From Paramagnetospirillum caucaseum (lineage in GTDB: Bacteria > Pseudomonadota > Alphaproteobacteria > Rhodospirillales > Magnetospirillaceae), in assembly GCF_000342045.1 (NCBI RefSeq), contig NZ_AONQ01000005.1, positions 1-64,000 of the forward strand: a DNA stretch of 64,000 nucleotides, read 5' to 3'. The notes below the pieces were generated by a model that was not told the DNA's origin, did not search any database, and saw nothing but the letters and a program-made list of their open reading frames with translations. The translations under genes and the position numbers were made by a program. Position 1 is the stretch's first letter; each line of letters starts with the position of its first letter. Positions 1 to 64,000 of this stretch are shown here, piece by piece.

Positions 1-284
1 TATGTCGTTTCGTTTCATGTAATTCGTTTTCGTATTGAAAAGTATTCGTAGAGTTTTATTGGTTTTGAATTGTTTTGTTTGGTAAAGCATTTAATTGGAT
101 TTAGTGGTTTGTTGGGATTTTATGGAATTTGGGAATTGGATATTAAGTAAGTACTGTATAATACATATACAAACTATAGCCCGTCCCATAAAGCTCCAAG
201 TTCCAAAACTTCCAATGTTTCCGCGCTGTCCAGCGTGTTATTTGGTTTTTGAATATTTTTCCGTCAGTAAAATTCATTGCACCG
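1..284. other. AT-rich stretch without a convincing gene
   Basis: This stretch is rich in T/A runs and clearly lower in GC than the chromosome from rpsD onward. The one short plus-strand reading frame in it (95-298) has no recognisable domain, no good ribosome binding site and unusual codon use, so I do not call it. It is probably non-coding sequence inside the integrated element whose integrase lies at 660-1877. No tRNA or attachment-site repeat could be recognised. Confidence 0.5.
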
Positions 285-545
285 TTATTTTTGTTTAAGG
301 GCTGTCTCAGTTTCATTTGCCGCAGCTTTGTATTTTTCCGCTTCGGCTCTGATTTTTATTATATCAGCCTTTATCTGCCCCAATTCAAGTTTCGCCCGTT
401 CCAGCTCCACCTGTTCCCGTTCCAGCGTCGCGTCGCTGTAAATCATTGCCATCAATTGCCGTCTCTCGTCGCTTATCGTCTCGCCCCTGCGTTCCTTTTT
501 CCGCACCAGCCAAGCGTCAGCGTCAATTATCTCTCGTGCCTTCAT
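285..545 (-). CDS. Small coiled-coil protein of unknown function
   Basis: This 86-residue protein is highly charged. From about residue 35 to the end it is an almost continuous Glu/Lys/Ala-rich stretch with heptad-like spacing, which predicts a long coiled coil. There is no signal peptide or membrane segment. It lies about 115 bases downstream of the integrase on the same strand and shares its lower-GC composition, so it probably belongs to the same mobile element. It could be a structural or regulatory cargo protein. I do not recognise a family, and the reality of the gene is likely but unproven. Confidence 0.5.
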   Translation of the reverse strand: MKAREIIDADAWLVRKKERRGETISDERRQLMAMIYSDATLEREQVELERAKLELGQIKADIIKIRAEAEKYKAAANETETALKQK

Positions 546-659
546 GCCACTATTTATGCAGCGTGATCACCGATCTTTCCAAAATTCTGACCTGGCTGTC
601 GCCGCAATCCGCCCCGATCTGTCCCACCAACATACAGCAAGTATGTTCGTCGCCCGTTT

Positions 660-1877
660 TCAGATCAGCTTGTCCGCCGCCAGCGTCGTGCTTACATGTC
701 CGTAATGCTGTTCAATCATCAGCACGCTCGTTCCCATGTTCCGCGCCAGCAAGTAAACGTCCGTCCCGCCATACAGCAGCCTAAACGTCGCGTAGGTGTG
801 TCTCAGGCTATAAAGCGTTCTCGCGTTGCCGTGCCTGTCCGTGTCCAAGTTTGCCGCCGCCATCAAATTCTTAAAGCCCACCTCAAACGTGTGTATGTCC
901 TCGCCGTTGTTGTTCGTAAATAGCCCGTTTCCCTTTGCCCGCGCCTCGTCCAAGTCCTTCCAACCATAATGTGCCAGCAGCTTCTTCAACGTGTTCTTCG
1001 CCGCTCGCGTCCCGATCACCGCCCGCTTGCCCGTCTTGCCATCCACCCACAGCCGCAGCGTTTCCGTTTGCTTGCCGTTGCCCGTGTGTATCAATTCAAC
1101 GTCCCGCCAAGTCAGTCCACGCGCCTCGCCAACCCGCATGCCCGTCCCAACCAGCAGCCGCACGTAAAGTTCCAAAAGTTGCCTGTCTCGCTTCACCCTC
1201 GGGTGTTCAGCAGATCGCGTGCGCTGCCGTGCCGTCCATATCAGCAGCCTGTATTCCTTCACGTCAAAAGCGCCGCGCCTGTTCGTTTTTGCCCGTTTCG
1301 CCTTCATAAACGCCAGTTGCTTCAAAGACCCTTGTTCCAGCCCATGCTTCAAAATCTGCCGTAACATGCTCTGTTCCATCACCAGCGTTTTCGCCGATGG
1401 TGTTGTCGCCGCCGTTGCTACCTTCCTGTCCGCACCGTAGCCCTTCGTCCAATAGTCCAGCCGCCAGTCGTCGTAGTCGTTAAAGTCCGCCGTCGTTATG
1501 CTGTTGATCGGTTTTTTGCCGAAAAATGGGAGCAAGTAGCGTTTTAGCGTGCCCTCAACCAGCACCAACCGTCCCTTACTCAAGCGTCCTTCCAGCGTCT
1601 CCCGCTGTGCCTTCCGAACGTAATCGTCCGCAAGTTGTTTGAATGTTTGATCTTTTAACGGGTGATTGTTGCGTTGCTTGTAGCGCAGCTCCTCGTACAG
1701 CTCCTCCGCCGTCCGTTTCGCCTCCGCCAAGTCCGTCGTCTTCATGCTGCGCCGCACCAACGTGCGTTCCGTGCCAAGTCTAAAACGCGCCTGCCAAATG
1801 CCCCGTTTGTCGCTCGCCAGCGTGTACAGCACAATCCGACCGCCACGCAGTTCAATTTCACGCTGTCCAACGTCCAT
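660..1877 (-). CDS. Tyrosine recombinase / phage-type integrase
   Basis: The 405-residue protein has the layout of a tyrosine-recombinase integrase: an N-terminal arm-binding/SAM-like region (about 75-185) and a C-terminal catalytic domain (about 200-400). Visible catalytic candidates are Arg248 in GTGMRVGEARG, Lys281, Arg359 in YSLRHTYAT, and Tyr392 in the motif MIEQHYGH. The two usual histidines are replaced (Tyr356 and Thr383), as seems common in integrases with the MGTS..MIE.HYGH signature. Such enzymes insert or excise genomic islands and prophages. The gene has lower GC than rpsD next door, which supports horizontal transfer. It is not obviously linked to the prophage that begins near 25.5 kb. 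Confidence 0.9.
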   Translation of the reverse strand: MDVGQREIELRGGRIVLYTLASDKRGIWQARFRLGTERTLVRRSMKTTDLAEAKRTAEELYEELRYKQRNNHPLKDQTFKQLADDYVRKAQRETLEGRLSKGRLVLVEGTLKRYLLPFFGKKPINSITTADFNDYDDWRLDYWTKGYGADRKVATAATTPSAKTLVMEQSMLRQILKHGLEQGSLKQLAFMKAKRAKTNRRGAFDVKEYRLLIWTARQRTRSAEHPRVKRDRQLLELYVRLLVGTGMRVGEARGLTWRDVELIHTGNGKQTETLRLWVDGKTGKRAVIGTRAAKNTLKKLLAHYGWKDLDEARAKGNGLFTNNNGEDIHTFEVGFKNLMAAANLDTDRHGNARTLYSLRHTYATFRLLYGGTDVYLLARNMGTSVLMIEQHYGHVSTTLAADKLI

Positions 1878-1942
1878 AGCTGCACCTTAAAAGTGCCTGT
1901 TAGCTACGTGTTAGTATAGCGTCTTGTTATCTAAAGAATGAC

Positions 1943-2395
1943 CTATATATCTTTGGCGTTAGCCGCAGTCATCTTCATACATTTTTCGTAGTCAGTCTTT
2001 AGCTGTAAAAGCTCAGCCTCAAAATCATCAAGCGTCGTTTTTTTGTGCAAGTATATGTCAGCTCTCTTTGCGTGACATAAATACAAGTCGCGTGGGCAAT
2101 CTGTCTTGCACTGCAAGCTTGTCAAAATCACCACGTATGTTTCTGAAATTTTGTCTGTGTTTCGTATTATCTCAAGTGTTTCACAACCTGAAATAACCGG
2201 CATATTTACGTCAACTATTACAATATGATACGGAAGCTCTGTCAACGCAGCTTGCTTCAGCTTATCAATGCCAGTGTAGCCGTCCGTCACGTGCTCAATG
2301 CTGTAGCCAATCCTGTCCGCCTGTAGCGTCAGTTTGGTCAACGTCGCTTCCGCAACGTTGTCGTCAATAATCAGTATCCTCGCATTCTCAGCCAT
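1943..2395 (-). CDS. Stand-alone response-regulator receiver protein
   Basis: This 150-residue protein is a single CheY-like receiver domain. Its acidic pair is Asp11-Asp12 (ILIIDDN), the phosphoacceptor is Asp62 in IVDVNMP, a switch Thr/Ser is in VILTS (Thr92), and the conserved Lys is near 118. No output domain follows, so it should act by protein-protein contact after phosphorylation by an unlinked histidine kinase. I chose the start at 2395 because the longer frame to 2455 would run through the rpsD terminator hairpin. Codon use is AT-richer than in chromosomal neighbours, and it lies directly upstream of the integrase in the same direction, so it is probably cargo of the same element. 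Confidence 0.85.
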   Translation of the reverse strand: MAENARILIIDDNVAEATLTKLTLQADRIGYSIEHVTDGYTGIDKLKQAALTELPYHIVIVDVNMPVISGCETLEIIRNTDKISETYVVILTSLQCKTDCPRDLYLCHAKRADIYLHKKTTLDDFEAELLQLKTDYEKCMKMTAANAKDI

Positions 2396-2410
2396 CGTCG
2401 CCCCCGCAAC

Positions 2411-2446
2411 AAAAAAAGCTGCCCAACACCATGTGCCAGACAGCTT
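2411..2446 (-). terminator. Rho-independent terminator of rpsD
   Basis: On the minus strand a 14-bp stem (AAGCTGTCTGGCAC paired with its partner through several G-U pairs), closed by an ATG triloop, is followed by seven T residues. It lies about 50 bases past the rpsD stop codon. It marks the end of the rpsD transcript and coincides with the junction to the AT-rich element. Confidence 0.85.
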
Positions 2447-2495
2447 CTTCGTCACGTTCCAAACCCAGCGTTACCGCAGAATTTGGTAATGCGTG

Positions 2496-3113
2496 TTAGC
2501 GCGAATAGAATTCGACGACCAGGTTCGGTTCCATCTGCACGGCATAGGGGACATCGCCCAGCTTGGGGATGCGGACGAACTTGCCCTTCATCTCCTTGTG
2601 GTCGACTTCCAGGTAGTCGGGGATATCGCGCTCGCCGGACTGGGCGGCCTCGAGGATCAGGGCCATATCCTTGGACTTGGTCTTCACCGCGATCACGTCG
2701 CCTTCATTGACGCGATAGGACGGAATGTTGACGCGCTTGCCGTTGACCAGGATGTGGCAGTGGTTGACCAACTGGCGGGCGGCGAAGGGGGTGGGGGCGA
2801 ACTTGAGGCGGTAGACCACCGCGTCCAGGCGGCACTCCAGCAGGCCGATCAGGTTCTCGGAGGTGTCGCCACGGCGGCGCACGGCCTCGTCATACAGACG
2901 GCGGAACTGCTTCTCGCTGATGTTGCCGTAGTAGCCCTTGAGCTTCTGCTTGGCCATCAGCTGGGTGCCGAAATCGGACGGCTTCTTGCGGCGCTGGCCA
3001 TGCTGGCCGGGAGGGTTCTCCTTGCCGCGGTTCAGCGGGGACTTGGAGCGGCCCCACAGATTGGCGCCCAGGCGGCGGTTGATCTTGTACTTGGCTTCAA
3101 TACGCTTGCTCAT
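2496..3113 (-). CDS. rpsD: 30S ribosomal protein S4
   Basis: The 205-residue product is ribosomal protein S4, the primary 16S rRNA-binding protein of the small-subunit body. It starts [20 protein letters not shown] and keeps the S4 N-terminal domain, with the RNA-binding S4 domain at about 95-160 ([13 protein letters not shown] and the following [12 protein letters not shown]). The start at 3113 is preceded by AGAAGGAAG; a longer frame upstream is not supported. The gene stands alone here rather than in a ribosomal operon, as is usual in alphaproteobacteria. Its codon use is typical of the host. Confidence 0.97.
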
Positions 3114-3269
3114 GGTCTTCCTTCTGGCCGAATTGATCAGCCTATTGGCGTTTGTCCCGATAGTCCTGATCCGTCCCTTGGGGGCGGGGAGGGGTGGACG
3201 CGCCAAACGGCCGGCCACCCGCATTCTCGGGAGGAGAAGGGGCGCACTATACGGATCGGCGGCGCTTTT

Positions 3270-4943
3270 TCAAGCCCGAATCTTGGTCACGAAGCCTTCC
3301 ACCGCCCGGCTGAGGTCGGCGGCGCCGCCCGACAGCTGCCGCGCCGTGCCCAGCACCTCCGACGACGAGGTTCCCGCCGCCGAAACCGCCTGGACGGCGT
3401 CGCCCAGGCTGCGGGTAACGTCGGTGGTGCCGCGCGCCGCCTGCTCGGCGCTGCGGGCGATCTCGCGGCCGGCCTCGGCCTGCTGCTCCACCGCCTGGGA
3501 GATGGCGCCGGCGATGTGGCTCATGCGCTCGATGACCTCGCCCACATGGCTGATGGCGCCCACCGCCTTGGTGGTCTCGGCCTGGATGGCGGCGATCTGC
3601 TCGGAAATCTCCTCGGTGGCCTTGGCGGTCTGGCTGGCCAGTCCCTTGACCTCGCCCGCCACCACGGCGAAGCCTTTTCCGGCCTCGCCCGCCCGTGCCG
3701 CCTCGATGGTGGCGTTCAAGGCCAGCAGGTTGGTCTGCCCGGCGATGTCGTTGATCATCCGCACCACGTCGCCGATGCGGCCCGCCGCCTCGGATAGCCC
3801 GGACATGATTTGATTGGTGCGTTCGGATTCCTCGACGGCTTCCCGCGAGATGGAGGTGGATTCCTCCACCTGCCGGCTGATCTCGGCGATGGAGGCGGTC
3901 AACTGCTCGGCGGCGGCGGCCACCGAATCCACGTTGGACGAGGCGGTTTCCGCCGCCTGGCCCACCGAGGCGGCGTCGCGCCCGGCCGATTGGGTCATGT
4001 CCTGCAGCAGGCGGGCGGCATCCTCCATGCGGGTCGAGGCGGTAGTGACGAAATCCACCATGCCGCGCACGGTGGAATCGAATTCGTCGGCCATGCGCAC
4101 CCGGGCGAGGCGGCGTTCCTCGCTGGCGTTGCGCTCGGCCTCCAGTTGGCTGCGGCGCAGGGTTTCCACCTCGATGGCATGGTCCTTGAAGGTCTGGACG
4201 GCGCGCGCGATGTCGCCGATCTCGTCGCGGCGGCCGGTGCCGCTCACCTCCACCTGGGTGTCGCCACCGGCCAGCCGCCCCATGGTGGCGATGGCGCCTT
4301 GCACCGGCCGGGTGATGGAGCGGGTCACCGCCAGGGTCAGGCCGGCCAGGGCCAGCACGCCCAGCGCGATCACCCAGGCCGAGGCGGCGCTGGTGGAGCG
4401 GTAGGTGTCCATGGCCGAGAGGAACTCGTCCTTGGCCAGGTCGATCTCCTTGTCCATCAGGACGCGCAGTACGGTAGTGGCCTCGTTGTAGCGGCCGGTG
4501 GTTTCCTCGGCCATGGTCTCGCGGGCGCCGAAGGCGTCGCCGTCGCCGAACTGCTTCAGGGTCAGCCGGTAGGAGGCGCGGTAACCCTCGTAGGCCGCCT
4601 GGAAGGCCTTTTCCTCGGCGCCGCGGCTGCCGTCGGAGGCGTAGGCCTTCCACAGCCGGTCCGCCTCGGCGTCCAGGGTCTCGATGTCCTTGGCCATGCG
4701 TTCCAGGGTCAGGCGGCTTTCGCTCTGCATCACGGTGGCGATGGCGCCCTGGATGCGGTGGACGGAATCCAGCACGCGGGCCAGCCGGCCCATGGGCACC
4801 ACCCGCTCGCCGTAGACCGCCTCCAGGCCGCCGGCGACGCGCTTGCCGCCCAGCATGCCGGCGGCTCCCACCGCCGCCAGTAATGATACGGCGATGATCA
4901 GCAGTATGGATAGACGAGCCCCGAACCTGATGCGTTGCAGCAT
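3270..4943 (-). CDS. Methyl-accepting chemotaxis protein (4-helix-bundle sensor)
   Basis: This 557-residue chemoreceptor has transmembrane segments at about 10-30 and 190-210. They flank a periplasmic helical domain of about 155 residues resembling 4HB_MCP. A HAMP linker (about 212-265) and a cytoplasmic MCP signalling domain follow. The diagnostic hairpin tip reads [20 protein letters not shown], which contacts CheA/CheW. No CheR-tethering pentapeptide ends the protein. It should relay an unidentified chemical signal to the flagellar motor. It is a single-gene unit between rpsD and trmJ. Confidence 0.95.
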
Positions 4944-5062
4944 TAGTGCCCCCTGATGGACGAATATTTTTCGTTATTGGGGAGACTAATAGTCAAATGT
5001 CCGGGGGCGGGACAATTGCGGTGATCCACATATGGAATTTGTTTGATGTGGAAAACCGTAAT

Positions 5063-5812
5063 TTAGGGGGATTCTACTTTCCCCTTCTTGTGGCGATAGG
5101 TCACCAGTTCATGGACGATGCCGTGCAGGGTCTGGATCTCCTGGCCGGTGAGGTTGGCGCGCTGGAACATGTTGCGGATGTTGCGGACCATCACCGGACG
5201 CTTGTCCGGCACCCGCAGGAAACCGCAGGCATCCAGCTCGCGCTCCAGGTGCTCGAAGAAGAAGATCAGCTTCTCCTTGGCGGCCGGCCCTTCCGATCCC
5301 TTGGTCATGGGCGGCAGCGAGCCCTCGACGCCGCCCTGATGCCATTCGTATGAGACCAGCAGCACCGCCTGGGCGAGGTTGAGCGAGCAGTAATCGGGAT
5401 TGAGCGGCACGGTCAGCACGGTGTCGGCCACCGCCACGTCGTCGTTTTCCAGGCCGGTGCGCTCGGGGCCGAACAGCACGCCGAACCTCTGGCCCTTGCT
5501 CTCCGCCATGCGCATGTGGGCGGCGGCCTCGCGCGGGGTGTCCACCGGCTTGGTCATGTAGCGGTCGCGCCCGGTGGTGGCCCATACCCGGTTGAGGTCG
5601 GCGACGGCGTCCTTGGTCTGCTCGAAGATCCTGGCCGACAGCAGGACGCGGTCGGCGCCCGAGGCGCTGGCGATGGCCTTCTCGCTCAGCCAGCCCTCGC
5701 GCGGGGCCACGATGCGCATGTCGGTCAGGCCGCAATTGAGCATGGCCCGCGCCGCGGTGCCGATGTTCTCGGACAGCTGCGGCCGGACCAGGATGATGGC
5801 GGGGCCGCTCAT
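5063..5812 (-). CDS. trmJ: tRNA/rRNA 2'-O-methyltransferase of the TrmJ (SpoU) family
   Basis: The 249-residue protein is a SPOUT-class RNA methyltransferase. The N-terminus IILVRPQLSENIGTAARAM is motif 1, LFGPERTGLEND (about 113-124) is motif 2, and VPLNPDYCSLNLAQAV (about 135-150) is motif 3, which forms the knotted SAM site. TrmJ methylates the 2'-OH of nucleotide 32 in tRNA. A C-terminal helical extension (about 180-245) is also typical of TrmJ. The ATG overlaps the cimA stop as ATGA, so the two are probably translationally coupled although their functions are unrelated. Confidence 0.92.
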   Translation of the reverse strand: MSGPAIILVRPQLSENIGTAARAMLNCGLTDMRIVAPREGWLSEKAIASASGADRVLLSARIFEQTKDAVADLNRVWATTGRDRYMTKPVDTPREAAAHMRMAESKGQRFGVLFGPERTGLENDDVAVADTVLTVPLNPDYCSLNLAQAVLLVSYEWHQGGVEGSLPPMTKGSEGPAAKEKLIFFFEHLERELDACGFLRVPDKRPVMVRNIRNMFQRANLTGQEIQTLHGIVHELVTYRHKKGKVESP

Positions 5813-7452
5813 TGGCCGTCTTTGAAGCGGAACAGCATGAAGGTGATGGAATCCTGCAGGGCCTCCAGCGAGGCTTCCAGCACGTTGGTGTGGACGCCCA
5901 CCGTGGTCCAGCGATGGCCCTTGTCGTCCTCGCTCTCGATGGTGACGCGGGTCTTGGCGGCGGTGCCCACCGTGCTTTCGGTGATGCGCACCCGGTAATC
6001 CTTGAGCTCCAGCGCGGTCAGCGCCGGATAGACCCGGGTCAGCACCTTGCGCAGCGCCACGTCGAAGGCGTGGACCGGGCCGGTGCCTTCGCCCACTTCC
6101 ATGTATTCGGTGCCGCCGACCTCGACCTTGACCGTGGCTTCGGACAGCGTGATCCACTCTCCCACCGCGTTGCGGCGGCGCTCGTCGATGACGCGGTAGC
6201 GTTCCAGGGTGAAGTATTCCGGCACCTGGCCCAGGGCGCGGCGGACCAGCAGCTCGAAGCTGGCGGCGGCCTGGTCGTAGGCGTAGCCCTCGTGCTCCAG
6301 GCGCTTGACCAGGTCGACCAGGTCGGTGGCCTCGTGGGCATCGAAGGTGACCTGCATCTGCTCGACCACCCGGATCAGGCCGTCCTTCCTGACGTGCTCC
6401 AGATCGACGCCGATCTCGGCCATGCGCGCCACCAGATTGGAGCGCCCCGCCTGATCGGACATGACGATGTGGCGCACGTTGCCGACCGAGGCCGGGTCCA
6501 CGTGCTCGTAGCACTTGGGGTCCTTGGCCACGGCGGAGACGTGTAGGCCGCCCTTGTGGGCGAAGGCCGATTTGCCCACATAGGGCTGGCCGCGGGCCGG
6601 GGTGCGGTCCAGCACCTCGTCCAGGGCGCGCGACACCGAGACCAGATTCTTCAGGTCTTCCGGCGCGATGCCGGTGTCGAAACCCATCTTCAGCATCAGG
6701 GCGGGGATGATGGAGATCAGGTTGGCGTTGCCGCAGCGCTCGCCCAACCCGTTCAGGGTCCCCTGGACCTGGCGCACGCCGGCCTCGACGGCGGCCAGGG
6801 AATTGGCGACGGCGGTGTCGGAATCGTTGTGGCAGTGGACGCCGAGATGGCTGCCGGGGATACCGCCCTTGATCACCTCGGAGACGATGCGCCGCATCTC
6901 GTGGGGCAGGGTGCCGCCGTTGGTGTCGCACAGTACCACCCAGCGGGCGCCGGAATCGTAGGCGGCCTTGGCGGCGGCCAGGGCATAGGCGGGATTGGCC
7001 TTGTAGCCGTCGAAGAAGTGCTCGGCGTCGAACATCACCTCTTCCACCCTGGTCAGGGCGTGCTTCACCGAATCGCCGACCATGCGCAGGTTTTCGTCCA
7101 GCTCGATGCCCAGCGCCACGGTGACCTGGAAGTCCCAGCTCTTGCCCACCATGGTGGCGACGCGGGCCGGGGTGATCAGCAGGGCGTTGAGCCCCGGATC
7201 GTTGTCGGCGGAGCGCCCGGCCCGGCGCGTCATGCCGAAGGCGGTGAGGCGCGAACGCTTGAAAACCGGCGGATCGGCGAAGAAGGCATCGTCGGTGGGA
7301 TTGGCGCCGGGCCAGCCGCCCTCGACGTAATCAATGCCGATCCGGTCCAGCTCGCGCGCGATCCGCACCTTGTCGGCGGCGGAGAAATCCACTCCCTGAG
7401 TCTGCGCGCCATCGCGCAGGGTGGTGTCGTAGAGGTAAACGCGCTCGGCCAT
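5809..7452 (-). CDS. cimA: Citramalate synthase
   Basis: The 547-residue protein belongs to the isopropylmalate/citramalate synthase family. The TIM-barrel domain begins with YLYDTTLRDGAQTQG (metal and substrate site), has the conserved VLCDTNGGTLPHE, and ends near residue 275. A linker and a LeuA-type regulatory domain (about 405-540) follow. CimA condenses acetyl-CoA with pyruvate to (R)-citramalate, a threonine-independent route to isoleucine. Length and motifs fit CimA rather than LeuA. It is cotranscribed with trmJ, whose start overlaps its stop. Confidence 0.9.
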   Translation of the reverse strand: MAERVYLYDTTLRDGAQTQGVDFSAADKVRIARELDRIGIDYVEGGWPGANPTDDAFFADPPVFKRSRLTAFGMTRRAGRSADNDPGLNALLITPARVATMVGKSWDFQVTVALGIELDENLRMVGDSVKHALTRVEEVMFDAEHFFDGYKANPAYALAAAKAAYDSGARWVVLCDTNGGTLPHEMRRIVSEVIKGGIPGSHLGVHCHNDSDTAVANSLAAVEAGVRQVQGTLNGLGERCGNANLISIIPALMLKMGFDTGIAPEDLKNLVSVSRALDEVLDRTPARGQPYVGKSAFAHKGGLHVSAVAKDPKCYEHVDPASVGNVRHIVMSDQAGRSNLVARMAEIGVDLEHVRKDGLIRVVEQMQVTFDAHEATDLVDLVKRLEHEGYAYDQAAASFELLVRRALGQVPEYFTLERYRVIDERRRNAVGEWITLSEATVKVEVGGTEYMEVGEGTGPVHAFDVALRKVLTRVYPALTALELKDYRVRITESTVGTAAKTRVTIESEDDKGHRWTTVGVHTNVLEASLEALQDSITFMLFRFKDGQ

Positions 7453-7633
7453 GACGATCTCGATCCGCCCGGAAAATATTGGGAAAGAGAGGAAACATGC
7501 CCCATCCGGGGGGTATTGGGCAAGGGCTTAGCGCTTTTGGCCTGTTGGGAACTGTGATGAGTCTCACGGTAGTCGTCGAGAGGATAAGCTATGAATATGG
7601 AGATTGATGAAGGTAAGTGTGAAGGGGTTCACA

Positions 7634-8035
7634 ATGTCTTCCGTGAAGACAATATGTATTATATCGACAATATTGGCTGTGGAAATATTTGCCTCAATTG
7701 ATTCTGTTGCCGGTGATGTTGCGTATATGCGTGATAATTCGGCCGATTTCGGCATTGCGTCTTGGTATGGTGCCAAATATCGCGGCCGGCCCACCGCCAG
7801 CGGCGAGCGCTTCGACCCTTCCGACCTGACAGCGGCGCATCCCAGCCTGCCCATGGGCACCCTGGTGGAGGTGTCGCGGCCGGAACACCGCAGAAGCGTT
7901 GTGGTCCGGGTCAATGACCGGGGGCCGGGCGGGGGGCGGATTCTCGATGTTTCCGAGGCGGCGGCGCGGCGCCTGGGCATGGTGGCGGAGGGCACCGCCC
8001 ATGTCTCGCTCCGGGTGATCGGCTTCGCCGACTGA
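7634..8035 (+). CDS. RlpA-like double-psi beta-barrel protein (first copy)
   Basis: The 133-residue secreted protein begins with a hydrophobic signal peptide (about 1-27) and then has a double-psi beta-barrel of the RlpA type. Landmarks are GIASWYGAKYRGRPTASGE, an LTAAHPSLPMGT block and VRVNDRGPGGG. RlpA proteins act in the cell envelope, some as septal lytic transglycosylases. I chose the start at 7634 because AAGGGG lies eight bases upstream; an earlier in-frame ATG at 7607 is possible. The N-terminal part is AT-richer than the domain. The SPOR domain of full-length RlpA is absent. Confidence 0.85.
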   Translation: MSSVKTICIISTILAVEIFASIDSVAGDVAYMRDNSADFGIASWYGAKYRGRPTASGERFDPSDLTAAHPSLPMGTLVEVSRPEHRRSVVVRVNDRGPGGGRILDVSEAAARRLGMVAEGTAHVSLRVIGFAD

Positions 8036-8166
8036 ATATGAAGCTTAATAAATGTTTAATGTATATTTACATTCCGTTCTTATTCGTGTATCCCTTCACC
8101 GGTCGTTAGGAAAGCCTGGGCAGAATGCCCCGCACTTCAATGCAGGCAGGATGCAGGACTGACACG

Positions 8167-8562
8167 ATGAAAGCGATCACGATCGCGGCATTGGCCGCCA
8201 TCCTGGTGGCGGGCGCGTCTCTTCCGGCTTCGGCGGAGATGGCCGGAGCGGCGGGCCTGGGGGGCGAGAGCTACGGCATCGCCTCCTGGTACGGGCCGGG
8301 CTTCAAGGGCAACCGCACCGCCAGCGGCGAAAAATTCGATCCCAAGGCGCTGACCGCCGCCCACCCGACGCTGCCGTTCGGCACGCTGGTCGAGGTTTCC
8401 CGCCGCGACAGGAAGAAGTCGGTGATCGTCATGGTCACCGACCGCGGCCCCTTCGTGGCGGGCCGTGCCATCGACCTGTCGCGGGCGGCGGCCCGGCGGC
8501 TGCACATGAGCACCCAGGGCGCCGTACCGGTCAGGATGCAGGTGGTGGGGAAGACGGAATAG
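8167..8562 (+). CDS. RlpA-like double-psi beta-barrel protein (second copy)
   Basis: This 131-residue paralogue of the preceding gene has a typical signal peptide (cleavage after about residue 23, ASA) and the same domain: GIASWYGPGFKGNRTASGE, LTAAHPTLPFGTLVEVSR and MVTDRGPFVAGR. It lacks a SPOR domain, so it is a short RlpA-like envelope protein. The tandem arrangement and strong similarity in the barrel indicate gene duplication. Whether either copy has glycan-cleaving activity cannot be told from sequence. Confidence 0.88.
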   Translation: MKAITIAALAAILVAGASLPASAEMAGAAGLGGESYGIASWYGPGFKGNRTASGEKFDPKALTAAHPTLPFGTLVEVSRRDRKKSVIVMVTDRGPFVAGRAIDLSRAAARRLHMSTQGAVPVRMQVVGKTE

Positions 8563-8607
8563 AGACGGGCCGGGGCCGACATGGCCCCGGCGCTTTTCGG
8601 TCCTGCT

Positions 8608-9072
8608 TCAGCGATGGGTGGCCTTGGTCACCGTTCCGGTGGCCGGGTCCACCTGGAAGCGGGCCTTGGCACCGCCGTCGTCGCGGGCTTCGACCACGTA
8701 GGCATCGTGCTTCCACTTCAGCTCCGACAGGTTCCAGTGGCCCTGCTCGGCGGCGGCCAGCATGGCCTTGACTGCGTCGGCATCGATTTCCCGCGCCGTG
8801 GTCTGGCTGATATGGGCGGGTTCGGGTATCAGTTCGCCGGTGCGGGCATCCACCGCGAAGGTGGCCAACTGTCCCGACGGAGCGCGCACGGTGGCGAGAT
8901 AGCGGCCGTCCTCCAGGTCGAGGGCGCGCAGGTCGTGGCCATCGGCAACCATCCGGTCGAGGATGATGGCGGGGGGCAGGGTGTCGCCGGCCGGCTTGTC
9001 CTTGGCCTGGGCGAACGAGGCCAGGGCGAGGGTGGCGGCGGTGGCGGCGATCAGGGCGGTCTTGGTCAGCAT
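8608..9072 (-). CDS. Secreted PepSY-domain protein
   Basis: The 154-residue protein has a clear signal peptide (MLTKTALIAATAATLALA, cleavage near AQA) and two PepSY-like repeats. In each, a helix is followed by a strand pair of the kind LDLEDGRYLATVRAP and ARFQVDPATGTVTKATHR. PepSY domains are thought to inhibit peptidases or act as small periplasmic regulators. The start at 9072 is preferred over the in-frame start at 9147 because it places the signal peptide at the N-terminus. It is convergent with the RlpA-like gene. Confidence 0.8.
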   Translation of the reverse strand: MLTKTALIAATAATLALASFAQAKDKPAGDTLPPAIILDRMVADGHDLRALDLEDGRYLATVRAPSGQLATFAVDARTGELIPEPAHISQTTAREIDADAVKAMLAAAEQGHWNLSELKWKHDAYVVEARDDGGAKARFQVDPATGTVTKATHR

Positions 9073-9162
9073 GGCGGTATCTCCGGGTGGTGAGGCATTC
9101 AACTGGAGACAGAGTGCCCCACGCCGCCCCAACCGGAGCTGAACCACTGGTTCATGCGGCGT

Positions 9163-10371
9163 TCAGATAACGCCTTTGCCCTTCAAATCCGCCAGTTCCG
9201 CCTCGCCGAGGCCCAGCAGCCCGCCATAGACCCGGCCGTTGCCCTCGCCCAGGCGGGGGCCGAGATGGTCGATTCTTCCGGGCGTGGCCGAGAGCCTGGG
9301 CACTACGCCGGGCACCACCACGCTCCCCAGCACCGCGTCGGCCACGTCCTGCAGATTGCCGCGCGCCTGGAACTGCGGGTCCTCGAAAATGTCGGCGATG
9401 GTGTTGAGCGGCGCGGCCGGCACCTCGAAGTCCAGGCACAGCTCCATCACCGTCTCGCGCGGGCGGGTGGCGGTCCAGTGACCGACCAGGGCGTCGACGT
9501 CGCTCCGTTCGGCCAGCCGGTCGCGCAACAGGCCCCATTTGGCGGGGTCGGCCAGTTCGGGCCGCTCCATGGCTTCGCACAGACGGGCGAACATGCGGTC
9601 GGTGGTGCAGGCCAGCGCCACCCACTTGCCGTCGCCGCAGCGGAAATGACCGTGGGGGCAGGCGTTGACCGTGCCGGCGCCTTCCCTTTCCCGCACCTTG
9701 CCGAACATGGCGTAGGCCGGGGCGATCTCGTCGAGCGCCCGGAAGACGGATTCGTAGAGGGCGAGGTCGATGACCTGTCCCTCGCCGGTGGCGTCTCGGT
9801 GCCGCAGCGCCAGCAGCACGCCGATGGCGCCGTAAAGGCCGCTCATGTAATCGGCCAGCGAGGTGGAGCCCGGAGTCACCGGCACGTCGCCCGGCATGCC
9901 GGCCAGATAGGACAGGCCGCCGAAGGCGTGGGCGATACGGGCGAAGCCGGGACGGTCCTTGTAGGGGCCGGTCTGGCCGTAGCCCGAGATGCGCAGCAGG
10001 ATCAGGCCGGGATTGGCCCGGCGCAGCTCGTCCCAGCCCAGGCCCCATTTCTCCAGGGTGCCGGGGCGGAAATTCTCGGCGATGACGTCGGTCCTGGCCG
10101 CCAGCCTGAGGAACAGGTCGCGGCCCTCGGGCTTGCGCAAGTCCAGCGTCACCGAATCCTTGTTGCGCGCCTCGGACAGCCACATCAGCGAATCGCCGTC
10201 GCGTTCGGTGATGGAACCGAAGCGGCGGAAGGTGTCGCCGCCCGCCGGCTGTTCCACCTTGATCACCTCGGCGCCGAACTCGCCCAGGATGGCGGCGGCA
10301 TAGGGCGCGGCGATGAAGGTGGCGATGTCGAGGACGCGGATGCCGTCCAGGGGGCGTTTCGAGTGGGACAT
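9163..10371 (-). CDS. Class III CoA-transferase (CaiB/BaiF family)
   Basis: This 402-residue protein is a family III acyl-CoA transferase. It opens with the nucleotide/CoA-binding segment [17 protein letters not shown], has [11 protein letters not shown], and carries the probable catalytic aspartate Asp174 in [12 protein letters not shown]. Such enzymes move CoA between a donor thioester and a carboxylic acid through an aspartyl-CoA intermediate. The substrate cannot be read from sequence; a link to carboxylic-acid catabolism near the benzoyl-CoA genes is possible but not shown. It is a single gene between unrelated neighbours. Confidence 0.88.
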
Positions 10372-10426
10372 GGTGTCTCTCGCCGACGATGGGGCGGCCT
10401 TGATACCATGCCCGATCTCGACCGAT

Positions 10427-12379
10427 CTACACGGTCTTGACGCTGCCGAGGAAGGTTTCCACGTGCTTGCCCAGGCTGGCGCCGGCCTGCTCCAGTTCCT
10501 CCGCCACCTTGTACATGCCCGAGGCCATTTCACCGGTCATCCGGGCGGCCGACGACACCTCGGTGATGTTGCTGGTGACCTCGTGATTGCCGTTGGCGGC
10601 TTCCTGCACGTTGCGGACGATTTCCTGGGTGGCGGCGTTCTGTTCCTCCACCGCGGCGGCGATGGACGACACCACCTCGTCCACCCGGCCGATGGCGGCG
10701 CCCACCGTCTTGATGGCGGCGACGGCGCTTTGAGTGGTGCTCTGGATATCGCCGATCTGCTCGGCGATCTCGCTGGTGGCCCTGGCGGTCTGGGTGGCCA
10801 GATGCTTGACTTCGTTGGCCACCACGGCGAAGCCCTTGCCGGCGTCGCCGGCCCGCGCCGCCTCGATGGTGGCGTTCAGCGCCAGCAGGTTCGTCTGGGC
10901 GGCGATGTCGTTGATCAGGCTGACGATCTCGCCGATTTTCTGGGCGGCGGCGGACAAGCCCTCCACGGTGGCGTCGGCGGTCTGCACGCCGTCCACCGCT
11001 TCCTGGGTGATGCGGGTGGTGTCCTGCACCCGGCGGCTGATCTCGTGGGTGGAGGCCCCCAGTTCCTCGGCGGCGCTGGCCACCGTCTGGATGTTGGCGG
11101 TCGCTTCCTCCGCGGCGGCGGCCACCGCCGCGCTCTGCCGGCTGGTCTGTTCGGCGGCGGCATGCAGGCTGGTGGAGGTGGCGTGGACGTTGCGCACCGT
11201 GTTGTCCACCTTGGCGATCACCCGGCGGATCATCACGTCGAAATCGGCGGTGAGCATCTCGCGCTTGCGGCCGCGCTGCACCTCGCGCTCCTGCTCGGAA
11301 CGGGCCTGGGATTCCAGTTGCTCGGCGTGGATGAGGCCATCCTTGAACACCTGGACGGAGCGGGCCATCTCGCCGATCTCGTCGCCCCCGTCGCCATAGG
11401 GGACGGCGATGGTCCTGTCTCCGCCGGAAAGCGCGGCCATCACACCGGTGATGCCCTGGATCGGCCGGATGATGGAACGGCTGACAGCATAGGCCAGGAC
11501 CAGGAAGACCAGGGTGGCGGTCAGACTCAGCCCCGTGGCCATGCTCACCACCCGGTGATGCACGCTGTCGTCCGCGAGGCGGATGCGGGCGGTTTCGGCA
11601 TCGGCGAAGGCGGCGATCTTATCGAAACCGGGGGCGAAGGCGGCGTAGATGGTACTGAGTTCGGCCATTTCCCTGCGCACCTTCTGATCGGTCTCGACCA
11701 TCTTGCCGGCGCTGTTAAGATAGGCGTCGAGCAGCCCCTGCAGTTCGGGCTTCTGGCTGGCCGGCACGGAGGAGTGCCGGAGGCTTTCCAGGAAGGTCCT
11801 GTGCTCGGCCTCGAGCCTTGCCAGCAATTCGGGTTGGCCGCGCAGGAGATAGTCCTTCTCGTGTCGGCGCAGCATCAGCATGTGGACCATCAGTTCGGGC
11901 TGCCCCAGGGGGGCGACCGCCGATTCCACCGCATGGACCGCCTCGCGCAGCGCCCCCTGAAAGCCCGAACGCTCGTTCATGCCGGCGATGGTCATGTTGG
12001 CGACAAGACTGTCCAGCTTGCTGTGGTAGGAGGCCATTCCGGTCTTGATGGATTGCGCCGTCTCGGCCAAGGCGGCTGCTTCGGGGATCTTTTCCAGTTC
12101 CGAGGCCAAGGCGATGACCCGGTCCGAGGACTTGGCGGCCTGCTCCGCGTATTTCGCTTCGCGGCGGAGCAGGAGGTCCTTTTCGTGACGGCGGGCCTCG
12201 AGGCTGGCGACCTGCAGTTCCTTGCTCAGGGTGGTGATGGCGGCGTAGGTCTTGGCGCGGGCATCCAACTCGTCCAGCGCCGCCAAGGCCCAGAACATCA
12301 TTGCGGCGAGAATGACGATGGCGGCGACCGCAGCCCCCGCAAGAATCCCGATACGCATGCGGATCGTCAGTCTGCTCAT
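10427..12379 (-). CDS. Methyl-accepting chemotaxis protein with long helical sensor
   Basis: This 650-residue chemoreceptor has TM1 at about 8-30 and TM2 at about 283-303. They enclose a long periplasmic helical region of about 250 residues with two similar [16 protein letters not shown] segments, as in helical bimodular (HBM, McpS-type) sensors that bind organic acids. A HAMP domain follows (about 305-360), then the MCP signalling domain with the tip [20 protein letters not shown]. The ligand is unknown. The transcript starts in a slightly AT-rich gap upstream. Confidence 0.95.
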
Positions 12380-12498
12380 GGGGGCCTACCTTGCCATCAT
12401 GGCCAAAGAGAAGGTGGAAATACTGTGAAATATGGCGGTGGCAGTATTCCTTTGGTGTATGTCTAAGGTTATTTGGGGGATGGGTAGCGGAATTCAAG

Positions 12499-13032
12499 TC
12501 AGTACAAATGGCGCCGGGTGAATTTCAGTCGCTCGACCCGGATGATCGTCCAGGGCAGGGCCAGAGCCTCGCGCAGCCAGGCAATATACCATTCCGCCCC
12601 CGGCCCCGTCTCGGGCCAGGCGGGGGCGGGGCGGACGGCGAGGCCCAGGCGGTGGAAGACGTACAGCGAGCGCGCCATGTGGCAGGCATCGGTGACCACC
12701 AGCAGCCGGCGCCAGCCCCGTTCCTCGACCAGCCGCCGCGACAGCAGGGCGTTGCCGATGGTGTTGAGCGAGGCGTCCTCCACGTGCAGCCGTTCCGCCG
12801 CCATGCCGGCGGCCAGGGCGAGGCCGCGCATCACATGGGCCTCGGGGGTGGGGTGGCGCACCGCGCCGCCGCTCATCACCAGATGGTCCACCCGGCCCTG
12901 TTGGGCCAGCCGCACGCCGTGCGCCACCCGCCGGGCCAGGGCCGGGCTGGGGCTGCCGTTGGGGCGGACCATGGCGCCCAGCACGATGGCGGCATCGAAT
13001 CTATCGACAGGAGGGGATGCGGCGGACATCAT
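12499..13032 (-). CDS. YdcF-like DUF218 protein
   Basis: The 177-residue protein has the DUF218/YdcF Rossmann-like fold: an N-terminal strand AAIVLGAMV, a central LVMSGGAVRHPTPEA, an acidic DASLNTIGNAL segment, and LLVVTDACHMARSL. The family includes ElyC and SanA, envelope-associated proteins of uncertain biochemistry. There is no clear membrane segment here. Two adjacent ATG codons (13032 and 13029) are equally good starts. It is transcribed divergently from the methyltransferase that begins about 30 bases away. Confidence 0.8.
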   Translation of the reverse strand: MMSAASPPVDRFDAAIVLGAMVRPNGSPSPALARRVAHGVRLAQQGRVDHLVMSGGAVRHPTPEAHVMRGLALAAGMAAERLHVEDASLNTIGNALLSRRLVEERGWRRLLVVTDACHMARSLYVFHRLGLAVRPAPAWPETGPGAEWYIAWLREALALPWTIIRVERLKFTRRHLY

Positions 13033-13063
13033 CGGGGTTGGCTGATAGATAGTGGAGAGTGCC

Positions 13064-13747
13064 ATGGACAAGCGCCGCAACACCGACGTCATCGTGGAGA
13101 CCCTGGCCCTGGAAGGCAAGCGGGTCATCGACGTGGGCTGCGGCGACGGCTCGCTGGTGCGCCTGCTGGCCCGCTTCGGAGCCCATGTCCTGGGGGTGGA
13201 GTGCAGCCCGCGCCAACTGGCCAAGGCCCGCGCCGGTGCCAAGGTGGCCGACGAGGAGATCGTCGAGGGCGTCGGGCAGGAACTGCCCGCCGACGACGAG
13301 AGCGCCGATGCGGTGGTGTTCTTCAACTCGCTGCACCACATTCCCATCGCCTTCCAGGCCAAGGCCCTGGCCGAGGCGGCCCGCGTGCTCAAGCCCGGCG
13401 GCGAGGTCTATGTCTCCGAGCCGCTGCCTTGGGGCGCCTTTTTCGAGGCGGTGCGGCCCATCGACGACGAGACCTGGGTGCGGGGGGCGGCCCTGGCCTC
13501 GGTCAAGGGCGCCTGGGTGCACGGGCTGGAGGAGGAGAGCGAGTTCACCTACATCCACCCCATGGTGCTGAAGGATTACGAGGCGTTCCGCGACAAGATC
13601 GTCTCGGCCAACACCGAGCGCGAGGCCAGGTTCGCCGAACTGGATGCCGAGATGCGCCAGCGCTTCGCCCGCCTGGCCGCGCCGGCCGAAGGCGGCGGCT
13701 TCGCCTTCGAGCAGCCCATGCGGGTCAACCTGCTGCGCAAGGAATAG
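13064..13747 (+). CDS. Class I SAM-dependent methyltransferase
   Basis: The 227-residue protein has the class I methyltransferase signature: motif I VIDVGCGDGSLVRLL (about 21-35), a Glu at the end of strand 2 (VLGVECSPRQLAKA), and DAVVFFNSLHHI in the motif IV region, then LKPGGEVYVSEP. This resembles UbiE/Methyltransf_11 small-molecule methyltransferases. The substrate is unknown. The start at 13064 follows GGAGAG. It ends just before a bidirectional terminator shared with the ferredoxin gene. Confidence 0.85.
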   Translation: MDKRRNTDVIVETLALEGKRVIDVGCGDGSLVRLLARFGAHVLGVECSPRQLAKARAGAKVADEEIVEGVGQELPADDESADAVVFFNSLHHIPIAFQAKALAEAARVLKPGGEVYVSEPLPWGAFFEAVRPIDDETWVRGAALASVKGAWVHGLEEESEFTYIHPMVLKDYEAFRDKIVSANTEREARFAELDAEMRQRFARLAAPAEGGGFAFEQPMRVNLLRKE

Positions 13748-13783
13748 AGGCGCGGCGCCCGACCTGCCCCGCCTGACATGAGA

Positions 13784-13813
13784 AAACCCCCGCCGGCGGA
13801 CCGGCGGGGGTTT
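13784..13813. terminator. Bidirectional terminator between the methyltransferase and the bcr operon
   Basis: A perfect 13-bp inverted repeat (AAACCCCCGCCGG / CCGGCGGGGGTTT) with a four-base CGGA loop is flanked by A and T runs on its two sides. It can therefore work in both directions. It lies between convergent genes and closes both the methyltransferase transcript and the long benzoyl-CoA reductase transcript. Confidence 0.85.
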
Positions 13814-13839
13814 CGAACCTTTGGCCGGAGGCCTCAAGG

Positions 13840-14079
13840 TCAGCCGTGGATGGCCTTGTACTTGGCCAGCAGGACGTCCTTGGACTCGACTTCGTACTGA
13901 ACGATGCAGTCGGCCGGGCAGACCATCTGGCACTGCGGGCTGTCTTCGGCGCCGACGCACTCGGAGCAACGGGACGCGTCGATCACATAGATCACGTCGC
14001 CGGCGGAAATGGCCTCGTTCGGGCAAGCGGAGACGCAGGCGTCGCAGCTGGTGCAGTCGTCGGTAATCTTCAGGGACAT
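13840..14079 (-). CDS. 2[4Fe-4S] ferredoxin, electron donor of benzoyl-CoA reductase
   Basis: The 79-residue protein has two cluster motifs: Cys9, 12, 15, 19 (CTSCDACVSACP) and Cys38, 41, 50, 54 with an eight-residue spacer in the second motif plus Cys58. The long spacer and C-terminal helix are typical of Alvin-type low-potential ferredoxins such as that of Thauera aromatica. It should carry electrons from the KorAB oxidoreductase to benzoyl-CoA reductase. It is the last gene of the minus-strand operon, 84 bases after bcrD. Confidence 0.93.
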   Translation of the reverse strand: MSLKITDDCTSCDACVSACPNEAISAGDVIYVIDASRCSECVGAEDSPQCQMVCPADCIVQYEVESKDVLLAKYKAIHG

Positions 14080-14163
14080 GGGTTTTTCCTCTCTCCTCGC
14101 AACCCCACTATGGCCGCCCCCGGTCCCCGCGTTGATCGCGGGTGACCGGGGAACGCGCGCATA

Positions 14164-15003
14164 TTACGCCGCTTGACCCAGACGGGCCAGCTTTTCGTGA
14201 CGGAAGGCGCCCCACAGCGCGGCGCCGATGGCGCCGGCATAGATCGAGTCCGGGTGGGACACGGCCTTCAGGTTGACCTTCTCCTGCTCGGCGGCTTCGT
14301 TGAGGGCCGCGACCAGACCGGCATCCAGGGCCAGACCGCCGGTGACCTGGACGATGCCGTCCACGGCGCCGATGGACTTCAGCAGCTTGGCCAGGCGCAC
14401 CGCCATGGACACGTGAATGCCCTTGAGGATGTTCGAGGCCGAGATGCCGCGCGACACCATGTTGATGACGTCGGTCTCCGCCAGCACGGCGCAGATGGAC
14501 GACACCTTCTCGGGGTCATCGGCCTGCATGGAGAGCGTGCCGATTTCGTCCTGGGCGATGCCCAGGTAGCGGGCGATGTTCTCGAGGAACTGGCCCGAGC
14601 CCGAGGCGCACTGGCTGGTCATCTTGTAGGACAGCACCTTGCCCACGCCGTCCATGCGGATGGCGCGGCCGTTCAGGGCGCCGATGTCGAGCACGGCGCG
14701 GGCTTCCGGGTTGAGGTACAGGCCGCCACGACCGTGGGTGGTCATGGAGTAGAAGTGGCCGGTGGCGAAGCTGAGATTCTCGGCGTCGCCGGTGGAGGCC
14801 ACATAGGAGACGTCCGAGCGGCTGACGCCCGCCGTCTTCAGCATGTGGTCATAGGCTTCGTTGGTCAGCTGGAAGGGATCGCGGTTGCGGATACGCGCGG
14901 TTTCCTTGCCCAGCCACTCGACCTTGTCGCCATTGACCTTGAAGACGACGGTCTTGATGCAGCCCGAACCGATGTCAACACCGGTAGTGATAAGTTCAGA
15001 CAT
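14164..15003 (-). CDS. bcrD: Benzoyl-CoA reductase subunit D (ATPase module)
   Basis: The 279-residue protein is the smaller ASKHA-fold ATPase subunit of ATP-dependent benzoyl-CoA reductase. Its N-terminal phosphate-binding segment is TTGVDIGSGCIKTVVF, and the bridging [4Fe-4S] cluster ligand region is SQCASGSGQFLENIARYLGI. Together with BcrA it hydrolyses ATP to push ferredoxin electrons to the BcrBC catalytic unit. Its length matches the roughly 30 kDa delta subunit of the Thauera enzyme. It follows bcrA by about 20 bases. Confidence 0.95.
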   Translation of the reverse strand: MSELITTGVDIGSGCIKTVVFKVNGDKVEWLGKETARIRNRDPFQLTNEAYDHMLKTAGVSRSDVSYVASTGDAENLSFATGHFYSMTTHGRGGLYLNPEARAVLDIGALNGRAIRMDGVGKVLSYKMTSQCASGSGQFLENIARYLGIAQDEIGTLSMQADDPEKVSSICAVLAETDVINMVSRGISASNILKGIHVSMAVRLAKLLKSIGAVDGIVQVTGGLALDAGLVAALNEAAEQEKVNLKAVSHPDSIYAGAIGAALWGAFRHEKLARLGQAA

Positions 15004-15024
15004 TGGTGTCTCCTCCCTTCCCGA

Positions 15025-16317
15025 TTAGTTGACGACCGCGCGGACGGCGAAGGTGGCCCCGCCGAGAGCGCCGGTGTAGATCGAGTCCGGGTCGATGTTG
15101 ATGGTCACGTCGCCGTAGTTTTCCTTGATCAGCTTGCGCAGCTCGCGCACCGCCGCCTCGTTCTTGGCGACGCCACCGGTGAAGGTGAACTGGTCCTTGA
15201 CGCCGCCGGCGCGGGACAGGATCGACATGGCGCGCAGGATGATGGCGCGGTGCAGACCGGCCAGGATGTCCTCGCGCTTCTCGCCGAGCGCCAGACGGTC
15301 ACGCAGCTCGGCGCCGGCGAACACGGTGCAGGTCGAGTTGATGCGGACCTGCTTGTTGGACTTCATGGCCAGCGGCCCGAGTTCGTGCAGGCCCATGTTC
15401 ATCTCGTCGGCGATGTAGCCCAGATAACGGCCGCAACCGGCGGCGCAACGATCGTTCATCTGGAAGTTCTCGACGATGCCCACCGGGTCCACCTGGATGC
15501 CCTTGGTGTCCTGGCCGCCGATGTCCAGCACCGTGCGGGTGTCCGGGTACATCATGTGGGCGCCCAGGCCGTGGCACAGGATCTCCGAGCGGATGTGCTC
15601 CTTGGGGAAGGGCAGGCGGACGCGGCCGTAGCCGGTGCCGACCACATAGGTCTCCTCCAGCGGAATGGCCAGGGCCGACTGCACCGGAGCCAGGATCGAG
15701 GAACCGGTCATGGTGCCCTTTTCCAGGGCGCGGACGAACTTGCCCTCCATGTCGCCGGCCGGCGGACGGTTTTCCACTTCGATGATCGACTTGTCATAGA
15801 CGTTGAGGATCAGGTCGAAGCCGAGACCGGCCTCCTTGCACACCGCCTCGCCGTGGCTCATGAACTCGGCGCCGGCCAGATCGCGGAAGAAGTCCGACTT
15901 GCGCTTGACGCCCGGGGCGTACTGGGCGGCCGAGCTGTCCCGCAGACGCGAGAAGGTGCCTTCCAGGGCCTCGATCACCACCTTCTCGCGGCCGGCGAAA
16001 CGCGGGCCCTTGATGTTGGCGACGCAGGTCTGCTCCAGGTCCTCGAGCTGCTCGAGGAACTGGACGTGACGGAAGTTCCGCTCCAGGTCCGAGAGAATCT
16101 CGTCGACCTTGCCCGACACTTCCGGCACCGAGCCGAGGGCCCGGCGGAACAGGGTGAGACGGGTGTCGATCAGCGCTTCCTGCTTGGAAACGGCGGCCGC
16201 CGTGTCGTAGTTGGAGCGCGAATTGGTGATGCCGCGTCCCAGGATCTGGAGGTTCTCATCCATCACCACGGCTTTGGTGGTGGTGGAGCCCAGATCGATA
16301 CCGATGAAACAACGCAT
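15025..16317 (-). CDS. bcrA: Benzoyl-CoA reductase subunit A (ATPase module)
   Basis: The 430-residue protein is the larger ASKHA ATPase subunit, starting [21 protein letters not shown] central insertion comes before the second lobe, which has [13 protein letters not shown] and the cluster-ligand motif [15 protein letters not shown]. BcrA and BcrD form the activase half of the enzyme that couples two ATP to each two-electron dearomatisation of benzoyl-CoA. The length agrees with the roughly 48 kDa subunit of Thauera and Magnetospirillum. It lies in the tightly spaced operon bcrC-bcrB-bcrA-bcrD. Confidence 0.95.
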
Positions 16318-16331
16318 TGTTCGTTCCTCCC

Positions 16332-17630
16332 TTACGCGGCCACGGTCTTGGAGCCGCCGCCACGGCGCTTCTGCTCGATCATCTGGAAGTAGCTTTCCAG
16401 GCGGTTCTTGACGTTGGCCGCCGAGAAGTAACGCGGATCGACCAGATCGGTTTCGATGAAGGCGCCCGGACGGCCGGTGCGGCGCTCCACTTCCTTCATG
16501 ATCATCAGCTGGCCGGCCGAGAAGCTGTTGCAGCTCTTGATCGAGTTGATCAGCAGGCCGTCGGCCTCGTATTCCTCGACGTACTTGGCCAGCAGATCGA
16601 CGCGGGTCGGCAGGTTGAGGTTGGTGTAGCAGCCCAGGCAGTAGTCGGCCAGGCTCTCCAGGGGGTTGTCGGGGTCGTGACGGAAGCCCTGGTCGTAGAG
16701 ACCGCCCACCTTGGTGTAGGAGGAGGCGACCACGATGGCGCCCTCGTCATAGAACATCTTCCAGAACTCGCGGAAGTTGGTCCAGTTGGGCGGGCCCTCG
16801 ACGATCAGACGGTACTTCTGGTCGTTGAAGTAGGTGCCTTCGGGGGTCAGCGGGCCCTGGTGGTTCTCGATGCGGCCCTGCACTTCCTTGCGCAGCATCT
16901 CGTAGTAGGTGACCGCGTCCTCGGTGCCGCGGAAGGCGGTGAAGATCGGGCCGATGTAGTACACGCCGCCGAAATAGGCGTCGATGGGCGACGGCTTGAC
17001 CTTGCCCTGCTCCAGGCACCACACCAGGTTGTCCTCGGCCTTGGCCGAGTTGCGCAGGTACTGGCGCAGGCGGTCGATGTCGAACTTGACGCCGGAGACC
17101 TGCTCCAGGCCCGGAATGACCACTTCCTTGAGCTGCTTGACGATGTAGTCGCGCATGTTCTTGGTGGAGTGGCCGTCGCCCTCGTACGGCACGTGCAGCA
17201 TCAGGGTCGGGCACTTGTACTCTTCACGCAGCAGCTCGAACCACTTCATGAAGGTGTAGCAGCCGGTGTAGCTGAGCATCAGCACGTCCGGGTTGGGATA
17301 GGGCTTGCCGTTGGGGGCGATGTTGCCCTTGGACATCTGGCCGATATCCGCCTTCACGTAGGTGCAGACGTCTTCGGAATGGCCCGACTTCTCGGCTTCC
17401 ATGATGTAGCCGCCCGAGGCCTTGCGCATGCCGGCCTGGATGGCGTTGATTTCGGGCAGGTTGTTGACGATGTCGAAACACATCAACAGCTCGTTCAGGT
17501 TGCCCGGAACGAAGGTGGAGGACACTTTGCGGCCGGTTTCCTGCTTGGACGTGATCGCGTCGTAATTGCGCGCGATCATGGCCTTCTGCATTTCCATCGA
17601 CGGCTCTTTGATGGCTTCAGGCTTGCTCAT
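16332..17630 (-). CDS. bcrB: Benzoyl-CoA reductase subunit B
   Basis: The 432-residue protein belongs to the HgdB/BcrB family of 2-hydroxyacyl-CoA dehydratase/benzoyl-CoA reductase catalytic subunits. Cysteines that could hold its [4Fe-4S] cluster include those in [24 protein letters not shown] and [15 protein letters not shown]. With BcrC it binds benzoyl-CoA and carries out the Birch-like two-electron ring reduction in the cytoplasm. Length and cysteine pattern fit. bcrC ends four bases before its start. Confidence 0.94.
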
Positions 17631-17634
17631 GATG

Positions 17635-18810
17635 TCAGCTCCACAGCTTGATGGAATCGGCGAAGGTGCCAGCCTGCTCGCGGATCGGCTGCATCTGGCC
17701 CGAGTTTTCGGCGTACTTGAAGGCGATGTAGGGGATGCCGGCTTCCGACAGCTTGTTACAGACCATCGGGCGGTCCAGCAGGGCCGGATCGCAGAAGCTG
17801 GGGGTCGCGTAGATCACGCCCTCGGCGCCGCAGGCCTTGACCGCGTCCACATGGAACTGGCCCTTGACCTTGCCGTCGGGGACGTACTTGCACGAGGTCT
17901 CCACCGAGTTCTCGATATAGGTGGTGGCCAGGGCCTCCAGCGGATCGCCGCTGGTGGGGACGTCGACCATCAGGAAGCGGTTGTTCAGCGAGTAGTCGTC
18001 GTCGACCACGTAGCAGCCGGCCATCTCGATCGACTTGATCAGGTTCAGCGGGGGCTGCTCACAGAACGAGCCGTAGATGGAGATGCGCACGTTGTCGCGC
18101 TTCGGCCGGTCTTCCTTGGCGGCGGCAGCCATGTAGTCCTTGAGCATCTGGTTGTGCTCTTCGACGTCCATCATCAGGCCGGCGCGCATCAGCACGTAGA
18201 CCTCGGAGGTCGGGGCCAGCCAGGGCTGCTTGGCGCGGAAGGCATAGACCTCGCGGATCAGGCGGCGGTTCTCGTTATAGAGACCGATCGAGCGCTGGAT
18301 GTCGGCGTCGCTGATCTTGCGGCCGGTCATGGCCTCCAGGCCTTCCTTCAGCTCCTTCAGCTCCTGCACGTAGTAGGTGCCGCCGATGGACTTGTCGTAG
18401 TTCTGGGGCGTGTCGAAGAACTTCGACCACACGTTCGGGAACATCAGCTTCCAGATGCCCGACAGGTTGCGGATCACGTCGCAGACGAACGGGAAGATCA
18501 TGCCGTCGACGAAGTCGAGACGGTTGGTGACGCCCAGTTCGATGGTCGAACGCGGAATGCGGCAGATGTAGCTCTGATAGTAAGCGTCGCCGTGGATGAC
18601 TTCCATCTGGTCGCCGCCGCCGAAGATGCCGAGCGGCAGACAGCCGGCGGCATGGATCATTTCGATCGGCGAGTAGACCGGGAGGAAACCGACGACCTTG
18701 CGGCCGGGCTTGGCATCCTTCCACTTGCGGGCATACGTGAAGTTCAGGTCTTCGAACATCTCCTGGCAAACGGCCATGATGTCGGCGACGGTCCTATTCT
18801 TTCCAGACAT
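17635..18810 (-). CDS. bcrC: Benzoyl-CoA reductase subunit C
   Basis: The 391-residue protein is the gamma subunit of benzoyl-CoA reductase and is related to BcrB. Candidate cluster cysteines are in IHAAGCLPLGIFGG, FPFVCDVIRN and GVIYATPSFCDPALL. It pairs with BcrB to form the substrate-binding half. The length matches the roughly 44 kDa Thauera subunit. It starts two bases after the dch stop codon, so the operon is read as one transcript with the upstream beta-oxidation-like genes. Confidence 0.94.
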   Translation of the reverse strand: MSGKNRTVADIMAVCQEMFEDLNFTYARKWKDAKPGRKVVGFLPVYSPIEMIHAAGCLPLGIFGGGDQMEVIHGDAYYQSYICRIPRSTIELGVTNRLDFVDGMIFPFVCDVIRNLSGIWKLMFPNVWSKFFDTPQNYDKSIGGTYYVQELKELKEGLEAMTGRKISDADIQRSIGLYNENRRLIREVYAFRAKQPWLAPTSEVYVLMRAGLMMDVEEHNQMLKDYMAAAAKEDRPKRDNVRISIYGSFCEQPPLNLIKSIEMAGCYVVDDDYSLNNRFLMVDVPTSGDPLEALATTYIENSVETSCKYVPDGKVKGQFHVDAVKACGAEGVIYATPSFCDPALLDRPMVCNKLSEAGIPYIAFKYAENSGQMQPIREQAGTFADSIKLWS

Positions 18811-18811
18811 C

Positions 18812-19591
18812 CTATCGGTCCTCCCAAAGTGCCGGCCTCTTTTCGAGAAAGGCGTTCAGTCCCTCGACAGCGTCGTGGGTGGCCATCAGGCCGTTGAGAT
18901 AAAGGGCTTCAACCTCGGCGATCTTGGCCTTGACCCGCTCGTTCATGCCGAGACGGGCGGCCTTGACCGCGTAACGCAGGGACGCCGCGGAGTGCTTGGC
19001 CGGGCCATTGTCGAACCAGGCCAGGGCGGCGTTTTCCGGGTCATCCACCACCGCGTTGGCGATACCCAGCCGGGCAGCCTCGGCACCGTCGATGGAACGG
19101 CCGGAATAGAGCAGATCCTCGGCCGCCACCCGGGGCATACGCTCCGGGAGAAGGCACGAGGCGGCGGGGGCGAACACGCCCAGCACGATCTCCGGCTGGC
19201 CCAGCTTGGCGTCGGGCGAGACGAACATCATGTGGCCGGCCAGGGCGACTTCCAGACCGCCGCCTAAGCACTGGCCGCGCACGGCGACCAGGATGGGCAG
19301 GGGGAAATCGACCATGGCGATGACCAGCTTGTGCAGGCTGGCCAGCATGGCGGCGCACTGGTCGGGCATGTGCTCGGCCACCGAGGCGCCGAAGCTGAAA
19401 TGCGGCCCCTCATGGTCGATGAGCACGCCCCGCAGGTGCTGGTCCGAAGCGCCCTCGGCCAACGCGCTCGTCAGCGCCGCGATCATCTCGGCGTCGACGA
19501 TGTTGGCCTTGGGCCGCGACAGGCGCAGCCGAAGCAGCTTCCCGTCGCGGTCCTTCCAGACCTTCAGGCAGTTGGAGATCGCCTCGGCCAT
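18812..19591 (-). CDS. dch: Cyclohexa-1,5-diene-1-carbonyl-CoA hydratase
   Basis: The 259-residue enoyl-CoA hydratase/isomerase (crotonase) family protein has an oxyanion-hole block HFSFGASVAEHM and a second block VRGQCLGGGLEVALAG. It should add water to cyclohexa-1,5-diene-1-carbonyl-CoA, the product of benzoyl-CoA reductase, giving 6-hydroxycyclohex-1-ene-1-carbonyl-CoA. Assignment rests on family membership plus its position directly between oah and bcrC, the usual neighbours. Confidence 0.9.
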   Translation of the reverse strand: MAEAISNCLKVWKDRDGKLLRLRLSRPKANIVDAEMIAALTSALAEGASDQHLRGVLIDHEGPHFSFGASVAEHMPDQCAAMLASLHKLVIAMVDFPLPILVAVRGQCLGGGLEVALAGHMMFVSPDAKLGQPEIVLGVFAPAASCLLPERMPRVAAEDLLYSGRSIDGAEAARLGIANAVVDDPENAALAWFDNGPAKHSAASLRYAVKAARLGMNERVKAKIAEVEALYLNGLMATHDAVEGLNAFLEKRPALWEDR

Positions 19592-19592
19592 C

Positions 19593-20726
19593 TTAGTGAC
19601 CGGCCTTGGGGATCAGGGACTCGATCATCTCGGCGGTCCACGGAGCACCCTTGGCCAGGGCCTGACGCAGGGCCACGAAGTCGATCTCGCGGTCTTCCTT
19701 GGGGCCTTCGTTGAAGGCGCGGAAGCCGGTGCGGGCCTCGGTCATCATGTTGAGGCCCAGCCAGTCGCGGCTGTTCTCCTTGTTGGCGTTCCAGGCGTTC
19801 AGCTTGGGCTTCCGGAGCTCCTGGATGGTCTTGGTGAAGCAATCCGGGAAGGTGTGCAGGATCTTGGCGCAGATTTCCTCGACCTTGGCGTCGAGCAGCG
19901 ACAGATCGATGGTGCCCTTCTTCAGCAGTTCCTTGCCGGCGGCCAGCTCGGCGCCGGTCTTGGACTCGCCGTGGATGATGCGGCCGAACTCGTCGAGATA
20001 ACGGTCGGTGATCACCAGGGGGTTGGGGACGAACTTGCCGTCGACCTTCAGGGCGGGGACCAGATCCATGATGATGCCGGTGCGGTAGGCCTTGTGGGCC
20101 GACCAGGGCTCGCACAGCGAACCGGACACCATGGCCTGCTCGCAGCCGATCATCACCGGCAGGAAGTCGGTGGCGCCGCCGATGGGGGCCGAGCCGTGCT
20201 TGGGGCCGGCCTGACCGAACTTGGCCAGATCCTGGGCCACCGAGAAGTCGGCGGCCATGCCGATTTCCTGGCCGCCGCCGATGCGCATGCCGTTGACGCG
20301 GCAGATCACCGGCTTGTCGCAGCCCAGGATGGCCGAGACCATGTCGTTGAACAGCCGCATGTACTGGCGGTATTCCTGGGGATTGCCGGCGTAGTACTCG
20401 GCGTATTCCTTGGTGTTGCCGCCGGTGCAGAACGCCTTGTCGCCGGCGCCGGTGAACACCACCGACGACACGTCGCGGGCGTTGGAGGCGTCGCGGAACG
20501 CCATGATCACGCCCTTCACCATGTCGGTGGTGTAGGAGTTGTACTGCTTCTGGTTGTCCAGCGTGATCCAGGCGTTATACAGGCCCTCGGCCACGCTGCC
20601 GTCGGCACGCTTGGCCGGGCGCTTCTCGTACAGCACGCCGGGGACGACGGTGGTGGGGACCAGATTGTGATCGTTGAGGTGGGCGGGCGCCGTCCGGTCG
20701 ACGATGGCCGCGGTTTCCTTCTTCAT
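19593..20726 (-). CDS. oah: 6-oxocyclohex-1-ene-1-carbonyl-CoA hydrolase (ring-opening)
   Basis: The 377-residue crotonase-superfamily protein is longer than ordinary hydratases, as is typical of Oah. It has the oxyanion blocks VVFTGAGDKAFCTGGNTKEY and CRVNGMRIGGGQEIGMAADF. Oah adds water twice and cleaves the alicyclic ring of 6-oxocyclohex-1-ene-1-carbonyl-CoA to 3-hydroxypimelyl-CoA. It starts 30 bases after had and ends one base before dch, so the three lower-pathway genes and the bcr genes are one operon. Confidence 0.92.
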   Translation of the reverse strand: MKKETAAIVDRTAPAHLNDHNLVPTTVVPGVLYEKRPAKRADGSVAEGLYNAWITLDNQKQYNSYTTDMVKGVIMAFRDASNARDVSSVVFTGAGDKAFCTGGNTKEYAEYYAGNPQEYRQYMRLFNDMVSAILGCDKPVICRVNGMRIGGGQEIGMAADFSVAQDLAKFGQAGPKHGSAPIGGATDFLPVMIGCEQAMVSGSLCEPWSAHKAYRTGIIMDLVPALKVDGKFVPNPLVITDRYLDEFGRIIHGESKTGAELAAGKELLKKGTIDLSLLDAKVEEICAKILHTFPDCFTKTIQELRKPKLNAWNANKENSRDWLGLNMMTEARTGFRAFNEGPKEDREIDFVALRQALAKGAPWTAEMIESLIPKAGH

Positions 20727-20756
20727 GACCTAGGATCTCCCTCTCTCTTGAATTTC

Positions 20757-21833
20757 TTAGGCGTTGGGGCACAGAACGGCGCGGCGCGACAGCTTGTGGT
20801 CGTGCACGGCGGCGAAGGTGTCGTTGATGCTGTCGAGCGGGCGGCACTCGACGAAGTTCTTCACATTGATCTTACCCGACAGGACAAGATCCAGGGCGCC
20901 GGGATACAGGTCCGGCGGGCAGCCCCAGTTGCCCAGGGCGCGGGCGTGGAAGGCCATCAGGTTGGACAGGCGGAACTCCGCCTTGTTCATGGTGTAGCCC
21001 ACCACGCAGATGGTGCAGCCGTGGACCATCAGGTCGAAGGCGGTCTGCTGGCCCGGCACGCTGCCCGAGCATTCCATGATGATCCACTCGGTGGAGCGCA
21101 GGCCGTTGGCCTTGGCGAAGGCGCCGATCTCCTTCTTGAGATCGCGGGTGCTGGCGAAATCCTTCGGGTTGAGGCCCAGGGTGGCGCCGGCCGCCTTGAC
21201 CGCTTCCAGCTTGGCGGGATCGATGTCCAGCGCCACAACCTTGGCGCCCATGGCCGAGGCCACCTGGACGGAATAGCCGCCCACGCCGCCGCAGCCGATG
21301 ACGATCACCAGATCGCCGGCACCGATGCCGGCCTGCACGGCGGCCTGATAGGGGGTGGTCAGCGCATCGGCGACCACCGAGACCTCCGACAGGTTCAGAC
21401 CGGCGGCCTTCAGCTTGGCCTCGTCGACCTCGCACAGGCCGTTGGCGGGCACGGTGATGTGGGTGGCGAAGCCGCCCTGCAGGTCGTTGCCCGGCATCTT
21501 CTGCGAACGGCAGATGGTGCCCTTGCCGCGCTTGCACAGGTCGCACTCGCCGCAGGGGATCACCGCCGAGATGATCACGGCCTTGCCGATCCAGCCTTCG
21601 GCGCCGGCGCCGGCCTTGAGCACCCGGCCGCTGATCTCGTGACCCAGCGCCAGGGGCAGGGCGTGGTTGGTGCGCACGCCGTTGTAATAGTAATCCATGT
21701 CGGTGTGGCAGACGCCGCAGCCGGCGATCTCCACCAGCACCTCGCCGGCCTGCGGCGCGGCGAGATCCATCGGCTCCTTGACCATGGGCTGGCCGACACC
21801 GGTCATCATCCAACGATAGGCGGAAATACTCAT
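20757..21833 (-). CDS. had: 6-hydroxycyclohex-1-ene-1-carbonyl-CoA dehydrogenase
   Basis: The 358-residue zinc-dependent medium-chain alcohol dehydrogenase has catalytic zinc ligands in [15 protein letters not shown] and GHEIS, four structural-zinc cysteines in [15 protein letters not shown], and an NAD-binding glycine motif [13 protein letters not shown]. Had oxidises the hydroxyl group introduced by Dch. It is the first gene of the minus-strand benzoyl-CoA operon, so the promoter must lie in the divergent gap upstream. Confidence 0.92.
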
Positions 21834-22153
21834 TCCGTTTCCCTCTCTCTTTTCCCGTTATCTCCGGCCCACCGCGTCGCCGCGTCATGGACCGCCCTTG
21901 TATTATTCCGTAAATGCGTACCACAATACCGAATTAGCCGTCAAGTGCAGCTTGTGGTCTTGTGGTCCGACCCAAATGGGTGGTATGCACCTAGTCTCAG
22001 CCGCTCGGGGGAAACGGACTGCCGGATTCTCTCAAGTGGTGAGTATACCCCCTTATGTCGAGCCGTCTAAAGGCTTGGGAGCGGGGGCGGCTTAATATCA
22101 CTGGCCAGGCCCATTGCGAAGGAATTCGGGGGCCTCATCTGGGGAAACAGAAT
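21834..22153. promoter_or_regulatory. Divergent control region of the benzoyl-CoA and kor operons
   Basis: This 320-base gap separates had (minus strand) and korA (plus strand) and must contain both promoters. Visible motifs are a tandem direct repeat TTGTGGTC TTGTGGTC (21952-21967), followed at once by the near-perfect palindrome ACCCAAATGGGT (21970-21981). An AT-richer patch at about 21895-21935 could hold promoter elements. These are good candidates for regulator binding sites, but no regulator gene is present in the window. No FNR-type TTGAT-N4-ATCAA site could be seen. Confidence 0.6.
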
Positions 22154-23890
22154 ATGACGACGAGTTCCGGATCTGGGTCTGTCTCGATCGCGATGTGCGG
22201 CAGTGGTGGCGCCGGCGTGATGACGGCCGCCAACATGTTCCTCGACGCCGCCGCCGAGGCTGGTTACTACGCGCTTTTCGGCCGCTCTTCCGGCCCGCAG
22301 ATCAGAGGTGGCGAGGCCGCCGCCCTGGTGCGCCTGGGCGTTGAGCCCGTCACGTCGGTCGACGACACCTTCGACATCATGCTGGCCATCGACTGGCAGG
22401 GCGTTCAGCGCTTCGCCGCCGAGCTGCCGCTTTCGGCCAACAGCATCGTGATCTGCGACCCCTCCGCCGGCGAGGTGCCGGAGGTCTACGTCAAGACCGG
22501 GGCCCGCATCGTGCACCTGCACATGAAGGATCTGGCCAAGGAGATTCCCGGCGGCCGTCCCAACATGGTCGCGCTGGGCGCCATCGCCGAGCTGATCGGC
22601 ATTCCGGTCGGCCCGCTGACCGAGGTTCTGGGCAAGTCGCTGAAGAAGAAGCGCGCCGACGCCTATGAGGCTTCGGTGGCCGGCGTCAAGGCCGGCGCCG
22701 CTGCCGCCGCCACCCTGGGCGGTTCCAAGCGCCTGGCCGCGGCCCAGGCCAAGGACGCCAAGCGCTGGACCGTCACCGGCAATTACGGCGCCGGCCTGGG
22801 CGCCATCCGCGGCGGCGTGCGCTTCTGCGCCGCCTATCCCATCACCCCGGCCACCGAGGTGCTGGAATACCTGTCCTCCGCCCTGCCCAAGGTGGGCGGC
22901 GTGTTCGTGCAGGCCGAGGACGAGCTGGCCTCCATCAACATGTGCCTGGGCGCCTCCTACGGCGGCGAGGCTTCCATCACCGCCACCGCCGGTCCCGGCC
23001 TGTCGCTGATGACCGAGGGCCTGGGCCTGGCCGTCGCCTCCGAGACCCCCGTGGTGGTGGTCGACGTGCAGCGCGTCGGTCCCTCGACCGGCATCGCCAC
23101 CAAGTGCGAGCAGTCGGACCTCAACATCGCGGTCTACGGCCTGCACGGCGACGCGCCGCATCTGGTGGTGGCCCCCAACTCGGTGGGCGACTGCATCTTC
23201 ACCACCCAGTGGGGCGTCTATCTGGCGGAAAGCCTGCAGACCGCCTGTCTGGTGATGAGCGATCAGGCCCTGGGCCAGAGCCGCGCCATCATCGACGCCC
23301 CCGCCGACGTGGCCTTCGTGGGCAAGCGCCTGCAGGCCGAGGCTCCGGCCGAGGGCGAGGTGTTCAAGCGCTACGCCAACACCGCGTCGGGCATTTCGCC
23401 CATGCCGGTGCCCGGCCAGGACGGTTGCCAGTATACCTCGGACGGCCTCGAGCATACCGAGACCGGCACGCCGTCGTCGCAGTCGTCGGACCACACCCTG
23501 CAGCTGGAAAAGCGCCAGCGCAAGCTGACCGGCTTCGAGTACGGCAACCATTGGGCCACCATCGAGGGTGAGGGCGACATCGCCGTCATCACCTGGGGCT
23601 CGTGCACCGGCGCCGCCCGCGAGGCCATCGAGCGGGCCCGCGCCGACGGCGTCAAGGCCAAGCTGATCTCGCTGCGCCTGATCTCCCCGATCCGTCCGCA
23701 GCACATGGCCGATGCCCTCAAGGGCGTGAAGAAGATCCTGGTGGTCGAGCAGAGCCATCTCGGCCAGTTCACCCGTTACCTGCGTGGCGAGTACGACCTG
23801 CCGGCCAAGCCCGAGGCCCTGAGCCGCCCCGGTCCGCTGCCCATGCGTCCCGGTGAAATCCACGCCCGCCTCCTGTCGATGGGGAAGTAA
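22154..23890 (+). CDS. korA: 2-oxoglutarate:ferredoxin oxidoreductase, fused gamma-alpha subunit
   Basis: The 578-residue protein fuses a gamma domain (about 1-190, AMCGSGGAGVMTAANMFLDA, GRSSGPQIRGGE) to the alpha (pyrimidine-binding) domain, with FCAAYPITPATEVLEYL and ASITATAGPGLSLMTEGLG. In the Thauera/Magnetospirillum pathway this enzyme oxidises 2-oxoglutarate and reduces the ferredoxin that feeds benzoyl-CoA reductase. The start at 22154 is preceded by GGGGAAAC; earlier in-frame starts lie in the control region. korB follows after three bases. Confidence 0.92.
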   Translation: MTTSSGSGSVSIAMCGSGGAGVMTAANMFLDAAAEAGYYALFGRSSGPQIRGGEAAALVRLGVEPVTSVDDTFDIMLAIDWQGVQRFAAELPLSANSIVICDPSAGEVPEVYVKTGARIVHLHMKDLAKEIPGGRPNMVALGAIAELIGIPVGPLTEVLGKSLKKKRADAYEASVAGVKAGAAAAATLGGSKRLAAAQAKDAKRWTVTGNYGAGLGAIRGGVRFCAAYPITPATEVLEYLSSALPKVGGVFVQAEDELASINMCLGASYGGEASITATAGPGLSLMTEGLGLAVASETPVVVVDVQRVGPSTGIATKCEQSDLNIAVYGLHGDAPHLVVAPNSVGDCIFTTQWGVYLAESLQTACLVMSDQALGQSRAIIDAPADVAFVGKRLQAEAPAEGEVFKRYANTASGISPMPVPGQDGCQYTSDGLEHTETGTPSSQSSDHTLQLEKRQRKLTGFEYGNHWATIEGEGDIAVITWGSCTGAAREAIERARADGVKAKLISLRLISPIRPQHMADALKGVKKILVVEQSHLGQFTRYLRGEYDLPAKPEALSRPGPLPMRPGEIHARLLSMGK

Positions 23891-23893
23891 GTC

Positions 23894-24733
23894 ATGTCCA
23901 GCTGCGATTCTACCGCTACCTACTCCGCCAAGGACTTCAAGTCCGAGGTCAAGCCGGTCTGGTGTCCGGGCTGCGGCGACTATGCCGTGCTGTCCTCCAT
24001 CACCAAGGCGTTCGCCGACCTGGGCCTGAAGCCGCACGAGACCTCGGTGGTCTCGGGCATCGGCTGCTCGTCGCGCATTCCGGCCTACACCAACACCTAC
24101 GGCATCCACTCCATCCACGGTCGCGCTCTCGCGGTCGGCCAGGGCCTCAAGCTGGCCCGCCCCGACCTGACCGTGCTGGTGGCCGGCGGTGACGGCGACG
24201 GCTTCTCCATCGGCGGCAACCACTTCCTGCACGCCTGCCGCCGCAACGTCGACCTGACCTACATCGTCATGGACAACCGGGTGTACGGCATGACCAAGGG
24301 CCAGCCCTCGCCGACCACCGAGTCGGATTGGGACGCCTCGGCCATGGCGCCGCCCGGCGGCACCGGCATGACCCCGTTCCACCCGCTGGCCATCGCGCTG
24401 GCGGCGGGCGCCAACTTCATCGCGCGGGGTTTCTCGGGCGATCCGAACGGCACCGCCCAGATCATCGCCGAAGCCATCCGCCATCCCGGCTTCTCGTTCG
24501 TTGCGATCATGAGCCCCTGCATCACCTTCCGCGAAGAGCAGCGGGAGTGGAAGAACACCATGCGCAGCGTCAACATCGAGCCGACCACCGACCCGGCCCA
24601 GGCGGCGCGCCGCCTGATGACCGACGACGGCTTCAACTGCGGTGTGCTCTACCGCGGCAACCGTTCGTCCTACGGCAAGGAGAAGAAGGCCAGTGCGGCG
24701 GTTTCCGATCTCGATCGGGAATTCACTCTTTGA
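23894..24733 (+). CDS. korB: 2-oxoglutarate:ferredoxin oxidoreductase, beta subunit
   Basis: The 279-residue beta subunit carries the thiamine diphosphate site (GGDGDGFSIGGNHFLHACRR, then DNRVYGMTKGQ) and the N-terminal cysteine cluster region VWCPGCGDYAVL with GIGCSSRIPAY. Together with KorA it decarboxylates 2-oxoglutarate to succinyl-CoA and reduces low-potential ferredoxin. The gene overlaps the next one by four bases, so a three-gene operon is likely. Confidence 0.93.
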   Translation: MSSCDSTATYSAKDFKSEVKPVWCPGCGDYAVLSSITKAFADLGLKPHETSVVSGIGCSSRIPAYTNTYGIHSIHGRALAVGQGLKLARPDLTVLVAGGDGDGFSIGGNHFLHACRRNVDLTYIVMDNRVYGMTKGQPSPTTESDWDASAMAPPGGTGMTPFHPLAIALAAGANFIARGFSGDPNGTAQIIAEAIRHPGFSFVAIMSPCITFREEQREWKNTMRSVNIEPTTDPAQAARRLMTDDGFNCGVLYRGNRSSYGKEKKASAAVSDLDREFTL

Positions 24734-25248
24734 GCCGTGCCCCTGATTATGGGGCGGTGAAGACCTCCGCCGAGCTGCTCTCCGTCGCGCGCGCGATGGA
24801 AGAGCGCTCGGCGGAGCGCTACCGCGAACTGGCCGAGGCGTTCGAGGCGTCGTGCAACAACCCCGACACCGCCGAAGCCTTCGCGGAGCTGGCCGATATC
24901 GAGGAACGGCATGCCGCCGATTTCCCCGCCTCGGTCGGCCCTCGTCCGGAAACCGTGCCGTGGGGAGAAGACGATCCCGAGATCGCCGACCCCGACGCGG
25001 TCCACTACCTGATGTATCCCTGGCACGCCTTCGATCTGGCGTTGCGCCACGAGCACGAGACCCTGGCCCTGTTCTCCGCCCTGGCGGAGAAGTCTCCCCA
25101 CCCGGAGGTCAAGGCCGAGGCCGCCCGTCTGGTGGAGCGCGAAAAAGGCCACATCGTCACCATGCAAACCCGCCGTGACGAACTGCCGGTGCCCCCCGAC
25201 GACTGGGACGACGACGACGACGATCCCAACTGGGAAGCCGGGGACTGA
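24730..25248 (+). CDS. Ferritin-like (rubrerythrin-type) di-iron protein
   Basis: This 172-residue protein has two helix-pair motifs typical of ferritin-like di-iron proteins: ERSAERYRELAEAF with ADIEERHAADF, and a second pair RHEHETLALFSALAE with VEREKGHIVTM. The tail is Asp-rich. It lacks a rubredoxin domain, so it is rubrerythrin-like only in the four-helix part. It has no ATG at its beginning; a TTG at 24730, overlapping the korB stop, or a GTG at 24757 must be used. It may protect the oxygen-sensitive pathway from peroxide. That role is inferred from context. Confidence 0.75.
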   Translation: MSRAPDYGAVKTSAELLSVARAMEERSAERYRELAEAFEASCNNPDTAEAFAELADIEERHAADFPASVGPRPETVPWGEDDPEIADPDAVHYLMYPWHAFDLALRHEHETLALFSALAEKSPHPEVKAEAARLVEREKGHIVTMQTRRDELPVPPDDWDDDDDDPNWEAGD

Positions 25249-25265
25249 TGCAAGCCATACGGGAG

Positions 25266-25296
25266 CGTCCCGTCCGCAAGGACGGGACGTTTTCTT
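25266..25296 (+). terminator. Terminator of the kor operon
   Basis: A perfect 10-bp stem CGTCCCGTCC / GGACGGGACG with a GCAA tetraloop is followed by TTTTCTT. It sits 18 bases after the ferritin-like gene and is a textbook rho-independent terminator on the plus strand. Confidence 0.9.
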
Positions 25297-25410
25297 CCGC
25301 CCCGGTGGTGGGGGCGGACGCGTTCCGTCCTTCCGCCGTCATCCCCGGCAATGACGGTCAATGGAAATGTTTCCGCCTAAACCGGGCGGATTCTGGAACG
25401 GAAAATGATA

Positions 25411-25441
25411 CGCCGCCCCATCAGGACTGATGTGGGCGGCG
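25411..25441. terminator. Strong hairpin at the chromosome/prophage boundary
   Basis: CGCCGCCC pairs with GGGCGGCG, extended by CATCA/TGATG around a GGAC loop and followed on the plus side by AT-rich sequence. It may terminate the leftward late transcript of the prophage or back up the kor terminator. The direction cannot be decided from sequence. Confidence 0.55.
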
Positions 25442-25612
25442 TTAGATAATTGATTTTATTACGAATTCCGCGCCACGAATTTTTCGAGCCAGACCGTTGT
25501 TATCTTTATAGATCAATTGGCGTTAGCATTTTTGCCAACCAGGGACGCCTAGGAAACCTGCGGCTTTCTGGGGGCAGTGCTAACGCACTACCGCCTTGTC
25601 CTGGCTGCCGCG
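25442..25612. other. Probable left boundary of the prophage, no gene
   Basis: This short gap changes abruptly from GC-rich to AT-rich and back just before the leftmost phage gene (holin). It contains a perfect 9-bp inverted repeat GCGTTAGCA (25520-25528) / TGCTAACGC (25578-25586) with a 49-base spacer. The attachment core cannot be identified because the right end of the prophage is outside the window. I see no tRNA gene here. Confidence 0.45.
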
Positions 25613-25930
25613 TCACCCCGCGAACTCCAGCCCGAGCAGGCCGAGCAGCAGGCGCATGGGCGCCGAGATGTCCACCTCGGGCAGGGGCAGGCCGAAGGCC
25701 ACCGCGAAGGGGCGGATCACCACTCCGTAGATCACCGCGAAGGCCATGGCGTACATGACGATGGCGCGCGGCGTCCAGTAGTTGCGCGCCCGCTCGCCCT
25801 CGGCCGTCACGTCGGTCTGCTTGGCGGCGCGTTCGTGGGCTTGGTCGGCGGCCTTATTGCGGTCGGGGATCAGGCGGTCGGCCACCACCTTGCCGATGCC
25901 CAGCAGGCTGTCGATGATCGGGATACCCAT
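25613..25930 (-). CDS. Phage holin (3TM-type family)
   Basis: The 105-residue protein has a charged N-terminal half (DRNKAADQAHERAAKQ) followed by two hydrophobic segments (about 53-78 and 87-103). Size and layout match the holin family next to phage lysozymes in Mu- and lambda-like prophages. It should form membrane lesions that release the endolysin. It sits directly downstream of the lysozyme gene in the leftward late operon and is the last phage gene at this end. Confidence 0.75.
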   Translation of the reverse strand: MGIPIIDSLLGIGKVVADRLIPDRNKAADQAHERAAKQTDVTAEGERARNYWTPRAIVMYAMAFAVIYGVVIRPFAVAFGLPLPEVDISAPMRLLLGLLGLEFAG

Positions 25931-25934
25931 GTCA

Positions 25935-26366
25935 TCACCCCTTTCGGATCATGTCGGCGACCCGCGTGCTGCGGGCGCCCGGCCGGCCGTCCTCGATGCC
26001 GTCGGTCTGGTCGGCCCATTTGCTGGCCAGGGATTCGGCGGCCGCCGCGGCGTAGTCGCCGGCCTGCAGGGCGGCGAGCATCCGCCGAAAGCCCAGCAGC
26101 CTGGGCACCCCCATCATGGCCATGTTGATCAACGCCCGCTGCCGCGCGTCGGAGAGATTGCGCCACCAGGGGATGGCGCGGTCCAGCTCGGCCGAGAGGC
26201 CGGCGATATCCTCGTCCAGCATCTGCAGGGCCGTGGCCTCCGAGATGCCCCGGTCCTCGATGTTGCGGCCGATGCCGATGGTCAGCTTGCCGGCGGTGCA
26301 GCGATAGGGCTTGAGCCGCAGGCCTTCGTCGCGGACCAGCTCGGCCCGCAAGGTGGTGATGCTCAT
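25935..26366 (-). CDS. Phage lysozyme (endolysin, GH24 / T4-lysozyme family)
   Basis: The 143-residue protein matches the T4-lysozyme family. The catalytic glutamate is in LVRDEGLRLKPYRCTAGKLT, followed by IGIGRNIEDRGIS; a C-terminal helical part includes ARQRALINMAMMGVPRLLGF. The usual catalytic Asp20 position of T4 lysozyme is Cys here (Glu-Cys-Thr triad), a variant found in other phage enzymes. There is no signal-anchor sequence, so export should depend on the holin. The start at 26366 follows a good GGAG and overlaps the upstream stop (ATGA). Confidence 0.85.
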   Translation of the reverse strand: MSITTLRAELVRDEGLRLKPYRCTAGKLTIGIGRNIEDRGISEATALQMLDEDIAGLSAELDRAIPWWRNLSDARQRALINMAMMGVPRLLGFRRMLAALQAGDYAAAAAESLASKWADQTDGIEDGRPGARSTRVADMIRKG

Positions 26367-26710
26367 GCCGTCGTCTCCTTTTTCGGGGTGGTCTTTCGCC
26401 GGGGCCGCCGGGCGGCGGGGCACGGCACCCGGGCGGACAGGTCTTCCAACTGGCGATCCCGCTCCTCGAGCGCTTCGTCCACCCGGCGCATCTCGGCGGC
26501 GTGGACGGCGAGGGGCAGGTAGGTCTGGCTGATGTGGCTGCCCAGGCTTTCGATCCTGTCGTGGGTGCGGGCCGTGCGGCGCTCGCCCAGCTCGGCGGCC
26601 CGCTGGAACTCGCGCTTGATCGCGCCGTGCACCGCCCACAGGCCGGTGCAGATGACGCCGACCGCCCCGATCAGGGAGGCCAGCGCCGACCAGGTGATGG
26701 GGCCATCCAT
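26363..26710 (-). CDS. Membrane-anchored coiled-coil protein, lysis cassette
   Basis: The 115-residue protein has one N-terminal membrane segment (about 7-28) and a long helical part rich in Arg/Glu/Leu, ending in a basic tail (RRPRRKTTPKKE). Position upstream of the endolysin, with ATGA overlaps on both sides, and topology suggest an inner-membrane spanin-like or DUF2730-like lysis protein. No lipoprotein partner (o-spanin) is visible next to it, so the spanin role is only a suggestion. Confidence 0.6.
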   Translation of the reverse strand: MDGPITWSALASLIGAVGVICTGLWAVHGAIKREFQRAAELGERRTARTHDRIESLGSHISQTYLPLAVHAAEMRRVDEALEERDRQLEDLSARVPCPAARRPRRKTTPKKETTA

Positions 26711-27006
26711 CACGGCGCCACCAACTGCGCCCGCAGCGTGTCGGCCTGCGCCTTGAGGGCGGCCAGATACGTCACGTCGTCAGGGTCGGGGGTCTGGCCC
26801 GCCGCCTGGGTGTCGAGGATGGCGCGCAGGGGACGCACGCTTTTCGCGTCGATCTCGGCCAGTTGGGCGAGGATGGCGGCAAGAGCCTCGGCGGCGGCAA
26901 TCTCGGTTGCCCGCTGGGCGGCGGCGACGGCCAGGGCGTCGAATTCCGCGTCTTCCTCGGGGGTGGCGGGGCGGCTGACGCCGTTCTCGATGATTGTGCG
27001 GGTCAT
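26710..27006 (-). CDS. Small helical phage protein next to the tail fibre
   Basis: The 98-residue protein is Ala/Glu-rich and mostly helical, starting MTRTIIENGVSRPATPEEDA. Genes of this size and type between the tail fibre and lysis genes of related prophages are often tail-fibre assembly chaperones, but no specific family can be claimed. It is coupled by overlap to the lysis gene downstream and separated by three bases from the fibre gene upstream. Confidence 0.6.
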   Translation of the reverse strand: MTRTIIENGVSRPATPEEDAEFDALAVAAAQRATEIAAAEALAAILAQLAEIDAKSVRPLRAILDTQAAGQTPDPDDVTYLAALKAQADTLRAQLVAP

Positions 27007-27009
27007 GAC

Positions 27010-27936
27010 TTAGCTCCTCTTGCGGCGGAACAGGGTCGCCATGATGCCGGTGATAGTATTGCCGTTGCGGTTGATGATGCGCAGGCAGTCATTGGCCTCC
27101 GCCGTGTTGTAGTAACCAGCCGCGCTCGCTGGGGATGACCTTTGACAACCCTGTCCACAGACACCAGTTTTTACAGATGCATTTGCGGGATCAGTAACAA
27201 CTGCCACTGCGGTATTCCCGCCGCCGCCAGCATCCCACATCGAGCCGAATTCAATACAATCAGTAACCGATGCGGCAGTGCCAGAATAGTCTAGGTGGCT
27301 CTCAATGTACCCTGATGTTCTATATGTGCCCCCAACTCCAACTTGTAACATCAAGCCTGAATTCGCAAGTACCCCGCCGGAGGTCACGAGATTAACCCAT
27401 GACAGAATATAATCATAACCGGAGGCCAGCCCGGTAAATGTAATCGACGCCACGGCACTCGGTACTGTACTCGACACGTATTCGTATCCGCCTCCGGCTG
27501 CGGCCCATGCGCCGTCTCCGCGCAGGAAGGTGCCGCTATCGGCGGTGCCGCTGCCGAGACGGGCGGTGGGCACCGTCCCGCTGGCAAGGTTCGTCGCATT
27601 CAGGTTGGTGATCTGGGAACCGTTGGCGGCGGGGTATCCCGTGGCATCCATCGCCGGGACGTTGCCGTTGGCGGTGCCCGTATCGGCGCCCGCCGCAGAG
27701 CCCAGGCTGGGCCTGCCCGACAGATCGGCATAGGCGCCGCTGGCGGCCACGGCGGCCAGGCCCAGATTTCCCCGTGCCGCCGCCGGGCTGGCGAGGTCGG
27801 AGAGGTTGTTGGCTGCCACCAGATAGCCAGAGCCCGAGGCATCGGCCACCACGTCGCGCATGTCGTCGAGACCCTGCTTGGCCTCGGCATTGGTGCGGGC
27901 GGGATCGGTGAAATAACCGGAAGCGGGAAGCGCCAT
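27010..27936 (-). CDS. Tail fibre protein
   Basis: The 308-residue protein has a short N-terminal segment MALPASGYFTDPARTNAEAK, then Gly/Ala/Asn-rich fibre repeats such as NLSDLASPAAARGNLGLAAV and a segment with QITNLNATNLASGTVPTARL. These are typical of phage tail-fibre shafts. The C-terminal third (about 155-308) is beta-rich and encoded by visibly AT-richer DNA (about 27.02-27.48 kb), which suggests recombinational exchange of the receptor-binding tip. It probably mediates host recognition. It shows no similarity to the DGR template. Confidence 0.78.
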   Translation of the reverse strand: MALPASGYFTDPARTNAEAKQGLDDMRDVVADASGSGYLVAANNLSDLASPAAARGNLGLAAVAASGAYADLSGRPSLGSAAGADTGTANGNVPAMDATGYPAANGSQITNLNATNLASGTVPTARLGSGTADSGTFLRGDGAWAAAGGGYEYVSSTVPSAVASITFTGLASGYDYILSWVNLVTSGGVLANSGLMLQVGVGGTYRTSGYIESHLDYSGTAASVTDCIEFGSMWDAGGGGNTAVAVVTDPANASVKTGVCGQGCQRSSPASAAGYYNTAEANDCLRIINRNGNTITGIMATLFRRKRS

Positions 27937-27937
27937 G

Positions 27938-30900
27938 TCAATGCCCCTTGAGATTATGGATGTCGATGGTGGCGGCCACGGAATCGCCGCTGGAATTGAC
28001 CGCCCGCAGAAGCGGGCCGAGAATCGGGTCCTTATCGACGACCAGTACCGCCACGGCACCGCTGCCGCCGTCCTGGACGGTGATCTCGCCGACGTAATCG
28101 ATCTCCCGATAGCTCCGGGTGATCGGGACCCGGCTGCCCCCGGCCGAGATCGCCAGGTCGTCGAAACTCTCGGTGATGTCGGGAACATCCAGGGTCAAGG
28201 TGGCCGCCGAAATGATGCCGCAGCGGGAACCGGCATCGACCGAGACGCGGAACAGATAGCGCTGCCGGGTGGCGCCCACCTGACCCGGCCACGACGTCCA
28301 AGGGGCCTGGGCGGTGCCCAGGAACGAATCGGCGGCGAGCGGCAGGAACAACTCGTCTCCGGCGGGGAGAAATAGCGAATCGTCGAGCGGTCGGTATTCG
28401 ATCTGCCAGCCATCCCCGGCAATGGCCGAGACGATGGTCAAGGACCCCGGAGTGTCGAGAGACGCCGGGAGGTAGGAGAACTCGTAGGTCAGCGCCACGT
28501 AGCTGACCGGCAGGAAGGCATCTCCCGCCACCGGCAGGAACAGCGCCGCGCCGTTGGGCAGGAACAGGTCACCGGCATCATCGGCGAGGATGTCACCGCC
28601 CGAGACTGCTCCACCGGTGATCGTCCCGGGCCAGGCCAAGGCCTTGTAATCCACTGTCCGCAGGATGTTGGCGACCGACGGCTCCCCCAAACCGATGGTC
28701 ATCGCCACCATGTCGGCGGACTGGTTGCCGCTGGTATCGACAGCGCGCACCATCACGGTACGGGTGCCGGTCAGGGCGGAAATATCGACGCTGCGGGCGG
28801 TGGTGATCGCGCCGTCGGCCGGGAACCCGGCGCCGGCGGCCCAATTGCGCGACGTGCCGGCGATCTGGCGAACGAGGAATCCCGCCATGTCGGCGGGCGG
28901 GGTCGCCGTGTAGGACCAGCGGGCGAAGGTGCCGTCCCGCCACATGGAGGCGGGAGACGGAGGCGGTTCGGTCTTGCCCACCACCACCAGATCGGCGCTT
29001 TCCACCCAATCGGAGCGCGCCCCGATCACCGTGACGGCCCGCAGGCGCAGACGGTAGGAGACGCCGTCCACCACCGGCGCCAGATAGGCCACCTCGATTC
29101 CGGGCAGCACCGGGTAACAGTCGCGCCACTCGGCGGAAGCGGTCTCCCGGACCTGCACATCCAGATGGTCGAGGCCGATCTGCGGAGGATCGCTCCAGGT
29201 GATCATCAGGCGCGAGACCACGGTGCCGTCGCCCATCAGCAGCAGTTCGTCGGTTCCCGCCGCCACGGCGAGGCCGGTGGGCGGAGAGACGTCCCAGGGC
29301 GGCGGCAGGCTGGTATCGGGGGCAGGGTCGAGGATGGTTTCCTCGCCGTCGGCCCAGTCATAGACCGTCGCCGCCGTCTCCTTGAGGATCAGCCTGACCC
29401 CCAGCAGCGGCACCCCCTCGTTGTCCTGCTGGATTTCGAAGGTCCAATCGACCACGTCGAACGGCTTGTCGATCCAGCCGAAGCGCGCGCGGGTCACCAT
29501 GACCGTGCCCCCGGCCCGCAGGCGCAGCGCCTGGCGCAGGCTGCAGGACACCTCGAGGGTCTGGGCCTGACGCGCCCGCTCCAGCTTGATCTTGGCCAGA
29601 CGCTGGAACATGGAGGGCGAGGTGGTGAAGGGCGCATCGGAATCCGACCACACCACCTCGCCGTAGCGCAGGCGATGGAGTCCGCCGCCCGCATCGGCCA
29701 GGGCGATGGAGAGTCCGGCGAAGGCGTCGTCTCGGCTGGCGGCCAGCTTGATCGTCCCGCCACCCTGGGGAATGGCGAAATAGGTGGTGTCGACCTCCAG
29801 GGGCGACGGCAGGATGCCGGTGGTCCACAGGCGCAGCGCGGTGCCCTCCACCACGCTGCTGGTGGCGGTCAGGGTATCGCCGCCGGCATCGGCCGTGACG
29901 ATCTCGAAATCGCGGCCGTCCTCCACCTCGTAGGTGCCGTTGCGCACCGGCGGGCCGTCGGTGGCCTCCCAGGCATAATCGGGGCTGACATAGACGCCCT
30001 TGACGGCGTTGAAGCTCTCGCGCCGGCTGACCCGGCCGATCAGCTTGACCGGCCCGGTGAAATCGTCGTCGGTCAAGGTGATGGCGGGGGTGCGGTAATA
30101 GCCGGCCAGGATCGACCACATCCCGCCGGTATAGACCACATTGCCGGCGCACGACGTCAGCAGGCGGCCGATGATGTCCTTGGGCGCCTTGTCGCTGTCC
30201 ACCGTGCCGTTGCAGGCATAGCGCCTTTCGCTCCCCACCCGGGCATAGAACCGCAGTTCGGCGCAATGGACGCCGCCACCCGAGCCGGTGGCGTCGATCT
30301 CCAGCGCATGCCAGGCATAGGCGGTGGTGGCGGTGACATCCTCGGCGGCCGGGGCCCAGGGCACCTGCTGGCTCTCCGCGTCGGTGACGGTCTCCTCGCA
30401 GAGGGTCACCCAGGACTCGCCATCCGCCGAGCCAAGCAGGCGCAGGGTGACATCGCCGGTCCAGCCCTGCGACCAGCCTCCCGACGCCGGGGGATAGGCC
30501 ATGACGCGGCCCACGATGCGCGGCTCCTCCCAATGCTTGCCGATCCGGCCGATGGCGGCGGCGGAATGGGCCGAATGGCTCTGCGAGGTCGCGGAGGTCC
30601 CGTCGAAGGCCGCCGTCAGGCCGTCATTGCCGGTCATGTCGCCGAAGACGGCGCCCTCGCCCTGGGGGATCAGCTGGGTGCGGACACAGGCCACGCTCTC
30701 GTCGCAGACATTGGCCGAGGCGTTGATGTCGGCGGCCAGCAGGTCGTAAGCCATGATGCCCAGGCCGACATCGCCGGTGGTCAGGTAATCGCGCAGGCAG
30801 AGGACCGCATTGTCGCTCCAGGCGGTGTTACCGGTCCTGGGGTCATGGACCTTCTTGCCCCGCATCACGCAGGAAATCTGGGGGATGCCCGAGGGGAACA

Positions 30901-31501
30901 TCTTGGAATCGTAGGTGAATTCCACGTAGACCTTGGCCCGGCCATACTGCCGGTGCTCCGAAGTCCACAACCCCGGGCAGGCCGCCTCCAGGGCCGCTTG
31001 CAATCCGGCATCGCCCACGATGGTGCCGTCGCCCGTCCAGTAGCGCGCGAACCCGGCCCAGCGCCCGATGGCGACATGGTCCGCGCCGAAGGCAACCAAC
31101 TCGTCGGCCAGATACAGCTCGAGGAACGAGTCCACCTCATGGCAGGCCATGGTCAGCAGCACATGGGCCTTGTCGTTGCTGGCGCCGGTGGTGTGCAGGA
31201 AGGTGATGGGGCCGGAGACCTTGACCTCACCGTAAAGAGTCCGCCAGACGGTGATAGCCTGGCGCACCATCTGGGTGCGATCCTCGGCGGCATAGGAGAG
31301 CGACGGCATCTCGCCCAGCTTGGGCGTGTCGGTCATGGCCGACATCACCATGGACATCACGCCGGAAAAGGCCGCCGAGCCGATGCCGATGGCTACCGCC
31401 GACAGGGTGGTGGACAGGCCCAGCACCACCGCCCCGGTGGCGGCGGCCATGCCGCCGGCCGCCAGGCCCGAGGCGATGGCGCCGACTGCGACTGCGGGCA
31501 T
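27938..31501 (-). CDS. Large tail-tip / host-specificity protein
   Basis: At 1187 residues this is the largest phage protein in the window. The N-terminal 50 residues are a Gly/Ala-rich hydrophobic stretch, followed by a tail-hub-like region with TPKLGEMPSLSYAAEDRTQMVRQ. Fibronectin-like modules follow near 740-860, and four short repeats of the type LFLPAGDELFLP / LFLPNGAALFLP lie near 955-1065. Position after the DUF2163 and NlpC-like genes and before the tail fibre fits the central tail-tip protein analogous to lambda gpJ. It should form the baseplate tip that contacts the host. Confidence 0.8.
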   Translation of the reverse strand: MPAVAVGAIASGLAAGGMAAATGAVVLGLSTTLSAVAIGIGSAAFSGVMSMVMSAMTDTPKLGEMPSLSYAAEDRTQMVRQAITVWRTLYGEVKVSGPITFLHTTGASNDKAHVLLTMACHEVDSFLELYLADELVAFGADHVAIGRWAGFARYWTGDGTIVGDAGLQAALEAACPGLWTSEHRQYGRAKVYVEFTYDSKMFPSGIPQISCVMRGKKVHDPRTGNTAWSDNAVLCLRDYLTTGDVGLGIMAYDLLAADINASANVCDESVACVRTQLIPQGEGAVFGDMTGNDGLTAAFDGTSATSQSHSAHSAAAIGRIGKHWEEPRIVGRVMAYPPASGGWSQGWTGDVTLRLLGSADGESWVTLCEETVTDAESQQVPWAPAAEDVTATTAYAWHALEIDATGSGGGVHCAELRFYARVGSERRYACNGTVDSDKAPKDIIGRLLTSCAGNVVYTGGMWSILAGYYRTPAITLTDDDFTGPVKLIGRVSRRESFNAVKGVYVSPDYAWEATDGPPVRNGTYEVEDGRDFEIVTADAGGDTLTATSSVVEGTALRLWTTGILPSPLEVDTTYFAIPQGGGTIKLAASRDDAFAGLSIALADAGGGLHRLRYGEVVWSDSDAPFTTSPSMFQRLAKIKLERARQAQTLEVSCSLRQALRLRAGGTVMVTRARFGWIDKPFDVVDWTFEIQQDNEGVPLLGVRLILKETAATVYDWADGEETILDPAPDTSLPPPWDVSPPTGLAVAAGTDELLLMGDGTVVSRLMITWSDPPQIGLDHLDVQVRETASAEWRDCYPVLPGIEVAYLAPVVDGVSYRLRLRAVTVIGARSDWVESADLVVVGKTEPPPSPASMWRDGTFARWSYTATPPADMAGFLVRQIAGTSRNWAAGAGFPADGAITTARSVDISALTGTRTVMVRAVDTSGNQSADMVAMTIGLGEPSVANILRTVDYKALAWPGTITGGAVSGGDILADDAGDLFLPNGAALFLPVAGDAFLPVSYVALTYEFSYLPASLDTPGSLTIVSAIAGDGWQIEYRPLDDSLFLPAGDELFLPLAADSFLGTAQAPWTSWPGQVGATRQRYLFRVSVDAGSRCGIISAATLTLDVPDITESFDDLAISAGGSRVPITRSYREIDYVGEITVQDGGSGAVAVLVVDKDPILGPLLRAVNSSGDSVAATIDIHNLKGH

Positions 31502-31502
31502 G

Positions 31503-31934
31503 TCAGACCTTCCAGGCGCGGGTGGCGGCGCTCATGGGCAAGAATCCCAGGCCGTGGGGACGGGTGACACTGACCAGATGGGCGCCGAGGCAGATGCCCA
31601 TGGCCGGACCCTCGGGGGTATCGAACAGCACCACGTCGCCGCGCCCGGCCAGGGCCAGGGGGATTTCCGGTGCGCCGCATTCGGCGGCGATCCGGGCCAC
31701 CGCCTCGGGCACGTCGCCGCCGGCGAAGCGCCGCAACGCCACATAGGCGCCACGCTCACAGCGGTAGCGGCCACGGAACCAGGCATAGACGTCGGTGCCG
31801 GTGATGGCCTGGACTACGCCGGAGGAAAACAGGCAGCAATGGCTTTGCCCCGGCCCATAGCCGAAGGGCACGGCCCGCGCCGCCGCGATGGCCGCGTCCA
31901 GGCGGACGGGCCAGTCTTGGAATCTGGTCAACAT
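31503..31934 (-). CDS. NlpC/P60-like (DUF6950-type) tail-tip hydrolase
   Basis: The 143-residue protein has a possible Cys-His papain-like site, with GYGPGQSHCCLFSSGVV near the N-terminus and GICLGAHLVSV near the C-terminus. This matches small cell-wall peptidase-like proteins that sit between DUF2163 and the tail-tip protein in siphophages and gene transfer agents. It may open the peptidoglycan during DNA entry. It is spaced one to two bases from both neighbours. Confidence 0.7.
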   Translation of the reverse strand: MLTRFQDWPVRLDAAIAAARAVPFGYGPGQSHCCLFSSGVVQAITGTDVYAWFRGRYRCERGAYVALRRFAGGDVPEAVARIAAECGAPEIPLALAGRGDVVLFDTPEGPAMGICLGAHLVSVTRPHGLGFLPMSAATRAWKV

Positions 31935-31936
31935 GG

Positions 31937-32518
31937 TCAGGCCCGCCCGAACTTGAATTCCTTGGATTGCAGCCCGGCGACGTAGTCGAACCCCTTGTCG
32001 CCGGGATAGTCGATATGCTGGTCCTCCGGCGTGTAGCGCCGCACCCGCGGCCGCTCCAGGTCGATCAGGCGGCTTTCCACGGTGACCGAGACGGTGCAGG
32101 TCTCGCCGCCGTCCTCGATGCTCGGCACATCGGTCAGGCCGGAAAACAGCAGGAGGGGATCGGCCAGCAGGTCGCCGTCGCCGGCCAGCAGGCCCAGCCA
32201 GACTCTGGCCGGCAGGCCCTGGCGGGTCTCGGCCAGGGCGGTGGCGATCATGTCGGTGGGAATCCCCGACAGCGACAGGGTGATGCCCCGGGCCGCCACC
32301 TCGGTGGTTTCGGCCATGGGCGAGATGCCGCCCAGCAGGCCGGACCCCAGGAATATCCGGGGAGACCCGTCGGCGTTGACGCCCCATTCGAGATCGCCAT
32401 GGCCCGACCACAGCAGTACGTCGCCGGAGACGCAGGTCACCTGGGCCAGGAAAATGGGGTGGACGGTATCGGCGGCGGCGGCCGAGGCCATGCCGCCCGA
32501 CATGCTGCGCTCGGTCAT
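31937..32518 (-). CDS. DUF2163-type baseplate/tail-tip protein
   Basis: The 193-residue protein contains features of the GTA-type distal tail family DUF2163: an N-terminal PIFLAQVTCVSGDVLLWSGHGD, a middle AETTEVAARGITLSLSGIP, and a C-terminal RRYTPEDQHIDYPGDKGFDYV. In Rhodobacter GTA this protein belongs to the megatron/hub assembly. The gene overlaps the DUF2460-like gene upstream by four bases. Confidence 0.78.
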   Translation of the reverse strand: MTERSMSGGMASAAAADTVHPIFLAQVTCVSGDVLLWSGHGDLEWGVNADGSPRIFLGSGLLGGISPMAETTEVAARGITLSLSGIPTDMIATALAETRQGLPARVWLGLLAGDGDLLADPLLLFSGLTDVPSIEDGGETCTVSVTVESRLIDLERPRVRRYTPEDQHIDYPGDKGFDYVAGLQSKEFKFGRA

Positions 32519-33132
32519 AGGACCTCCATCGCCTCGAAGGACATGCCGTAGGCCGAAACGTCGGAATCCCAGGGCATGGTGTTGGAGGACATGCGAAACA
32601 CCCCGACCGTCTCGCGGGTCACCACCGCCGCGGCGTCGGAATAGGCCGCGCGCAGGCGCGGCCAGACGGCGCCGGTGATCCGGCCGTCGCCATCGGCGGC
32701 GCCGTCGAACAGCCATTTGTGCAGGCGGGCGGAAGCGCCGCTGCCCAATTGCAGGTAATCGCCGGCCGCCAGGGTGGCGCCCGGCGCCAGACCGGCCATG
32801 GACAGGTCCTGGGCGCGGGCGGCATGGGCACCGTCCAGCACGATGCCGGCGGCGGCGATACTGCCCTGGGGCGCGGCGCCGTCGGGATCGCCGAGCAGGA
32901 AGGTCCCCTCGCGGCCGTTGAGCGCCAGGCGCCAGGCGATCCACACCTCGGCCCTGGCCCGGTTCATGGGCGGCAGGGTTACCGCGATGGCCCAGGCCTG
33001 CCCCTGGTGGGGCTGGGCCTGCTGCGCGAAGGTGAAGGGGGATTCCGACACGGCGACGGCGGCGCGGGGCCTCCAGCCATGGGTCTTGAAACCGGTCACC
33101 CGGGGCAGGGCAAGGGGATAGGAGATGGTCAT
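32515..33132 (-). CDS. DUF2460-like distal tail protein
   Basis: The 205-residue protein resembles the distal-tail protein family found just after the tape measure in GTA-like phages. It starts MTISYPLALPRVTGFKTHGW, has EVWIAWRLALNGREGTFLLG, and ends with an Ala/Phe-rich segment. It should form the ring linking tail tube and tip. Its ATG overlaps the tape-measure stop (ATGA), the usual coupling in this operon. Confidence 0.7.
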   Translation of the reverse strand: MTISYPLALPRVTGFKTHGWRPRAAVAVSESPFTFAQQAQPHQGQAWAIAVTLPPMNRARAEVWIAWRLALNGREGTFLLGDPDGAAPQGSIAAAGIVLDGAHAARAQDLSMAGLAPGATLAAGDYLQLGSGASARLHKWLFDGAADGDGRITGAVWPRLRAAYSDAAAVVTRETVGVFRMSSNTMPWDSDVSAYGMSFEAMEVL

Positions 33133-35426
33133 CAGCGGCCCCCCAGGGCACGAGCGACGGCGCCGCCGCGCTGGCGGGCGTCGGTGACGGCATTGATGGC
33201 GCGGCGCTCGACGGTGGCATTGAGCATGGTGATCCGCTGCTCCAGCCGGGCGAGGCCTTCGCGGTCGGCGCCACGGGCGTCGATGACGAAATGGTTGCTG
33301 ACCACCGCCCCCGCCCGGTTGCTGGAGGCGGCGGTGATCTCGGGCAAGGCGGGGGGATTGATGGACGGCCAATCGCCTGCCGCCAGCCGGGCGGAAATGT
33401 CGGCGGGAAAGATCTGGGTGCCGCCGGGAATCTTCATCAGTTCCGGCCCCTTCTCGCCCACCAGCGCCCAGCCCGCCGGAGACGACGGGGTGCCGGAGGC
33501 GAAGGCCCCGGCGAAGGCCTCCATCATTCCGGGCGAGGCGGCGATGCCGGCATTGGCCGCCGCCAGTTGGGAGGCGCCGGAGCCGAACAGCAGATTGGCG
33601 AGGCCGCCCAGGGTGGGCAGCGCCCCGCCGCCAAGCCCCATCAGGTTCTTGAGGGGGTTGACGGCGGCCAGCTTGAAGAATTCCTGGTACAGTTCGGAGA
33701 CCACCGCCTTGCCGATATTGCGCAAGCTTGCGAAGGCGTCGTTGCCCTCCATGGCCATCTGGGTGGCGGCGCTTCCGATGCGGGAAAAGGCCTGATCGCC
33801 GAAGGCGCCCAACTCCTGGACCATATTGCGATAGGCCTGGGTCTGGGTCTGGGCCTCGACCAGGGCGGCGGCATTGGCCCGGATGCGCTCCATCTCGGAC
33901 TCGCTCAAGACGATGCCGGCACGCCGCGCCTCGTTGACCGCGTCCATCACCAGCTTGGTACGGGCGTAGGAATCCTCGCCATCGCCCAGGGCCGCCTGCA
34001 ACTGGCGGGCGGCGACCACCTCGCCCTCCATCTTGTCGATGACCTTGTCGCGGGCCTCGGTCTGCTTCAGGGCCCGGTCCCAGGCATCGGCCTCCGACTG
34101 ATTGAGGCGGTCCTGGGCGGCGCGCCGCGCCTCCTCGGCCGATTTCAGTTCGTGGGTGCGGCGCGCGGCATTGGCCAGGGCCATTTCCTGGGCCGACAGG
34201 CCGCCGGTCACCCTCCCCGAGGCATCCACCACCAAATCGCTGGTGTCCACCCCGGCCTGGACCAGGGCGGAATAAACCGCCACCTGGGCGGCGGTGCGTC
34301 CCAATGCGGCGGCCTGCTCGTCGAGCGCCAGGGTCGCCTTGTCCAGGCCCTCGGCGTATTTTTCCGCCTCGGAGGTCTGGGCGGCCAGGGCACCCTTGCC
34401 TTCAGGATTGGCGATTCCGGGGGCGGCGTCCTTGGCGAAAGGCTGGGCGGCCGCGCGAGTAGCCACCAGCGCCTGGAGGCGGGCCAGTTCGGCACGCTGG
34501 CGCTTCACGTCGGTTTCCGCCGAGGCGACGGCACCAGCCTTGCCCCGCGATCCGAACATCCAGGCGGAACGATTTCTGACCGCCTCCAGGGCGCGTTCAG
34601 CGTCGGCCACCCGGGTGATCTGGTCGGCGATCTCCTCTTCCATTGTCGAGCCGCCGGAACCACGGCGATAGGCGTCGAGGACAGCGGTAATGCCCGGTGC
34701 CAGCTTGGCCATAAAGGTCTGCGCCGCCTTGGCCGCCGCCTTCTCCATAGCGGCGATCTTGTCGGCGGCCTCGTCGGCAGTGGCGATCAGGCCATCGCTC
34801 AGGACAGCCTTCACATGTTCGGCATTGGCCGCCATGCGGTCGAGGCCCGAGGCGCCGTCCTTGAGCAGGGGAATCAGTTTCTGCGCCGACTTGCCGAAGA
34901 TATCCTTCAGACGAGCGGCAGCCACCGCCTTGTCGCCGGTCTGGGCATAGGCCTCGGCGATATCCTTGAGCACCGCCTCGGTCGATCGGGTCTTGCCCGC
35001 CGCGTCCAGGATGCTGACGCCTAGGGCGTCAAAGGACGCGATGGCCTGATCATTGCCGTCGGCGGCCTCGCCGATCCTGGCGGTCAGCTTGGTCAGGAGG
35101 CCGTGCAGGTCCTCGGTCTTGACGCCGGCGGTGGCGGCGCCATATTCGAGTTCCTGCAGGGCGCGGGTGCCGATCCCGATCTGGTCGGCCAACTCGCCGA
35201 TACCGCCCGCCGCATCCAGGGCCGACCGGCCAATGGAGATCAGGCCGCCGCCGGCCAAACCGGCCAGACCGCCCTTGATGAGTCCCAACGCTGACCCGAC
35301 CCCCCCCAGGGCCTTTTCCGCCACGGAGGCATGCCGTCCGATCTCGGACGACATTTTCGCCAGTTCGGCGCGCAGCGCGGCCGTATCGGCGGCGATGTGG
35401 ACCTTGACCTCGGGGGAAGCGGCCAT
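33132..35426 (-). CDS. Tail tape measure protein
   Basis: The 764-residue protein is rich in Ala/Glu/Lys helices with a glycine-rich hydrophobic patch near 45-70. Its C-terminal block contains MVQELGAFGDQAFSRIGSAA and VSELYQEFFKLAAVNPLKNL, which resembles the lambda tape-measure C-terminal domain. Tape measures set tail length and pass through the tube during DNA injection. Position downstream of the tail chaperones and upstream of the distal tail genes agrees. The size predicts a tail of moderate length. Confidence 0.88.
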   Translation of the reverse strand: MAASPEVKVHIAADTAALRAELAKMSSEIGRHASVAEKALGGVGSALGLIKGGLAGLAGGGLISIGRSALDAAGGIGELADQIGIGTRALQELEYGAATAGVKTEDLHGLLTKLTARIGEAADGNDQAIASFDALGVSILDAAGKTRSTEAVLKDIAEAYAQTGDKAVAAARLKDIFGKSAQKLIPLLKDGASGLDRMAANAEHVKAVLSDGLIATADEAADKIAAMEKAAAKAAQTFMAKLAPGITAVLDAYRRGSGGSTMEEEIADQITRVADAERALEAVRNRSAWMFGSRGKAGAVASAETDVKRQRAELARLQALVATRAAAQPFAKDAAPGIANPEGKGALAAQTSEAEKYAEGLDKATLALDEQAAALGRTAAQVAVYSALVQAGVDTSDLVVDASGRVTGGLSAQEMALANAARRTHELKSAEEARRAAQDRLNQSEADAWDRALKQTEARDKVIDKMEGEVVAARQLQAALGDGEDSYARTKLVMDAVNEARRAGIVLSESEMERIRANAAALVEAQTQTQAYRNMVQELGAFGDQAFSRIGSAATQMAMEGNDAFASLRNIGKAVVSELYQEFFKLAAVNPLKNLMGLGGGALPTLGGLANLLFGSGASQLAAANAGIAASPGMMEAFAGAFASGTPSSPAGWALVGEKGPELMKIPGGTQIFPADISARLAAGDWPSINPPALPEITAASSNRAGAVVSNHFVIDARGADREGLARLEQRITMLNATVERRAINAVTDARQRGGAVARALGGR

Positions 35427-35453
35427 GTCGAAAAGTTCCTTGCAAAGACGCGT

Positions 35454-35679
35454 CTACGATTCCACCGCCGCCCTGACCTGATCGGCCCAGGCCTGGAAGC
35501 GGTTTTCCTGCTCGTCCCGGGCCGCCTTGGGATCGTTGGCGCGGCGCCATCCGGAGATGGCGGCATAGGTCTCGTGGGGGGTGGAGGCCCAGAATACGTC
35601 TGGGCTCCACCCCAGCACGCCGGAGGCGATGCCGAGCAGGCGGCGCAGCGGCGGACCGTCCGCTACGACGCCTTGCCTT
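35454..35679 (-). CDS. Second tail assembly chaperone part, made by probable -1 frameshift
   Basis: A coding segment of about 70 residues contains LGIASGVLGWSPDVFWASTP and SGWRRANDP, the hallmark of the small GTA-type tail chaperone (rcc01693-like). It has no ATG, GTG or TTG start anywhere between its domain and the upstream overlap. It lies in the -1 frame relative to the preceding chaperone gene and overlaps its end. A G5 run at 35680-35684 just before the upstream stop offers a slip site. The product is probably a fusion with the upstream chaperone, as in lambda G/GT. A rare CTG start is the alternative. Confidence 0.6.
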
Positions 35680-36010
35680 CCCCCGATTGGGTCGTCTCCT
35701 CGCCGCCGGTCACCGCGTTGGTGACGAAGGCCAGCACCGCCGGGTAGACGGCGTTGACGCCGGTCTCGAGAATTTGGGCCAGCGCCGCCTGGGGCGTCAT
35801 CTTGGCGCCGGCGGCGGTGGCGCCGGCGGCGATGACCACCGACAGGTCGATGGATGAGATGTGGCGGGACGCCAGCTTGTGGGCCAGATTGTAGAGGCCC
35901 AGGCCGCAGGCCTGCTCGATGGCGGCGATGGAGTCCCAGGTGGGCCGCAGGGTGACGACGCCGCCCTTCAGCGGCACCTCCACCTCGCCGCGATGCGGAT
36001 TTCCGCCCAT
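35663..36010 (-). CDS. Tail assembly chaperone (GTA-type)
   Basis: The 115-residue protein begins MGGNPHRGEVEVPLKGGVVT and continues with LRPTWDSIAAIEQACGLGLY, the signature of the GTA tail assembly chaperone family (Phage_TAC_11-like). Such proteins coat the tape measure during tail assembly. Its end overlaps the second chaperone segment in the -1 frame near a G5 run. It starts with an ATGA overlap to the tail tube gene. Confidence 0.8.
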   Translation of the reverse strand: MGGNPHRGEVEVPLKGGVVTLRPTWDSIAAIEQACGLGLYNLAHKLASRHISSIDLSVVIAAGATAAGAKMTPQAALAQILETGVNAVYPAVLAFVTNAVTGGEETTQSGEGKAS

Positions 36011-36699
36011 CAGATCACCGCCTCGGCATAGACCGGACGGGCCGCCACAGACATGGTGAAGTCGTAGCCGTTGACGGAATTGTCATCGCCGCCGCCCGAC
36101 TGGTTGGTGAGCGAGAACGGGCCGTAATAGCTGTCGCCCAGGGTATTGAGCACCAGACGGGCGTTGATGGTGTCGCCCGAATCCATGGCGTCGGACAGGG
36201 CGGTCCAGCCGCCATGGGCACCGTCGCCGGTGAACAGGATCTGGCCCGAGACCGAGACGGTCATCTTGGTGGTGCCGGGCAGCGACGAGCCCCAATTGCC
36301 CGAGGTCTTGTCCGAGGTGTCGATCTCGGAAGCCTGCTTCTGGTAGGTGGTGTTCTTCTGGCCGAGCAGGGCGGTGAAATGCTGGTAGGTGACGGTGACG
36401 GTGTCGCCCGCAATCTCGCTGGCCAGGGTGACGTCGGCGCGGGTGTCGGGATCGATGGGGTTGACCAGGGTCAGCGAGCCGGCGGCGGCGGTCTTGACCA
36501 CCGCGACGAAATCACCGTTGTCGGTGAAGCCCGCGACGGTGACCAGATCGCCCTTGGCGATCGCGGTGAAATGGCTGCCGGAATCGGCGAGCGTGATGGT
36601 GGCGCCCGACACGGTGAGCGAGATGGTGGTGTAGGACGTCAGCACCGTTTCGGCGCCGCCGATATAGAGCAGGCAGTTTTTCGCGGTTTCCTTGGCCAT
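36010..36699 (-). CDS. Major tail tube protein
   Basis: The 229-residue beta-rich protein starts MAKETAKNCLLYIGGAETVL and contains Thr/Val/Ser-rich strands and TSDKTSGNWGSSLPGTTKMT, typical of phage major tail tube proteins. An Ig-like surface insertion near 20-90 (SGATITLADSGSHF, KGDLVTVAGFTDNG) seems to interrupt the core domain. Position directly before the tail chaperones supports this. It polymerises to form the non-contractile tail tube. Confidence 0.82.
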   Translation of the reverse strand: MAKETAKNCLLYIGGAETVLTSYTTISLTVSGATITLADSGSHFTAIAKGDLVTVAGFTDNGDFVAVVKTAAAGSLTLVNPIDPDTRADVTLASEIAGDTVTVTYQHFTALLGQKNTTYQKQASEIDTSDKTSGNWGSSLPGTTKMTVSVSGQILFTGDGAHGGWTALSDAMDSGDTINARLVLNTLGDSYYGPFSLTNQSGGGDDNSVNGYDFTMSVAARPVYAEAVI

Positions 36700-36711
36700 T
36701 GCGGCGCTCTC

Positions 36712-37170
36712 CTAGTTGGCGACCATGTCGGGCGATCCCTCGATGGTCAGGACGGTGACGGTAAAGGTCAGGCGGATCAGGCCGATCTTGGGGTCGATGG
36801 CGCGGCCGTGCTCGTCCTCGGCCAGCAGGCCGATGCTGGTGCGGTCCAGCACCAGACCGACGGCCAGGCCGCCCAGGGACCAGTCGGCGAACAGGGCGGT
36901 CTCCACCTCCGAGGCGATGAGGTCCAGCTTGTCGTCCAGCTCGGCAGCCTGGGCGGCGTGGCCCTCGACCACCAGTTCGATGTCGCGCTGCTGGCCGCCC
37001 TGCTTGTCGGTGGTGCGGCAGGATTCCGAGGTGGTGTAGACGCACAGCGCCGGCATCTCGGCCGGCTTGATGCGGGCATCGCGCGAGGCGAAGACGCGCG
37101 ACGACGTGGTGGCGAGGCCGGTCAGGGCGGTGACCACCGCCCCCCGGACCTGCTGGCGGACATGGGCCAT
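36712..37170 (-). CDS. Tail completion / tail terminator protein
   Basis: The 152-residue protein begins MAHVRQQVRGAVVTALTGLA and has a DUF3168/gpU-like composition with a helix-strand pattern ending in LIRLTFTVTVLTIEGSPDMV. Genes of this size between head-tail joining genes and the tube gene normally encode the tail terminator. I chose the start at 37170; the longer frame upstream is not supported. Specific family assignment is tentative. Confidence 0.65.
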   Translation of the reverse strand: MAHVRQQVRGAVVTALTGLATTSSRVFASRDARIKPAEMPALCVYTTSESCRTTDKQGGQQRDIELVVEGHAAQAAELDDKLDLIASEVETALFADWSLGGLAVGLVLDRTSIGLLAEDEHGRAIDPKIGLIRLTFTVTVLTIEGSPDMVAN

Positions 37171-37172
37171 GA

Positions 37173-37466
37173 TCACCCCGCCCGGGATAGGGTGATGACC
37201 ACGAATCCGGTACCATCGGGGGCGATGTCGGCGACGGTATAATCCACCGCCTCGATGGGACCGACGGCATCGCCGGGCTCCAGGTCGGCGACATCCTCGG
37301 CGGCGCACAGCAGGCGGACGGGCACCACTCCGCCCGCCGCCTGGCCATCGCCCAGGGACAAGGGCACGGCCTCGATCAGGCAGGCGATGGTCGCGCCCGC
37401 CACCGCCGCCCCATCGGGCAGCAGCGAGCGGCGGTCATCGACGGTTTCCCAGGACGGCGCCGGCAT
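37173..37466 (-). CDS. Small head-tail joining protein
   Basis: The 97-residue protein has a beta-rich core (GATIACLIEAVPLSLGDGQA, FVVITLSRAG) and lies between the capsid genes and the tail terminator, where head-tail connectors are found. No diagnostic motif can be named. It is spaced two bases from both neighbouring genes, consistent with one translation-coupled morphogenesis operon. Confidence 0.6.
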   Translation of the reverse strand: MPAPSWETVDDRRSLLPDGAAVAGATIACLIEAVPLSLGDGQAAGGVVPVRLLCAAEDVADLEPGDAVGPIEAVDYTVADIAPDGTGFVVITLSRAG

Positions 37467-37468
37467 GG

Positions 37469-37924
37469 TTACGACGCCGGGGGAAGGTCGTCGGAGGGGG
37501 CGCCGCCACCATCCCCGGTGGGAGCGGTGGCGACGGGCGGAGCGGTGGCGGCGTCGAGATCGGCGCGCAGGCGGACGATTTCTTCGGACAAGGCGGCGTT
37601 TTCGGCGCGCAGGACCTGGACGGCGTCAGTGGCGCGCTGCAATTCCGCCGCCAGCTTCTTTCCGCCGGTAGCCTTGAGATCGATGGAAATGGCCTTGGGT
37701 TCCTCCTCCGCGCTCTCGACAAAGGCGCACAGGGCCTTGGCGGTGTCCTCGTCCAGAACGACGGATTCTCCAGCCTTGAACTGGACGACGGAAAGAACGC
37801 GATAGAGGTCCTTGCCCAGCGGGACAAGGGCGGCGCGGCGCGGCGATTCCTGCTGGGGGGTCAGGCCGACGACGGCGCCGGACGACAGGACCAGCGGCGA
37901 TTTGGTGACGCGATAGGACTTCAT
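37469..37924 (-). CDS. Phage protein with coiled-coil C-terminal region
   Basis: The 151-residue protein has an N-terminal beta-rich region (about 1-80) and a predicted coiled coil (about 85-130, LAAELQRATDAVQVLRAENA), then a Pro/Ala-rich tail. The start at 37924 follows AAAGGTCG; a longer frame to 37945 exists. The position between capsid and joining genes suggests a minor head or assembly protein. I do not recognise the family. Confidence 0.55.
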   Translation of the reverse strand: MKSYRVTKSPLVLSSGAVVGLTPQQESPRRAALVPLGKDLYRVLSVVQFKAGESVVLDEDTAKALCAFVESAEEEPKAISIDLKATGGKKLAAELQRATDAVQVLRAENAALSEEIVRLRADLDAATAPPVATAPTGDGGGAPSDDLPPAS

Positions 37925-38006
37925 GGGGCGACCTTTCAAACGCAAGCGGGCGCCACCGGGGGAAACCGGGGCGCCCGCTTGGAGGGCGGAGGACGGGTGA
38001 TGAGGA

Positions 38007-38990
38007 TCAGGTCATGGTGACCTTGACCGACTTCAACCATTCGCCATAGGCGGCGGCGCGCACGGTGTCCACCGACATCAGGCATTCGCCGTTCTTCACG
38101 CAATGCTCAGAATCCAGCCACAGTTGCTGGATACGGATGCCCTGGGAATCGTAGCCGCCCAGGGAGCCGTTGGTGGGCACCTTCTGCTGGCGGACGAAGG
38201 GCTTGCGCACGCCGCCCAGGGCGAACAGGGAAAAGCTGTCGGTCCAGGACGACAGGCGCGGCGTGGCCTGGAAGCGCAGGCGGAAACTGTCCTGCTCCAC
38301 CAGGATGTTGGTGTCGTTGCCGTCGATGGAGGAGGCCCGCAGGGCGGCGTTGGCCTGCAGCATCAGGGTGGGAGGGGTCATCACCAGGAATTCGGTCAGA
38401 CCCTCGTTGCAGTAGCGGCCCTGGTCGTCCTTGAAGGTGATCAGGCGCTGGACACCCTGCATGACGCAGTGGACGAACTCGGCCGCCGACGGCGCCGTGG
38501 CCGAGCCATGGTTGTTGACCGGCAGGGCCGAGATATCGACGCTGACCAGGTTGGACTGGGTGCCGCTGGCCCCGGACACATGGTCGCTGTCGTAGTAATA
38601 CTGGCCGTCATAGCACACGGTGGCAGCGCCGTTGACGATCAGCGGCGCCAGCAGGTCGGCCCAGTGGGTGGAGGTGGAATCGGCCATTTCCGACACACGG
38701 GCCTGGACCTGGCCGGTCTTGTCGTTGAGGACATGGGATTCCGGCAGCTTGATGCCGGTCTGATAGGGCACGTTGCGGATGGTCCAGGCGAAGTCGTTCA
38801 GTTCGGCGAACTTCTTGGACCCACGGCTTTCGCCCATCATGGGCACCTGGCCCAGCCAGGGGTAATCCTCGGAATCCTGGTCGCTGTCGAAATAGGCGGA
38901 CAGGTCGGACGTCCACGCCAGGGCGGTGGTCTGCTGCAGGCGCTCGTAGAACATGCCTCGCGCCGAGCGCTCGGTGATGAAAGCGGTCAT
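38007..38990 (-). CDS. Major capsid protein, Mu gpT-like
   Basis: The 327-residue protein resembles the Mu-like gpT major head subunit family. Landmarks are EDYPWLGQVPMMGESRGSKK, LPESHVLNDKTGQVQARVSE, the conserved HWADLLAPLIVNGAATVCYD and QYYYDSDHVSGASGTQSN. It should form the HK97-fold icosahedral shell. Finding a gpT-like shell beside lambda-like terminase, portal and protease genes shows a mosaic head module. Confidence 0.85.
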   Translation of the reverse strand: MTAFITERSARGMFYERLQQTTALAWTSDLSAYFDSDQDSEDYPWLGQVPMMGESRGSKKFAELNDFAWTIRNVPYQTGIKLPESHVLNDKTGQVQARVSEMADSTSTHWADLLAPLIVNGAATVCYDGQYYYDSDHVSGASGTQSNLVSVDISALPVNNHGSATAPSAAEFVHCVMQGVQRLITFKDDQGRYCNEGLTEFLVMTPPTLMLQANAALRASSIDGNDTNILVEQDSFRLRFQATPRLSSWTDSFSLFALGGVRKPFVRQQKVPTNGSLGGYDSQGIRIQQLWLDSEHCVKNGECLMSVDTVRAAAYGEWLKSVKVTMT

Positions 38991-39014
38991 TGGTCTGGTC
39001 TCCTTTCAGGCCGT

Positions 39015-39575
39015 TCAGCTGCCGAGCTGGCGGATGATGGCGTTCACCTTCGCCGCGAGATCGGCGAAGTTGTTGTTGATGGCGGCGGACACATCGCCGG
39101 AATTGGTGGCACCCACCGCCTGGATGGTGGCATCGGCGGAACCGCCGGAACTGTCGGTCAGTTCGGCGATGACGCCACGGGAGGCGGAAAACTCCACCAC
39201 GCCCAAACCGGTGGAGACGAAGCGCCGCACATGGCCGACACGGGTGTTACTCCCCTGGGTCAGGGTGAAGGTGTTGTCGTCGGAGGCGAAGACGTCCTTG
39301 CCCACGTCGGTGATGGCCAGCCCGGAAATGGACAGTTCCACCAGCCCGGAGACCTTGGCCTTGACATGGACGTCCCCGGCGGCGCCGGCGGAATTATCCA
39401 CCTTGCTCTCGGCGAAGCCGCGGAAGGGATCGCCGGCGACCAGCGGCCGGGCATAGCCCGAACCGTTGTCGCCGACGGCGGCGCCGCCATAGATGATGTC
39501 GGAGGCGATGACGGGATATTCCTCGAAATCGCCCACATGGTAGGTGCGGGCCGTATTGGCCGAAAGGGTCGTCAT
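39015..39575 (-). CDS. Capsid decoration (cement) protein
   Basis: The 186-residue protein has the Gly/Ala/Val-rich beta pattern of DUF2190/lambda gpD-like decoration proteins (YARPLVAGDPFRGFAESKVD, VSGLVELSISGLAITDVGKD) plus a C-terminal helical segment (NNFADLAAKVNAIIRQLG). It lies between the protease/scaffold gene and the capsid gene, the usual place. It should stabilise the expanded shell. Confidence 0.7.
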   Translation of the reverse strand: MTTLSANTARTYHVGDFEEYPVIASDIIYGGAAVGDNGSGYARPLVAGDPFRGFAESKVDNSAGAAGDVHVKAKVSGLVELSISGLAITDVGKDVFASDDNTFTLTQGSNTRVGHVRRFVSTGLGVVEFSASRGVIAELTDSSGGSADATIQAVGATNSGDVSAAINNNFADLAAKVNAIIRQLGS

Positions 39576-39591
39576 GGGTCAGGCCTCCTGA

Positions 39592-40092
39592 TCAGCGGGC
39601 GACGACACGGTCAAGGCCCTCGGCCTTGGCCAGCGCCAGGAAACGGTTGAAGTCGCCGGAGAATTCGGCGCGCAGGGCGCTATCCTTGGCCCAAACCGCC
39701 TTTGCGCGGTCCTCCAGCGGGGCCGCCGGATCGACGGCGGGGGCATCGGCCACCGGCTTGGGATCTTCCGCCACGGCGACCTCGAGTTTCGGCTGGGCCT
39801 GGGCCTCGGCGGCCAGGGCGGCCAGCTGGCGCGGACCCTTGGCCTTTTCGGCGGCCAGGATCATCTGGGCGGCGGCACCGGGCTCGGTGCCGTCCTCGAT
39901 GCAGCGGGCCACCAGGGAATCGTGACCGGGCAGGGCCTGGGCCTGGATGGCCAGGATGCGGCTCCGCTCGGCGGCGGCGCCCGCCGCCTTGATCTCGGCG
40001 AAAACGGCGGGATGGGTCTGGGAGAGGGTGGAGGCGGTGACGATGGGGGCGGGAGAGTCCTGCCGCGCCTCCGAGGTGCTGGTGTCGCTCAT
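39592..40092 (-). CDS. Nested capsid scaffold protein, Nu3-like (internal start)
   Basis: An in-frame ATG at 40092 inside the protease gene is preceded by AAGGAG with five bases of spacing, the best Shine-Dalgarno match in the neighbourhood. Translation from it would give the C-terminal 166 residues alone, beginning MSDTSTSEARQDS. This is helical and Ala/Glu-rich, as expected of a scaffold. It mirrors lambda C/Nu3, where the scaffold is made from an internal start of the protease gene. Inferred from the ribosome binding site and the homologous arrangement. Confidence 0.65.
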   Translation of the reverse strand: MSDTSTSEARQDSPAPIVTASTLSQTHPAVFAEIKAAGAAAERSRILAIQAQALPGHDSLVARCIEDGTEPGAAAQMILAAEKAKGPRQLAALAAEAQAQPKLEVAVAEDPKPVADAPAVDPAAPLEDRAKAVWAKDSALRAEFSGDFNRFLALAKAEGLDRVVAR

Positions 40093-41022
40093 GATGGCTC
40101 CTTGCTGATGAGCGGTGACGGGGCGCCGCAGGGCGCCTTTGCCGGAGGACCCGGCAACGGGCTTGCCCGCCAGACTGGCGAGCGTGGATTCGAGGCTGCC
40201 CAGGCGGTCGGCCATGCCGGCGGCGACGGCATCGGCGCCGACCAGCAGGCCGCCCTGGCCGAAATCGGCCAGCACCGCCTCGGCCGAAACACCGCGATAG
40301 GCGGCGACGGCGGTGACGAATTCGGCGGACAGGCGGTCGACCAGGGATTGCATGGCGGCACGGCCCGCATCGGTGGCGGGGTCGGGGCGCTTGAGGGGCG
40401 ACTGGGAGGACACGAATTCGTATTGACGCACGCCGGCCTTGGCATCGCGCTCGCGGGTGTCGGTCATGGCGGCCACCGTGCCGATGCTGCCCAGCATGGC
40501 GGTGGACGACACCACGATCTCGCCGGCCGAAGCGGCGATCCAGTAGGCGGCCGAGGCCCCCATGCCGCCCACATAGGCGGTCACCGGCTTCCTCGCGGCG
40601 GCGGCGCGGACCTGGGCGGCGAATTCGGCGATGCCGTTGGCCTCGCCGCCGGGGCTGTCGATCTCCAGCAGGATGGACTTGACCTCGGGATTGTCCAGCG
40701 CCGCCTGGAAATCGGTGGCGAGACGGGCCAGGGCGGTCCCCCCCGAGATATCGGTGAACATCCCGGCATAGCGCACGATGGGGCCGATCACCGGCACCAC
40801 CGCCACCCCGTCGCGCAGCATCACCGCATGGCTGCCGACCATGCGGTCGGCACGCCGGGTCGCCAGGGATTCGGGCGAATCGGGGGGAATCATATGCTGC
40901 TTCCAGGCCGCCAGCGCGGCGGGGTCGACCTCGTGCCGGGCGATGATGTCGAGAATGGAGGTCAGCGCCGGGGCATGGATCGCCCACGGCACCGACAGGG
41001 CGGCGTCGAGAACACGGGTCAT
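39592..41022 (-). CDS. Prohead protease (S49 family) with C-terminal scaffold part
   Basis: The 476-residue protein has an N-terminal S49/SppA-like protease domain (about 60-300). The probable nucleophile is Ser157 in VGGMGASAAYWIA and the general base is Lys211 in SSQSPLKRPD. From residue 311 on comes an Ala/Glu/Lys-rich helical scaffold-like region. This is the lambda gpC arrangement. It should process capsid-assembly proteins in the prohead. The start at 41022 overlaps the portal stop codon. Confidence 0.85.
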   Translation of the reverse strand: MTRVLDAALSVPWAIHAPALTSILDIIARHEVDPAALAAWKQHMIPPDSPESLATRRADRMVGSHAVMLRDGVAVVPVIGPIVRYAGMFTDISGGTALARLATDFQAALDNPEVKSILLEIDSPGGEANGIAEFAAQVRAAAARKPVTAYVGGMGASAAYWIAASAGEIVVSSTAMLGSIGTVAAMTDTRERDAKAGVRQYEFVSSQSPLKRPDPATDAGRAAMQSLVDRLSAEFVTAVAAYRGVSAEAVLADFGQGGLLVGADAVAAGMADRLGSLESTLASLAGKPVAGSSGKGALRRPVTAHQQGAIMSDTSTSEARQDSPAPIVTASTLSQTHPAVFAEIKAAGAAAERSRILAIQAQALPGHDSLVARCIEDGTEPGAAAQMILAAEKAKGPRQLAALAAEAQAQPKLEVAVAEDPKPVADAPAVDPAAPLEDRAKAVWAKDSALRAEFSGDFNRFLALAKAEGLDRVVAR

Positions 41023-42674
41023 GGCGGGGATTCCTGGTCGCCGCCGTCGGGCGGCGCGGCGGGGTCGGGGGAAGACGAGGAGGCGGCAGGATCGGCGCCC
41101 GCCGCCGGAATGATGCCGGCGGCGCTCATCTGCCCCGCCTCGCGGCCCAGGGTGGCGACATTGCTCTCCCAGTCGCCATTGCCCAATTGGGCGGTGGCCC
41201 GCTCGCGGGTGTTGAGCCCGGAAGCGACCTGCTCGACCAGGGCCTTGGTCTCCTGCAGGGGGTTGAGCTGTCCCATGGGCGGCCCCACCCAATCGGCGCC
41301 GCAATAGGCGGCGCGCAGGCGCAGATCGTCAAAGAAGCCCGGCGCGGTCAGCAGGTCGCGGGCGATGCATTCGGCCAGCATGGCCTCGTATTGCGGCTGG
41401 TAGAATTCCTTGATCAGCCAGGAGCGGACCCGCACGAAGAACCGCCAGGCCTCCAGGATGGCGGCCCGCGCCGCCGAATAGCTGGCGGTGAAATGCAGGA
41501 TCAGCACCTCGAAGGGGATTTCCAGGGCGGCGCCGACCTGACGCAGGCAGGCCATGACGAAGGGGTCGAAGGCGACGTTGGGACGATTGGGGTCGATGGT
41601 GGTGACCTTGTCGCCGGGCACGCCCTGCAGCACCGCGCCGGGGCCCAGCTGGTATTCGCCTGCCACGTCGGATTCGGCGCCCGCCACCGGGGCCATCCCC
41701 TGGCCCGACGCGGTCTCGACGAACACCGTGAACAGGCCGGAGACCACCGCCGCGGTCAGCTCCGCCTCGGTGTACTTGCCCAGTTGGTGCAAAGGCTCGA
41801 TCACCGGGGCGAGGAATGGCTCGCCCCGGGACTGCTCCGCCCGCTCGGCGGCGAAGATGTGCCAGATCAGGCGCTCGCCGGACTCTCCCACCGCCAGCAG
41901 GCGCACCGGCGGGCGACGGTCGAAGCGCAGGTCGCCGGGATGGCTGGGCAGCACCCAATAGGCCTGGGCGGCACCGTCGCCATCGCGCTCGACGCCGCCG
42001 GCCACCCGGTTGCCGTTGCTCAGCAGGACGCCGTCCGGCCGGTTGTCGGGATTGCACAGGCGGGCCGAATCCACCAACTGGGCGCAGGTGCCCAGCAGGG
42101 CGGCGCGGCGCAGGCCTTCGCCCGGCTCGATGTAGCGCCGCACCACCAGGGTGTCGCCCGACAACAGCACCGAGATCAGCACCGAGGCGGCCATCTGGTC
42201 GGCATCGCGCTCCTGCGCCGAATCGAAGAACTTTGACTGGAAGTGCATGGCCTGCAAACGCTCGGCCGCCGCCTCCCAGGATTCGGCCTCCTGGTCGGAC
42301 AGGCCGAGATAACGGCGGTCCACCTTGGCCTTGAAGGTCAAGCCGCCGCCGACCACCGCGGTGCGCACCCGCTTGACGGCGGCGCGGGCCAGGGGATGGT
42401 TGAGGTACATGGAATGGGACAGGCCGCGCAGGGTGGCCAGATCGGGCAGCAGGGCCGCATCGGCCGACAGGTCGCGCTTGTCGGCATTCTTCAGGGCGCG
42501 GCGGTCCTTGCGGGCACCGGTATAGCCGCCGCCCCACATGGCCGACAGCACGATTCCCTGGGCGCGGGAGCGCAGGCGGGCGGTGCCGCGCACCGGATCG
42601 ACGAAATTGACCAGGCGGTCGATCAGGGTGGGACGCAATCCCCTCAGCGCGGCGGCGACCTTGGCATTGCTCAT
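41019..42674 (-). CDS. Portal protein, lambda gpB family
   Basis: The 551-residue protein resembles lambda-type portal proteins: a conserved middle WHIFAAERAEQSRGEPFLAP followed by LGKYTEAELTAAVVSGLFTV, then SYSAARAAILEAWRFF and a Pro/Ser-rich tail. The portal dodecamer is the DNA entry channel and head-tail junction. I chose the start at 42674 because longer frames have no support. It overlaps the small gene upstream by four bases and the protease by four bases. Confidence 0.88.
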   Translation of the reverse strand: MSNAKVAAALRGLRPTLIDRLVNFVDPVRGTARLRSRAQGIVLSAMWGGGYTGARKDRRALKNADKRDLSADAALLPDLATLRGLSHSMYLNHPLARAAVKRVRTAVVGGGLTFKAKVDRRYLGLSDQEAESWEAAAERLQAMHFQSKFFDSAQERDADQMAASVLISVLLSGDTLVVRRYIEPGEGLRRAALLGTCAQLVDSARLCNPDNRPDGVLLSNGNRVAGGVERDGDGAAQAYWVLPSHPGDLRFDRRPPVRLLAVGESGERLIWHIFAAERAEQSRGEPFLAPVIEPLHQLGKYTEAELTAAVVSGLFTVFVETASGQGMAPVAGAESDVAGEYQLGPGAVLQGVPGDKVTTIDPNRPNVAFDPFVMACLRQVGAALEIPFEVLILHFTASYSAARAAILEAWRFFVRVRSWLIKEFYQPQYEAMLAECIARDLLTAPGFFDDLRLRAAYCGADWVGPPMGQLNPLQETKALVEQVASGLNTRERATAQLGNGDWESNVATLGREAGQMSAAGIIPAAGADPAASSSSPDPAAPPDGGDQESPP

Positions 42675-42913
42675 GCCGGCACCACATGGGTGACGCGGAT
42701 GCCGTTGGCCAGCGCGGTGCCGCCGAGGCGAACACACCAGCCGTTCCAGTAGTCGATATTGCGGCGAATCTCGCCGGAATCGGCCCTGGTCAGGGTGCGG
42801 CCCCCGCCGGCCGGGGACTGGACGGTATAGGACTGGTTGGAGGCCACGGCGGCATCGGCCTCCAGCCACTGGGCCAGACGGGCTTCCGCATCGGCCAGGG
42901 TGATACCCGCCAT
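42671..42913 (-). CDS. gpW-like small head-tail joining protein (DUF6148-type)
   Basis: The 80-residue protein starts MAGITLADAEARLAQWLEAD and contains LTRADSGEIRRNIDYWNGW, the helix-hairpin-helix pattern of gpW/DUF6148 proteins between terminase and portal. It probably helps close the packaged head or joins it to the tail. It lies three bases after the terminase gene and overlaps the portal start. Confidence 0.72.
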   Translation of the reverse strand: MAGITLADAEARLAQWLEADAAVASNQSYTVQSPAGGGRTLTRADSGEIRRNIDYWNGWCVRLGGTALANGIRVTHVVPA

Positions 42914-42916
42914 CGA

Positions 42917-44992
42917 TCAGATCCTTATGCCTTGGTGCAGCATCCGCCGGCCGCCGGGACGGCGGGCCGAGGAAAGAGAAGACACCGCCGCCCCGGGGAG
43001 GATGGTCGGGGCGGCGGCGGCGCGGCGCCGGGCGGTGGCCCAGAACGGCGGCTTGCTCCAGTCGGAGACCCGGTCGGTGCGCAGCCGCTGACGGGCGGCT
43101 TCGGCGTAGACCCAGAGGTCCCATGATTCGTTGGGGCCGGTCTTGACCCAGGCCCCCTTATCCTTGCGCTCGGCGGTCAGCTCGGCGAAGAAACCGTCCG
43201 GCACCGTGGCCGGAAAGCGCATCAGCGGGCGCGGCTGCTCGGAAGGCGCGTCCGGGTCGAGGCGCAGGCGGTTGTCGATCAGGTTTTTCAGCAGATGCTG
43301 GCCGATGGTATAGACCGCCACCCCGTCGGGACGGCGGCGGCCGTCGTCGTCGGTCTCCTGCTTCGGCGTGGCGGGCAGCATGGACCACGAGCGTTGGGCG
43401 GCGCCCTTGACCAGCATGATCCGCCAGGGCTCCAGCCGCTCCGGACCATGGATCAGGCGCCGCGCGAAGTTCCGGGCCTGGATATGGACGCCGGAATCCT
43501 CCTGTCCCGCCGCGCCGCCGGTGTCGAAGACGGTGCAGGCGATGGGCATTACCATGTCCGGGTCGGCGGCCAGGGGATAGGACGACCTCATCACCAGCGG
43601 GTACAACAAGTCCCAGTGGGCCCCCACGTTGGCGGGGTCGATCTGGGCGCCGTCGGCGGCCTGGGACAGGTCGTAGCGGTCGATCAGGCCGGACGCGCCG
43701 TGCTCGTCGAAGCCCACCACCTGGACGGCGAAGTGATGCTTCTGGCTGTCCACCGCCGCCACCAGGAAGCGCACCCAGGCGGGCACCGTGCGGTAGGCCC
43801 AATCCCGCTCCCGGCGGCCCTCCAGGACCCTGATCTCCAACGGCTGGGCGTTGTCGTTGACCGGGCGGTAGGGGAATCCCAGCTCGGTATTCCAGAAGGC
43901 CTGGAGCTTGGCCTCATCGCCGGTGCGCTCGAAATGACGCTGGGCGGTGACGTACAGCGCCGCCAGATTGCCCCACGACACGCCGCGCCCGACGAATCCG
44001 TTCCACCAGAACGACGAAATGGTCTGCGGCGGGCGGTCGCCGGTGATGACGCCGTCGGCCCCGATGCTCATGCCGCGCGGAATGTATTCCAGGCGTTCCA
44101 GCATCCAGGCCTTGTCGATTTCGGCGATCAACGCCCGGCAATGGGGGCAAACCAGTGAGGCGCCATGCTTGCGCAGATCCTCGGGGTCACGGCCCGGAGG
44201 GATATGCAGGTGGGCCATGGTCGGGTGACGGTCGGCGTCGAAGCCGGGGCTGAAATACGCCTTGCAATGGGGACAGGGCCAGAACGGGATGTTCTGGTCG
44301 CCCTCGTAGAAATGCCCGACGATGCCGGACTGCATGTCCCGCGACGGGCTGCTGACCATGATCAGCTTGCCGTTGCGGCCGAACTGCTTCTTGCGTTGGC
44401 GCCCCAGGGTGGCCGGGTCGCCCTCGCCGCCGATATCGTCCGGCATGCGGTCGCGCTCGTCAAAGATGACGATGGGCACCGGCCGCGAGGCCAGTTGCCC
44501 CTTGACCGCCCAGCCCAGGGTGATCATCGAGCCGTTGCGGAAGGTCTTGCTCAGCACCTTATCGCGGCGCAGTTCGTTCCGCACTTCGGGCGAGTGCTTC
44601 AGCAACTGGTTCTCGACGCGGCGCTCGGCATAATCCAGGGCCGAATCCTTGGTCGGCTGGATCACCAGGATATCGGCCGGAGCGATCTTGATCGCGTGGA
44701 CGATGACGTTGTTCATGATCTCGGACTTACCCGTCTGCGACGGGGCGACGATGTACACCTCTTCCACCGCCCGGGACCGGCAGCGGTCCATGGGTTCCCT
44801 CAGATACGGCGCCTCGGCATTGCGCCACGGCCCCACATAGGCGCCGGGATTGTTCAGGCGGCGATAGCGCTCGGCCGCCTGGGATACCGTCATCCGCTGG
44901 GGAGGACGCAGGGCAACCGTGGCCGACCGCCGGATATCCGCCGCCCGCCGGAAGGGCGGCAACGGATCGTCGCGCAGAGGGGCGGCCGACAT
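42917..44992 (-). CDS. Terminase large subunit, lambda GpA family
   Basis: The 691-residue protein has a Walker A-like APSQTGKSE (about 84-91), a Walker B with VIFDERDRMPDD and downstream nuclease-domain motifs, with FFWNGFVGR-like and HWDLLYPLVMRSSY segments. It is of the GpA type, which cuts DNA at cos or pac sites and pumps it into the head using ATP. The zinc-like cysteine pairs CPHCKAYF and CPHCRALI lie near 240-290. It starts five bases after the small subunit. Confidence 0.92.
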   Translation of the reverse strand: MSAAPLRDDPLPPFRRAADIRRSATVALRPPQRMTVSQAAERYRRLNNPGAYVGPWRNAEAPYLREPMDRCRSRAVEEVYIVAPSQTGKSEIMNNVIVHAIKIAPADILVIQPTKDSALDYAERRVENQLLKHSPEVRNELRRDKVLSKTFRNGSMITLGWAVKGQLASRPVPIVIFDERDRMPDDIGGEGDPATLGRQRKKQFGRNGKLIMVSSPSRDMQSGIVGHFYEGDQNIPFWPCPHCKAYFSPGFDADRHPTMAHLHIPPGRDPEDLRKHGASLVCPHCRALIAEIDKAWMLERLEYIPRGMSIGADGVITGDRPPQTISSFWWNGFVGRGVSWGNLAALYVTAQRHFERTGDEAKLQAFWNTELGFPYRPVNDNAQPLEIRVLEGRRERDWAYRTVPAWVRFLVAAVDSQKHHFAVQVVGFDEHGASGLIDRYDLSQAADGAQIDPANVGAHWDLLYPLVMRSSYPLAADPDMVMPIACTVFDTGGAAGQEDSGVHIQARNFARRLIHGPERLEPWRIMLVKGAAQRSWSMLPATPKQETDDDGRRRPDGVAVYTIGQHLLKNLIDNRLRLDPDAPSEQPRPLMRFPATVPDGFFAELTAERKDKGAWVKTGPNESWDLWVYAEAARQRLRTDRVSDWSKPPFWATARRRAAAAPTILPGAAVSSLSSARRPGGRRMLHQGIRI

Positions 44993-44997
44993 ATCTC

Positions 44998-45579
44998 TTA
45001 CTCGTCGTCCCGGTCTGATTTCAGCGAGGTCAGGCCGTCGATGGAATCGGCCAGGCTATTCAGCAGGTCGTCCACCATCTCGACGCAATCCTCCACCTGG
45101 TCGCCATCCAGGCCATAGCGGCGGCCGAGATCATCGGGCAGCGTCCGCAGCCGGTCACGCACCAGGGCCATGACCTGCGACAGGTCGTCGCGCACGTCAT
45201 CGGCCCGCACCAGTTCGCGGCGCATCTGCGCCAGCTTGACCTTGTCCAACTCGGCGCGCAGGGCCTCGGCGCGGGCCTTGGCCGTCATCGACGCCGAACC
45301 GCCGCCATAGGGATCTGGCAAGGTATCCTGGCCCAGCAGGTCAAACTTCAGCTGGCTGTCGCGCTCGGCGGAGAAAACGGCGTCGTCTTCCTCCCGCTTC
45401 CTCTCACCCCGCAACCATTCCGCGGCGGCGTGAAGCTCGAACTCCCAGGCGACTCCGTTCCCCCCCCGCTTGACCACCGGACAGCCCCGATCCACCCAGC
45501 TTTTCAGGGTGGGCACGGAAATGCCGAAGAACTTCGCCGTCTCCTCCAGGTTCCTGATCTCGGCGGCATGCGAAGTCAT
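44998..45579 (-). CDS. Terminase small subunit, Nu1-like
   Basis: The 193-residue protein begins with a winged-helix DNA-binding domain (NLEETAKFFGISVPTLKSWV) and continues with helical segments, as in lambda Nu1 and related proteins that recognise the packaging site. The start at 45579 is the first ATG with the conserved N-terminus; the longer frame to 45702 runs through the repeats upstream. It is directly followed by the GpA-like large subunit. Confidence 0.85.
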   Translation of the reverse strand: MTSHAAEIRNLEETAKFFGISVPTLKSWVDRGCPVVKRGGNGVAWEFELHAAAEWLRGERKREEDDAVFSAERDSQLKFDLLGQDTLPDPYGGGSASMTAKARAEALRAELDKVKLAQMRRELVRADDVRDDLSQVMALVRDRLRTLPDDLGRRYGLDGDQVEDCVEMVDDLLNSLADSIDGLTSLKSDRDDE

Positions 45580-45598
45580 GCGAGAGCCTAACGTGTTG

Positions 45599-45689
45599 AA
45601 ACAACAACAAAAACAACAACAAGAAGGGTTTTGAAGTCGAGAAAACCGCCAAGCCCAGCGGTTCGAACTACCCGCTGGCTGGGGGTTTT
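45599..45689 (-). other. CAA-repeat tract and hairpin upstream of terminase, possible packaging site
   Basis: Just upstream of the Nu1-like gene lies a tract of CAA/CAAAAA repeats (45599-45623). Next to it is a hairpin with an AAAACC...GGTTTT outer arm and a CCAGCGG...CCGCTGG inner stem (45642-45689) around a TTCGAA-containing loop. In lambda the packaging (cos) region lies just upstream of Nu1, so this may be the cos/pac site. The hairpin with T-run could equally be a terminator after the upstream gene. Confidence 0.4.
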
Positions 45690-45749
45690 CGGGAGGACCC
45701 AAAGGCCTGAATGAGGCCTATCCCCGGGGGATCGGTTTGGAGGAGGACG

Positions 45750-46475
45750 TCAGCCCCCGAACTTCGCGGCGATCCGCTGGACGGCGGCGGCGAACTCTTC
45801 GGGGAAGTAGGATTGCACGACCCGACCCTGCACCTCGGCGAAGGGCAGGCGCTTGCGGTAGGCCGGAGTCCTGACATCGAGGAACATGGGCTTGAGAGCC
45901 CAGCCATGGCCGAAGCGGAACCGTTGCCAGATACCTGCGCCCATCCCGTGGGGATTACCCCAGAAATAGCCGAGATCACGAACCTTCTTGGCGCCGCTGT
46001 TGTCCGACTTGGTGGTCTGAGCGCCGAGAGCCGAGAGGATGCGGGCATATTGCCCACGGGACGGATTGCCATACTGATCGAGAGGGGCGGCCTTGGTTGG
46101 CACGAGATGGTGCCCAACCCCCAGGAAGCCCGCATGCATCAACTTGCCCTCGAACTTTTTTGCCCCGCGCGGGCCGCCCTCCACCTGGGGCTTGATGTAC
46201 TTGGCGGCGGGCGTCCCCTTGCCCGCGAAGTCGCGGAATTCGACGGTGGCGACCAGCGCGGTCTTGTTGGCACCGCTGACCCGCAGGCTGTTGAGGGTAT
46301 AGCGGGTAGGTCGATCAAAGACCCGCTCCATCTCCTTGACGGTGGCGGCCATGCCGCGATAGGCGGTGGCGGTGAGCGCGGTGGCGGTGGCATACGGCAC
46401 CTGCCGTTGCCCGATATCATCCATGGCGGCGCGAAAGGCGGACTCGTCCACCCTAACGGTGACCAGCGCAGCCAT
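45750..46475 (-). CDS. Phage protein, possible minor tail/head-completion protein
   Basis: The 241-residue protein (start at 46475; a 7-residue longer frame exists) has an N-terminal helix-strand part (VTVRVDESAFRAAMDDIGQR, ATALTATAYRGMAATVKEM) that resembles tail-completion/gpZ-like proteins, and a C-terminal part rich in aromatic residues (RFRFGHGWALKPMFLD). The location before the terminase genes in the leftward operon is typical of such minor structural genes. I cannot name the family firmly. Confidence 0.6.
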   Translation of the reverse strand: MAALVTVRVDESAFRAAMDDIGQRQVPYATATALTATAYRGMAATVKEMERVFDRPTRYTLNSLRVSGANKTALVATVEFRDFAGKGTPAAKYIKPQVEGGPRGAKKFEGKLMHAGFLGVGHHLVPTKAAPLDQYGNPSRGQYARILSALGAQTTKSDNSGAKKVRDLGYFWGNPHGMGAGIWQRFRFGHGWALKPMFLDVRTPAYRKRLPFAEVQGRVVQSYFPEEFAAAVQRIAAKFGG

Positions 46476-46550
46476 GTCACACCCCGGAAATGACAACGCC
46501 CGCTCGGGTGGTGTTCCCGGCGGGCGCAGTTGAAGTCTTCACAGTCAAGG

Positions 46551-47129
46551 TCAATAGCGCTTCGTAATGCTCCCCGTCAAACCCATTTTCCAAGGCTCCG
46601 ACAAAGCGCATGGAAAAACAACGTCGTAACCCTCCATGAGAGCAGGCTTCGACAGGGCATCGGCCAGCGACACCAGGGCCGCCCGCCATGCGGAATACAT
46701 CGCCCTGGCCTGTTCAAGCTCCGCAGCCCCCAGCCCGACCAGCACCGCGCCGTCGGCCAGTTCCAGCGCCACCCGCACCCGGTGTCCGACCACATTGCGG
46801 TTGTCGTCGTAGAGTTTGGCCGGGCCGCCCCGCCCATTGAGCACCTGAGCCATCACCACCTTGGCGCCGGGCATCCAGTCTGGACGGGTGGCGGTCTTGG
46901 CCGACGCGATGACCAGCCCGGCCTGGACCCGCGACAGCATGCGCACGTGCGCGTGGACGGTCCAGGCGTCGGGATGGACGTCATCCACCGCTGCGCAAGG
47001 GTCAACGGCCACGTCCCAGCGCATCAGCGCCACGCCCGGCCCGGCGACATGCCCCCGGGCCTCGTCCACCGCCTGATGCTTGTAGGCCCAGACCAGAAGG
47101 TCTTCGATATCGATCAGCGTCCGCGTCAT
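46551..47129 (-). CDS. Phage protein of unknown function
   Basis: The 192-residue protein starts MTRTLIDIEDLLVWAYKHQA and contains charged helical segments and a Val/Ala-rich strand region (GHRVRVALELADGAVLVGLG). No motif or family is recognised. It follows the replication-organiser gene by two bases and belongs to the leftward operon. The codon pattern is that of a real gene. Confidence 0.6.
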   Translation of the reverse strand: MTRTLIDIEDLLVWAYKHQAVDEARGHVAGPGVALMRWDVAVDPCAAVDDVHPDAWTVHAHVRMLSRVQAGLVIASAKTATRPDWMPGAKVVMAQVLNGRGGPAKLYDDNRNVVGHRVRVALELADGAVLVGLGAAELEQARAMYSAWRAALVSLADALSKPALMEGYDVVFPCALSEPWKMGLTGSITKRY

Positions 47130-47131
47130 CC

Positions 47132-48103
47132 TCACCCCCCGAAGCCGTGTTTACGCAGGATTTCGACCGGCACCAGGCATCCGGCCTGACCGGGCTTCGG
47201 CCCCCACGAATCCAGCCAGAATCCACTGTCCTTGAAGCGGGAAAGCCGCTGATCCCAAGGCACCCCGCCACAACCATCACCCCCTGCCGAGCCCCTGGAT
47301 GCTTCCGCCCGCACGGCGGCGATCAGGTCCGGCATCAGCTTGCCGAGATAGGACCACGGGTCATTGACCTTGCGCGATGTCAGTACCGACCTCGCGGCGG
47401 CGATGATCTCGTCGGCGCCATACCCAGCCTCCAGCCATTCCCTGGCCTTGCCGAAATCATCGATGTACCCCCTGACCCGCTTCGGTCCCGGGTCAACCCC
47501 GGACATCGCCCACACCGCCTCGACCACGGTTCCAACGCTTCCGAGCGCGGGCGCCTGGGATGAGATGGGGGGGATTATAGGGGGGGAGAAAGGGGGTGCA
47601 GGGGGAAAGAGGGGGGGCAAAGGGGGGGAGAGAAGGGCCGTCGCTAAAGGCTCGACCACCCCGGGGGGTGAATCGATGACCACCCCCCCTACCACCTCCG
47701 GGGGTGGCGAATTTTTACCATTGTTTTCAACGTGTTGTGACCTCCTCGAATTCGGCAGTTTCGCACCCGTTTTCTGCGCCTTTTCTCCATCGCGCCGCCG
47801 TCTCTCGTCACGGGTCATGCTCCGCGAGTAGATCACCTTGTTGCGGCTCACCGCGTAGACACCGGCCGTTTCCAGTTCGCGCAGCAATAGCTGGACTGTA
47901 CTCGGGTCGGTACCGGTCAGGGTCGCAAGTTGGATGTCCGTCACGGGATGTCCGTTGACAACCAGATGGCCGTATGGATCGGCCTCATGCATGATGACCA
48001 TGCATTCGATCCAGAGGCCGCGCGCCGCCAGCGAGCAGACGCGCAGCCCCTGATCCGCCCGCCATTCGGACGGATAGAACTTCATCGGCTTACCGGGCGG
48101 CAT
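47132..48103 (-). CDS. Phage replication organiser-like protein
   Basis: The 323-residue protein has an N-terminal winged-helix-like domain (MKFYPSEWRADQGLRVCSLA, SLAARGLWIECMVIMHEADP) related to replication initiators of the DUF1376 kind. A proline-rich low-complexity linker follows (about 165-195), encoded by G-runs on the opposite strand, then a C-terminal helical domain. Next to a DnaB-type helicase gene, it probably recruits the helicase to the phage origin. The start at 48103 has GGAGG seven bases upstream and lies inside the end of the helicase gene. Confidence 0.72.
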   Translation of the reverse strand: MPPGKPMKFYPSEWRADQGLRVCSLAARGLWIECMVIMHEADPYGHLVVNGHPVTDIQLATLTGTDPSTVQLLLRELETAGVYAVSRNKVIYSRSMTRDERRRRDGEKAQKTGAKLPNSRRSQHVENNGKNSPPPEVVGGVVIDSPPGVVEPLATALLSPPLPPLFPPAPPFSPPIIPPISSQAPALGSVGTVVEAVWAMSGVDPGPKRVRGYIDDFGKAREWLEAGYGADEIIAAARSVLTSRKVNDPWSYLGKLMPDLIAAVRAEASRGSAGGDGCGGVPWDQRLSRFKDSGFWLDSWGPKPGQAGCLVPVEILRKHGFGG

Positions 48104-49556
48104 TGGCCGCCTCCAGGTCGAAGAACTTGCAGAAATCGCCATTGAAGCCCAGACGCACCACGCCGATCTTGCCCTGGCGCTGCTTGGCGACGATCACGTC
48201 GCCGGTGCCCATCACCTCCTCGCAGCGCTCCGACCAGCGGGCATGGCGGTCGTTGAACTTCTCCTGGGTTTCGTCCGGGCGCTTCGCCGGCTCGGCCCGC
48301 TCCAGGTAGTACTGCTCGCGATAGAGCAGCAGCACCACGTCGGCATCCTGCTCGATGGAGCCCGACTGCCGGAGATCGCTCATCATCGGCCGCTTGTCTT
48401 CCCGTTTTTCCAGGTCGCGGTTGAGCTGGGCCATCAGCAGCACCGGGACGTGCAGTTCCTTGGCCATGTCCTTGAGCGCGCCGGTGATGGCGGTGATCTC
48501 CGCCGTCTCGTTGAGTCCGGCCCGGCCCATGCGGTGGAGATGGTCGACCACCACCAGCCGCAATCCATGCTTGCGCTTGATGCGCCGGGCTCGCGCCCGG
48601 ATGGCCTGGGCGGTCAGGGCCGGGGTATCGTCGATGTCGAGGCGCAGATTGCCCATTTCCCCCGCCGCCACCGCCAGTTTCTCGAACTGCCAGTCGGTGG
48701 GGTCACCTTGCAGGATGGCGGACAGCGGCACCCCGGTTTCCGCCGCCAGCGAGCGGTCGGAGACGTCCTGCCCGGTCATTTCCAGGGCGAACATCGCCAC
48801 CCGCCCCCTCGGCACATCGGGGCCGTCGGGCAGGCCGCCCACATGGCGGGCGATGTTCTCGGCCAGCACGCTCTTGCCCATGCTGGGCCGCCCGGCGCCC
48901 ACATACAGCAGGCCGGGCTTCAACCCGCCGATCATGCGGTCCAGCGGCGCCAGCCCGGTGGGTAGGCCCAGGGCCTTGCGGTCGCCGCGCCGGATGGAAT
49001 CGATACGCGATACCGCCGCCAGGGCGGACCCGCCGATGGGTTGCGGCCCCACGCCCAGGGCGGCATCGGCCGCCATCTCGGTCAAGGCCGCCTCCAGCTG
49101 CTCGACAATGGCCCGCGCCGGCAGATCGACGCGCGGATCATAGGCCTCGCCCACCGCACCCTGGCAGGCGACGATCAGGGCGCGGCGGTCGGCCATGTCG
49201 CGGACCAGACGGGCATAATCCACCACGTTGGCGGTACTGACCACGCAATCGGCCAGCAGGGCCAGATAGCGGACGCCGCCGATCTCGGCCAGGGCGACAT
49301 CGCGCTCGAAATAGGATTGCAGCGTCACCGGACTGGGCTTCGCCCCCCGCTCCGCCAGCGCCAGCATGGCGGCGAAGATCCGTCCATGGGCGGGATCGGC
49401 GAAGTGCTCGGCCGTGACGATCTCAGCCACCTCGTCCAGGGCGGGACCCCGGAGCATCACGGCGCCCAGCAGCGCCTGCTCGGCCTCGTAATTGTGAGGG
49501 GGCGCGCGAAAGGCGGTATCGGCCGGAGACCAGTCGGGCGGGGGCTGGTGGGTCAT
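48090..49556 (-). CDS. Replicative DNA helicase, DnaB family
   Basis: The 488-residue protein has the N-terminal DnaB domain (PPHNYEAEQALLGAVMLRGP) and a RecA-like helicase domain with Walker A VGAGRPSMGKSVLAEN, AMFALEMTGQDVSDR, Walker B LRLVVVDHLHRM and QLNRDLEKREDKRP with SDLRQSGSIEQDADVVLLL. It should unwind phage replication forks. Together with the organiser gene that overlaps its end it forms the replication module. Confidence 0.95.
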   Translation of the reverse strand: MTHQPPPDWSPADTAFRAPPHNYEAEQALLGAVMLRGPALDEVAEIVTAEHFADPAHGRIFAAMLALAERGAKPSPVTLQSYFERDVALAEIGGVRYLALLADCVVSTANVVDYARLVRDMADRRALIVACQGAVGEAYDPRVDLPARAIVEQLEAALTEMAADAALGVGPQPIGGSALAAVSRIDSIRRGDRKALGLPTGLAPLDRMIGGLKPGLLYVGAGRPSMGKSVLAENIARHVGGLPDGPDVPRGRVAMFALEMTGQDVSDRSLAAETGVPLSAILQGDPTDWQFEKLAVAAGEMGNLRLDIDDTPALTAQAIRARARRIKRKHGLRLVVVDHLHRMGRAGLNETAEITAITGALKDMAKELHVPVLLMAQLNRDLEKREDKRPMMSDLRQSGSIEQDADVVLLLYREQYYLERAEPAKRPDETQEKFNDRHARWSERCEEVMGTGDVIVAKQRQGKIGVVRLGFNGDFCKFFDLEAANAAR

Positions 49557-49557
49557 G

Positions 49558-50139
49558 TCACAGCCACCCCAGCGCCGGCGGCCCCTGGTGGGAATGATCC
49601 CAGACAAACCAGGCGAAGGCGATCATGCCGCCGAATTCGCCATCCTCGACCAGGCGGCCCCGCTGCATGGGCAGCCGCTTGGAAAAGACCCACACCGCCG
49701 ACAGCGGCGTCGCCTCGAACATCGCCTTCCTGGCCTTGCCCTCCAGCCACGCCAGACGGCACAGCATCGCCACCTTGCCGGTGGTCCGGGCCAGGGCATG
49801 GCGGGCGAAGGCCTCGGCATGCTTGAAGGGGGGATTGGTGATGACGTTGTCGGCGCGAGTCTGGAAATCGAGAAGGAAGTCCACCCCCCCCCTTCCATAG
49901 CCCCGGTCGATCAGGTCGGTGCTGATCACATGATGGCCAGACTCCACCAGCACCTTGGAAATGGCGCCGTCTCCACAGGCTGGCTCCCAGATTGTGCCGG
50001 TGAAGGATTCCACCCCCAGCAGCGCACGGGTGCCGATGGGAGGGGTCGGATAGAAATCATCCTTTTCCCGATCCTTGGACGGGATGATCCCCCGGACATA
50101 GGCCGCCGAGACCGCATCAGCCGGGAGCCGCGCGCTCAT
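49558..50139 (-). CDS. Phage adenine-specific-like DNA methyltransferase
   Basis: The 193-residue protein has a short SAM methyltransferase pattern: KDDFYPTPPIGTRALLGVES, the motif I-like IWEPACGDGAISKVLVESG, and the catalytic NPPF (VITNPPFKHAEAFARHALA). NPPF/NPPY is typical of N6-adenine (or exocyclic amine) methyltransferases. Phages use such enzymes to evade host restriction or mark replication origins. It overlaps the next gene by four bases. Confidence 0.75.
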   Translation of the reverse strand: MSARLPADAVSAAYVRGIIPSKDREKDDFYPTPPIGTRALLGVESFTGTIWEPACGDGAISKVLVESGHHVISTDLIDRGYGRGGVDFLLDFQTRADNVITNPPFKHAEAFARHALARTTGKVAMLCRLAWLEGKARKAMFEATPLSAVWVFSKRLPMQRGRLVEDGEFGGMIAFAWFVWDHSHQGPPALGWL

Positions 50140-50339
50140 TCCTCCAGACTCCTCGGCTGACGCGGATTGACTTCCACCGCCCGCCCCGGGGGCAGGCGCA
50201 GGAACCCGGCCGACACCCCATGGGCGGAAACCGCCACCAGGCGCGCCAGCACCTCGATGACGACGGCATCCGACCCGTCTCCACCCTCGGCGGCGATCCG
50301 CCGCGCCATGGCGATGATGGCTTCCGAGCGGCCGTTCAT
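50136..50339 (-). CDS. Small phage protein between methyltransferase genes
   Basis: The 67-residue protein (MNGRSEAIIAMARRIAAEGG and a basic middle) overlaps both neighbouring genes by four bases, which supports its reality. It has no recognisable domain. It may be a small regulator or accessory of the adjacent methyltransferases, but that is only positional. Confidence 0.55.
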   Translation of the reverse strand: MNGRSEAIIAMARRIAAEGGDGSDAVVIEVLARLVAVSAHGVSAGFLRLPPGRAVEVNPRQPRSLEE

Positions 50340-52096
50340 TCCGCCGCCTCGCGCCGCAGGGCCATCTCGGGAACATTGGCGCCGACCAGGGCGGCGGCCA
50401 TGGGCGGGCAGACGCTGTTGCCGGCCATGCGGACCTGGGCGCGCTTGGACAGCGGCTTACCGTTGTGCTCGAGGTCGATGATGTAGCTGTCGGGGAAGCC
50501 CTGGGCGCGGAACAGCTCGCGGGGCGTCAGCATGCGCAGGCCGAGATCGGACAGGACGAAGGGCTCGCCCTCCACCATGACGGTGACCAGACCGAAGCGC
50601 GGCAGGGCGGTGACGGTGTGCAGCGGCTCGCCGCACTCCTGCCCATGCTCGGCGGCACCGTAATACTTGGTCAGGAAGGCCGCCACCAATCCGGCATGCT
50701 GGCCGCTGGCGGTCACCGTCTTGATCGGGTCATCCAGATCGCCGTTCCCGCCATCGGCGGCCGAGGAATAGAAGTGGGTCAGGTGGGCCGCGACCACGGA
50801 ATGATGATCAGCGGTGGTCACCGTGCCGATGGGCTGCTCCACGCCGTGGCCGACCACGCCGCCATAGTGCTTGGCCAGGAAGGCGGCGACAAGGGCATGC
50901 TTGCCGCCGCCGGCAACTACGGTTCCCAGCGGCCTTTCGATATCCAGAGCCCTGGGCGCCTGCCCCTCACGCTCACCATATCCGGTCTGCACCAGGGTGG
51001 CGGCGACAAGTCCGACCTTATCCACGCCCACCAAGGTCGGAGCCGGCGCATCGCATTCCGCGCCAACGCTCCTGCCCTGGAACCGGGTGAGATGCGCCGC
51101 GACAAGTACCCGGTCGGCCTTGGCCGTGACGGTGCCCATGGGCTTGTCGGCGGGGCGGGGCGGCGACTGGGCAGCGCGGCCGCCGCAGCCGGTCAGCACC
51201 GGCGAGACCAGCAGGTGCTCGGCCTTGGTGCAGATGGTGGACAACGGATCACTCACGTCCCGCACCTTGCCGGAATCACCGTGCCCGGTATGGCCGATGC
51301 GCACGATGAACGGCTTGGCCGCATTGACCACGTAGCGCATGGCGCCGGTGGCCACCCGCCGGCAGGTGGCATCAGCCAGCGGACGGGCGCGCTCGAAGAT
51401 GGACGGACAATGCAAGGACCAGTCGATGATGTCGGCGGCGCTGCGCCAGCGCTGCGGGCGGCCCGGCCCGTGGGTCGGTTCCGGCCAGACGATGGGCTCG
51501 CCGTCGCAGCGCGCGATCAGGAACAGCCGCTTGCGGATGGTCGGCGCGCCATAGTCGCAGGCCCGCAGTTCGCGCCACTGGACGCGATAGCCCCGGCGCT
51601 TCAGGTCCCCCACCCACTTGGCGAAGGTCTCGCCGCGCCGATCAGGGCACGGCGTGCCATCCTCCAGCAACGGCCCCCAGGTCTGGAACTCCTCGACGTT
51701 CTCCAGGAAGATCACCCGGGGCCGGATGTGGCGAGGCAGCCGGGCATAGCCCACCACCACCCAGGCCAGATCGCGGATATTCTTCTCACGCGGCTTGCCG
51801 CCCTTGGCCTTGGAAAAATGTTTGCAGTCGGGTGAAAACCACGCCGCGCCGATGGGTCGTCCGGCGGCGACCTCGGACGGGTCGGCCTGCCAGATGTTCT
51901 GGCACCAGTGGCGGGTCTCCGGGTGGTTGGCCATGTGCATGGCCACCGCCTCGGGGTCGTGGTTGAGCGCTTCCTCGGGCGAGCGCCCCAGGGCCTCGCG
52001 GATTCCTTCGCACGAGCCACCGCCACCGGCGAAGCCGACCACGATGATCTCGCCGGATCGGGACGGGACGGCGGGGGCGGGAAACAGGATGGACAT
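50336..52096 (-). CDS. DNA cytosine-5 methyltransferase with repeat-containing recognition region
   Basis: The 586-residue protein has C5-methyltransferase motif I (VVGFAGGGGSCEGI, about 20-33), catalytic Cys91 in SPDCKHFSKAKGG, motif VI ENVEEF (about 132) and a C-terminal motif X region (RMAGNSVCPPMAAALVGAN). Between about 285 and 500 lie seven imperfect repeats of the form P-x2-T-V-x6-LVAA-x-L-x3-YG, apparently forming an enlarged target-recognition region. It should methylate cytosine in phage or host DNA. Overlaps of four bases link it to the small gene downstream. Confidence 0.9.
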   Translation of the reverse strand: MSILFPAPAVPSRSGEIIVVGFAGGGGSCEGIREALGRSPEEALNHDPEAVAMHMANHPETRHWCQNIWQADPSEVAAGRPIGAAWFSPDCKHFSKAKGGKPREKNIRDLAWVVVGYARLPRHIRPRVIFLENVEEFQTWGPLLEDGTPCPDRRGETFAKWVGDLKRRGYRVQWRELRACDYGAPTIRKRLFLIARCDGEPIVWPEPTHGPGRPQRWRSAADIIDWSLHCPSIFERARPLADATCRRVATGAMRYVVNAAKPFIVRIGHTGHGDSGKVRDVSDPLSTICTKAEHLLVSPVLTGCGGRAAQSPPRPADKPMGTVTAKADRVLVAAHLTRFQGRSVGAECDAPAPTLVGVDKVGLVAATLVQTGYGEREGQAPRALDIERPLGTVVAGGGKHALVAAFLAKHYGGVVGHGVEQPIGTVTTADHHSVVAAHLTHFYSSAADGGNGDLDDPIKTVTASGQHAGLVAAFLTKYYGAAEHGQECGEPLHTVTALPRFGLVTVMVEGEPFVLSDLGLRMLTPRELFRAQGFPDSYIIDLEHNGKPLSKRAQVRMAGNSVCPPMAAALVGANVPEMALRREAAE

Positions 52097-52097
52097 G

Positions 52098-52277
52098 TCA
52101 GTCGAGCCCCCCGAACGGGTTGGGCAGGCCGACGCCGATCTCGTCATTGACGCGATCGCCCCGCCGCAGCCACCAGACCAGGGCGCCAACCACGAACAGG
52201 GCGGCGGCCATGCCGAGAATCGCCAGCACCAGGGCGATCAGGCCAACCGCATCCATCAGCCATGACAATGTGTCCAT
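52098..52277 (-). CDS. Small single-membrane-span phage protein
   Basis: This 59-residue protein starts MDTLSWLMDAVGLIALVLAI, has a long hydrophobic span (about 11-37), then WWLRRGDRVNDE and a C-terminal GLPNPFGGLD. The start at 52277 is preceded by AAAAGGGGAC, a good ribosome binding site. It lies between the cytosine methyltransferase and a winged-helix gene in the early leftward operon. The function is unknown; superinfection or membrane-interference roles are possible. Confidence 0.65.
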   Translation of the reverse strand: MDTLSWLMDAVGLIALVLAILGMAAALFVVGALVWWLRRGDRVNDEIGVGLPNPFGGLD

Positions 52278-52298
52278 GATGTCCCCCTTTTGTAAGCG

Positions 52299-52865
52299 TC
52301 AGCGCCGGGCCGGGCCGCCACCATGCGCCGCCCCCTGGGGCGGCACCGCCACCCCCGGATAGGCGATCAGCGGCAAAGACCGCTCGGCCAGCACCGAATT
52401 GGCGGCGCGCACCAGATCGGCGGCGCCGCAAGGGCGGCCGTCGAGGACATAGCCCCGCCGCCCCGGCTCGCCGCGCGGCAGCAGCACCATCAGGGCGCGG
52501 GAAATGGGGTTTCCCGCCACCACCGGCTCTCCCGCCTGGGGATGGCACCATCCCGGGGCGGCATGGTCGAGCACCGCGACCGGCACTTCGGCGGGCACGA
52601 CCGGAGTGGCCGCCGACAGGACGTCCACGCCCGCCACCGTCTCGGCCAAAGTGCCGTCGGGGCGGATGACCCCCATGCGCCGCAGCGAGGCGAGCACCAC
52701 GGAGACGCCATGACGCCGCCCGCCCAGATCGATCACCAGCCGGGACACCGCCTCGGTCTGGCTGGGGACCCGCCCCAGCTTCCGCTCCAGCAGGCGATAG
52801 CTCTCCACCGCCCGCCGCTGGGCCTCGGTCATCTTGACGCGGGCCAGGGGAACCAGGGCGTTCAT
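52299..52865 (-). CDS. Phage early protein with winged-helix-like N-terminus
   Basis: The 188-residue protein has an N-terminal helical segment with a possible HTH (AVESYRLLERKLGRVPSQTE, GVSVVLASLRRMGVIRPDGT), a Pro/Val-rich middle and a basic Gly/Pro C-terminus. Resemblance to phage early regulators is only in pattern. It overlaps the CII-like gene by four bases and should be expressed from the same leftward promoter. Confidence 0.6.
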   Translation of the reverse strand: MNALVPLARVKMTEAQRRAVESYRLLERKLGRVPSQTEAVSRLVIDLGGRRHGVSVVLASLRRMGVIRPDGTLAETVAGVDVLSAATPVVPAEVPVAVLDHAAPGWCHPQAGEPVVAGNPISRALMVLLPRGEPGRRGYVLDGRPCGAADLVRAANSVLAERSLPLIAYPGVAVPPQGAAHGGGPARR

Positions 52866-53305
52866 GGCTGGGACTCCAGCCGGGCGATCAGCGCCTCGGC
52901 GGCCCCGATGGCCTCGCGCAGTTCCCGGATCACCTTCGGCCGCTCGGTGTGATCGATGCGGCCATCGGCCAGCGCCTCGGCCAGGGCCGCCACCCCCTCG
53001 GCCATCTCGGCCAGGGCGGCGGCCGGTGCCGTGTCCCCGTCCTGCCGCCGGAATCCGGTCAGCCCGGCCAGGGCCAGCACCTGCTGGGCATAGGTCACCG
53101 GCAGCACCCGGCAATAGGCCAGGAAGGCCGACAGGGTCGGCGTGGTCTGGCCCAGGGCATGGGCCTTGACGGTGCGCGGCTCGAAGCCGGTGGCCGCCAC
53201 CACCATCTCGCGGGACAGCGGCATATGGTCGCCCACATGCTGGGCGAAGGCGGCGGCGGCGCGCAGCCGCGCCACGTCGCTGTCCGGGCCGGGATCAACG
53301 GTCAT
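52862..53305 (-). CDS. CII-like phage regulatory protein
   Basis: The 147-residue protein has an HTH-like segment LSREMVVAATGFEPRTVKAH followed by FLAYCRVLPVTYAQQVLALA, resembling phage regulatory CII (CP76-type) proteins, with a long helical C-terminal part (EALADGRIDHTERPKVIREL). It is the second gene of the leftward early operon after cro, where lambda and P2-like phages carry cII. It may switch lysis/lysogeny. The start at 53305 follows GGGGGAAACC. Confidence 0.68.
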   Translation of the reverse strand: MTVDPGPDSDVARLRAAAAFAQHVGDHMPLSREMVVAATGFEPRTVKAHALGQTTPTLSAFLAYCRVLPVTYAQQVLALAGLTGFRRQDGDTAPAAALAEMAEGVAALAEALADGRIDHTERPKVIRELREAIGAAEALIARLESQP

Positions 53306-53339
53306 GGTTTCCCCCATTGGTAAGCATCATCATCTGTTG

Positions 53340-53528
53340 ATGAAACGGATTGACGACATTCAGGCCCTGTTGGCCGAACCGCCGCCCCTCGGCCATCCCG
53401 AGCGGGAGGGATGGAACCACGCGGTGGACCGGGATCTGTTCCCGGCCCTGCGGAGACTGGCCGCGCACCCGCACCCGCATGTGAGGGCGCAGGTGTGGCG
53501 GGCGGCGCAACGGTGGACGGAGGGATGA
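53340..53528 (+). CDS. Small possible gene antisense to the early operon
   Basis: A 62-residue reading frame (MKRIDDIQALLAEPPPLGHP) has host-like third-position GC and protein-like composition, while neither minus-strand frame in this gap between the CII-like and Cro-like genes looks coding. There is no clear ribosome binding site. It would be transcribed against its neighbours, so its reality is uncertain. Confidence 0.4.
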   Translation: MKRIDDIQALLAEPPPLGHPEREGWNHAVDRDLFPALRRLAAHPHPHVRAQVWRAAQRWTEG

Positions 53529-53533
53529 GGCGC

Positions 53534-53833
53534 TCATGGAACACCTTCGGAAGAAGAGGCCCCGGCGGCGCCATGACGGCACCCATCCGGGGAGTTGACC
53601 GCCCCAGGCAGGGAGGAATCGGGGGCGGGGCGGGCGGCCAAGTGTGCAAAAAGGCTGAGGGTCACCCCCTCGAATCCTCGTCGCTCAGCAGCGGCAACCA
53701 CGTCAAGCCAACGGCTGGCGGGGATGCTGTTGCGATTGCGCCAGGCACGGACATTGAGCCCGGTTTCCCCGATGTCGGCGGCGAGGGCGGTGGCGGTGCC
53801 CCACAGGGCGATGATGTCGGCAAAGGTTTTCAT
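53534..53833 (-). CDS. Cro-like repressor
   Basis: The 99-residue protein begins with a helix-turn-helix domain (IALWGTATALAADIGETGLN followed by VRAWRNRNSIPASRWLDVV), in which NVRAWRNRNSIPASRW is the probable recognition helix region. A disordered Pro/Ala-rich tail follows. It is divergent from the CI-like gene and directly downstream of promoter copy A, as Cro is in lambda. Its ATG lies only seven bases past the probable -10 hexamer, so the mRNA may be leaderless. Confidence 0.8.
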   Translation of the reverse strand: MKTFADIIALWGTATALAADIGETGLNVRAWRNRNSIPASRWLDVVAAAERRGFEGVTLSLFAHLAARPAPDSSLPGAVNSPDGCRHGAAGASSSEGVP

Positions 53834-53839
53834 GGCGAT

Positions 53840-53881
53840 ACGATACGAAGCATATCGCGCGAGGTCAATATGATTTGTATT
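53840..53881 (-). promoter_or_regulatory. Leftward early promoter with operators (copy A)
   Basis: On the minus strand TTGACC (53863-53868) and TATCGT (53840-53845) are separated by 17 bases, an almost ideal sigma70 promoter for cro and the leftward operon. Two near-palindromes overlap it: CGATACGAAGCATATCG (53841-53857) and AATATGATTTGTATT (53867-53881). The second covers a possible plus-strand -10 TATGAT (53869-53874) for the repressor gene. Of 41 bases, 36 match copy B at 55365-55405 in opposite orientation. Confidence 0.8.
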
Positions 53882-53896
53882 GCCGGAGCCGATACG

Positions 53897-54640
53897 ATGT
53901 GTTGCATGGATACGCCAGGAAACAGACTCCGCCATCTGAGGATCAAGGCCGGGTATGGAAGTGCTGCCGACTTTGCGCGTGCGCATGGAATCGAGGCAGT
54001 GACCTATCGAAAGCACGAATCGGGCGATAACGGGGTCCGGCCGGATGTTGCTGGCCGTTACGCGAAGATATTTGGGGTATCTGCATCATGGATACTGTAT
54101 GGGGATGGCTCTGCGCCAGCCTCGATAATGCAGGCTAAAGGACAGGAAGAGCTCCCTTCAGTCTACGTGCCCCCTCCCCATGATGACGGCTTCGTGGCGC
54201 GCGCCATTCCAATCCCAACCCAGGCGCAAATGCCCCGCACTCTGCCGGTCTACGGCTTAGCTCAGGGCGGTGATGATGGCGCGTTCGAGATGAATGGCTC
54301 CGTCCTCGATTACGTCGAAATGCCGCCGGCTCTGGCGGGGACAAAGAACCCGTATGGCGTCTATGTCTCAGGCGAATCCATGTCGCCTCGATATGAGCCC
54401 GGATGGCTGCTTCACGTCCACCCGCACAAGCCGGCCAGGCCGGGCGACAATGTTGTCGTCCAGATCAGGGCGAGAGACGAGCATTCCCCGCCGCTGGCCT
54501 ATGTCAAGGTGTTGGTGTCAGACCATCATAAGAGCGGCGGAAAGCTGATCGTACGCCAGTTTAACCCGGACAAAAAATTGGTATGGGAAGGACAGGAAGT
54601 GGTGAGCGTCCACAAGATCGTTGGAGTGGCTCACGAATGA
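53897..54640 (+). CDS. CI-like S24-family phage repressor
   Basis: The 247-residue protein has an N-terminal Cro/CI HTH (RLRHLRIKAGYGSAADFARA, about 10-60) and a C-terminal LexA/CI-type S24 peptidase domain with probable nucleophile Ser161 (VSGESMSPRYEPGW) and Lys204 (AYVKVLVSD). The linker contains VYGLAQGG, a candidate self-cleavage region. It should maintain lysogeny by binding the operators at copies A and B and be inactivated by RecA after DNA damage. GGAG eight bases upstream supports the ATG at 53897; 53906 is an alternative. Confidence 0.9.
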   Translation: MCCMDTPGNRLRHLRIKAGYGSAADFARAHGIEAVTYRKHESGDNGVRPDVAGRYAKIFGVSASWILYGDGSAPASIMQAKGQEELPSVYVPPPHDDGFVARAIPIPTQAQMPRTLPVYGLAQGGDDGAFEMNGSVLDYVEMPPALAGTKNPYGVYVSGESMSPRYEPGWLLHVHPHKPARPGDNVVVQIRARDEHSPPLAYVKVLVSDHHKSGGKLIVRQFNPDKKLVWEGQEVVSVHKIVGVAHE

Positions 54641-54932
54641 TATTCTCTACCAGATCATCTTTGGCGCTCGAGTGGTCGAAGATTTTTGGTTCTGGACATA
54701 ATTCTTAATCACGCTCTACCACGTCAAATGGCTCGGCACCGGCGCCGGAATCGCCGGGGCTCTGCTGGTCGCCCTGAACATCCCCTCCAGCGGCTGGGGA
54801 TTCGTCCTCTTCCTGATTTCCTCATCGAGCGGGATGGCTGCCGCAGCAATTGTGGGCGACCGCCCACTAGGCGCCCTCAATGCTGCTTTTACCGCCATCA
54901 ATCTTCTGGGGATCTGGCGGTGGCTGGGGTGA
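54639..54932 (+). pseudogene. Degenerate small membrane protein gene
   Basis: One frame encodes ILYQIIFGARVVEDFWFW, then TAA at 54699-54701, then about 75 residues continuing FLITLYHVKWLGTGAG and a two-span hydrophobic protein ending INLLGIWRWLG (stop at 54930). The second part has no ATG, GTG or TTG start. The two pieces read as one small membrane protein broken by a nonsense codon, or as a protein using a very rare start. It directly follows the repressor and might be cotranscribed with it in lysogens. Confidence 0.4.
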
Positions 54933-54972
54933 TCAGTCTGACCTTATTCCCCACCCTCGGGTTGCAACACGT

Positions 54973-55287
54973 TCAGTTACAGCGAATGATCCAGACCCAT
55001 CCGCCCCATTTGGCGTCATGGGCTGGAGATTCCGACACCCGAGAGAAGCCTAGCGGACAGGACTGCATGGCTTCCTGCCGCAGTTCCGCCTCTTGGAGCG
55101 ATGGTGTCGCCACGGCTCCGTTCTCGTAGCGAATGACCAGTTCATCTCGTCCCAAATTGGACGTCGAAACTGATCCACATCCGATCAAGGTCAAGGAGAA
55201 GATAACCGCCCAACCAAGCGGGACGCACCCCCGGCTGAACGCGACCATTGCCACGATCACCGCCATCACAAGCCCCCCAATGGCCAT
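54973..55287 (-). CDS. Small predicted lipoprotein, possible lysogenic-conversion gene
   Basis: The 104-residue protein has a long N-terminal hydrophobic region (about 1-35) ending in a lipobox-like LTLIGCGSVSTS, followed by a soluble domain (LGRDELVIRYENGAVATPSL, WGGWVWIIRC). It could be exported and lipidated. It is transcribed leftward from the side of promoter copy B, where a minus-strand TATTAT (55371-55376) mimics the repressor promoter. It lies in the lysogenic control interval and may be expressed in the lysogen. The function is unknown. Confidence 0.55.
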   Translation of the reverse strand: MAIGGLVMAVIVAMVAFSRGCVPLGWAVIFSLTLIGCGSVSTSNLGRDELVIRYENGAVATPSLQEAELRQEAMQSCPLGFSRVSESPAHDAKWGGWVWIIRCN

Positions 55288-55363
55288 TGCCCCGAAAAAT
55301 CCATAGCACCACCAATCTAAGTTCTTCGCGATGGATGGTCACATTTCTCTCGACGATATGCGC

Positions 55364-55405
55364 GATACAAATAATATTGACCTCGAACGATATGTTTCGT
55401 ATTGT
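55364..55405 (+). promoter_or_regulatory. Rightward early promoter with operators (copy B)
   Basis: TTGACC (55377-55382), a 17-base spacer and TATTGT (55400-55405) form a strong promoter reading into the rightward arm that contains the DGR. Operator-like palindromes GATACAAATAATATT (55364-55378) and CGATATGTTTCGTATTG (55388-55404) match those of copy A. The 41-bp match (36/41) in opposite orientation strongly suggests that one repressor controls both early arms. Confidence 0.8.
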
Positions 55406-55504
55406 GCCTCCCACGCACCCCACGGTGCTGCGGTCCTCCCCACCGCGCCCGCCGCCGATCCGACCCCGGTGGCGGGCACCTGGGAGGCAGGAAGGGAGAG
55501 CAGC

Positions 55505-55678
55505 ATGAAGACCATCACCAAACGCTACCCCGTCGTCCACCTCGGCTACGTGGCCGGCCACGCCACCACCAAGGCCGGTGCGCTGCGCCTGATCCGAAAG
55601 ATGAACAGTCGGGTCAGCAAGGTCAGCCTCAGCCGCGGCAAGAAGCCGCTTTGGCAAGCCATCGAGTGGAAGGCCTAA
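55505..55678 (+). CDS. Small basic protein, first gene of the rightward arm
   Basis: This 57-residue protein (MKTITKRYPVVHLGYVAGHA, basic and beta/helix mixed) is preceded by GGAAGGGAGAG and lies about 100 bases after promoter copy B. It could be a small DNA/RNA-binding or regulatory protein. No family is recognised. The next gene starts three bases after its stop. Confidence 0.65.
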   Translation: MKTITKRYPVVHLGYVAGHATTKAGALRLIRKMNSRVSKVSLSRGKKPLWQAIEWKA

Positions 55679-55681
55679 GCC

Positions 55682-55981
55682 ATGACCGCCACCCAGCCCG
55701 TCACCGTGGCCGACCGCATCGCCACCGCCCGCGCCTTGTGGCAGAGCGGCGCCACCCTGTCGGCCGCCATCTGCGCCCGCTGGGCCGGCATCGCGCTGCG
55801 CGAATCCGCCATGCCCGCCGAACTGGCGGTCAACCCCTTCGAGGCCGAGGACGAGGCCGAGCTGGCCCATGCCTTCGCCACCGGCCTGGCCAAGGGCCGC
55901 CGCATTCCCAGCGCCGTCCAGACCTGGACACCCATTCCCGGCTGCACCCACGCGGCGCACGCCGCCGGCCCCAATTCCTGA
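55682..55981 (+). CDS. Small phage early protein
   Basis: The 99-residue protein (MTATQPVTVADRIATARALW) has two predicted helices and an acidic stretch (NPFEAEDEAELAHAFATGLA). No domain is recognised. It lies between the first small gene and the first DGR target gene, 14 bases before the latter, and should be cotranscribed. Confidence 0.6.
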   Translation: MTATQPVTVADRIATARALWQSGATLSAAICARWAGIALRESAMPAELAVNPFEAEDEAELAHAFATGLAKGRRIPSAVQTWTPIPGCTHAAHAAGPNS

Positions 55982-55995
55982 CCACCGAGGACACC

Positions 55996-56442
55996 ATGAG
56001 CAACATCGAGAGCCCCGAGCGCCGTCTTCCCGCCATCGGCGCGCCGTTTGGCGGCGGTTACTTCGTCGATACCGTCACCAACAACGGCCAGACCTACGCC
56101 CTGGTGGTGGCGCCGAAGTCGGAAGACGCGGGCGGCAAGACCTGGAAGCAGGCCCAGAAGCTGGCCGCGGCCTGCCGCGCCGGCGGCCACGAGGACTGGC
56201 AGCTTCCCAGCCGCCGCGATGCCCTGGCCATGGCGGAAAAGCTGCTGCCGACCGGCAGCCAGACGCCGGAAGCCTTCCGCGAGGGTGGAGAGCAGGCCCT
56301 TGAGCGATCGTGGTACTGGACCGCCGCCGAGGTTGACGGCGAACCCGGCTACGCCTGGCTGCAGTACTTCGGCTACGGCTGCCAGTCCAGCAGCAAGGGC
56401 CTCAGGGACCGGGTCCGAGCCGTCCGCAAACATCCCCTTTAA
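55996..56442 (+). CDS. DGR target protein 1 (C-type-lectin-like, DUF1566-type)
   Basis: The 148-residue protein has no signal peptide. A beta-rich first half is followed by a C-type-lectin-like part: GGHEDWQLPSRRDALAMA, SWYWTAAEVDGEPGYAWLQ and the C-terminal RVRAVR. This pattern (WxLP...YWT...AW...VRAVR) resembles the DUF1566/Lcl family, a known DGR target fold. Its last 32 codons contain the variable repeat VR1: ten codons (residues 124-138) correspond to AAC codons in the template and all differ from it. It should be a ligand-binding protein whose surface loop is diversified. The ligand and location in the phage life cycle are unknown. Confidence 0.88.
   Translation: MSNIESPERRLPAIGAPFGGGYFVDTVTNNGQTYALVVAPKSEDAGGKTWKQAQKLAAACRAGGHEDWQLPSRRDALAMAEKLLPTGSQTPEAFREGGEQALERSWYWTAAEVDGEPGYAWLQYFGYGCQSSSKGLRDRVRAVRKHPL
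56345..56428 (+). repeat. DGR variable repeat VR1
   Basis: This is an 84-nt repeat aligned without gaps to the template repeat at 59447-59530. It differs at 16 positions, and every one is an A in the template. The first 20 bases and the last 19 (CGGGTCCGAGCCGTCCGCA) are identical in all three copies. The repeat ends the coding region of target 1. Confidence 0.95.
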
Positions 56443-56455
56443 CTCTCACCCCTTT

Positions 56456-56477
56456 CCCAGCCGCTTCGGCGGCTGGG
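56456..56477 (+). other. Hairpin downstream of VR1 (DGR target recognition element)
   Basis: A perfect 9-bp stem CCCAGCCGC / GCGGCTGGG with a TTCG loop begins 27 bases after VR1. A matching hairpin follows VR2 but not the template. DGR target sites in phage BPP-1 need a similar hairpin/cruciform downstream of VR. It is not followed by a T-run, so it is unlikely to be an ordinary terminator. Confidence 0.75.
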
Positions 56478-56510
56478 GCTGATGTCAGAGGAAACGAGGA
56501 CGAGACGGCA

Positions 56511-56825
56511 ATGACTACGGACAAGCCCGGAGCCGGGCACAACAGCGGCGACGACGAGCAACAGACCACCCGGATCGGCGGCATCGCCGCCGAGGCGCTG
56601 CGGTCCTTCATCGAGCGCATCGAACGGCTGCATGAGGAAAAGAAGGCCTTGGAGGGCGACCTGAAGGACGTCTACGCCCAGTGCAAGTCCCAGGGATTCG
56701 ACACCAAGATCATCAAGCGCCTGATCGCCTTGCGGCGCATCGACCCGCAAGCCCGCGAAGAGGGAGCCCAACTCCTCGCGCTCTATGCCGCCGCCATCGG
56801 CGAGCAATTGCCCCTCAACCTCTGA
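56511..56825 (+). CDS. GapR-like DUF2312 DNA-binding protein
   Basis: The 104-residue protein matches the DUF2312/GapR family: GIAAEALRSFIERIERLHEE, DLKDVYAQCKSQGFDTKIIK and RLIALRRIDPQAREE. GapR of Caulobacter binds overtwisted AT-rich DNA ahead of replication and transcription. Phage copies may act on phage replication or host nucleoid. It lies between the first DGR target and the HD hydrolase gene. Confidence 0.85.
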   Translation: MTTDKPGAGHNSGDDEQQTTRIGGIAAEALRSFIERIERLHEEKKALEGDLKDVYAQCKSQGFDTKIIKRLIALRRIDPQAREEGAQLLALYAAAIGEQLPLNL

Positions 56826-56952
56826 CCGGATGCCGCGTCGGCCGGGCCAACGCACCTTGCCGTAGGAGTGACTACCCACGGTGCAAACCGCCCCCCCTCA
56901 AAGCCCATCACGGGCAACCCGGCCGACGCCGCTGCTTTTCGAAGGATCACCC

Positions 56953-57609
56953 ATGACCACCCAGATCACCCCTGCCAACACCGGAGCCCTGTTTCTGCAA
57001 CAGGCGTCGGGCGGCATGTTCCGCCTGGACTCGCCGCTGATGGAATCGGTCCACTGGCCAGACATCGCCGAATGTCTGGCCAAGGAACCGCGCTTCGCCG
57101 GGGCAACCCGCAATCTGGTGTTCAGCGTGGCACAGCATTGCGATCTTGTCGGCCGCATCGCCGAGGGCCTGGCCCGAAAGCGCCTGACCTGCGACGAGCA
57201 GATTCGCCGCGCCGCCCTGGCCGGGCACATCCACGACGCCCACGAATTCGCCACCCGCGATATTCCGACGCCGACCAAGGACATGCTGGCCCGCCTGGCC
57301 GGCACCGACGTGGTCCGCCAGCTGCAAGCCCATATCGATGCCGCCCTTTATCCCGCCGCCGGCCTGCCCTGGCCCCTGCCGGCGACCCTGGCCGCCATCG
57401 TCGCCGAGGCCGACGCCATCGCCTGCGCCACCGAAAAACGCGACCTGATGGCCGAGCCCATCCTTCCCTGGGGTGGGCACCTTCCTGCAGCACTGCCCGA
57501 GCGCCTGACCCCCTGGCCGCCCCGCTTCGTCGAAATCATCGACCGCTGGTGGAGGCGCTTTCAGGTCCTGACCGGCGACCGCCCCACCACCACCATCGGA
57601 GCGCACTGA
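56953..57609 (+). CDS. HD-domain phosphohydrolase
   Basis: The 218-residue protein contains an HD metal site: His62 ([10 protein letters not shown]), His94-Asp95 ([16 protein letters not shown]) and a later conserved Asp region ([12 protein letters not shown]). This resembles YfbR/5'-nucleotidase-like HD enzymes that hydrolyse deoxynucleoside monophosphates. In a phage it probably shapes the nucleotide pool during replication. It precedes ssb by one base. Confidence 0.85.
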
Positions 57610-57610
57610 C

Positions 57611-58054
57611 ATGGCCGGTAGCGTCAACAAGGTCATTCTCGTCGGAAATCTGGGCCGCGATCCTGAGATTCGCACCGCCCAGAACGGCGACAAGGTCGTC
57701 AATCTGAACATCGCCACCTCCGAAACCTGGAAGGACCGGAGCACCGGCGAGCGCAAGGAAAAGACCGAGTGGCACCGGGTGGTGATCTTCAATCCCAATC
57801 TGGCCGATGTGGCCGAGCGATTCTTGCGCAAGGGCTCCAGCGTCTATGTTGAAGGCGCACTCCAGACTCGCAAGTGGACCGACCAGGCGGGCCAGGAAAA
57901 GTATACCACCGAGGTGGTGATCGGTCGCTTCAAGGGCGTCCTGACCCTGCTGGGCAAGGCCGAGGGCGGCCAACAGAGCGGGGGGAATGGCAGCAGCAAC
58001 GGCGGACAATCCTGGGAGCCGCCCGCCGGCCTCGACGACGAAATCCCGTTCTAA
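57611..58054 (+). CDS. ssb: Single-stranded DNA-binding protein
   Basis: The 147-residue protein starts [20 protein letters not shown] and has the OB-fold landmarks [20 protein letters not shown] and [21 protein letters not shown] Gly/Ser/Gln-rich linker leads to the acidic tip LDDEIPF, which recruits replication proteins. It serves phage DNA replication or recombination, and could bind DGR cDNA intermediates, which is only a suggestion. The next gene starts two bases after its stop codon. Confidence 0.96.
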
Positions 58055-58056
58055 AA

Positions 58057-58263
58057 ATGACCACCGGCCCCACCACCGTCACCATCCAGATCGAAAGCTG
58101 CCAGGGCTGCGATGCCCTGGTCACCGATCCGGTCTATCTCGCCACCTATGCCCGCTGCCGGGAAGCCGGAAGGCGGATCATCACCGCCTGGTGGGATCGC
58201 CGCACTCCGACACCTCCCTGGTGTCCCGCGAAATCGAACTCAGAGGAGAGCAACCATGCCTGA
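58057..58263 (+). CDS. Small protein upstream of DGR target 2
   Basis: This 68-residue protein (MTTGPTTVTIQIESCQGCDA, then a basic region) has a CxxC pair near residues 15-18 and a later Cys (PPWCPAK), a possible small metal site. Its end overlaps the start of target 2 by eight bases, so translation may be coupled. No family is recognised. Confidence 0.6.
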   Translation: MTTGPTTVTIQIESCQGCDALVTDPVYLATYARCREAGRRIITAWWDRRTPTPPWCPAKSNSEESNHA

Positions 58264-58792
58264 TACCGCGCCCAACCCCGGGCTCACCATCCCCGTTCCC
58301 GCCATCGGCACCCCCATAGCCGGCGGTTTCTTCGGCGGCGTGTCCCGCGACGGCACGTGGATCATCGTGTCGCCCAAGGCCGAGGGCGAAACCGTCCTGG
58401 CCTGGAAGACCACCATGACCGCCAGCCCCGGCGCGCTGTCGTTCGTCGATGGCCTCGCCAACACCCGCGACATCGCCGACGCCGACCACCCGGCCGCCGC
58501 CTTCTGCGCCGCCCTGCGCATCGGCGGGTACGACGACTGGCACCTGGGCAGCCTCGACGACATGCAGACCCTGATGCGCAACCTGATGCCGCTGTCCGGC
58601 GGCAATCCCGCACAGACGGCGGTCGAGGCGTTCCAGGAGGGCGGCGCCGAGGCCTTCGAGGCGGCGTGGCACTGGACCAGCACCCAGGACAGCCCCGGCT
58701 ACGCCTGGCTGCAGGACTTCGGCTACGGCCTCCAGTACTACACCAAGTACGACAGACACCGGGTCCGAGCCGTCCGCAAATGTCTTCTTTAG
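58256..58792 (+). CDS. DGR target protein 2 (C-type-lectin-like, DUF1566-type)
   Basis: This 178-residue paralogue of target 1 has the same layout: no signal peptide, GGYDDWHLGSLDDMQTLMRN, AAWHWTSTQDSPGYAWLQ and a C-terminal RVRAVR. Residues 154-168 correspond to the template AAC codons and all ten differ from the template. It overlaps a small gene at its start and is followed by a GC-rich hairpin, then avd. The two targets keep different frameworks but identical VR flanks, as expected when one template serves two genes. Confidence 0.88.
   Translation: MPDTAPNPGLTIPVPAIGTPIAGGFFGGVSRDGTWIIVSPKAEGETVLAWKTTMTASPGALSFVDGLANTRDIADADHPAAAFCAALRIGGYDDWHLGSLDDMQTLMRNLMPLSGGNPAQTAVEAFQEGGAEAFEAAWHWTSTQDSPGYAWLQDFGYGLQYYTKYDRHRVRAVRKCLL
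58695..58778 (+). repeat. DGR variable repeat VR2
   Basis: The 84-nt repeat is colinear with the template at 59447-59530 and differs at 12 positions, all template adenines. It shares the GGC-TAC pair at the third and fourth variable-region codons with VR1. The 3' flank diverges from the template immediately after CCGTCCGCA. Confidence 0.95.
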
Positions 58793-58808
58793 CCCTTTAA
58801 CCCTTTAT

Positions 58809-58828
58809 CCGGCCGCTTCGGCGGCCGG
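58809..58828 (+). other. Hairpin downstream of VR2 (DGR target recognition element)
   Basis: An 8-bp stem CCGGCCGC / GCGGCCGG with a TTCG loop starts 30 bases after VR2, nearly the same spacing as the VR1 hairpin. Loop sequence and stem end (CGC TTCG GCG) are identical in both. It probably forms the cruciform that marks VR for retrohoming. Confidence 0.75.
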
Positions 58829-58851
58829 GTGATGCCTGGAGGAGGTTTTGC

Positions 58852-59205
58852 ATGGCGCTGGCCACCGAACTGCCCATCTACCGCGAGACATACGCCCTGG
58901 TCCAGCTTCTGGCGAAGCTGACGGGACAGTATCCCCGCAACTACCGGCAGGTTCTGGCCCGCGAGATCCTGACCGAGGGCCAGCAGATGGCGGTGGAGAT
59001 CTTCCGCGCCAACTGCGTCACCGGCCCCGCCAAGGCGCCGCACATCGAGAGGATGCGCGAACACCTGGAGGTGCTGCGCTTGCAGCTGCGCCTGTCCAAG
59101 GACCTTCACCTGATCTCCCCCAAGCAATTCGGGGACACGGTGGAACTGACGACCGCCGTCGGCAAGCAGGCGACGGCATGGCTGAAATACGCGAGGAGCG
59201 CCTGA
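58852..59205 (+). CDS. avd: DGR accessory variability protein (Avd)
   Basis: The 117-residue, mostly helical protein (LPIYRETYALVQLLAKLTGQ, LAREILTEGQQMAVEIFRAN, HIERMREHLEVLRLQLRLSK) matches the four-helix-bundle Avd / 23S-intervening-sequence family. It lies directly before the template repeat and reverse transcriptase. Avd pentamers bind the RT and template RNA and are required for mutagenic cDNA synthesis in phage BPP-1. Its TGA overlaps an ATG (TGATG) of the frame that continues into the RT. Confidence 0.92.
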   Translation: MALATELPIYRETYALVQLLAKLTGQYPRNYRQVLAREILTEGQQMAVEIFRANCVTGPAKAPHIERMREHLEVLRLQLRLSKDLHLISPKQFGDTVELTTAVGKQATAWLKYARSA

Positions 59206-59531
59206 TGCCCGAAGGTCAAGGCCTTCGCGCCCGTGCGCATCATTTGGTCGGGGTAGCGGCCCCTCCCGATGCATACGGGGTCGCTCCAGGCGCCGATGGG
59301 ATACGGCGGGTGCTCCCCCGCGCGTCCCGGCGCAGCTCGGCCGGCGTCGATGACCCGGCGGCGAAGGCCGCCAGCCCGATGGATTGGACGCCTGCGCGTC
59401 CGGGTCAATCGCCGGCCCGGCCTGTACACCCCCGACAGGACTTGGTCCGGCTACGCCTGGCTGCAGAACTTCAACAACGGCAACCAGAACAACAACAAGA
59501 ACAACAGAAACCGGGTCCGAGCCGTCCGCAC
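59206..59531 (+). ncRNA. Predicted DGR template RNA region
   Basis: The 326-base interval between avd and the RT start contains the template repeat at its 3' end and a GC-rich 240-base leader. In known DGRs the avd-TR-RT spacer RNA folds and is used as template and primer for cDNA synthesis. The interval is also open in the RT frame: an ATG at 59205 with AGGAG upstream could start translation through it. Its third-position GC is lower than that of sure genes, so non-coding RNA is at least equally likely. Confidence 0.65.
59447..59530 (+). repeat. DGR template repeat (TR)
   Basis: The 84-nt donor repeat would encode NFNNGNQNNNKNNRNR in the VR frame, with ten AAC codons. Adenine mutagenesis of AAC gives NNC codons, which can encode 15 amino acids and never a stop. 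The repeat ends two bases before the RT ATG. No TTCG hairpin follows it, in contrast to both VRs, as expected for the non-mutated donor. Confidence 0.95.
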
Positions 59532-60659
59532 ATGATCACGCAACAGCCGTCAGACATCACCGTGTCCCAGCTTTTCGAGGCCTATTACGACTGCCGGCGC
59601 CACAAGCGCAACACGGCCTCCGCCCTGGAATTCGAGATGGCGCTGGAAAACAACCTGATGGACCTGCTGGCCGAGCTGCAGGCCGGCACCTGGATGCCGG
59701 GACCGGCGACCGTCTTCGCCATCACCCGGCCCCGCCCGCGCGAGGTGTGGGCCGCCCAGTTCCGCGACCGCATCGTCCACCACCTGGTCTACCGCGCCGT
59801 CAACCCGCTGTTCGAGCCGGCGTTCATCGCCGATTCCTGCGCCTGCATCAAGGGGCGCGGCACGCTGTACGGCGCCGAGCGCCTGCACCGCCACCTACGC
59901 TCGGCCACCGAGAACTGGAGCAAGCCGGCCTTCTATCTGAAAGCCGACATCGCCAATTTCTTCGGATCGATCCGGCACGCCGATCTGTTCGCCATGCTGG
60001 CCCGGAGGATCACCGACCCCACCATGCTCGATCTGTGCCGCAAGCTGGTGTTCCAGGACGTGCGCCAGGGCGCCATCGTCAAGGACGGCGCCGGAACCCT
60101 GGCCCTGGTGCCGCCGCACAAAAGCCTGTTTCAGGTCCCGCCCGGCATCGGCCTGCCCATCGGCAACCTCAGCAGCCAATTCTTCGCCAACGTCTACCTG
60201 GACGGCTTGGATCAGACGATCAAGCGCCGCCTCGGCATGCGCCACTACGTCCGCTATGTCGACGACATGGTGATGATCCACCCCGAGCCCAAGGCGCTGC
60301 TGGCCGCCGCCGATGCCATCCGGGACCACCTGGCCGGAATCGGCCTGAAGCTGGCCGAGCACAAGACCTTCGTGGCGCCGGTCGCCAAGGGCGTCGATTT
60401 CGTCGGCCACGTCATCCGCCCGCACCGCCGCCAGGGCCGCCCCAGAACCCACCGCGCAGCCCTGCGCCGGCTGATGGAGATCCCGGCCGAGGACTTCATG
60501 CCGTCCTGCAACAGCTATCTCGGCCTGTTCCGCCACGGCGGCAGCCGCAACCAGATCATCGCACTCGCCCGGATCGCTCTGCGGCGCCGCCACTGGGTAG
60601 CCGCCGACCTGACCAAGGTGGGCGGCCGGCGCATCCACACACCGAGGACATCATCATGA
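59532..60659 (+). CDS. DGR reverse transcriptase
   Basis: The 375-residue protein is a group II-intron-like RT of the DGR clade. Motif 3 is LKADIANFFGSI (Asp139), motif 4 is GLPIGNLSSQFFANVYLD with the DGR-specific SQ in place of QG (215-216), and motif 5 is YVRYVDDMVMIH with the catalytic YVDD (242-245). Further C-terminal motifs are GLKLAEHKTF and GVDFVGHVIRP. It copies the template RNA with errors at adenines. The ATG at 59532 lacks a clear Shine-Dalgarno site; a frame-continuous ATG at 59205 has one. Confidence 0.96.
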   Translation: MITQQPSDITVSQLFEAYYDCRRHKRNTASALEFEMALENNLMDLLAELQAGTWMPGPATVFAITRPRPREVWAAQFRDRIVHHLVYRAVNPLFEPAFIADSCACIKGRGTLYGAERLHRHLRSATENWSKPAFYLKADIANFFGSIRHADLFAMLARRITDPTMLDLCRKLVFQDVRQGAIVKDGAGTLALVPPHKSLFQVPPGIGLPIGNLSSQFFANVYLDGLDQTIKRRLGMRHYVRYVDDMVMIHPEPKALLAAADAIRDHLAGIGLKLAEHKTFVAPVAKGVDFVGHVIRPHRRQGRPRTHRAALRRLMEIPAEDFMPSCNSYLGLFRHGGSRNQIIALARIALRRRHWVAADLTKVGGRRIHTPRTSS

Positions 60660-60811
60660 CCGCGCCCGAACAGCACGCCGGCACCGCCCTGCCGGCCGAG
60701 CCGTCGCCGCAGTGCCGCGACTGCATCAACTCCACCGCCCGGGACCACGTCTGCCTGGATGGGCATCTGCAGACCGAACGGTGCCCGTACCACGAACCAC
60801 TGCCCTACTGA
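60656..60811 (+). CDS. 51-residue protein with a possible zinc knuckle, coupled to the RT
   Basis: The start codon overlaps the RT stop (ATGA), so it is probably translated with the RT. The protein has four cysteines, Cys20, Cys23, Cys33 and Cys43 (PQCRDCINSTARDHVCLDGH, ERCPYHE), spaced like a small zinc-binding knuckle. Such modules often bind nucleic acids. It might be an accessory factor of the DGR, or simply the next phage gene. No family is recognised. Confidence 0.65.
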   Translation: MTAPEQHAGTALPAEPSPQCRDCINSTARDHVCLDGHLQTERCPYHEPLPY

Positions 60812-60819
60812 GGACGATC

Positions 60820-61323
60820 ATGAAGGCAATCACCCTCCACCAGCCCTACGCTTCGCTGATCGCCATCGGTGCGAAGCCATTCGAGACTCGCAGCTTCCCG
60901 CCACCGGCCAAGCTGATCGGCCAACGGATCGCCATCCATGCGGCGAAGGCCGACCACTCCAATCGCCTCTTGCTCACCCTGGGGCATGAGGCGATCAGCG
61001 CCATCATCGACGCCCTTGAGGTTGGAGGCCAGGGCCATAGGGTCTCGTGGTCGCAGCTTCCGCACGGCGCAGTCGTCTGCACGGCGGTGATGGCGGGGGC
61101 CTACCACGTTTTCCCGTGTCTGGATGGCGGGATCAAGCTCCTCGCCCCGGTGGGCATGGGAAAGCCCCTACCTGCCGAGATGGCCCACCACACCGACCAC
61201 TTCGGCGATTACAGCCCCGGTCGCTGGTGCTGGCAGCTGACCGACGTGCAGGTGCTGCCCGAGCCGGTTCCCGCCAAGGGGAAGCAGGGCTGGTGGGAAT
61301 GGGAGGGCCTCGCCAATGGCTGA
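60820..61323 (+). CDS. ASCH-domain protein
   Basis: The 167-residue protein has an ASCH/PUA-like fold signature: MKAITLHQPYASLIAIGAKP, FETRSFPPP, GQRIAIHAAK and a C-terminal RWCWQLTDVQVLPEPVPAKG. ASCH domains bind RNA or modified nucleobases; phage copies are of uncertain role. It overlaps the DUF5131 gene start by eight bases, suggesting coupled translation. Confidence 0.85.
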   Translation: MKAITLHQPYASLIAIGAKPFETRSFPPPAKLIGQRIAIHAAKADHSNRLLLTLGHEAISAIIDALEVGGQGHRVSWSQLPHGAVVCTAVMAGAYHVFPCLDGGIKLLAPVGMGKPLPAEMAHHTDHFGDYSPGRWCWQLTDVQVLPEPVPAKGKQGWWEWEGLANG

Positions 61324-62473
61324 CCGCACCAAAATCGAATGGACCGATGCCACCTGGAACGCCCTACGCGGCTGCTCCAAGGTCTCGGCCGGCTGTACCA
61401 ACTGCTATGCCGAGGGTATGGCCGGGCGCTTCTCCGACCCTGGGCAATGGGGCTACGGCATCGCCACCCGCGAGCCGGAAAGCCTGGAACGCTATATCCT
61501 GCGGGGGCGCTGGACCGGAAAAGTGGTGCTGGACGAAAAGGCCCTGTTCAAGCCGCTGCACTGGAAGAAGCCACGCCGCATCTTCGTCACCAGTATCGGC
61601 GATCCATTCCACCCGGCGGTGACGGACGACATGTTGGACCGCCTGTTCGCGGTCATGGCGCTGGCACCCCAGCATACCTTCCAGCTGCTGACCAAACGGC
61701 CTGAGCGGATGCGGGCATATCTTGACGGCGCAGCAACTCCGATCCGAATTGCGTCGGCCTCGGTCAGCATGGCCGTTGGCGATCTGCGCTGGTCGAACCC
61801 TTGCGGAACGGATGGCTGGTGGCCGCTTCCCAACGTCTGGCTGGGCGTCTCGGTCGAAAACCAGCCGGCGGCAAACGAGCGCATTCCGCATCTGCTGGCG
61901 ACCCCGGCCACCATGCGGTTCCTGTCGTGCGAGCCGTTACTGGGGCCTCTGGACTTGGAGCGGTGGCTGCGCATCGACTGGCAGTGTCAGGGGTGCAAGG
62001 GGTTCTTTCGGGGAAGACACCGCAAAATCTGCCCAGACTGTGGGCGCGAAGAATTCTGGTCAGGAAGCCACGCTTTCAACGGGCGCAGCATGAAACCCAA
62101 TCCCGTGGTTCCGCCCCAAGGTGGACGCGGCATAGACTGGGTGATCGTCGGCGGAGAGAGCGGCCCCAAGGCCCGGCCCATGCACCCGGACTGGGCGATA
62201 GCCCTGCGCGACCAGTGCTCCGCCGCTGGCGTGCCATTCTTTTTCAAGCAATGGGGCGAATGGGGACCTTATGACGAGGACCACTGCCCTGCCACGGCCG
62301 ATATCGATCCATATGACGCCGACGAGCGCGGTATCTGGATGACCCCGGATGGGGGGCGCGCCAATTTCGGAACACGCTTCAATCGCAACGCCCAGATGAT
62401 CCGCATCGGCAAGAAGGCCGCCGGGCGACGGATCGACGGCCGGGAACACCTCGACGTCCCCATGGACCGCTGA
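61316..62473 (+). CDS. DUF5131 (phage Gp37/Gp68-type) protein
   Basis: The 385-residue protein has the family signature KIEWTDATWNALRGCSKVSA with Cys20, Cys27 and Cys30 (GCSKVSAGCTNCYAEGMAGR), later ILRGRWTGKVVLDEKALFKP, TSIGDPFHP and GGESGPKARPMHPDW. An insertion near 222-245 (CQGCKGFFRGRH...CPDCG) looks like an extra zinc ribbon. The cysteine triplet and barrel-like pattern suggest a radical-SAM-like or metal-dependent enzyme. The biochemical role is not established. Confidence 0.85.
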   Translation: MADRTKIEWTDATWNALRGCSKVSAGCTNCYAEGMAGRFSDPGQWGYGIATREPESLERYILRGRWTGKVVLDEKALFKPLHWKKPRRIFVTSIGDPFHPAVTDDMLDRLFAVMALAPQHTFQLLTKRPERMRAYLDGAATPIRIASASVSMAVGDLRWSNPCGTDGWWPLPNVWLGVSVENQPAANERIPHLLATPATMRFLSCEPLLGPLDLERWLRIDWQCQGCKGFFRGRHRKICPDCGREEFWSGSHAFNGRSMKPNPVVPPQGGRGIDWVIVGGESGPKARPMHPDWAIALRDQCSAAGVPFFFKQWGEWGPYDEDHCPATADIDPYDADERGIWMTPDGGRANFGTRFNRNAQMIRIGKKAAGRRIDGREHLDVPMDR

Positions 62474-62476
62474 CCC

Positions 62477-63736
62477 ATGGCTTCCGCCCCCGACCTCTTC
62501 GCCGGTAGCCAGCGCCTGCAGATGACCGAGAGCATCGAACTGACGGTGCAGTCGATGCAGGCCTATGCCCACGATCATGACCACTGGGGCATGGCGTGGT
62601 CGGGCGGCAAGGATTCCAGCGCCACCGTGACGCTGATCTGCTGGCTGATCGACACCGGCCGCATTCCGGCGCCGAGGTCGTTCACCGTGTTCTACGCCGA
62701 CACCCGGATGGAACTGACACCGTTGGCCATCGCCGCCCTGCAGATCATGGACGAGATGCGGGACAGGGGCATCGAGGTCCACGTGGTCCGCGCCCCGCTC
62801 GACAAACGGTACTTCGTTTACATCCTCGGCCGCGGCGTGCCGCCGCCCAACAACAACACGCTGCGCTGGTGTACCCGCCAGATCAAGATCGACCCCATGG
62901 GAGAAGCGGTGGCGCGGAAGCTCGACGAGATCGAGCGGAACCACAACGGCGGCCCCGGCTTGGACGGCGCCGATGGCCCGAAGCCGTTCCTGATGATCAC
63001 CGGCGTCCGCCAGGGCGAATCCGCCATGCGCGACCGCCGCATCGAGATGAGCTGCAGCAAGGACGGCGCCGAGTGCGGCCAAGGCTGGTACCAGAAGACG
63101 CTGCCCGAGGCCAAGGGCGTGCGGGGACGCATCGCCACCCTGGCGCCGCTGCTCCACTGGCGGGTCTGCCATGTGTGGGAGTGGCTGAAGCATTGGGCGC
63201 CCCAGCCACAGTTCGGCGACTGGTCCACCGCCATGATCGCCGACGCCTATGGCGGTGACGAGGCGGAGGAGATCAACGCCCGCACCGGCTGCATCGGTTG
63301 CCCCCTGGCCGCCAAGGACATGGCGCTGGATACCATCCTGCGCAATCCGGCATGGGCCTATCTGTCGCCGCTGAAGGGCCTGAAGCCGCTCTACCGCGAA
63401 CTGCGTCTGGCCAGGAACCGTCTGCGCCAGCCGGGCGGTGAACGGCGCCAGGACGGCACCCTGGCCAAGAACCAGCAGCGCATGGGGCCGCTGACGTTCG
63501 AGGCCCGGCTGATGGGCCTCGAACGCGTGCTGTCCATCCAGGCCGAGGTAAACACCGCCGCCGTCCGGCTCGGCCGCCCGCGCCTCGACCTGCTCGACGC
63601 CGAAGAGGAGGCCCGCATCCGCGATCTGATCGCCGGCAAGACCTGGCCGGATGGCTGGGCCGGAGATGAACCTACCGCCGATACCCCGCTGCCGGCCTAT
63701 TTCTCCGACGGCACCATCCAGCAGCTTCTGGTGTAG
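62477..63736 (+). CDS. PAPS-reductase / DndC-like PP-loop protein
   Basis: The 419-residue protein contains the PP-loop AWSGGKDSSATVTLICWLID (motif SGGKDSS at 42-48) and TLRWCTRQIKIDPMG, with later cysteines in RTGCIGCPLAAKDMA. This belongs to the phosphoadenosine-phosphosulfate reductase superfamily, which includes DndC of DNA phosphorothioation and many phage proteins of unknown substrate. Without dndA/B/D/E neighbours, a phosphorothioation role is not supported; nucleotide or tRNA sulfur chemistry is possible. Confidence 0.85.
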   Translation: MASAPDLFAGSQRLQMTESIELTVQSMQAYAHDHDHWGMAWSGGKDSSATVTLICWLIDTGRIPAPRSFTVFYADTRMELTPLAIAALQIMDEMRDRGIEVHVVRAPLDKRYFVYILGRGVPPPNNNTLRWCTRQIKIDPMGEAVARKLDEIERNHNGGPGLDGADGPKPFLMITGVRQGESAMRDRRIEMSCSKDGAECGQGWYQKTLPEAKGVRGRIATLAPLLHWRVCHVWEWLKHWAPQPQFGDWSTAMIADAYGGDEAEEINARTGCIGCPLAAKDMALDTILRNPAWAYLSPLKGLKPLYRELRLARNRLRQPGGERRQDGTLAKNQQRMGPLTFEARLMGLERVLSIQAEVNTAAVRLGRPRLDLLDAEEEARIRDLIAGKTWPDGWAGDEPTADTPLPAYFSDGTIQQLLV

Positions 63737-63738
63737 CG

Positions 63739-63987
63739 ATGGGTCGCCACAACCTCCCGCCCGGCATGCGCCGCCTCACCATGAGCCCCTGGGATGGCCC
63801 ACTGCCGCTCCCCGGCGAGTACCTGGCGACCTCCAACGGCCGCACCGCCTACCTCGTTCACGCGGCCCACCAGCGGCCCAAGGCCAGCGGCTTCCACGTC
63901 AACGTCGAGCCCATGGCGCGCACCAGCGTTCCGGCTGACGCGACGGTGCATTGGTTTCGCTGGCATCCGAGAGGGGAACGGCGATGA
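63739..63987 (+). CDS. Small phage protein
   Basis: The 82-residue protein (MGRHNLPPGMRRLTMSPWDG, then LPGEYLATSNGRTAYLVHAA) is short and beta-rich with a basic end (WFRWHPRGERR). It follows the PP-loop gene by two bases and overlaps the next start by ATGA. No function can be assigned. Confidence 0.6.
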   Translation: MGRHNLPPGMRRLTMSPWDGPLPLPGEYLATSNGRTAYLVHAAHQRPKASGFHVNVEPMARTSVPADATVHWFRWHPRGERR

Positions 63988-64000
63988 CCAACATCACCCT
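63984..64000 (+). CDS. Start of the next phage gene, cut by the window end
   Basis: An ATG overlapping the previous stop (ATGA) is preceded by GAGGGGAACGG and opens the frame MTNIT at the very end of the window. Only the first codons are visible, so the product cannot be identified. Its presence shows that the rightward phage operon continues beyond 64 kb. Confidence 0.6.

What the first reader, a model, noticed from the sequence alone, without database searches (positions are those of the whole stretch)
55996..60659. Complete diversity-generating retroelement with two target genes served by one template
The sequence shows two 84-nt variable repeats (56345-56428, 58695-58778) colinear with one template (59447-59530). 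All 16 and 12 differences are at template adenines. An avd gene lies before the template and an RT with the DGR motifs LSSQ and YVDD lies after it. DGRs of this makeup are established (phage BPP-1 and others). The two-target arrangement with intervening gapR-like, HD and ssb genes is the main candidate for the exciting system here.
Basis: partly seen in the sequence, partly recalled or inferred. Interest (0 to 1): 0.95.

Follow-up and report, generated by a model that had tools for sequence, protein, structure and literature searches.

The report
Two-target mutating element in a prophage
A dormant phage in a Magnetospirillum-like bacterium carries a known kind of gene-diversifying element that appears to rewrite two related genes from one template, and beside the template lies a folded RNA on the opposite side from where the textbook element carries its own.

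Summary
Two 84-nt variable repeats (VRs) match one template repeat (TR); all 16 and all 12 differences fall on template adenines. Avd and a diversity-generating-retroelement (DGR) reverse transcriptase (RT) flank the TR. It is a real DGR in a prophage, with a DNA hairpin after each VR. "Two targets, one template" is ordinary here: 93 of 116 loci of this RT clade scanned show two or three VR clusters, and both DGRs of M. magneticum AMB-1 were listed with two VRs in 2012. gapR, HD and ssb look like bystander phage genes.

The avd-TR spacer (59203-59443) is a covarying structured RNA, a divergent relative of Rfam RT-15 (RF03018). In 51 of 51 sources where my model found it, it ends within 25 nt of a TR start; TR then abuts the RT gene. 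BPP-1 and six related phage DGRs show the mirror geometry: TR close to avd, the gap between TR and RT (a known RNA family in BPP-1 only). I infer that the RT-15-like RNA is the 5' protein-binding module of this clade's DGR RNA (about 0.6, untested). Known kind; interesting RNA architecture.

The parts
55996..56442 (+). target gene T1, 148 aa, Lcl C-terminal domain
   Evidence: Pfam PF07603 E 8e-11; phrog_4245
56345..56428 (+). variable repeat VR1
   Evidence: 16 of 16 differences at template A
56456..56477 (+). hairpin after VR1, 9-bp stem, TTCG loop
   Evidence: DNA fold z -3.7; hairpins after 77 of 188 VR windows vs 2.2 expected
58256..58792 (+). target gene T2, 178 aa, Lcl C-terminal domain
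   Evidence: Pfam PF07603 E 3e-10; model pLDDT 91.4, best PDB match 8q4e Lcl C-terminal domain E 1.4e-4
58695..58778 (+). variable repeat VR2
   Evidence: 12 of 12 differences at template A
58809..58828 (+). hairpin after VR2, 8-bp stem, TTCG loop
   Evidence: DNA fold z -3.0
58852..59205 (+). avd, accessory variability determinant, 117 aa
   Evidence: Pfam bAvd PF22296 E 5e-12; phrog_3206 E 2.7e-26
59203..59443 (+). structured RNA between avd and TR, divergent RT-15 (RF03018) relative; inferred 5' module of the DGR RNA
   Evidence: 18 of 53 pairs with two-sided changes; Rfam RT-15 at 59196-59365, 77.7 bits, E 6e-18, below gathering 82; model R1 189 bits, but the window is in its training set
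59447..59530 (+). template repeat TR (homology with VR2 runs to 59535 at one non-A mismatch)
59532..60659 (+). DGR reverse transcriptase, 375 aa; one base lies between TR and its start codon
   Evidence: phrog_1423 E 9e-105; 8ub7 E 1e-40; IGNLSSQ and YVDD invariant
56511..56825 (+). GapR-like DNA-binding protein, bystander
   Evidence: Pfam PF10073 E 1e-28
56953..57609 (+). HD-type deoxynucleoside monophosphatase, bystander
   Evidence: phrog_318 E 7e-34; Pfam YfbR-like below cut-off
57611..58054 (+). single-strand DNA-binding protein, bystander
   Evidence: Pfam PF00436 E 1e-36

Best explanation
A prophage-borne DGR of intact anatomy. A transcript carrying the structured avd-TR spacer RNA followed by the TR is copied by the RT with Avd; template adenines are miscopied and the cDNA replaces the VR of either target. 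The DNA hairpin after each VR marks it as a recipient, and its absence after the TR leaves the template untouched. Both targets are small Lcl-C-terminal-domain proteins, probably ligand-binding, varied at their C-terminal VR. Shown here: anatomy, adenine specificity, RNA covariation and geometry, hairpin asymmetry. Inferred: that it is active, that RNA and TR share one transcript, that the RT-15-like RNA is the RT/Avd-binding 5' module, and what the targets bind. The confidence is for the DGR reading; the RNA role alone is about 0.6.
For: TR/VR statistics and controls. RT, Avd and target families. Target model. Hairpins after 77 of 188 VR windows against 2.2 expected and after 2 of 90 TR windows. 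T2 and its orthologues in two sister genomes differ at 17 of 439 and 25 of 439 sites outside the VR but at 18 of 95 and 14 of 95 in the VR stretch, tail included. The window's TR lacks one AAC unit present in three sister TRs and both its VRs have that short length, as expected if both were rewritten after the loss. RNA: 98.4% of cells paired, 18 pairs with two-sided changes against 5.3 in shuffles and 1-5 in slid versions; 51 of 51 hits end within 25 nt of a TR start; 8 RNAs in 60 relatives match the 8 DGR RTs of 76% identity or more.
Against: No population or expression data, so activity is not shown. The window RNA scores below Rfam's gathering score (77.7 vs 82), although 8 of 8 chosen relatives and 2 of 2 annotated phages exceed it. 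The covariation count uses a structure derived from the same alignment. No consistent pairing between the RNA and the TR 3' end that would explain priming (40 loci, mean z +0.35). The hairpin loops TTCG/CGAA do not fit the GRNA loop reported for phage DGRs (PMC3240598, passages). Only 77 of 188 VR windows have a perfect hairpin.
Confidence: 0.92

Rival explanations
1. The DGR is intact but no longer active; the VRs are frozen products of past rewriting.
For: Activity cannot be tested from one genome. In two relatives (L024, L028) both VRs are 3 nt longer than the current TR, so rewriting is not constant.
Against: DGR and catalytic motifs intact; no non-adenine difference in either 84-nt VR; both VRs share the window's short TR length.
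Confidence: 0.15
2. The structured spacer is not a protein-binding module but a roadblock that ends cDNA synthesis at the 5' edge of TR, or a leader that controls RT translation.
For: It sits at the 5' edge of TR, where an RT running 3' to 5' must stop; BPP-1 cDNA synthesis is ended by a motif in avd (PMC12875486, passage). Only one base lies between TR and the RT start codon.
Against: A 53-pair multi-helix fold with invariant loop sequence is more than a stop seems to need. In 5 loci with an insert between TR and RT the RNA stays joined to TR, not to the RT (L038 and L039 come from one assembly and count as one event). I found no other conserved noncoding stretch that could recruit the RT.
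Confidence: 0.3
3. gapR, HD and ssb are functional parts of the two-target system.
For: They lie between the targets on the same strand.
Against: Among 7 relative loci with the DGR, GapR and HD matched only in L030 and SSB only in L025, E cut-off 1e-4 (the loci are 7 to 20 kb, so more distant copies would be missed).
Confidence: 0.03
4. Ordinary duplicated gene ends or gene conversion, not a DGR.
For: The targets are paralogues.
Against: 28 of 28 differences at template A, base control, DGR-type RT and Avd.
Confidence: 0.01

Closest known systems
The two DGRs of Magnetospirillum magneticum AMB-1 (Schillinger 2012, PMC3521204, Table 2)
   Same: Each listed there with two VRs. Relative G009, probably AMB-1 (from its 4,967,148-base size as I recall it, not looked up), holds two DGRs with RTs 95% and 78-80% identical, two tandem targets each, the same spacer RNA and the same TR-RT abutment.
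   Different: The window has T1 3.1 kb from TR with phage genes between the targets, one AAC unit less in TR than G009's closer copy, and a longer insert in the RNA.
Bordetella phage BPP-1 DGR
   Same: Order VR, avd, TR, RT. A-specific VR changes, target fold and hairpin after VR are as published (hairpin: PMC3240598, passages).
   Different: BPP-1 TR abuts avd and 144 nt, matching Rfam RF03022 Phage_DGR, lie between TR and RT; here the RNA lies between avd and TR, and TR abuts the RT.
Rfam RF03018 RT-15 RNA
   Same: Match over all 192 positions; same place between avd and TR in 8 of 8 chosen relatives, and beside avd and RT in 2 of 2 annotated phages.
   Different: Window copy scores 77.7, below gathering 82. 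One search of held papers found none using the names RT-15 RNA, RF03018 or RF03022.

Membership tests
Diversity-generating retroelement | TR/VR pair differing only or nearly only at template adenines | tested here: met
   16/16 and 12/12; base control
Diversity-generating retroelement | RT of the DGR group with intact catalytic motif | tested here: met
   8ub7 E 1e-40, phrog_1423, IGNLSSQ and YVDD invariant in 8
Diversity-generating retroelement | Avd accessory protein | tested here: met
   Pfam bAvd above cut-off, phrog_3206; NCBIfam DivGenRetAVD below its cut-off, 53 vs 80 bits; no PDB sequence match
Diversity-generating retroelement | Target of C-type-lectin-type fold with VR at its C-terminus | tested here: inconclusive
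   VR at the C-terminus met. T2 model matches the Lcl C-terminal domain (E 1.4e-4); matches to C-type lectins proper are not significant (E 0.9 and up). Depositors call similar Magia targets lectin-fold. T1 by Pfam only
Diversity-generating retroelement | Observed mutagenic retrohoming | not testable with these tools
   needs culture and sequencing
BPP-1-type DGR | Structured noncoding RNA between TR and RT | tested here: not met
   one base between TR and RT start; TR end to RT residue 14 median 29 nt in 107 loci vs 149-228 in BPP-1 and six related phages
BPP-1-type DGR | Hairpin after VR, 7-10-bp stem with GRNA loop (PMC3240598) | tested here: inconclusive
   stems of 9 and 8 bp fit, loops TTCG/CGAA do not fit GRNA
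Multi-VR DGR (PMC3521204) | Two or more paralogous targets matching one TR | tested here: met
Rfam RT-15 RNA | Score at or above gathering (82 bits) | tested here: not met
   window 77.7 bits, E 6e-18, all 192 positions; 8 of 8 chosen relatives above it. So described as a divergent relative, not as a member

The most novel reading that the evidence does not exclude
This DGR clade carries its RT/Avd-binding RNA scaffold on the 5' side of the template, the mirror image of BPP-1: the RT-15 family is the 5' half of a DGR guide RNA whose 3' half is the template itself. If so, the internal-adenine priming known for BPP-1's 3' spacer cannot work in the same way here, and the clade must start cDNA differently.
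Probability: 0.5. Interest if true: 0.7.

Novelty: new member of a known kind. Interest (0 to 1): 0.45.

Why it matters
As a two-target DGR it adds one more to a known list. The useful part is the RNA: an Rfam family known by name only (RT-15) gets a precise place, joined to the template of a DGR clade whose carriers, by record title, include Magnetospirillum, Burkholderia, Comamonas and Pseudomonas and phages, on the opposite side from the BPP-1 spacer RNA. That makes a mechanistic question testable: must the RNA that recruits the RT lie 3' of the template, and what primes the cDNA when it does not?

Tried and rejected
Two targets as the novelty: rejected. gapR, HD and ssb as system parts: rejected. 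A third VR elsewhere in the genome: none found by an 18-base pattern or by T2 protein. A 3' spacer hidden in the RT gene: the 62 nt after TR, folded as DNA, fold no better than shuffles (z +0.9; not tested as RNA), and five loci have other DNA there; but RT codons 8-16 are the least synonymously variable 9-codon window in 13 loci (0.087 vs 0.32 overall), which stays unexplained. Priming by pairing of the spacer RNA with the TR 3' end: no signal (40 loci, mean z +0.35; for one, L072, a wrong stretch was taken). RF03022 in 398 genomes of the phylum: nothing, and no positive control rang, so uninformative; the six BPP-1-type phages gave no Rfam match at E up to 0.01, so RF03022 was seen in BPP-1 only. 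Spacer as a small gene: indels not in threes and covariation speak against it. Literature: 7 searches were answered. Weinberg 2017 and Handa 2025 are not held and were not seen, so I cannot say that an RT-15/DGR link is unpublished.
Full report
Observation. TR 59447-59530 and VR1 56345-56428 differ at 16 sites, all template A; TR and VR2 58695-58778 differ at 12, all template A; none of the 55 non-A positions differs. No further copy exists in the window, and an 18-base core pattern occurs three times in the whole genome. A control over 60 RT loci, allowing mismatches at one base only, gave 105 diagonals for A, 7 for G, 1 for T, 0 for C. A search of the genome with T2 finds only T2 and T1.

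Genes. T1 and T2 carry the Lcl C-terminal domain; avd and RT are clear family members. The AlphaFold model of T2 (38 aligned homologues, mean pLDDT 91.4) is closest to the solved Legionella Lcl C-terminal domain (8q4e, E 1.4e-4); matches to C-type lectins proper are not significant (E 0.9 and up), so the lectin-type fold is likely but not shown. Among predicted phage proteins similar folds occur in long proteins, one named tail fiber protein and one collagen repeat, and in small DUF1566 proteins. T1 was not modelled.

Setting. The element lies in a prophage: tail genes, major head protein, portal, terminase and DnaB on the minus strand between 27.9 and 49.6 kb, a repressor within 53.4-54.6 kb, and an integrase just past the window at contig position 64381-65439, followed by a biotin carboxylase gene. 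IMG/VR holds a 38.8-kb viral contig with an RT 100% identical (L064). The targets sit between repressor and integrase, not among the tail genes, so whether they are virion proteins is open.

Two targets are the rule in this clade. Of 116 loci scanned, duplicates included, 72 had two VR clusters, 21 three, 13 one and 10 none. Third clusters were not checked one by one and some (such as in L072, L103 and L137) are spurious. Four of the ten zeros (L038, L039, L042, L119) have the TR away from the RT and do carry two or three VRs; in the other six the RT starts within 570 nt of the contig start. Schillinger 2012 (sections 13 and 14 read) lists 24 multi-VR DGRs, among them both of M. magneticum AMB-1, and names a group whose TR overlaps the RT gene. 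Targets of a two-target locus in Thiohalocapsa were seen diversified in nature (PMC10907252, passages). [quoted passage not shown]

Signs that both VRs were rewritten. Between T2 and its orthologues in L024 and L025, 17 of 439 and 25 of 439 sites differ outside the VR and 18 of 95 and 14 of 95 in the VR stretch, which here includes a short tail beyond the 84 nt. The window's TR has one AAC unit less than the TRs of G016, G009a and G012a (L024, L025, L033); of eight aligned TRs only G009b shares the short form. Both window VRs have the short length, whereas both VRs of L024 and of L028 (G009b) are 3 nt longer than their TR. The simplest reading is that both window VRs were rewritten after the template shortened; independent loss is not excluded.

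Hairpins. Perfect hairpins of at least 7 bp follow 77 of 188 distinct VR windows (2.2 expected from shuffles) but 2 of 90 TR windows, mostly starting 18-32 nt after the repeat. In the window they are 9 and 8 bp with a TTCG loop. Stem length and distance fit the target hairpins of phage DGRs, the GRNA loop does not (PMC3240598, passages).

The spacer RNA. The avd-TR spacer of the window is more alike than four-fold sites of RT in 12 of 12 comparisons with relatives, and than those of Avd in 9 of 11 (not in L024 and L033; L067 lacks a full avd). In 19 aligned loci (A3) RNAalifold gives 53 pairs; 98.4% of cells pair, and 18 pairs show two-sided changes against 5.3 in shuffles and 1-5 in slid versions. 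The structure came from the same alignment, which favours it in this count. Independent support is Rfam: RT-15 (RF03018) matches over all 192 positions at 77.7 bits (gathering 82) in the window, above gathering in 8 of 8 chosen relatives and in phages Magia and phPA-G; no Rfam family reaches gathering in the window itself. Model R1, built from A3, hit 51 of 63 further sources at E up to 1e-3, and all 51 hits end within 25 nt of a TR start (L037 and L076 were in its training set, L075 repeats L076, and a few other sources are near-copies). Of the 12 without such a hit, five lack a detected avd (four begin near the RT), three have a weaker hit at the same place, and four have distant RTs of 38-44% identity. 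In 60 relatives R1 found 8 places, beside the 8 DGR RTs of 76% identity or more and nowhere else (run with stricter filters). RT-15 was found in 4 of 337 genomes of the class, one over the cut-off, and in 3 of 398 of the phylum, two over it, the own genome counted in both. All three over-cut-off hits lie beside avd and a DGR RT; the two weak ones (25-27 bits) do not.

Mirror geometry. In 107 RT loci (three repeats left out, six skipped for want of a TR) the TR ends a median 29 nt before RT residue 14, within 60 nt in 98. From the last aligned avd base to TR is 162-310 nt, median 196, in 105 loci, and 312 to 329 in L042 and L119. In BPP-1 and six phages picked among its RT relatives TR starts 0-52 nt after avd and ends 149-228 nt before the same RT residue. 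In two of the six, avd was taken from a gene annotated only as hypothetical or four-helix-bundle protein, and in four the TR or the gap is covered by an annotated gene, so 'noncoding' is my reading there. In BPP-1 the gap is Rfam RF03022 Phage_DGR; this spacer is reported to recruit RT-Avd and to hold the priming adenine (PMC12875486, passages). In L038, L039, L042 and L119 a gene-sized insert, and in L101 about 270 nt, separate TR from RT, yet RNA and TR stay joined.

Mechanism. Shown: the anatomy, the adenine specificity, the RNA fold by covariation, its position. Inferred: RNA and TR form one transcript; Avd and RT bind the RNA; the RT copies TR and stops at the RNA; the cDNA enters either VR, marked by its hairpin. 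How cDNA is primed is unknown; pairing of the RNA with the TR 3' end showed no signal.

Verdict. Real, complete, and of a known kind; two targets are ordinary for this clade. The RNA arrangement is worth a specialist's attention, with the caution that the papers most likely to mention RT-15 could not be read.

Noticed in passing
window 59553-59579 (RT codons 8-16): Least synonymously variable 9-codon stretch of the RT gene in 13 loci (0.087 vs 0.32 overall), 23-49 nt after TR; unexplained.
   Followed up: partly
L038, L039, L042, L119, L101: DNA inserted between TR and RT (in L038, L042 and L119 it reads like a DNA methyltransferase gene by eye, not searched), leaving RNA and TR joined.
   Followed up: partly
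L145:8806-10089, L159:2746-4023, L162:2746-4011: Annotated RT genes start inside the spacer RNA (L145) or upstream of TR (L159, L162); the start codons look called too far upstream.
   Followed up: no
G009 and G012: Each genome carries two DGRs of this clade, with RTs 93-95% and 78% identical to the window's.
   Followed up: partly
window 61316-63736 and 50336-52189: DUF5131 protein and a phage-type PAPS reductase downstream of the RT, and a cytosine methylase upstream.
   Followed up: no
L034, L037, L043, L045, L046, L050, L072, L114: VRs 2.9-7.5 kb from TR, so distant targets recur in the clade.
   Followed up: no
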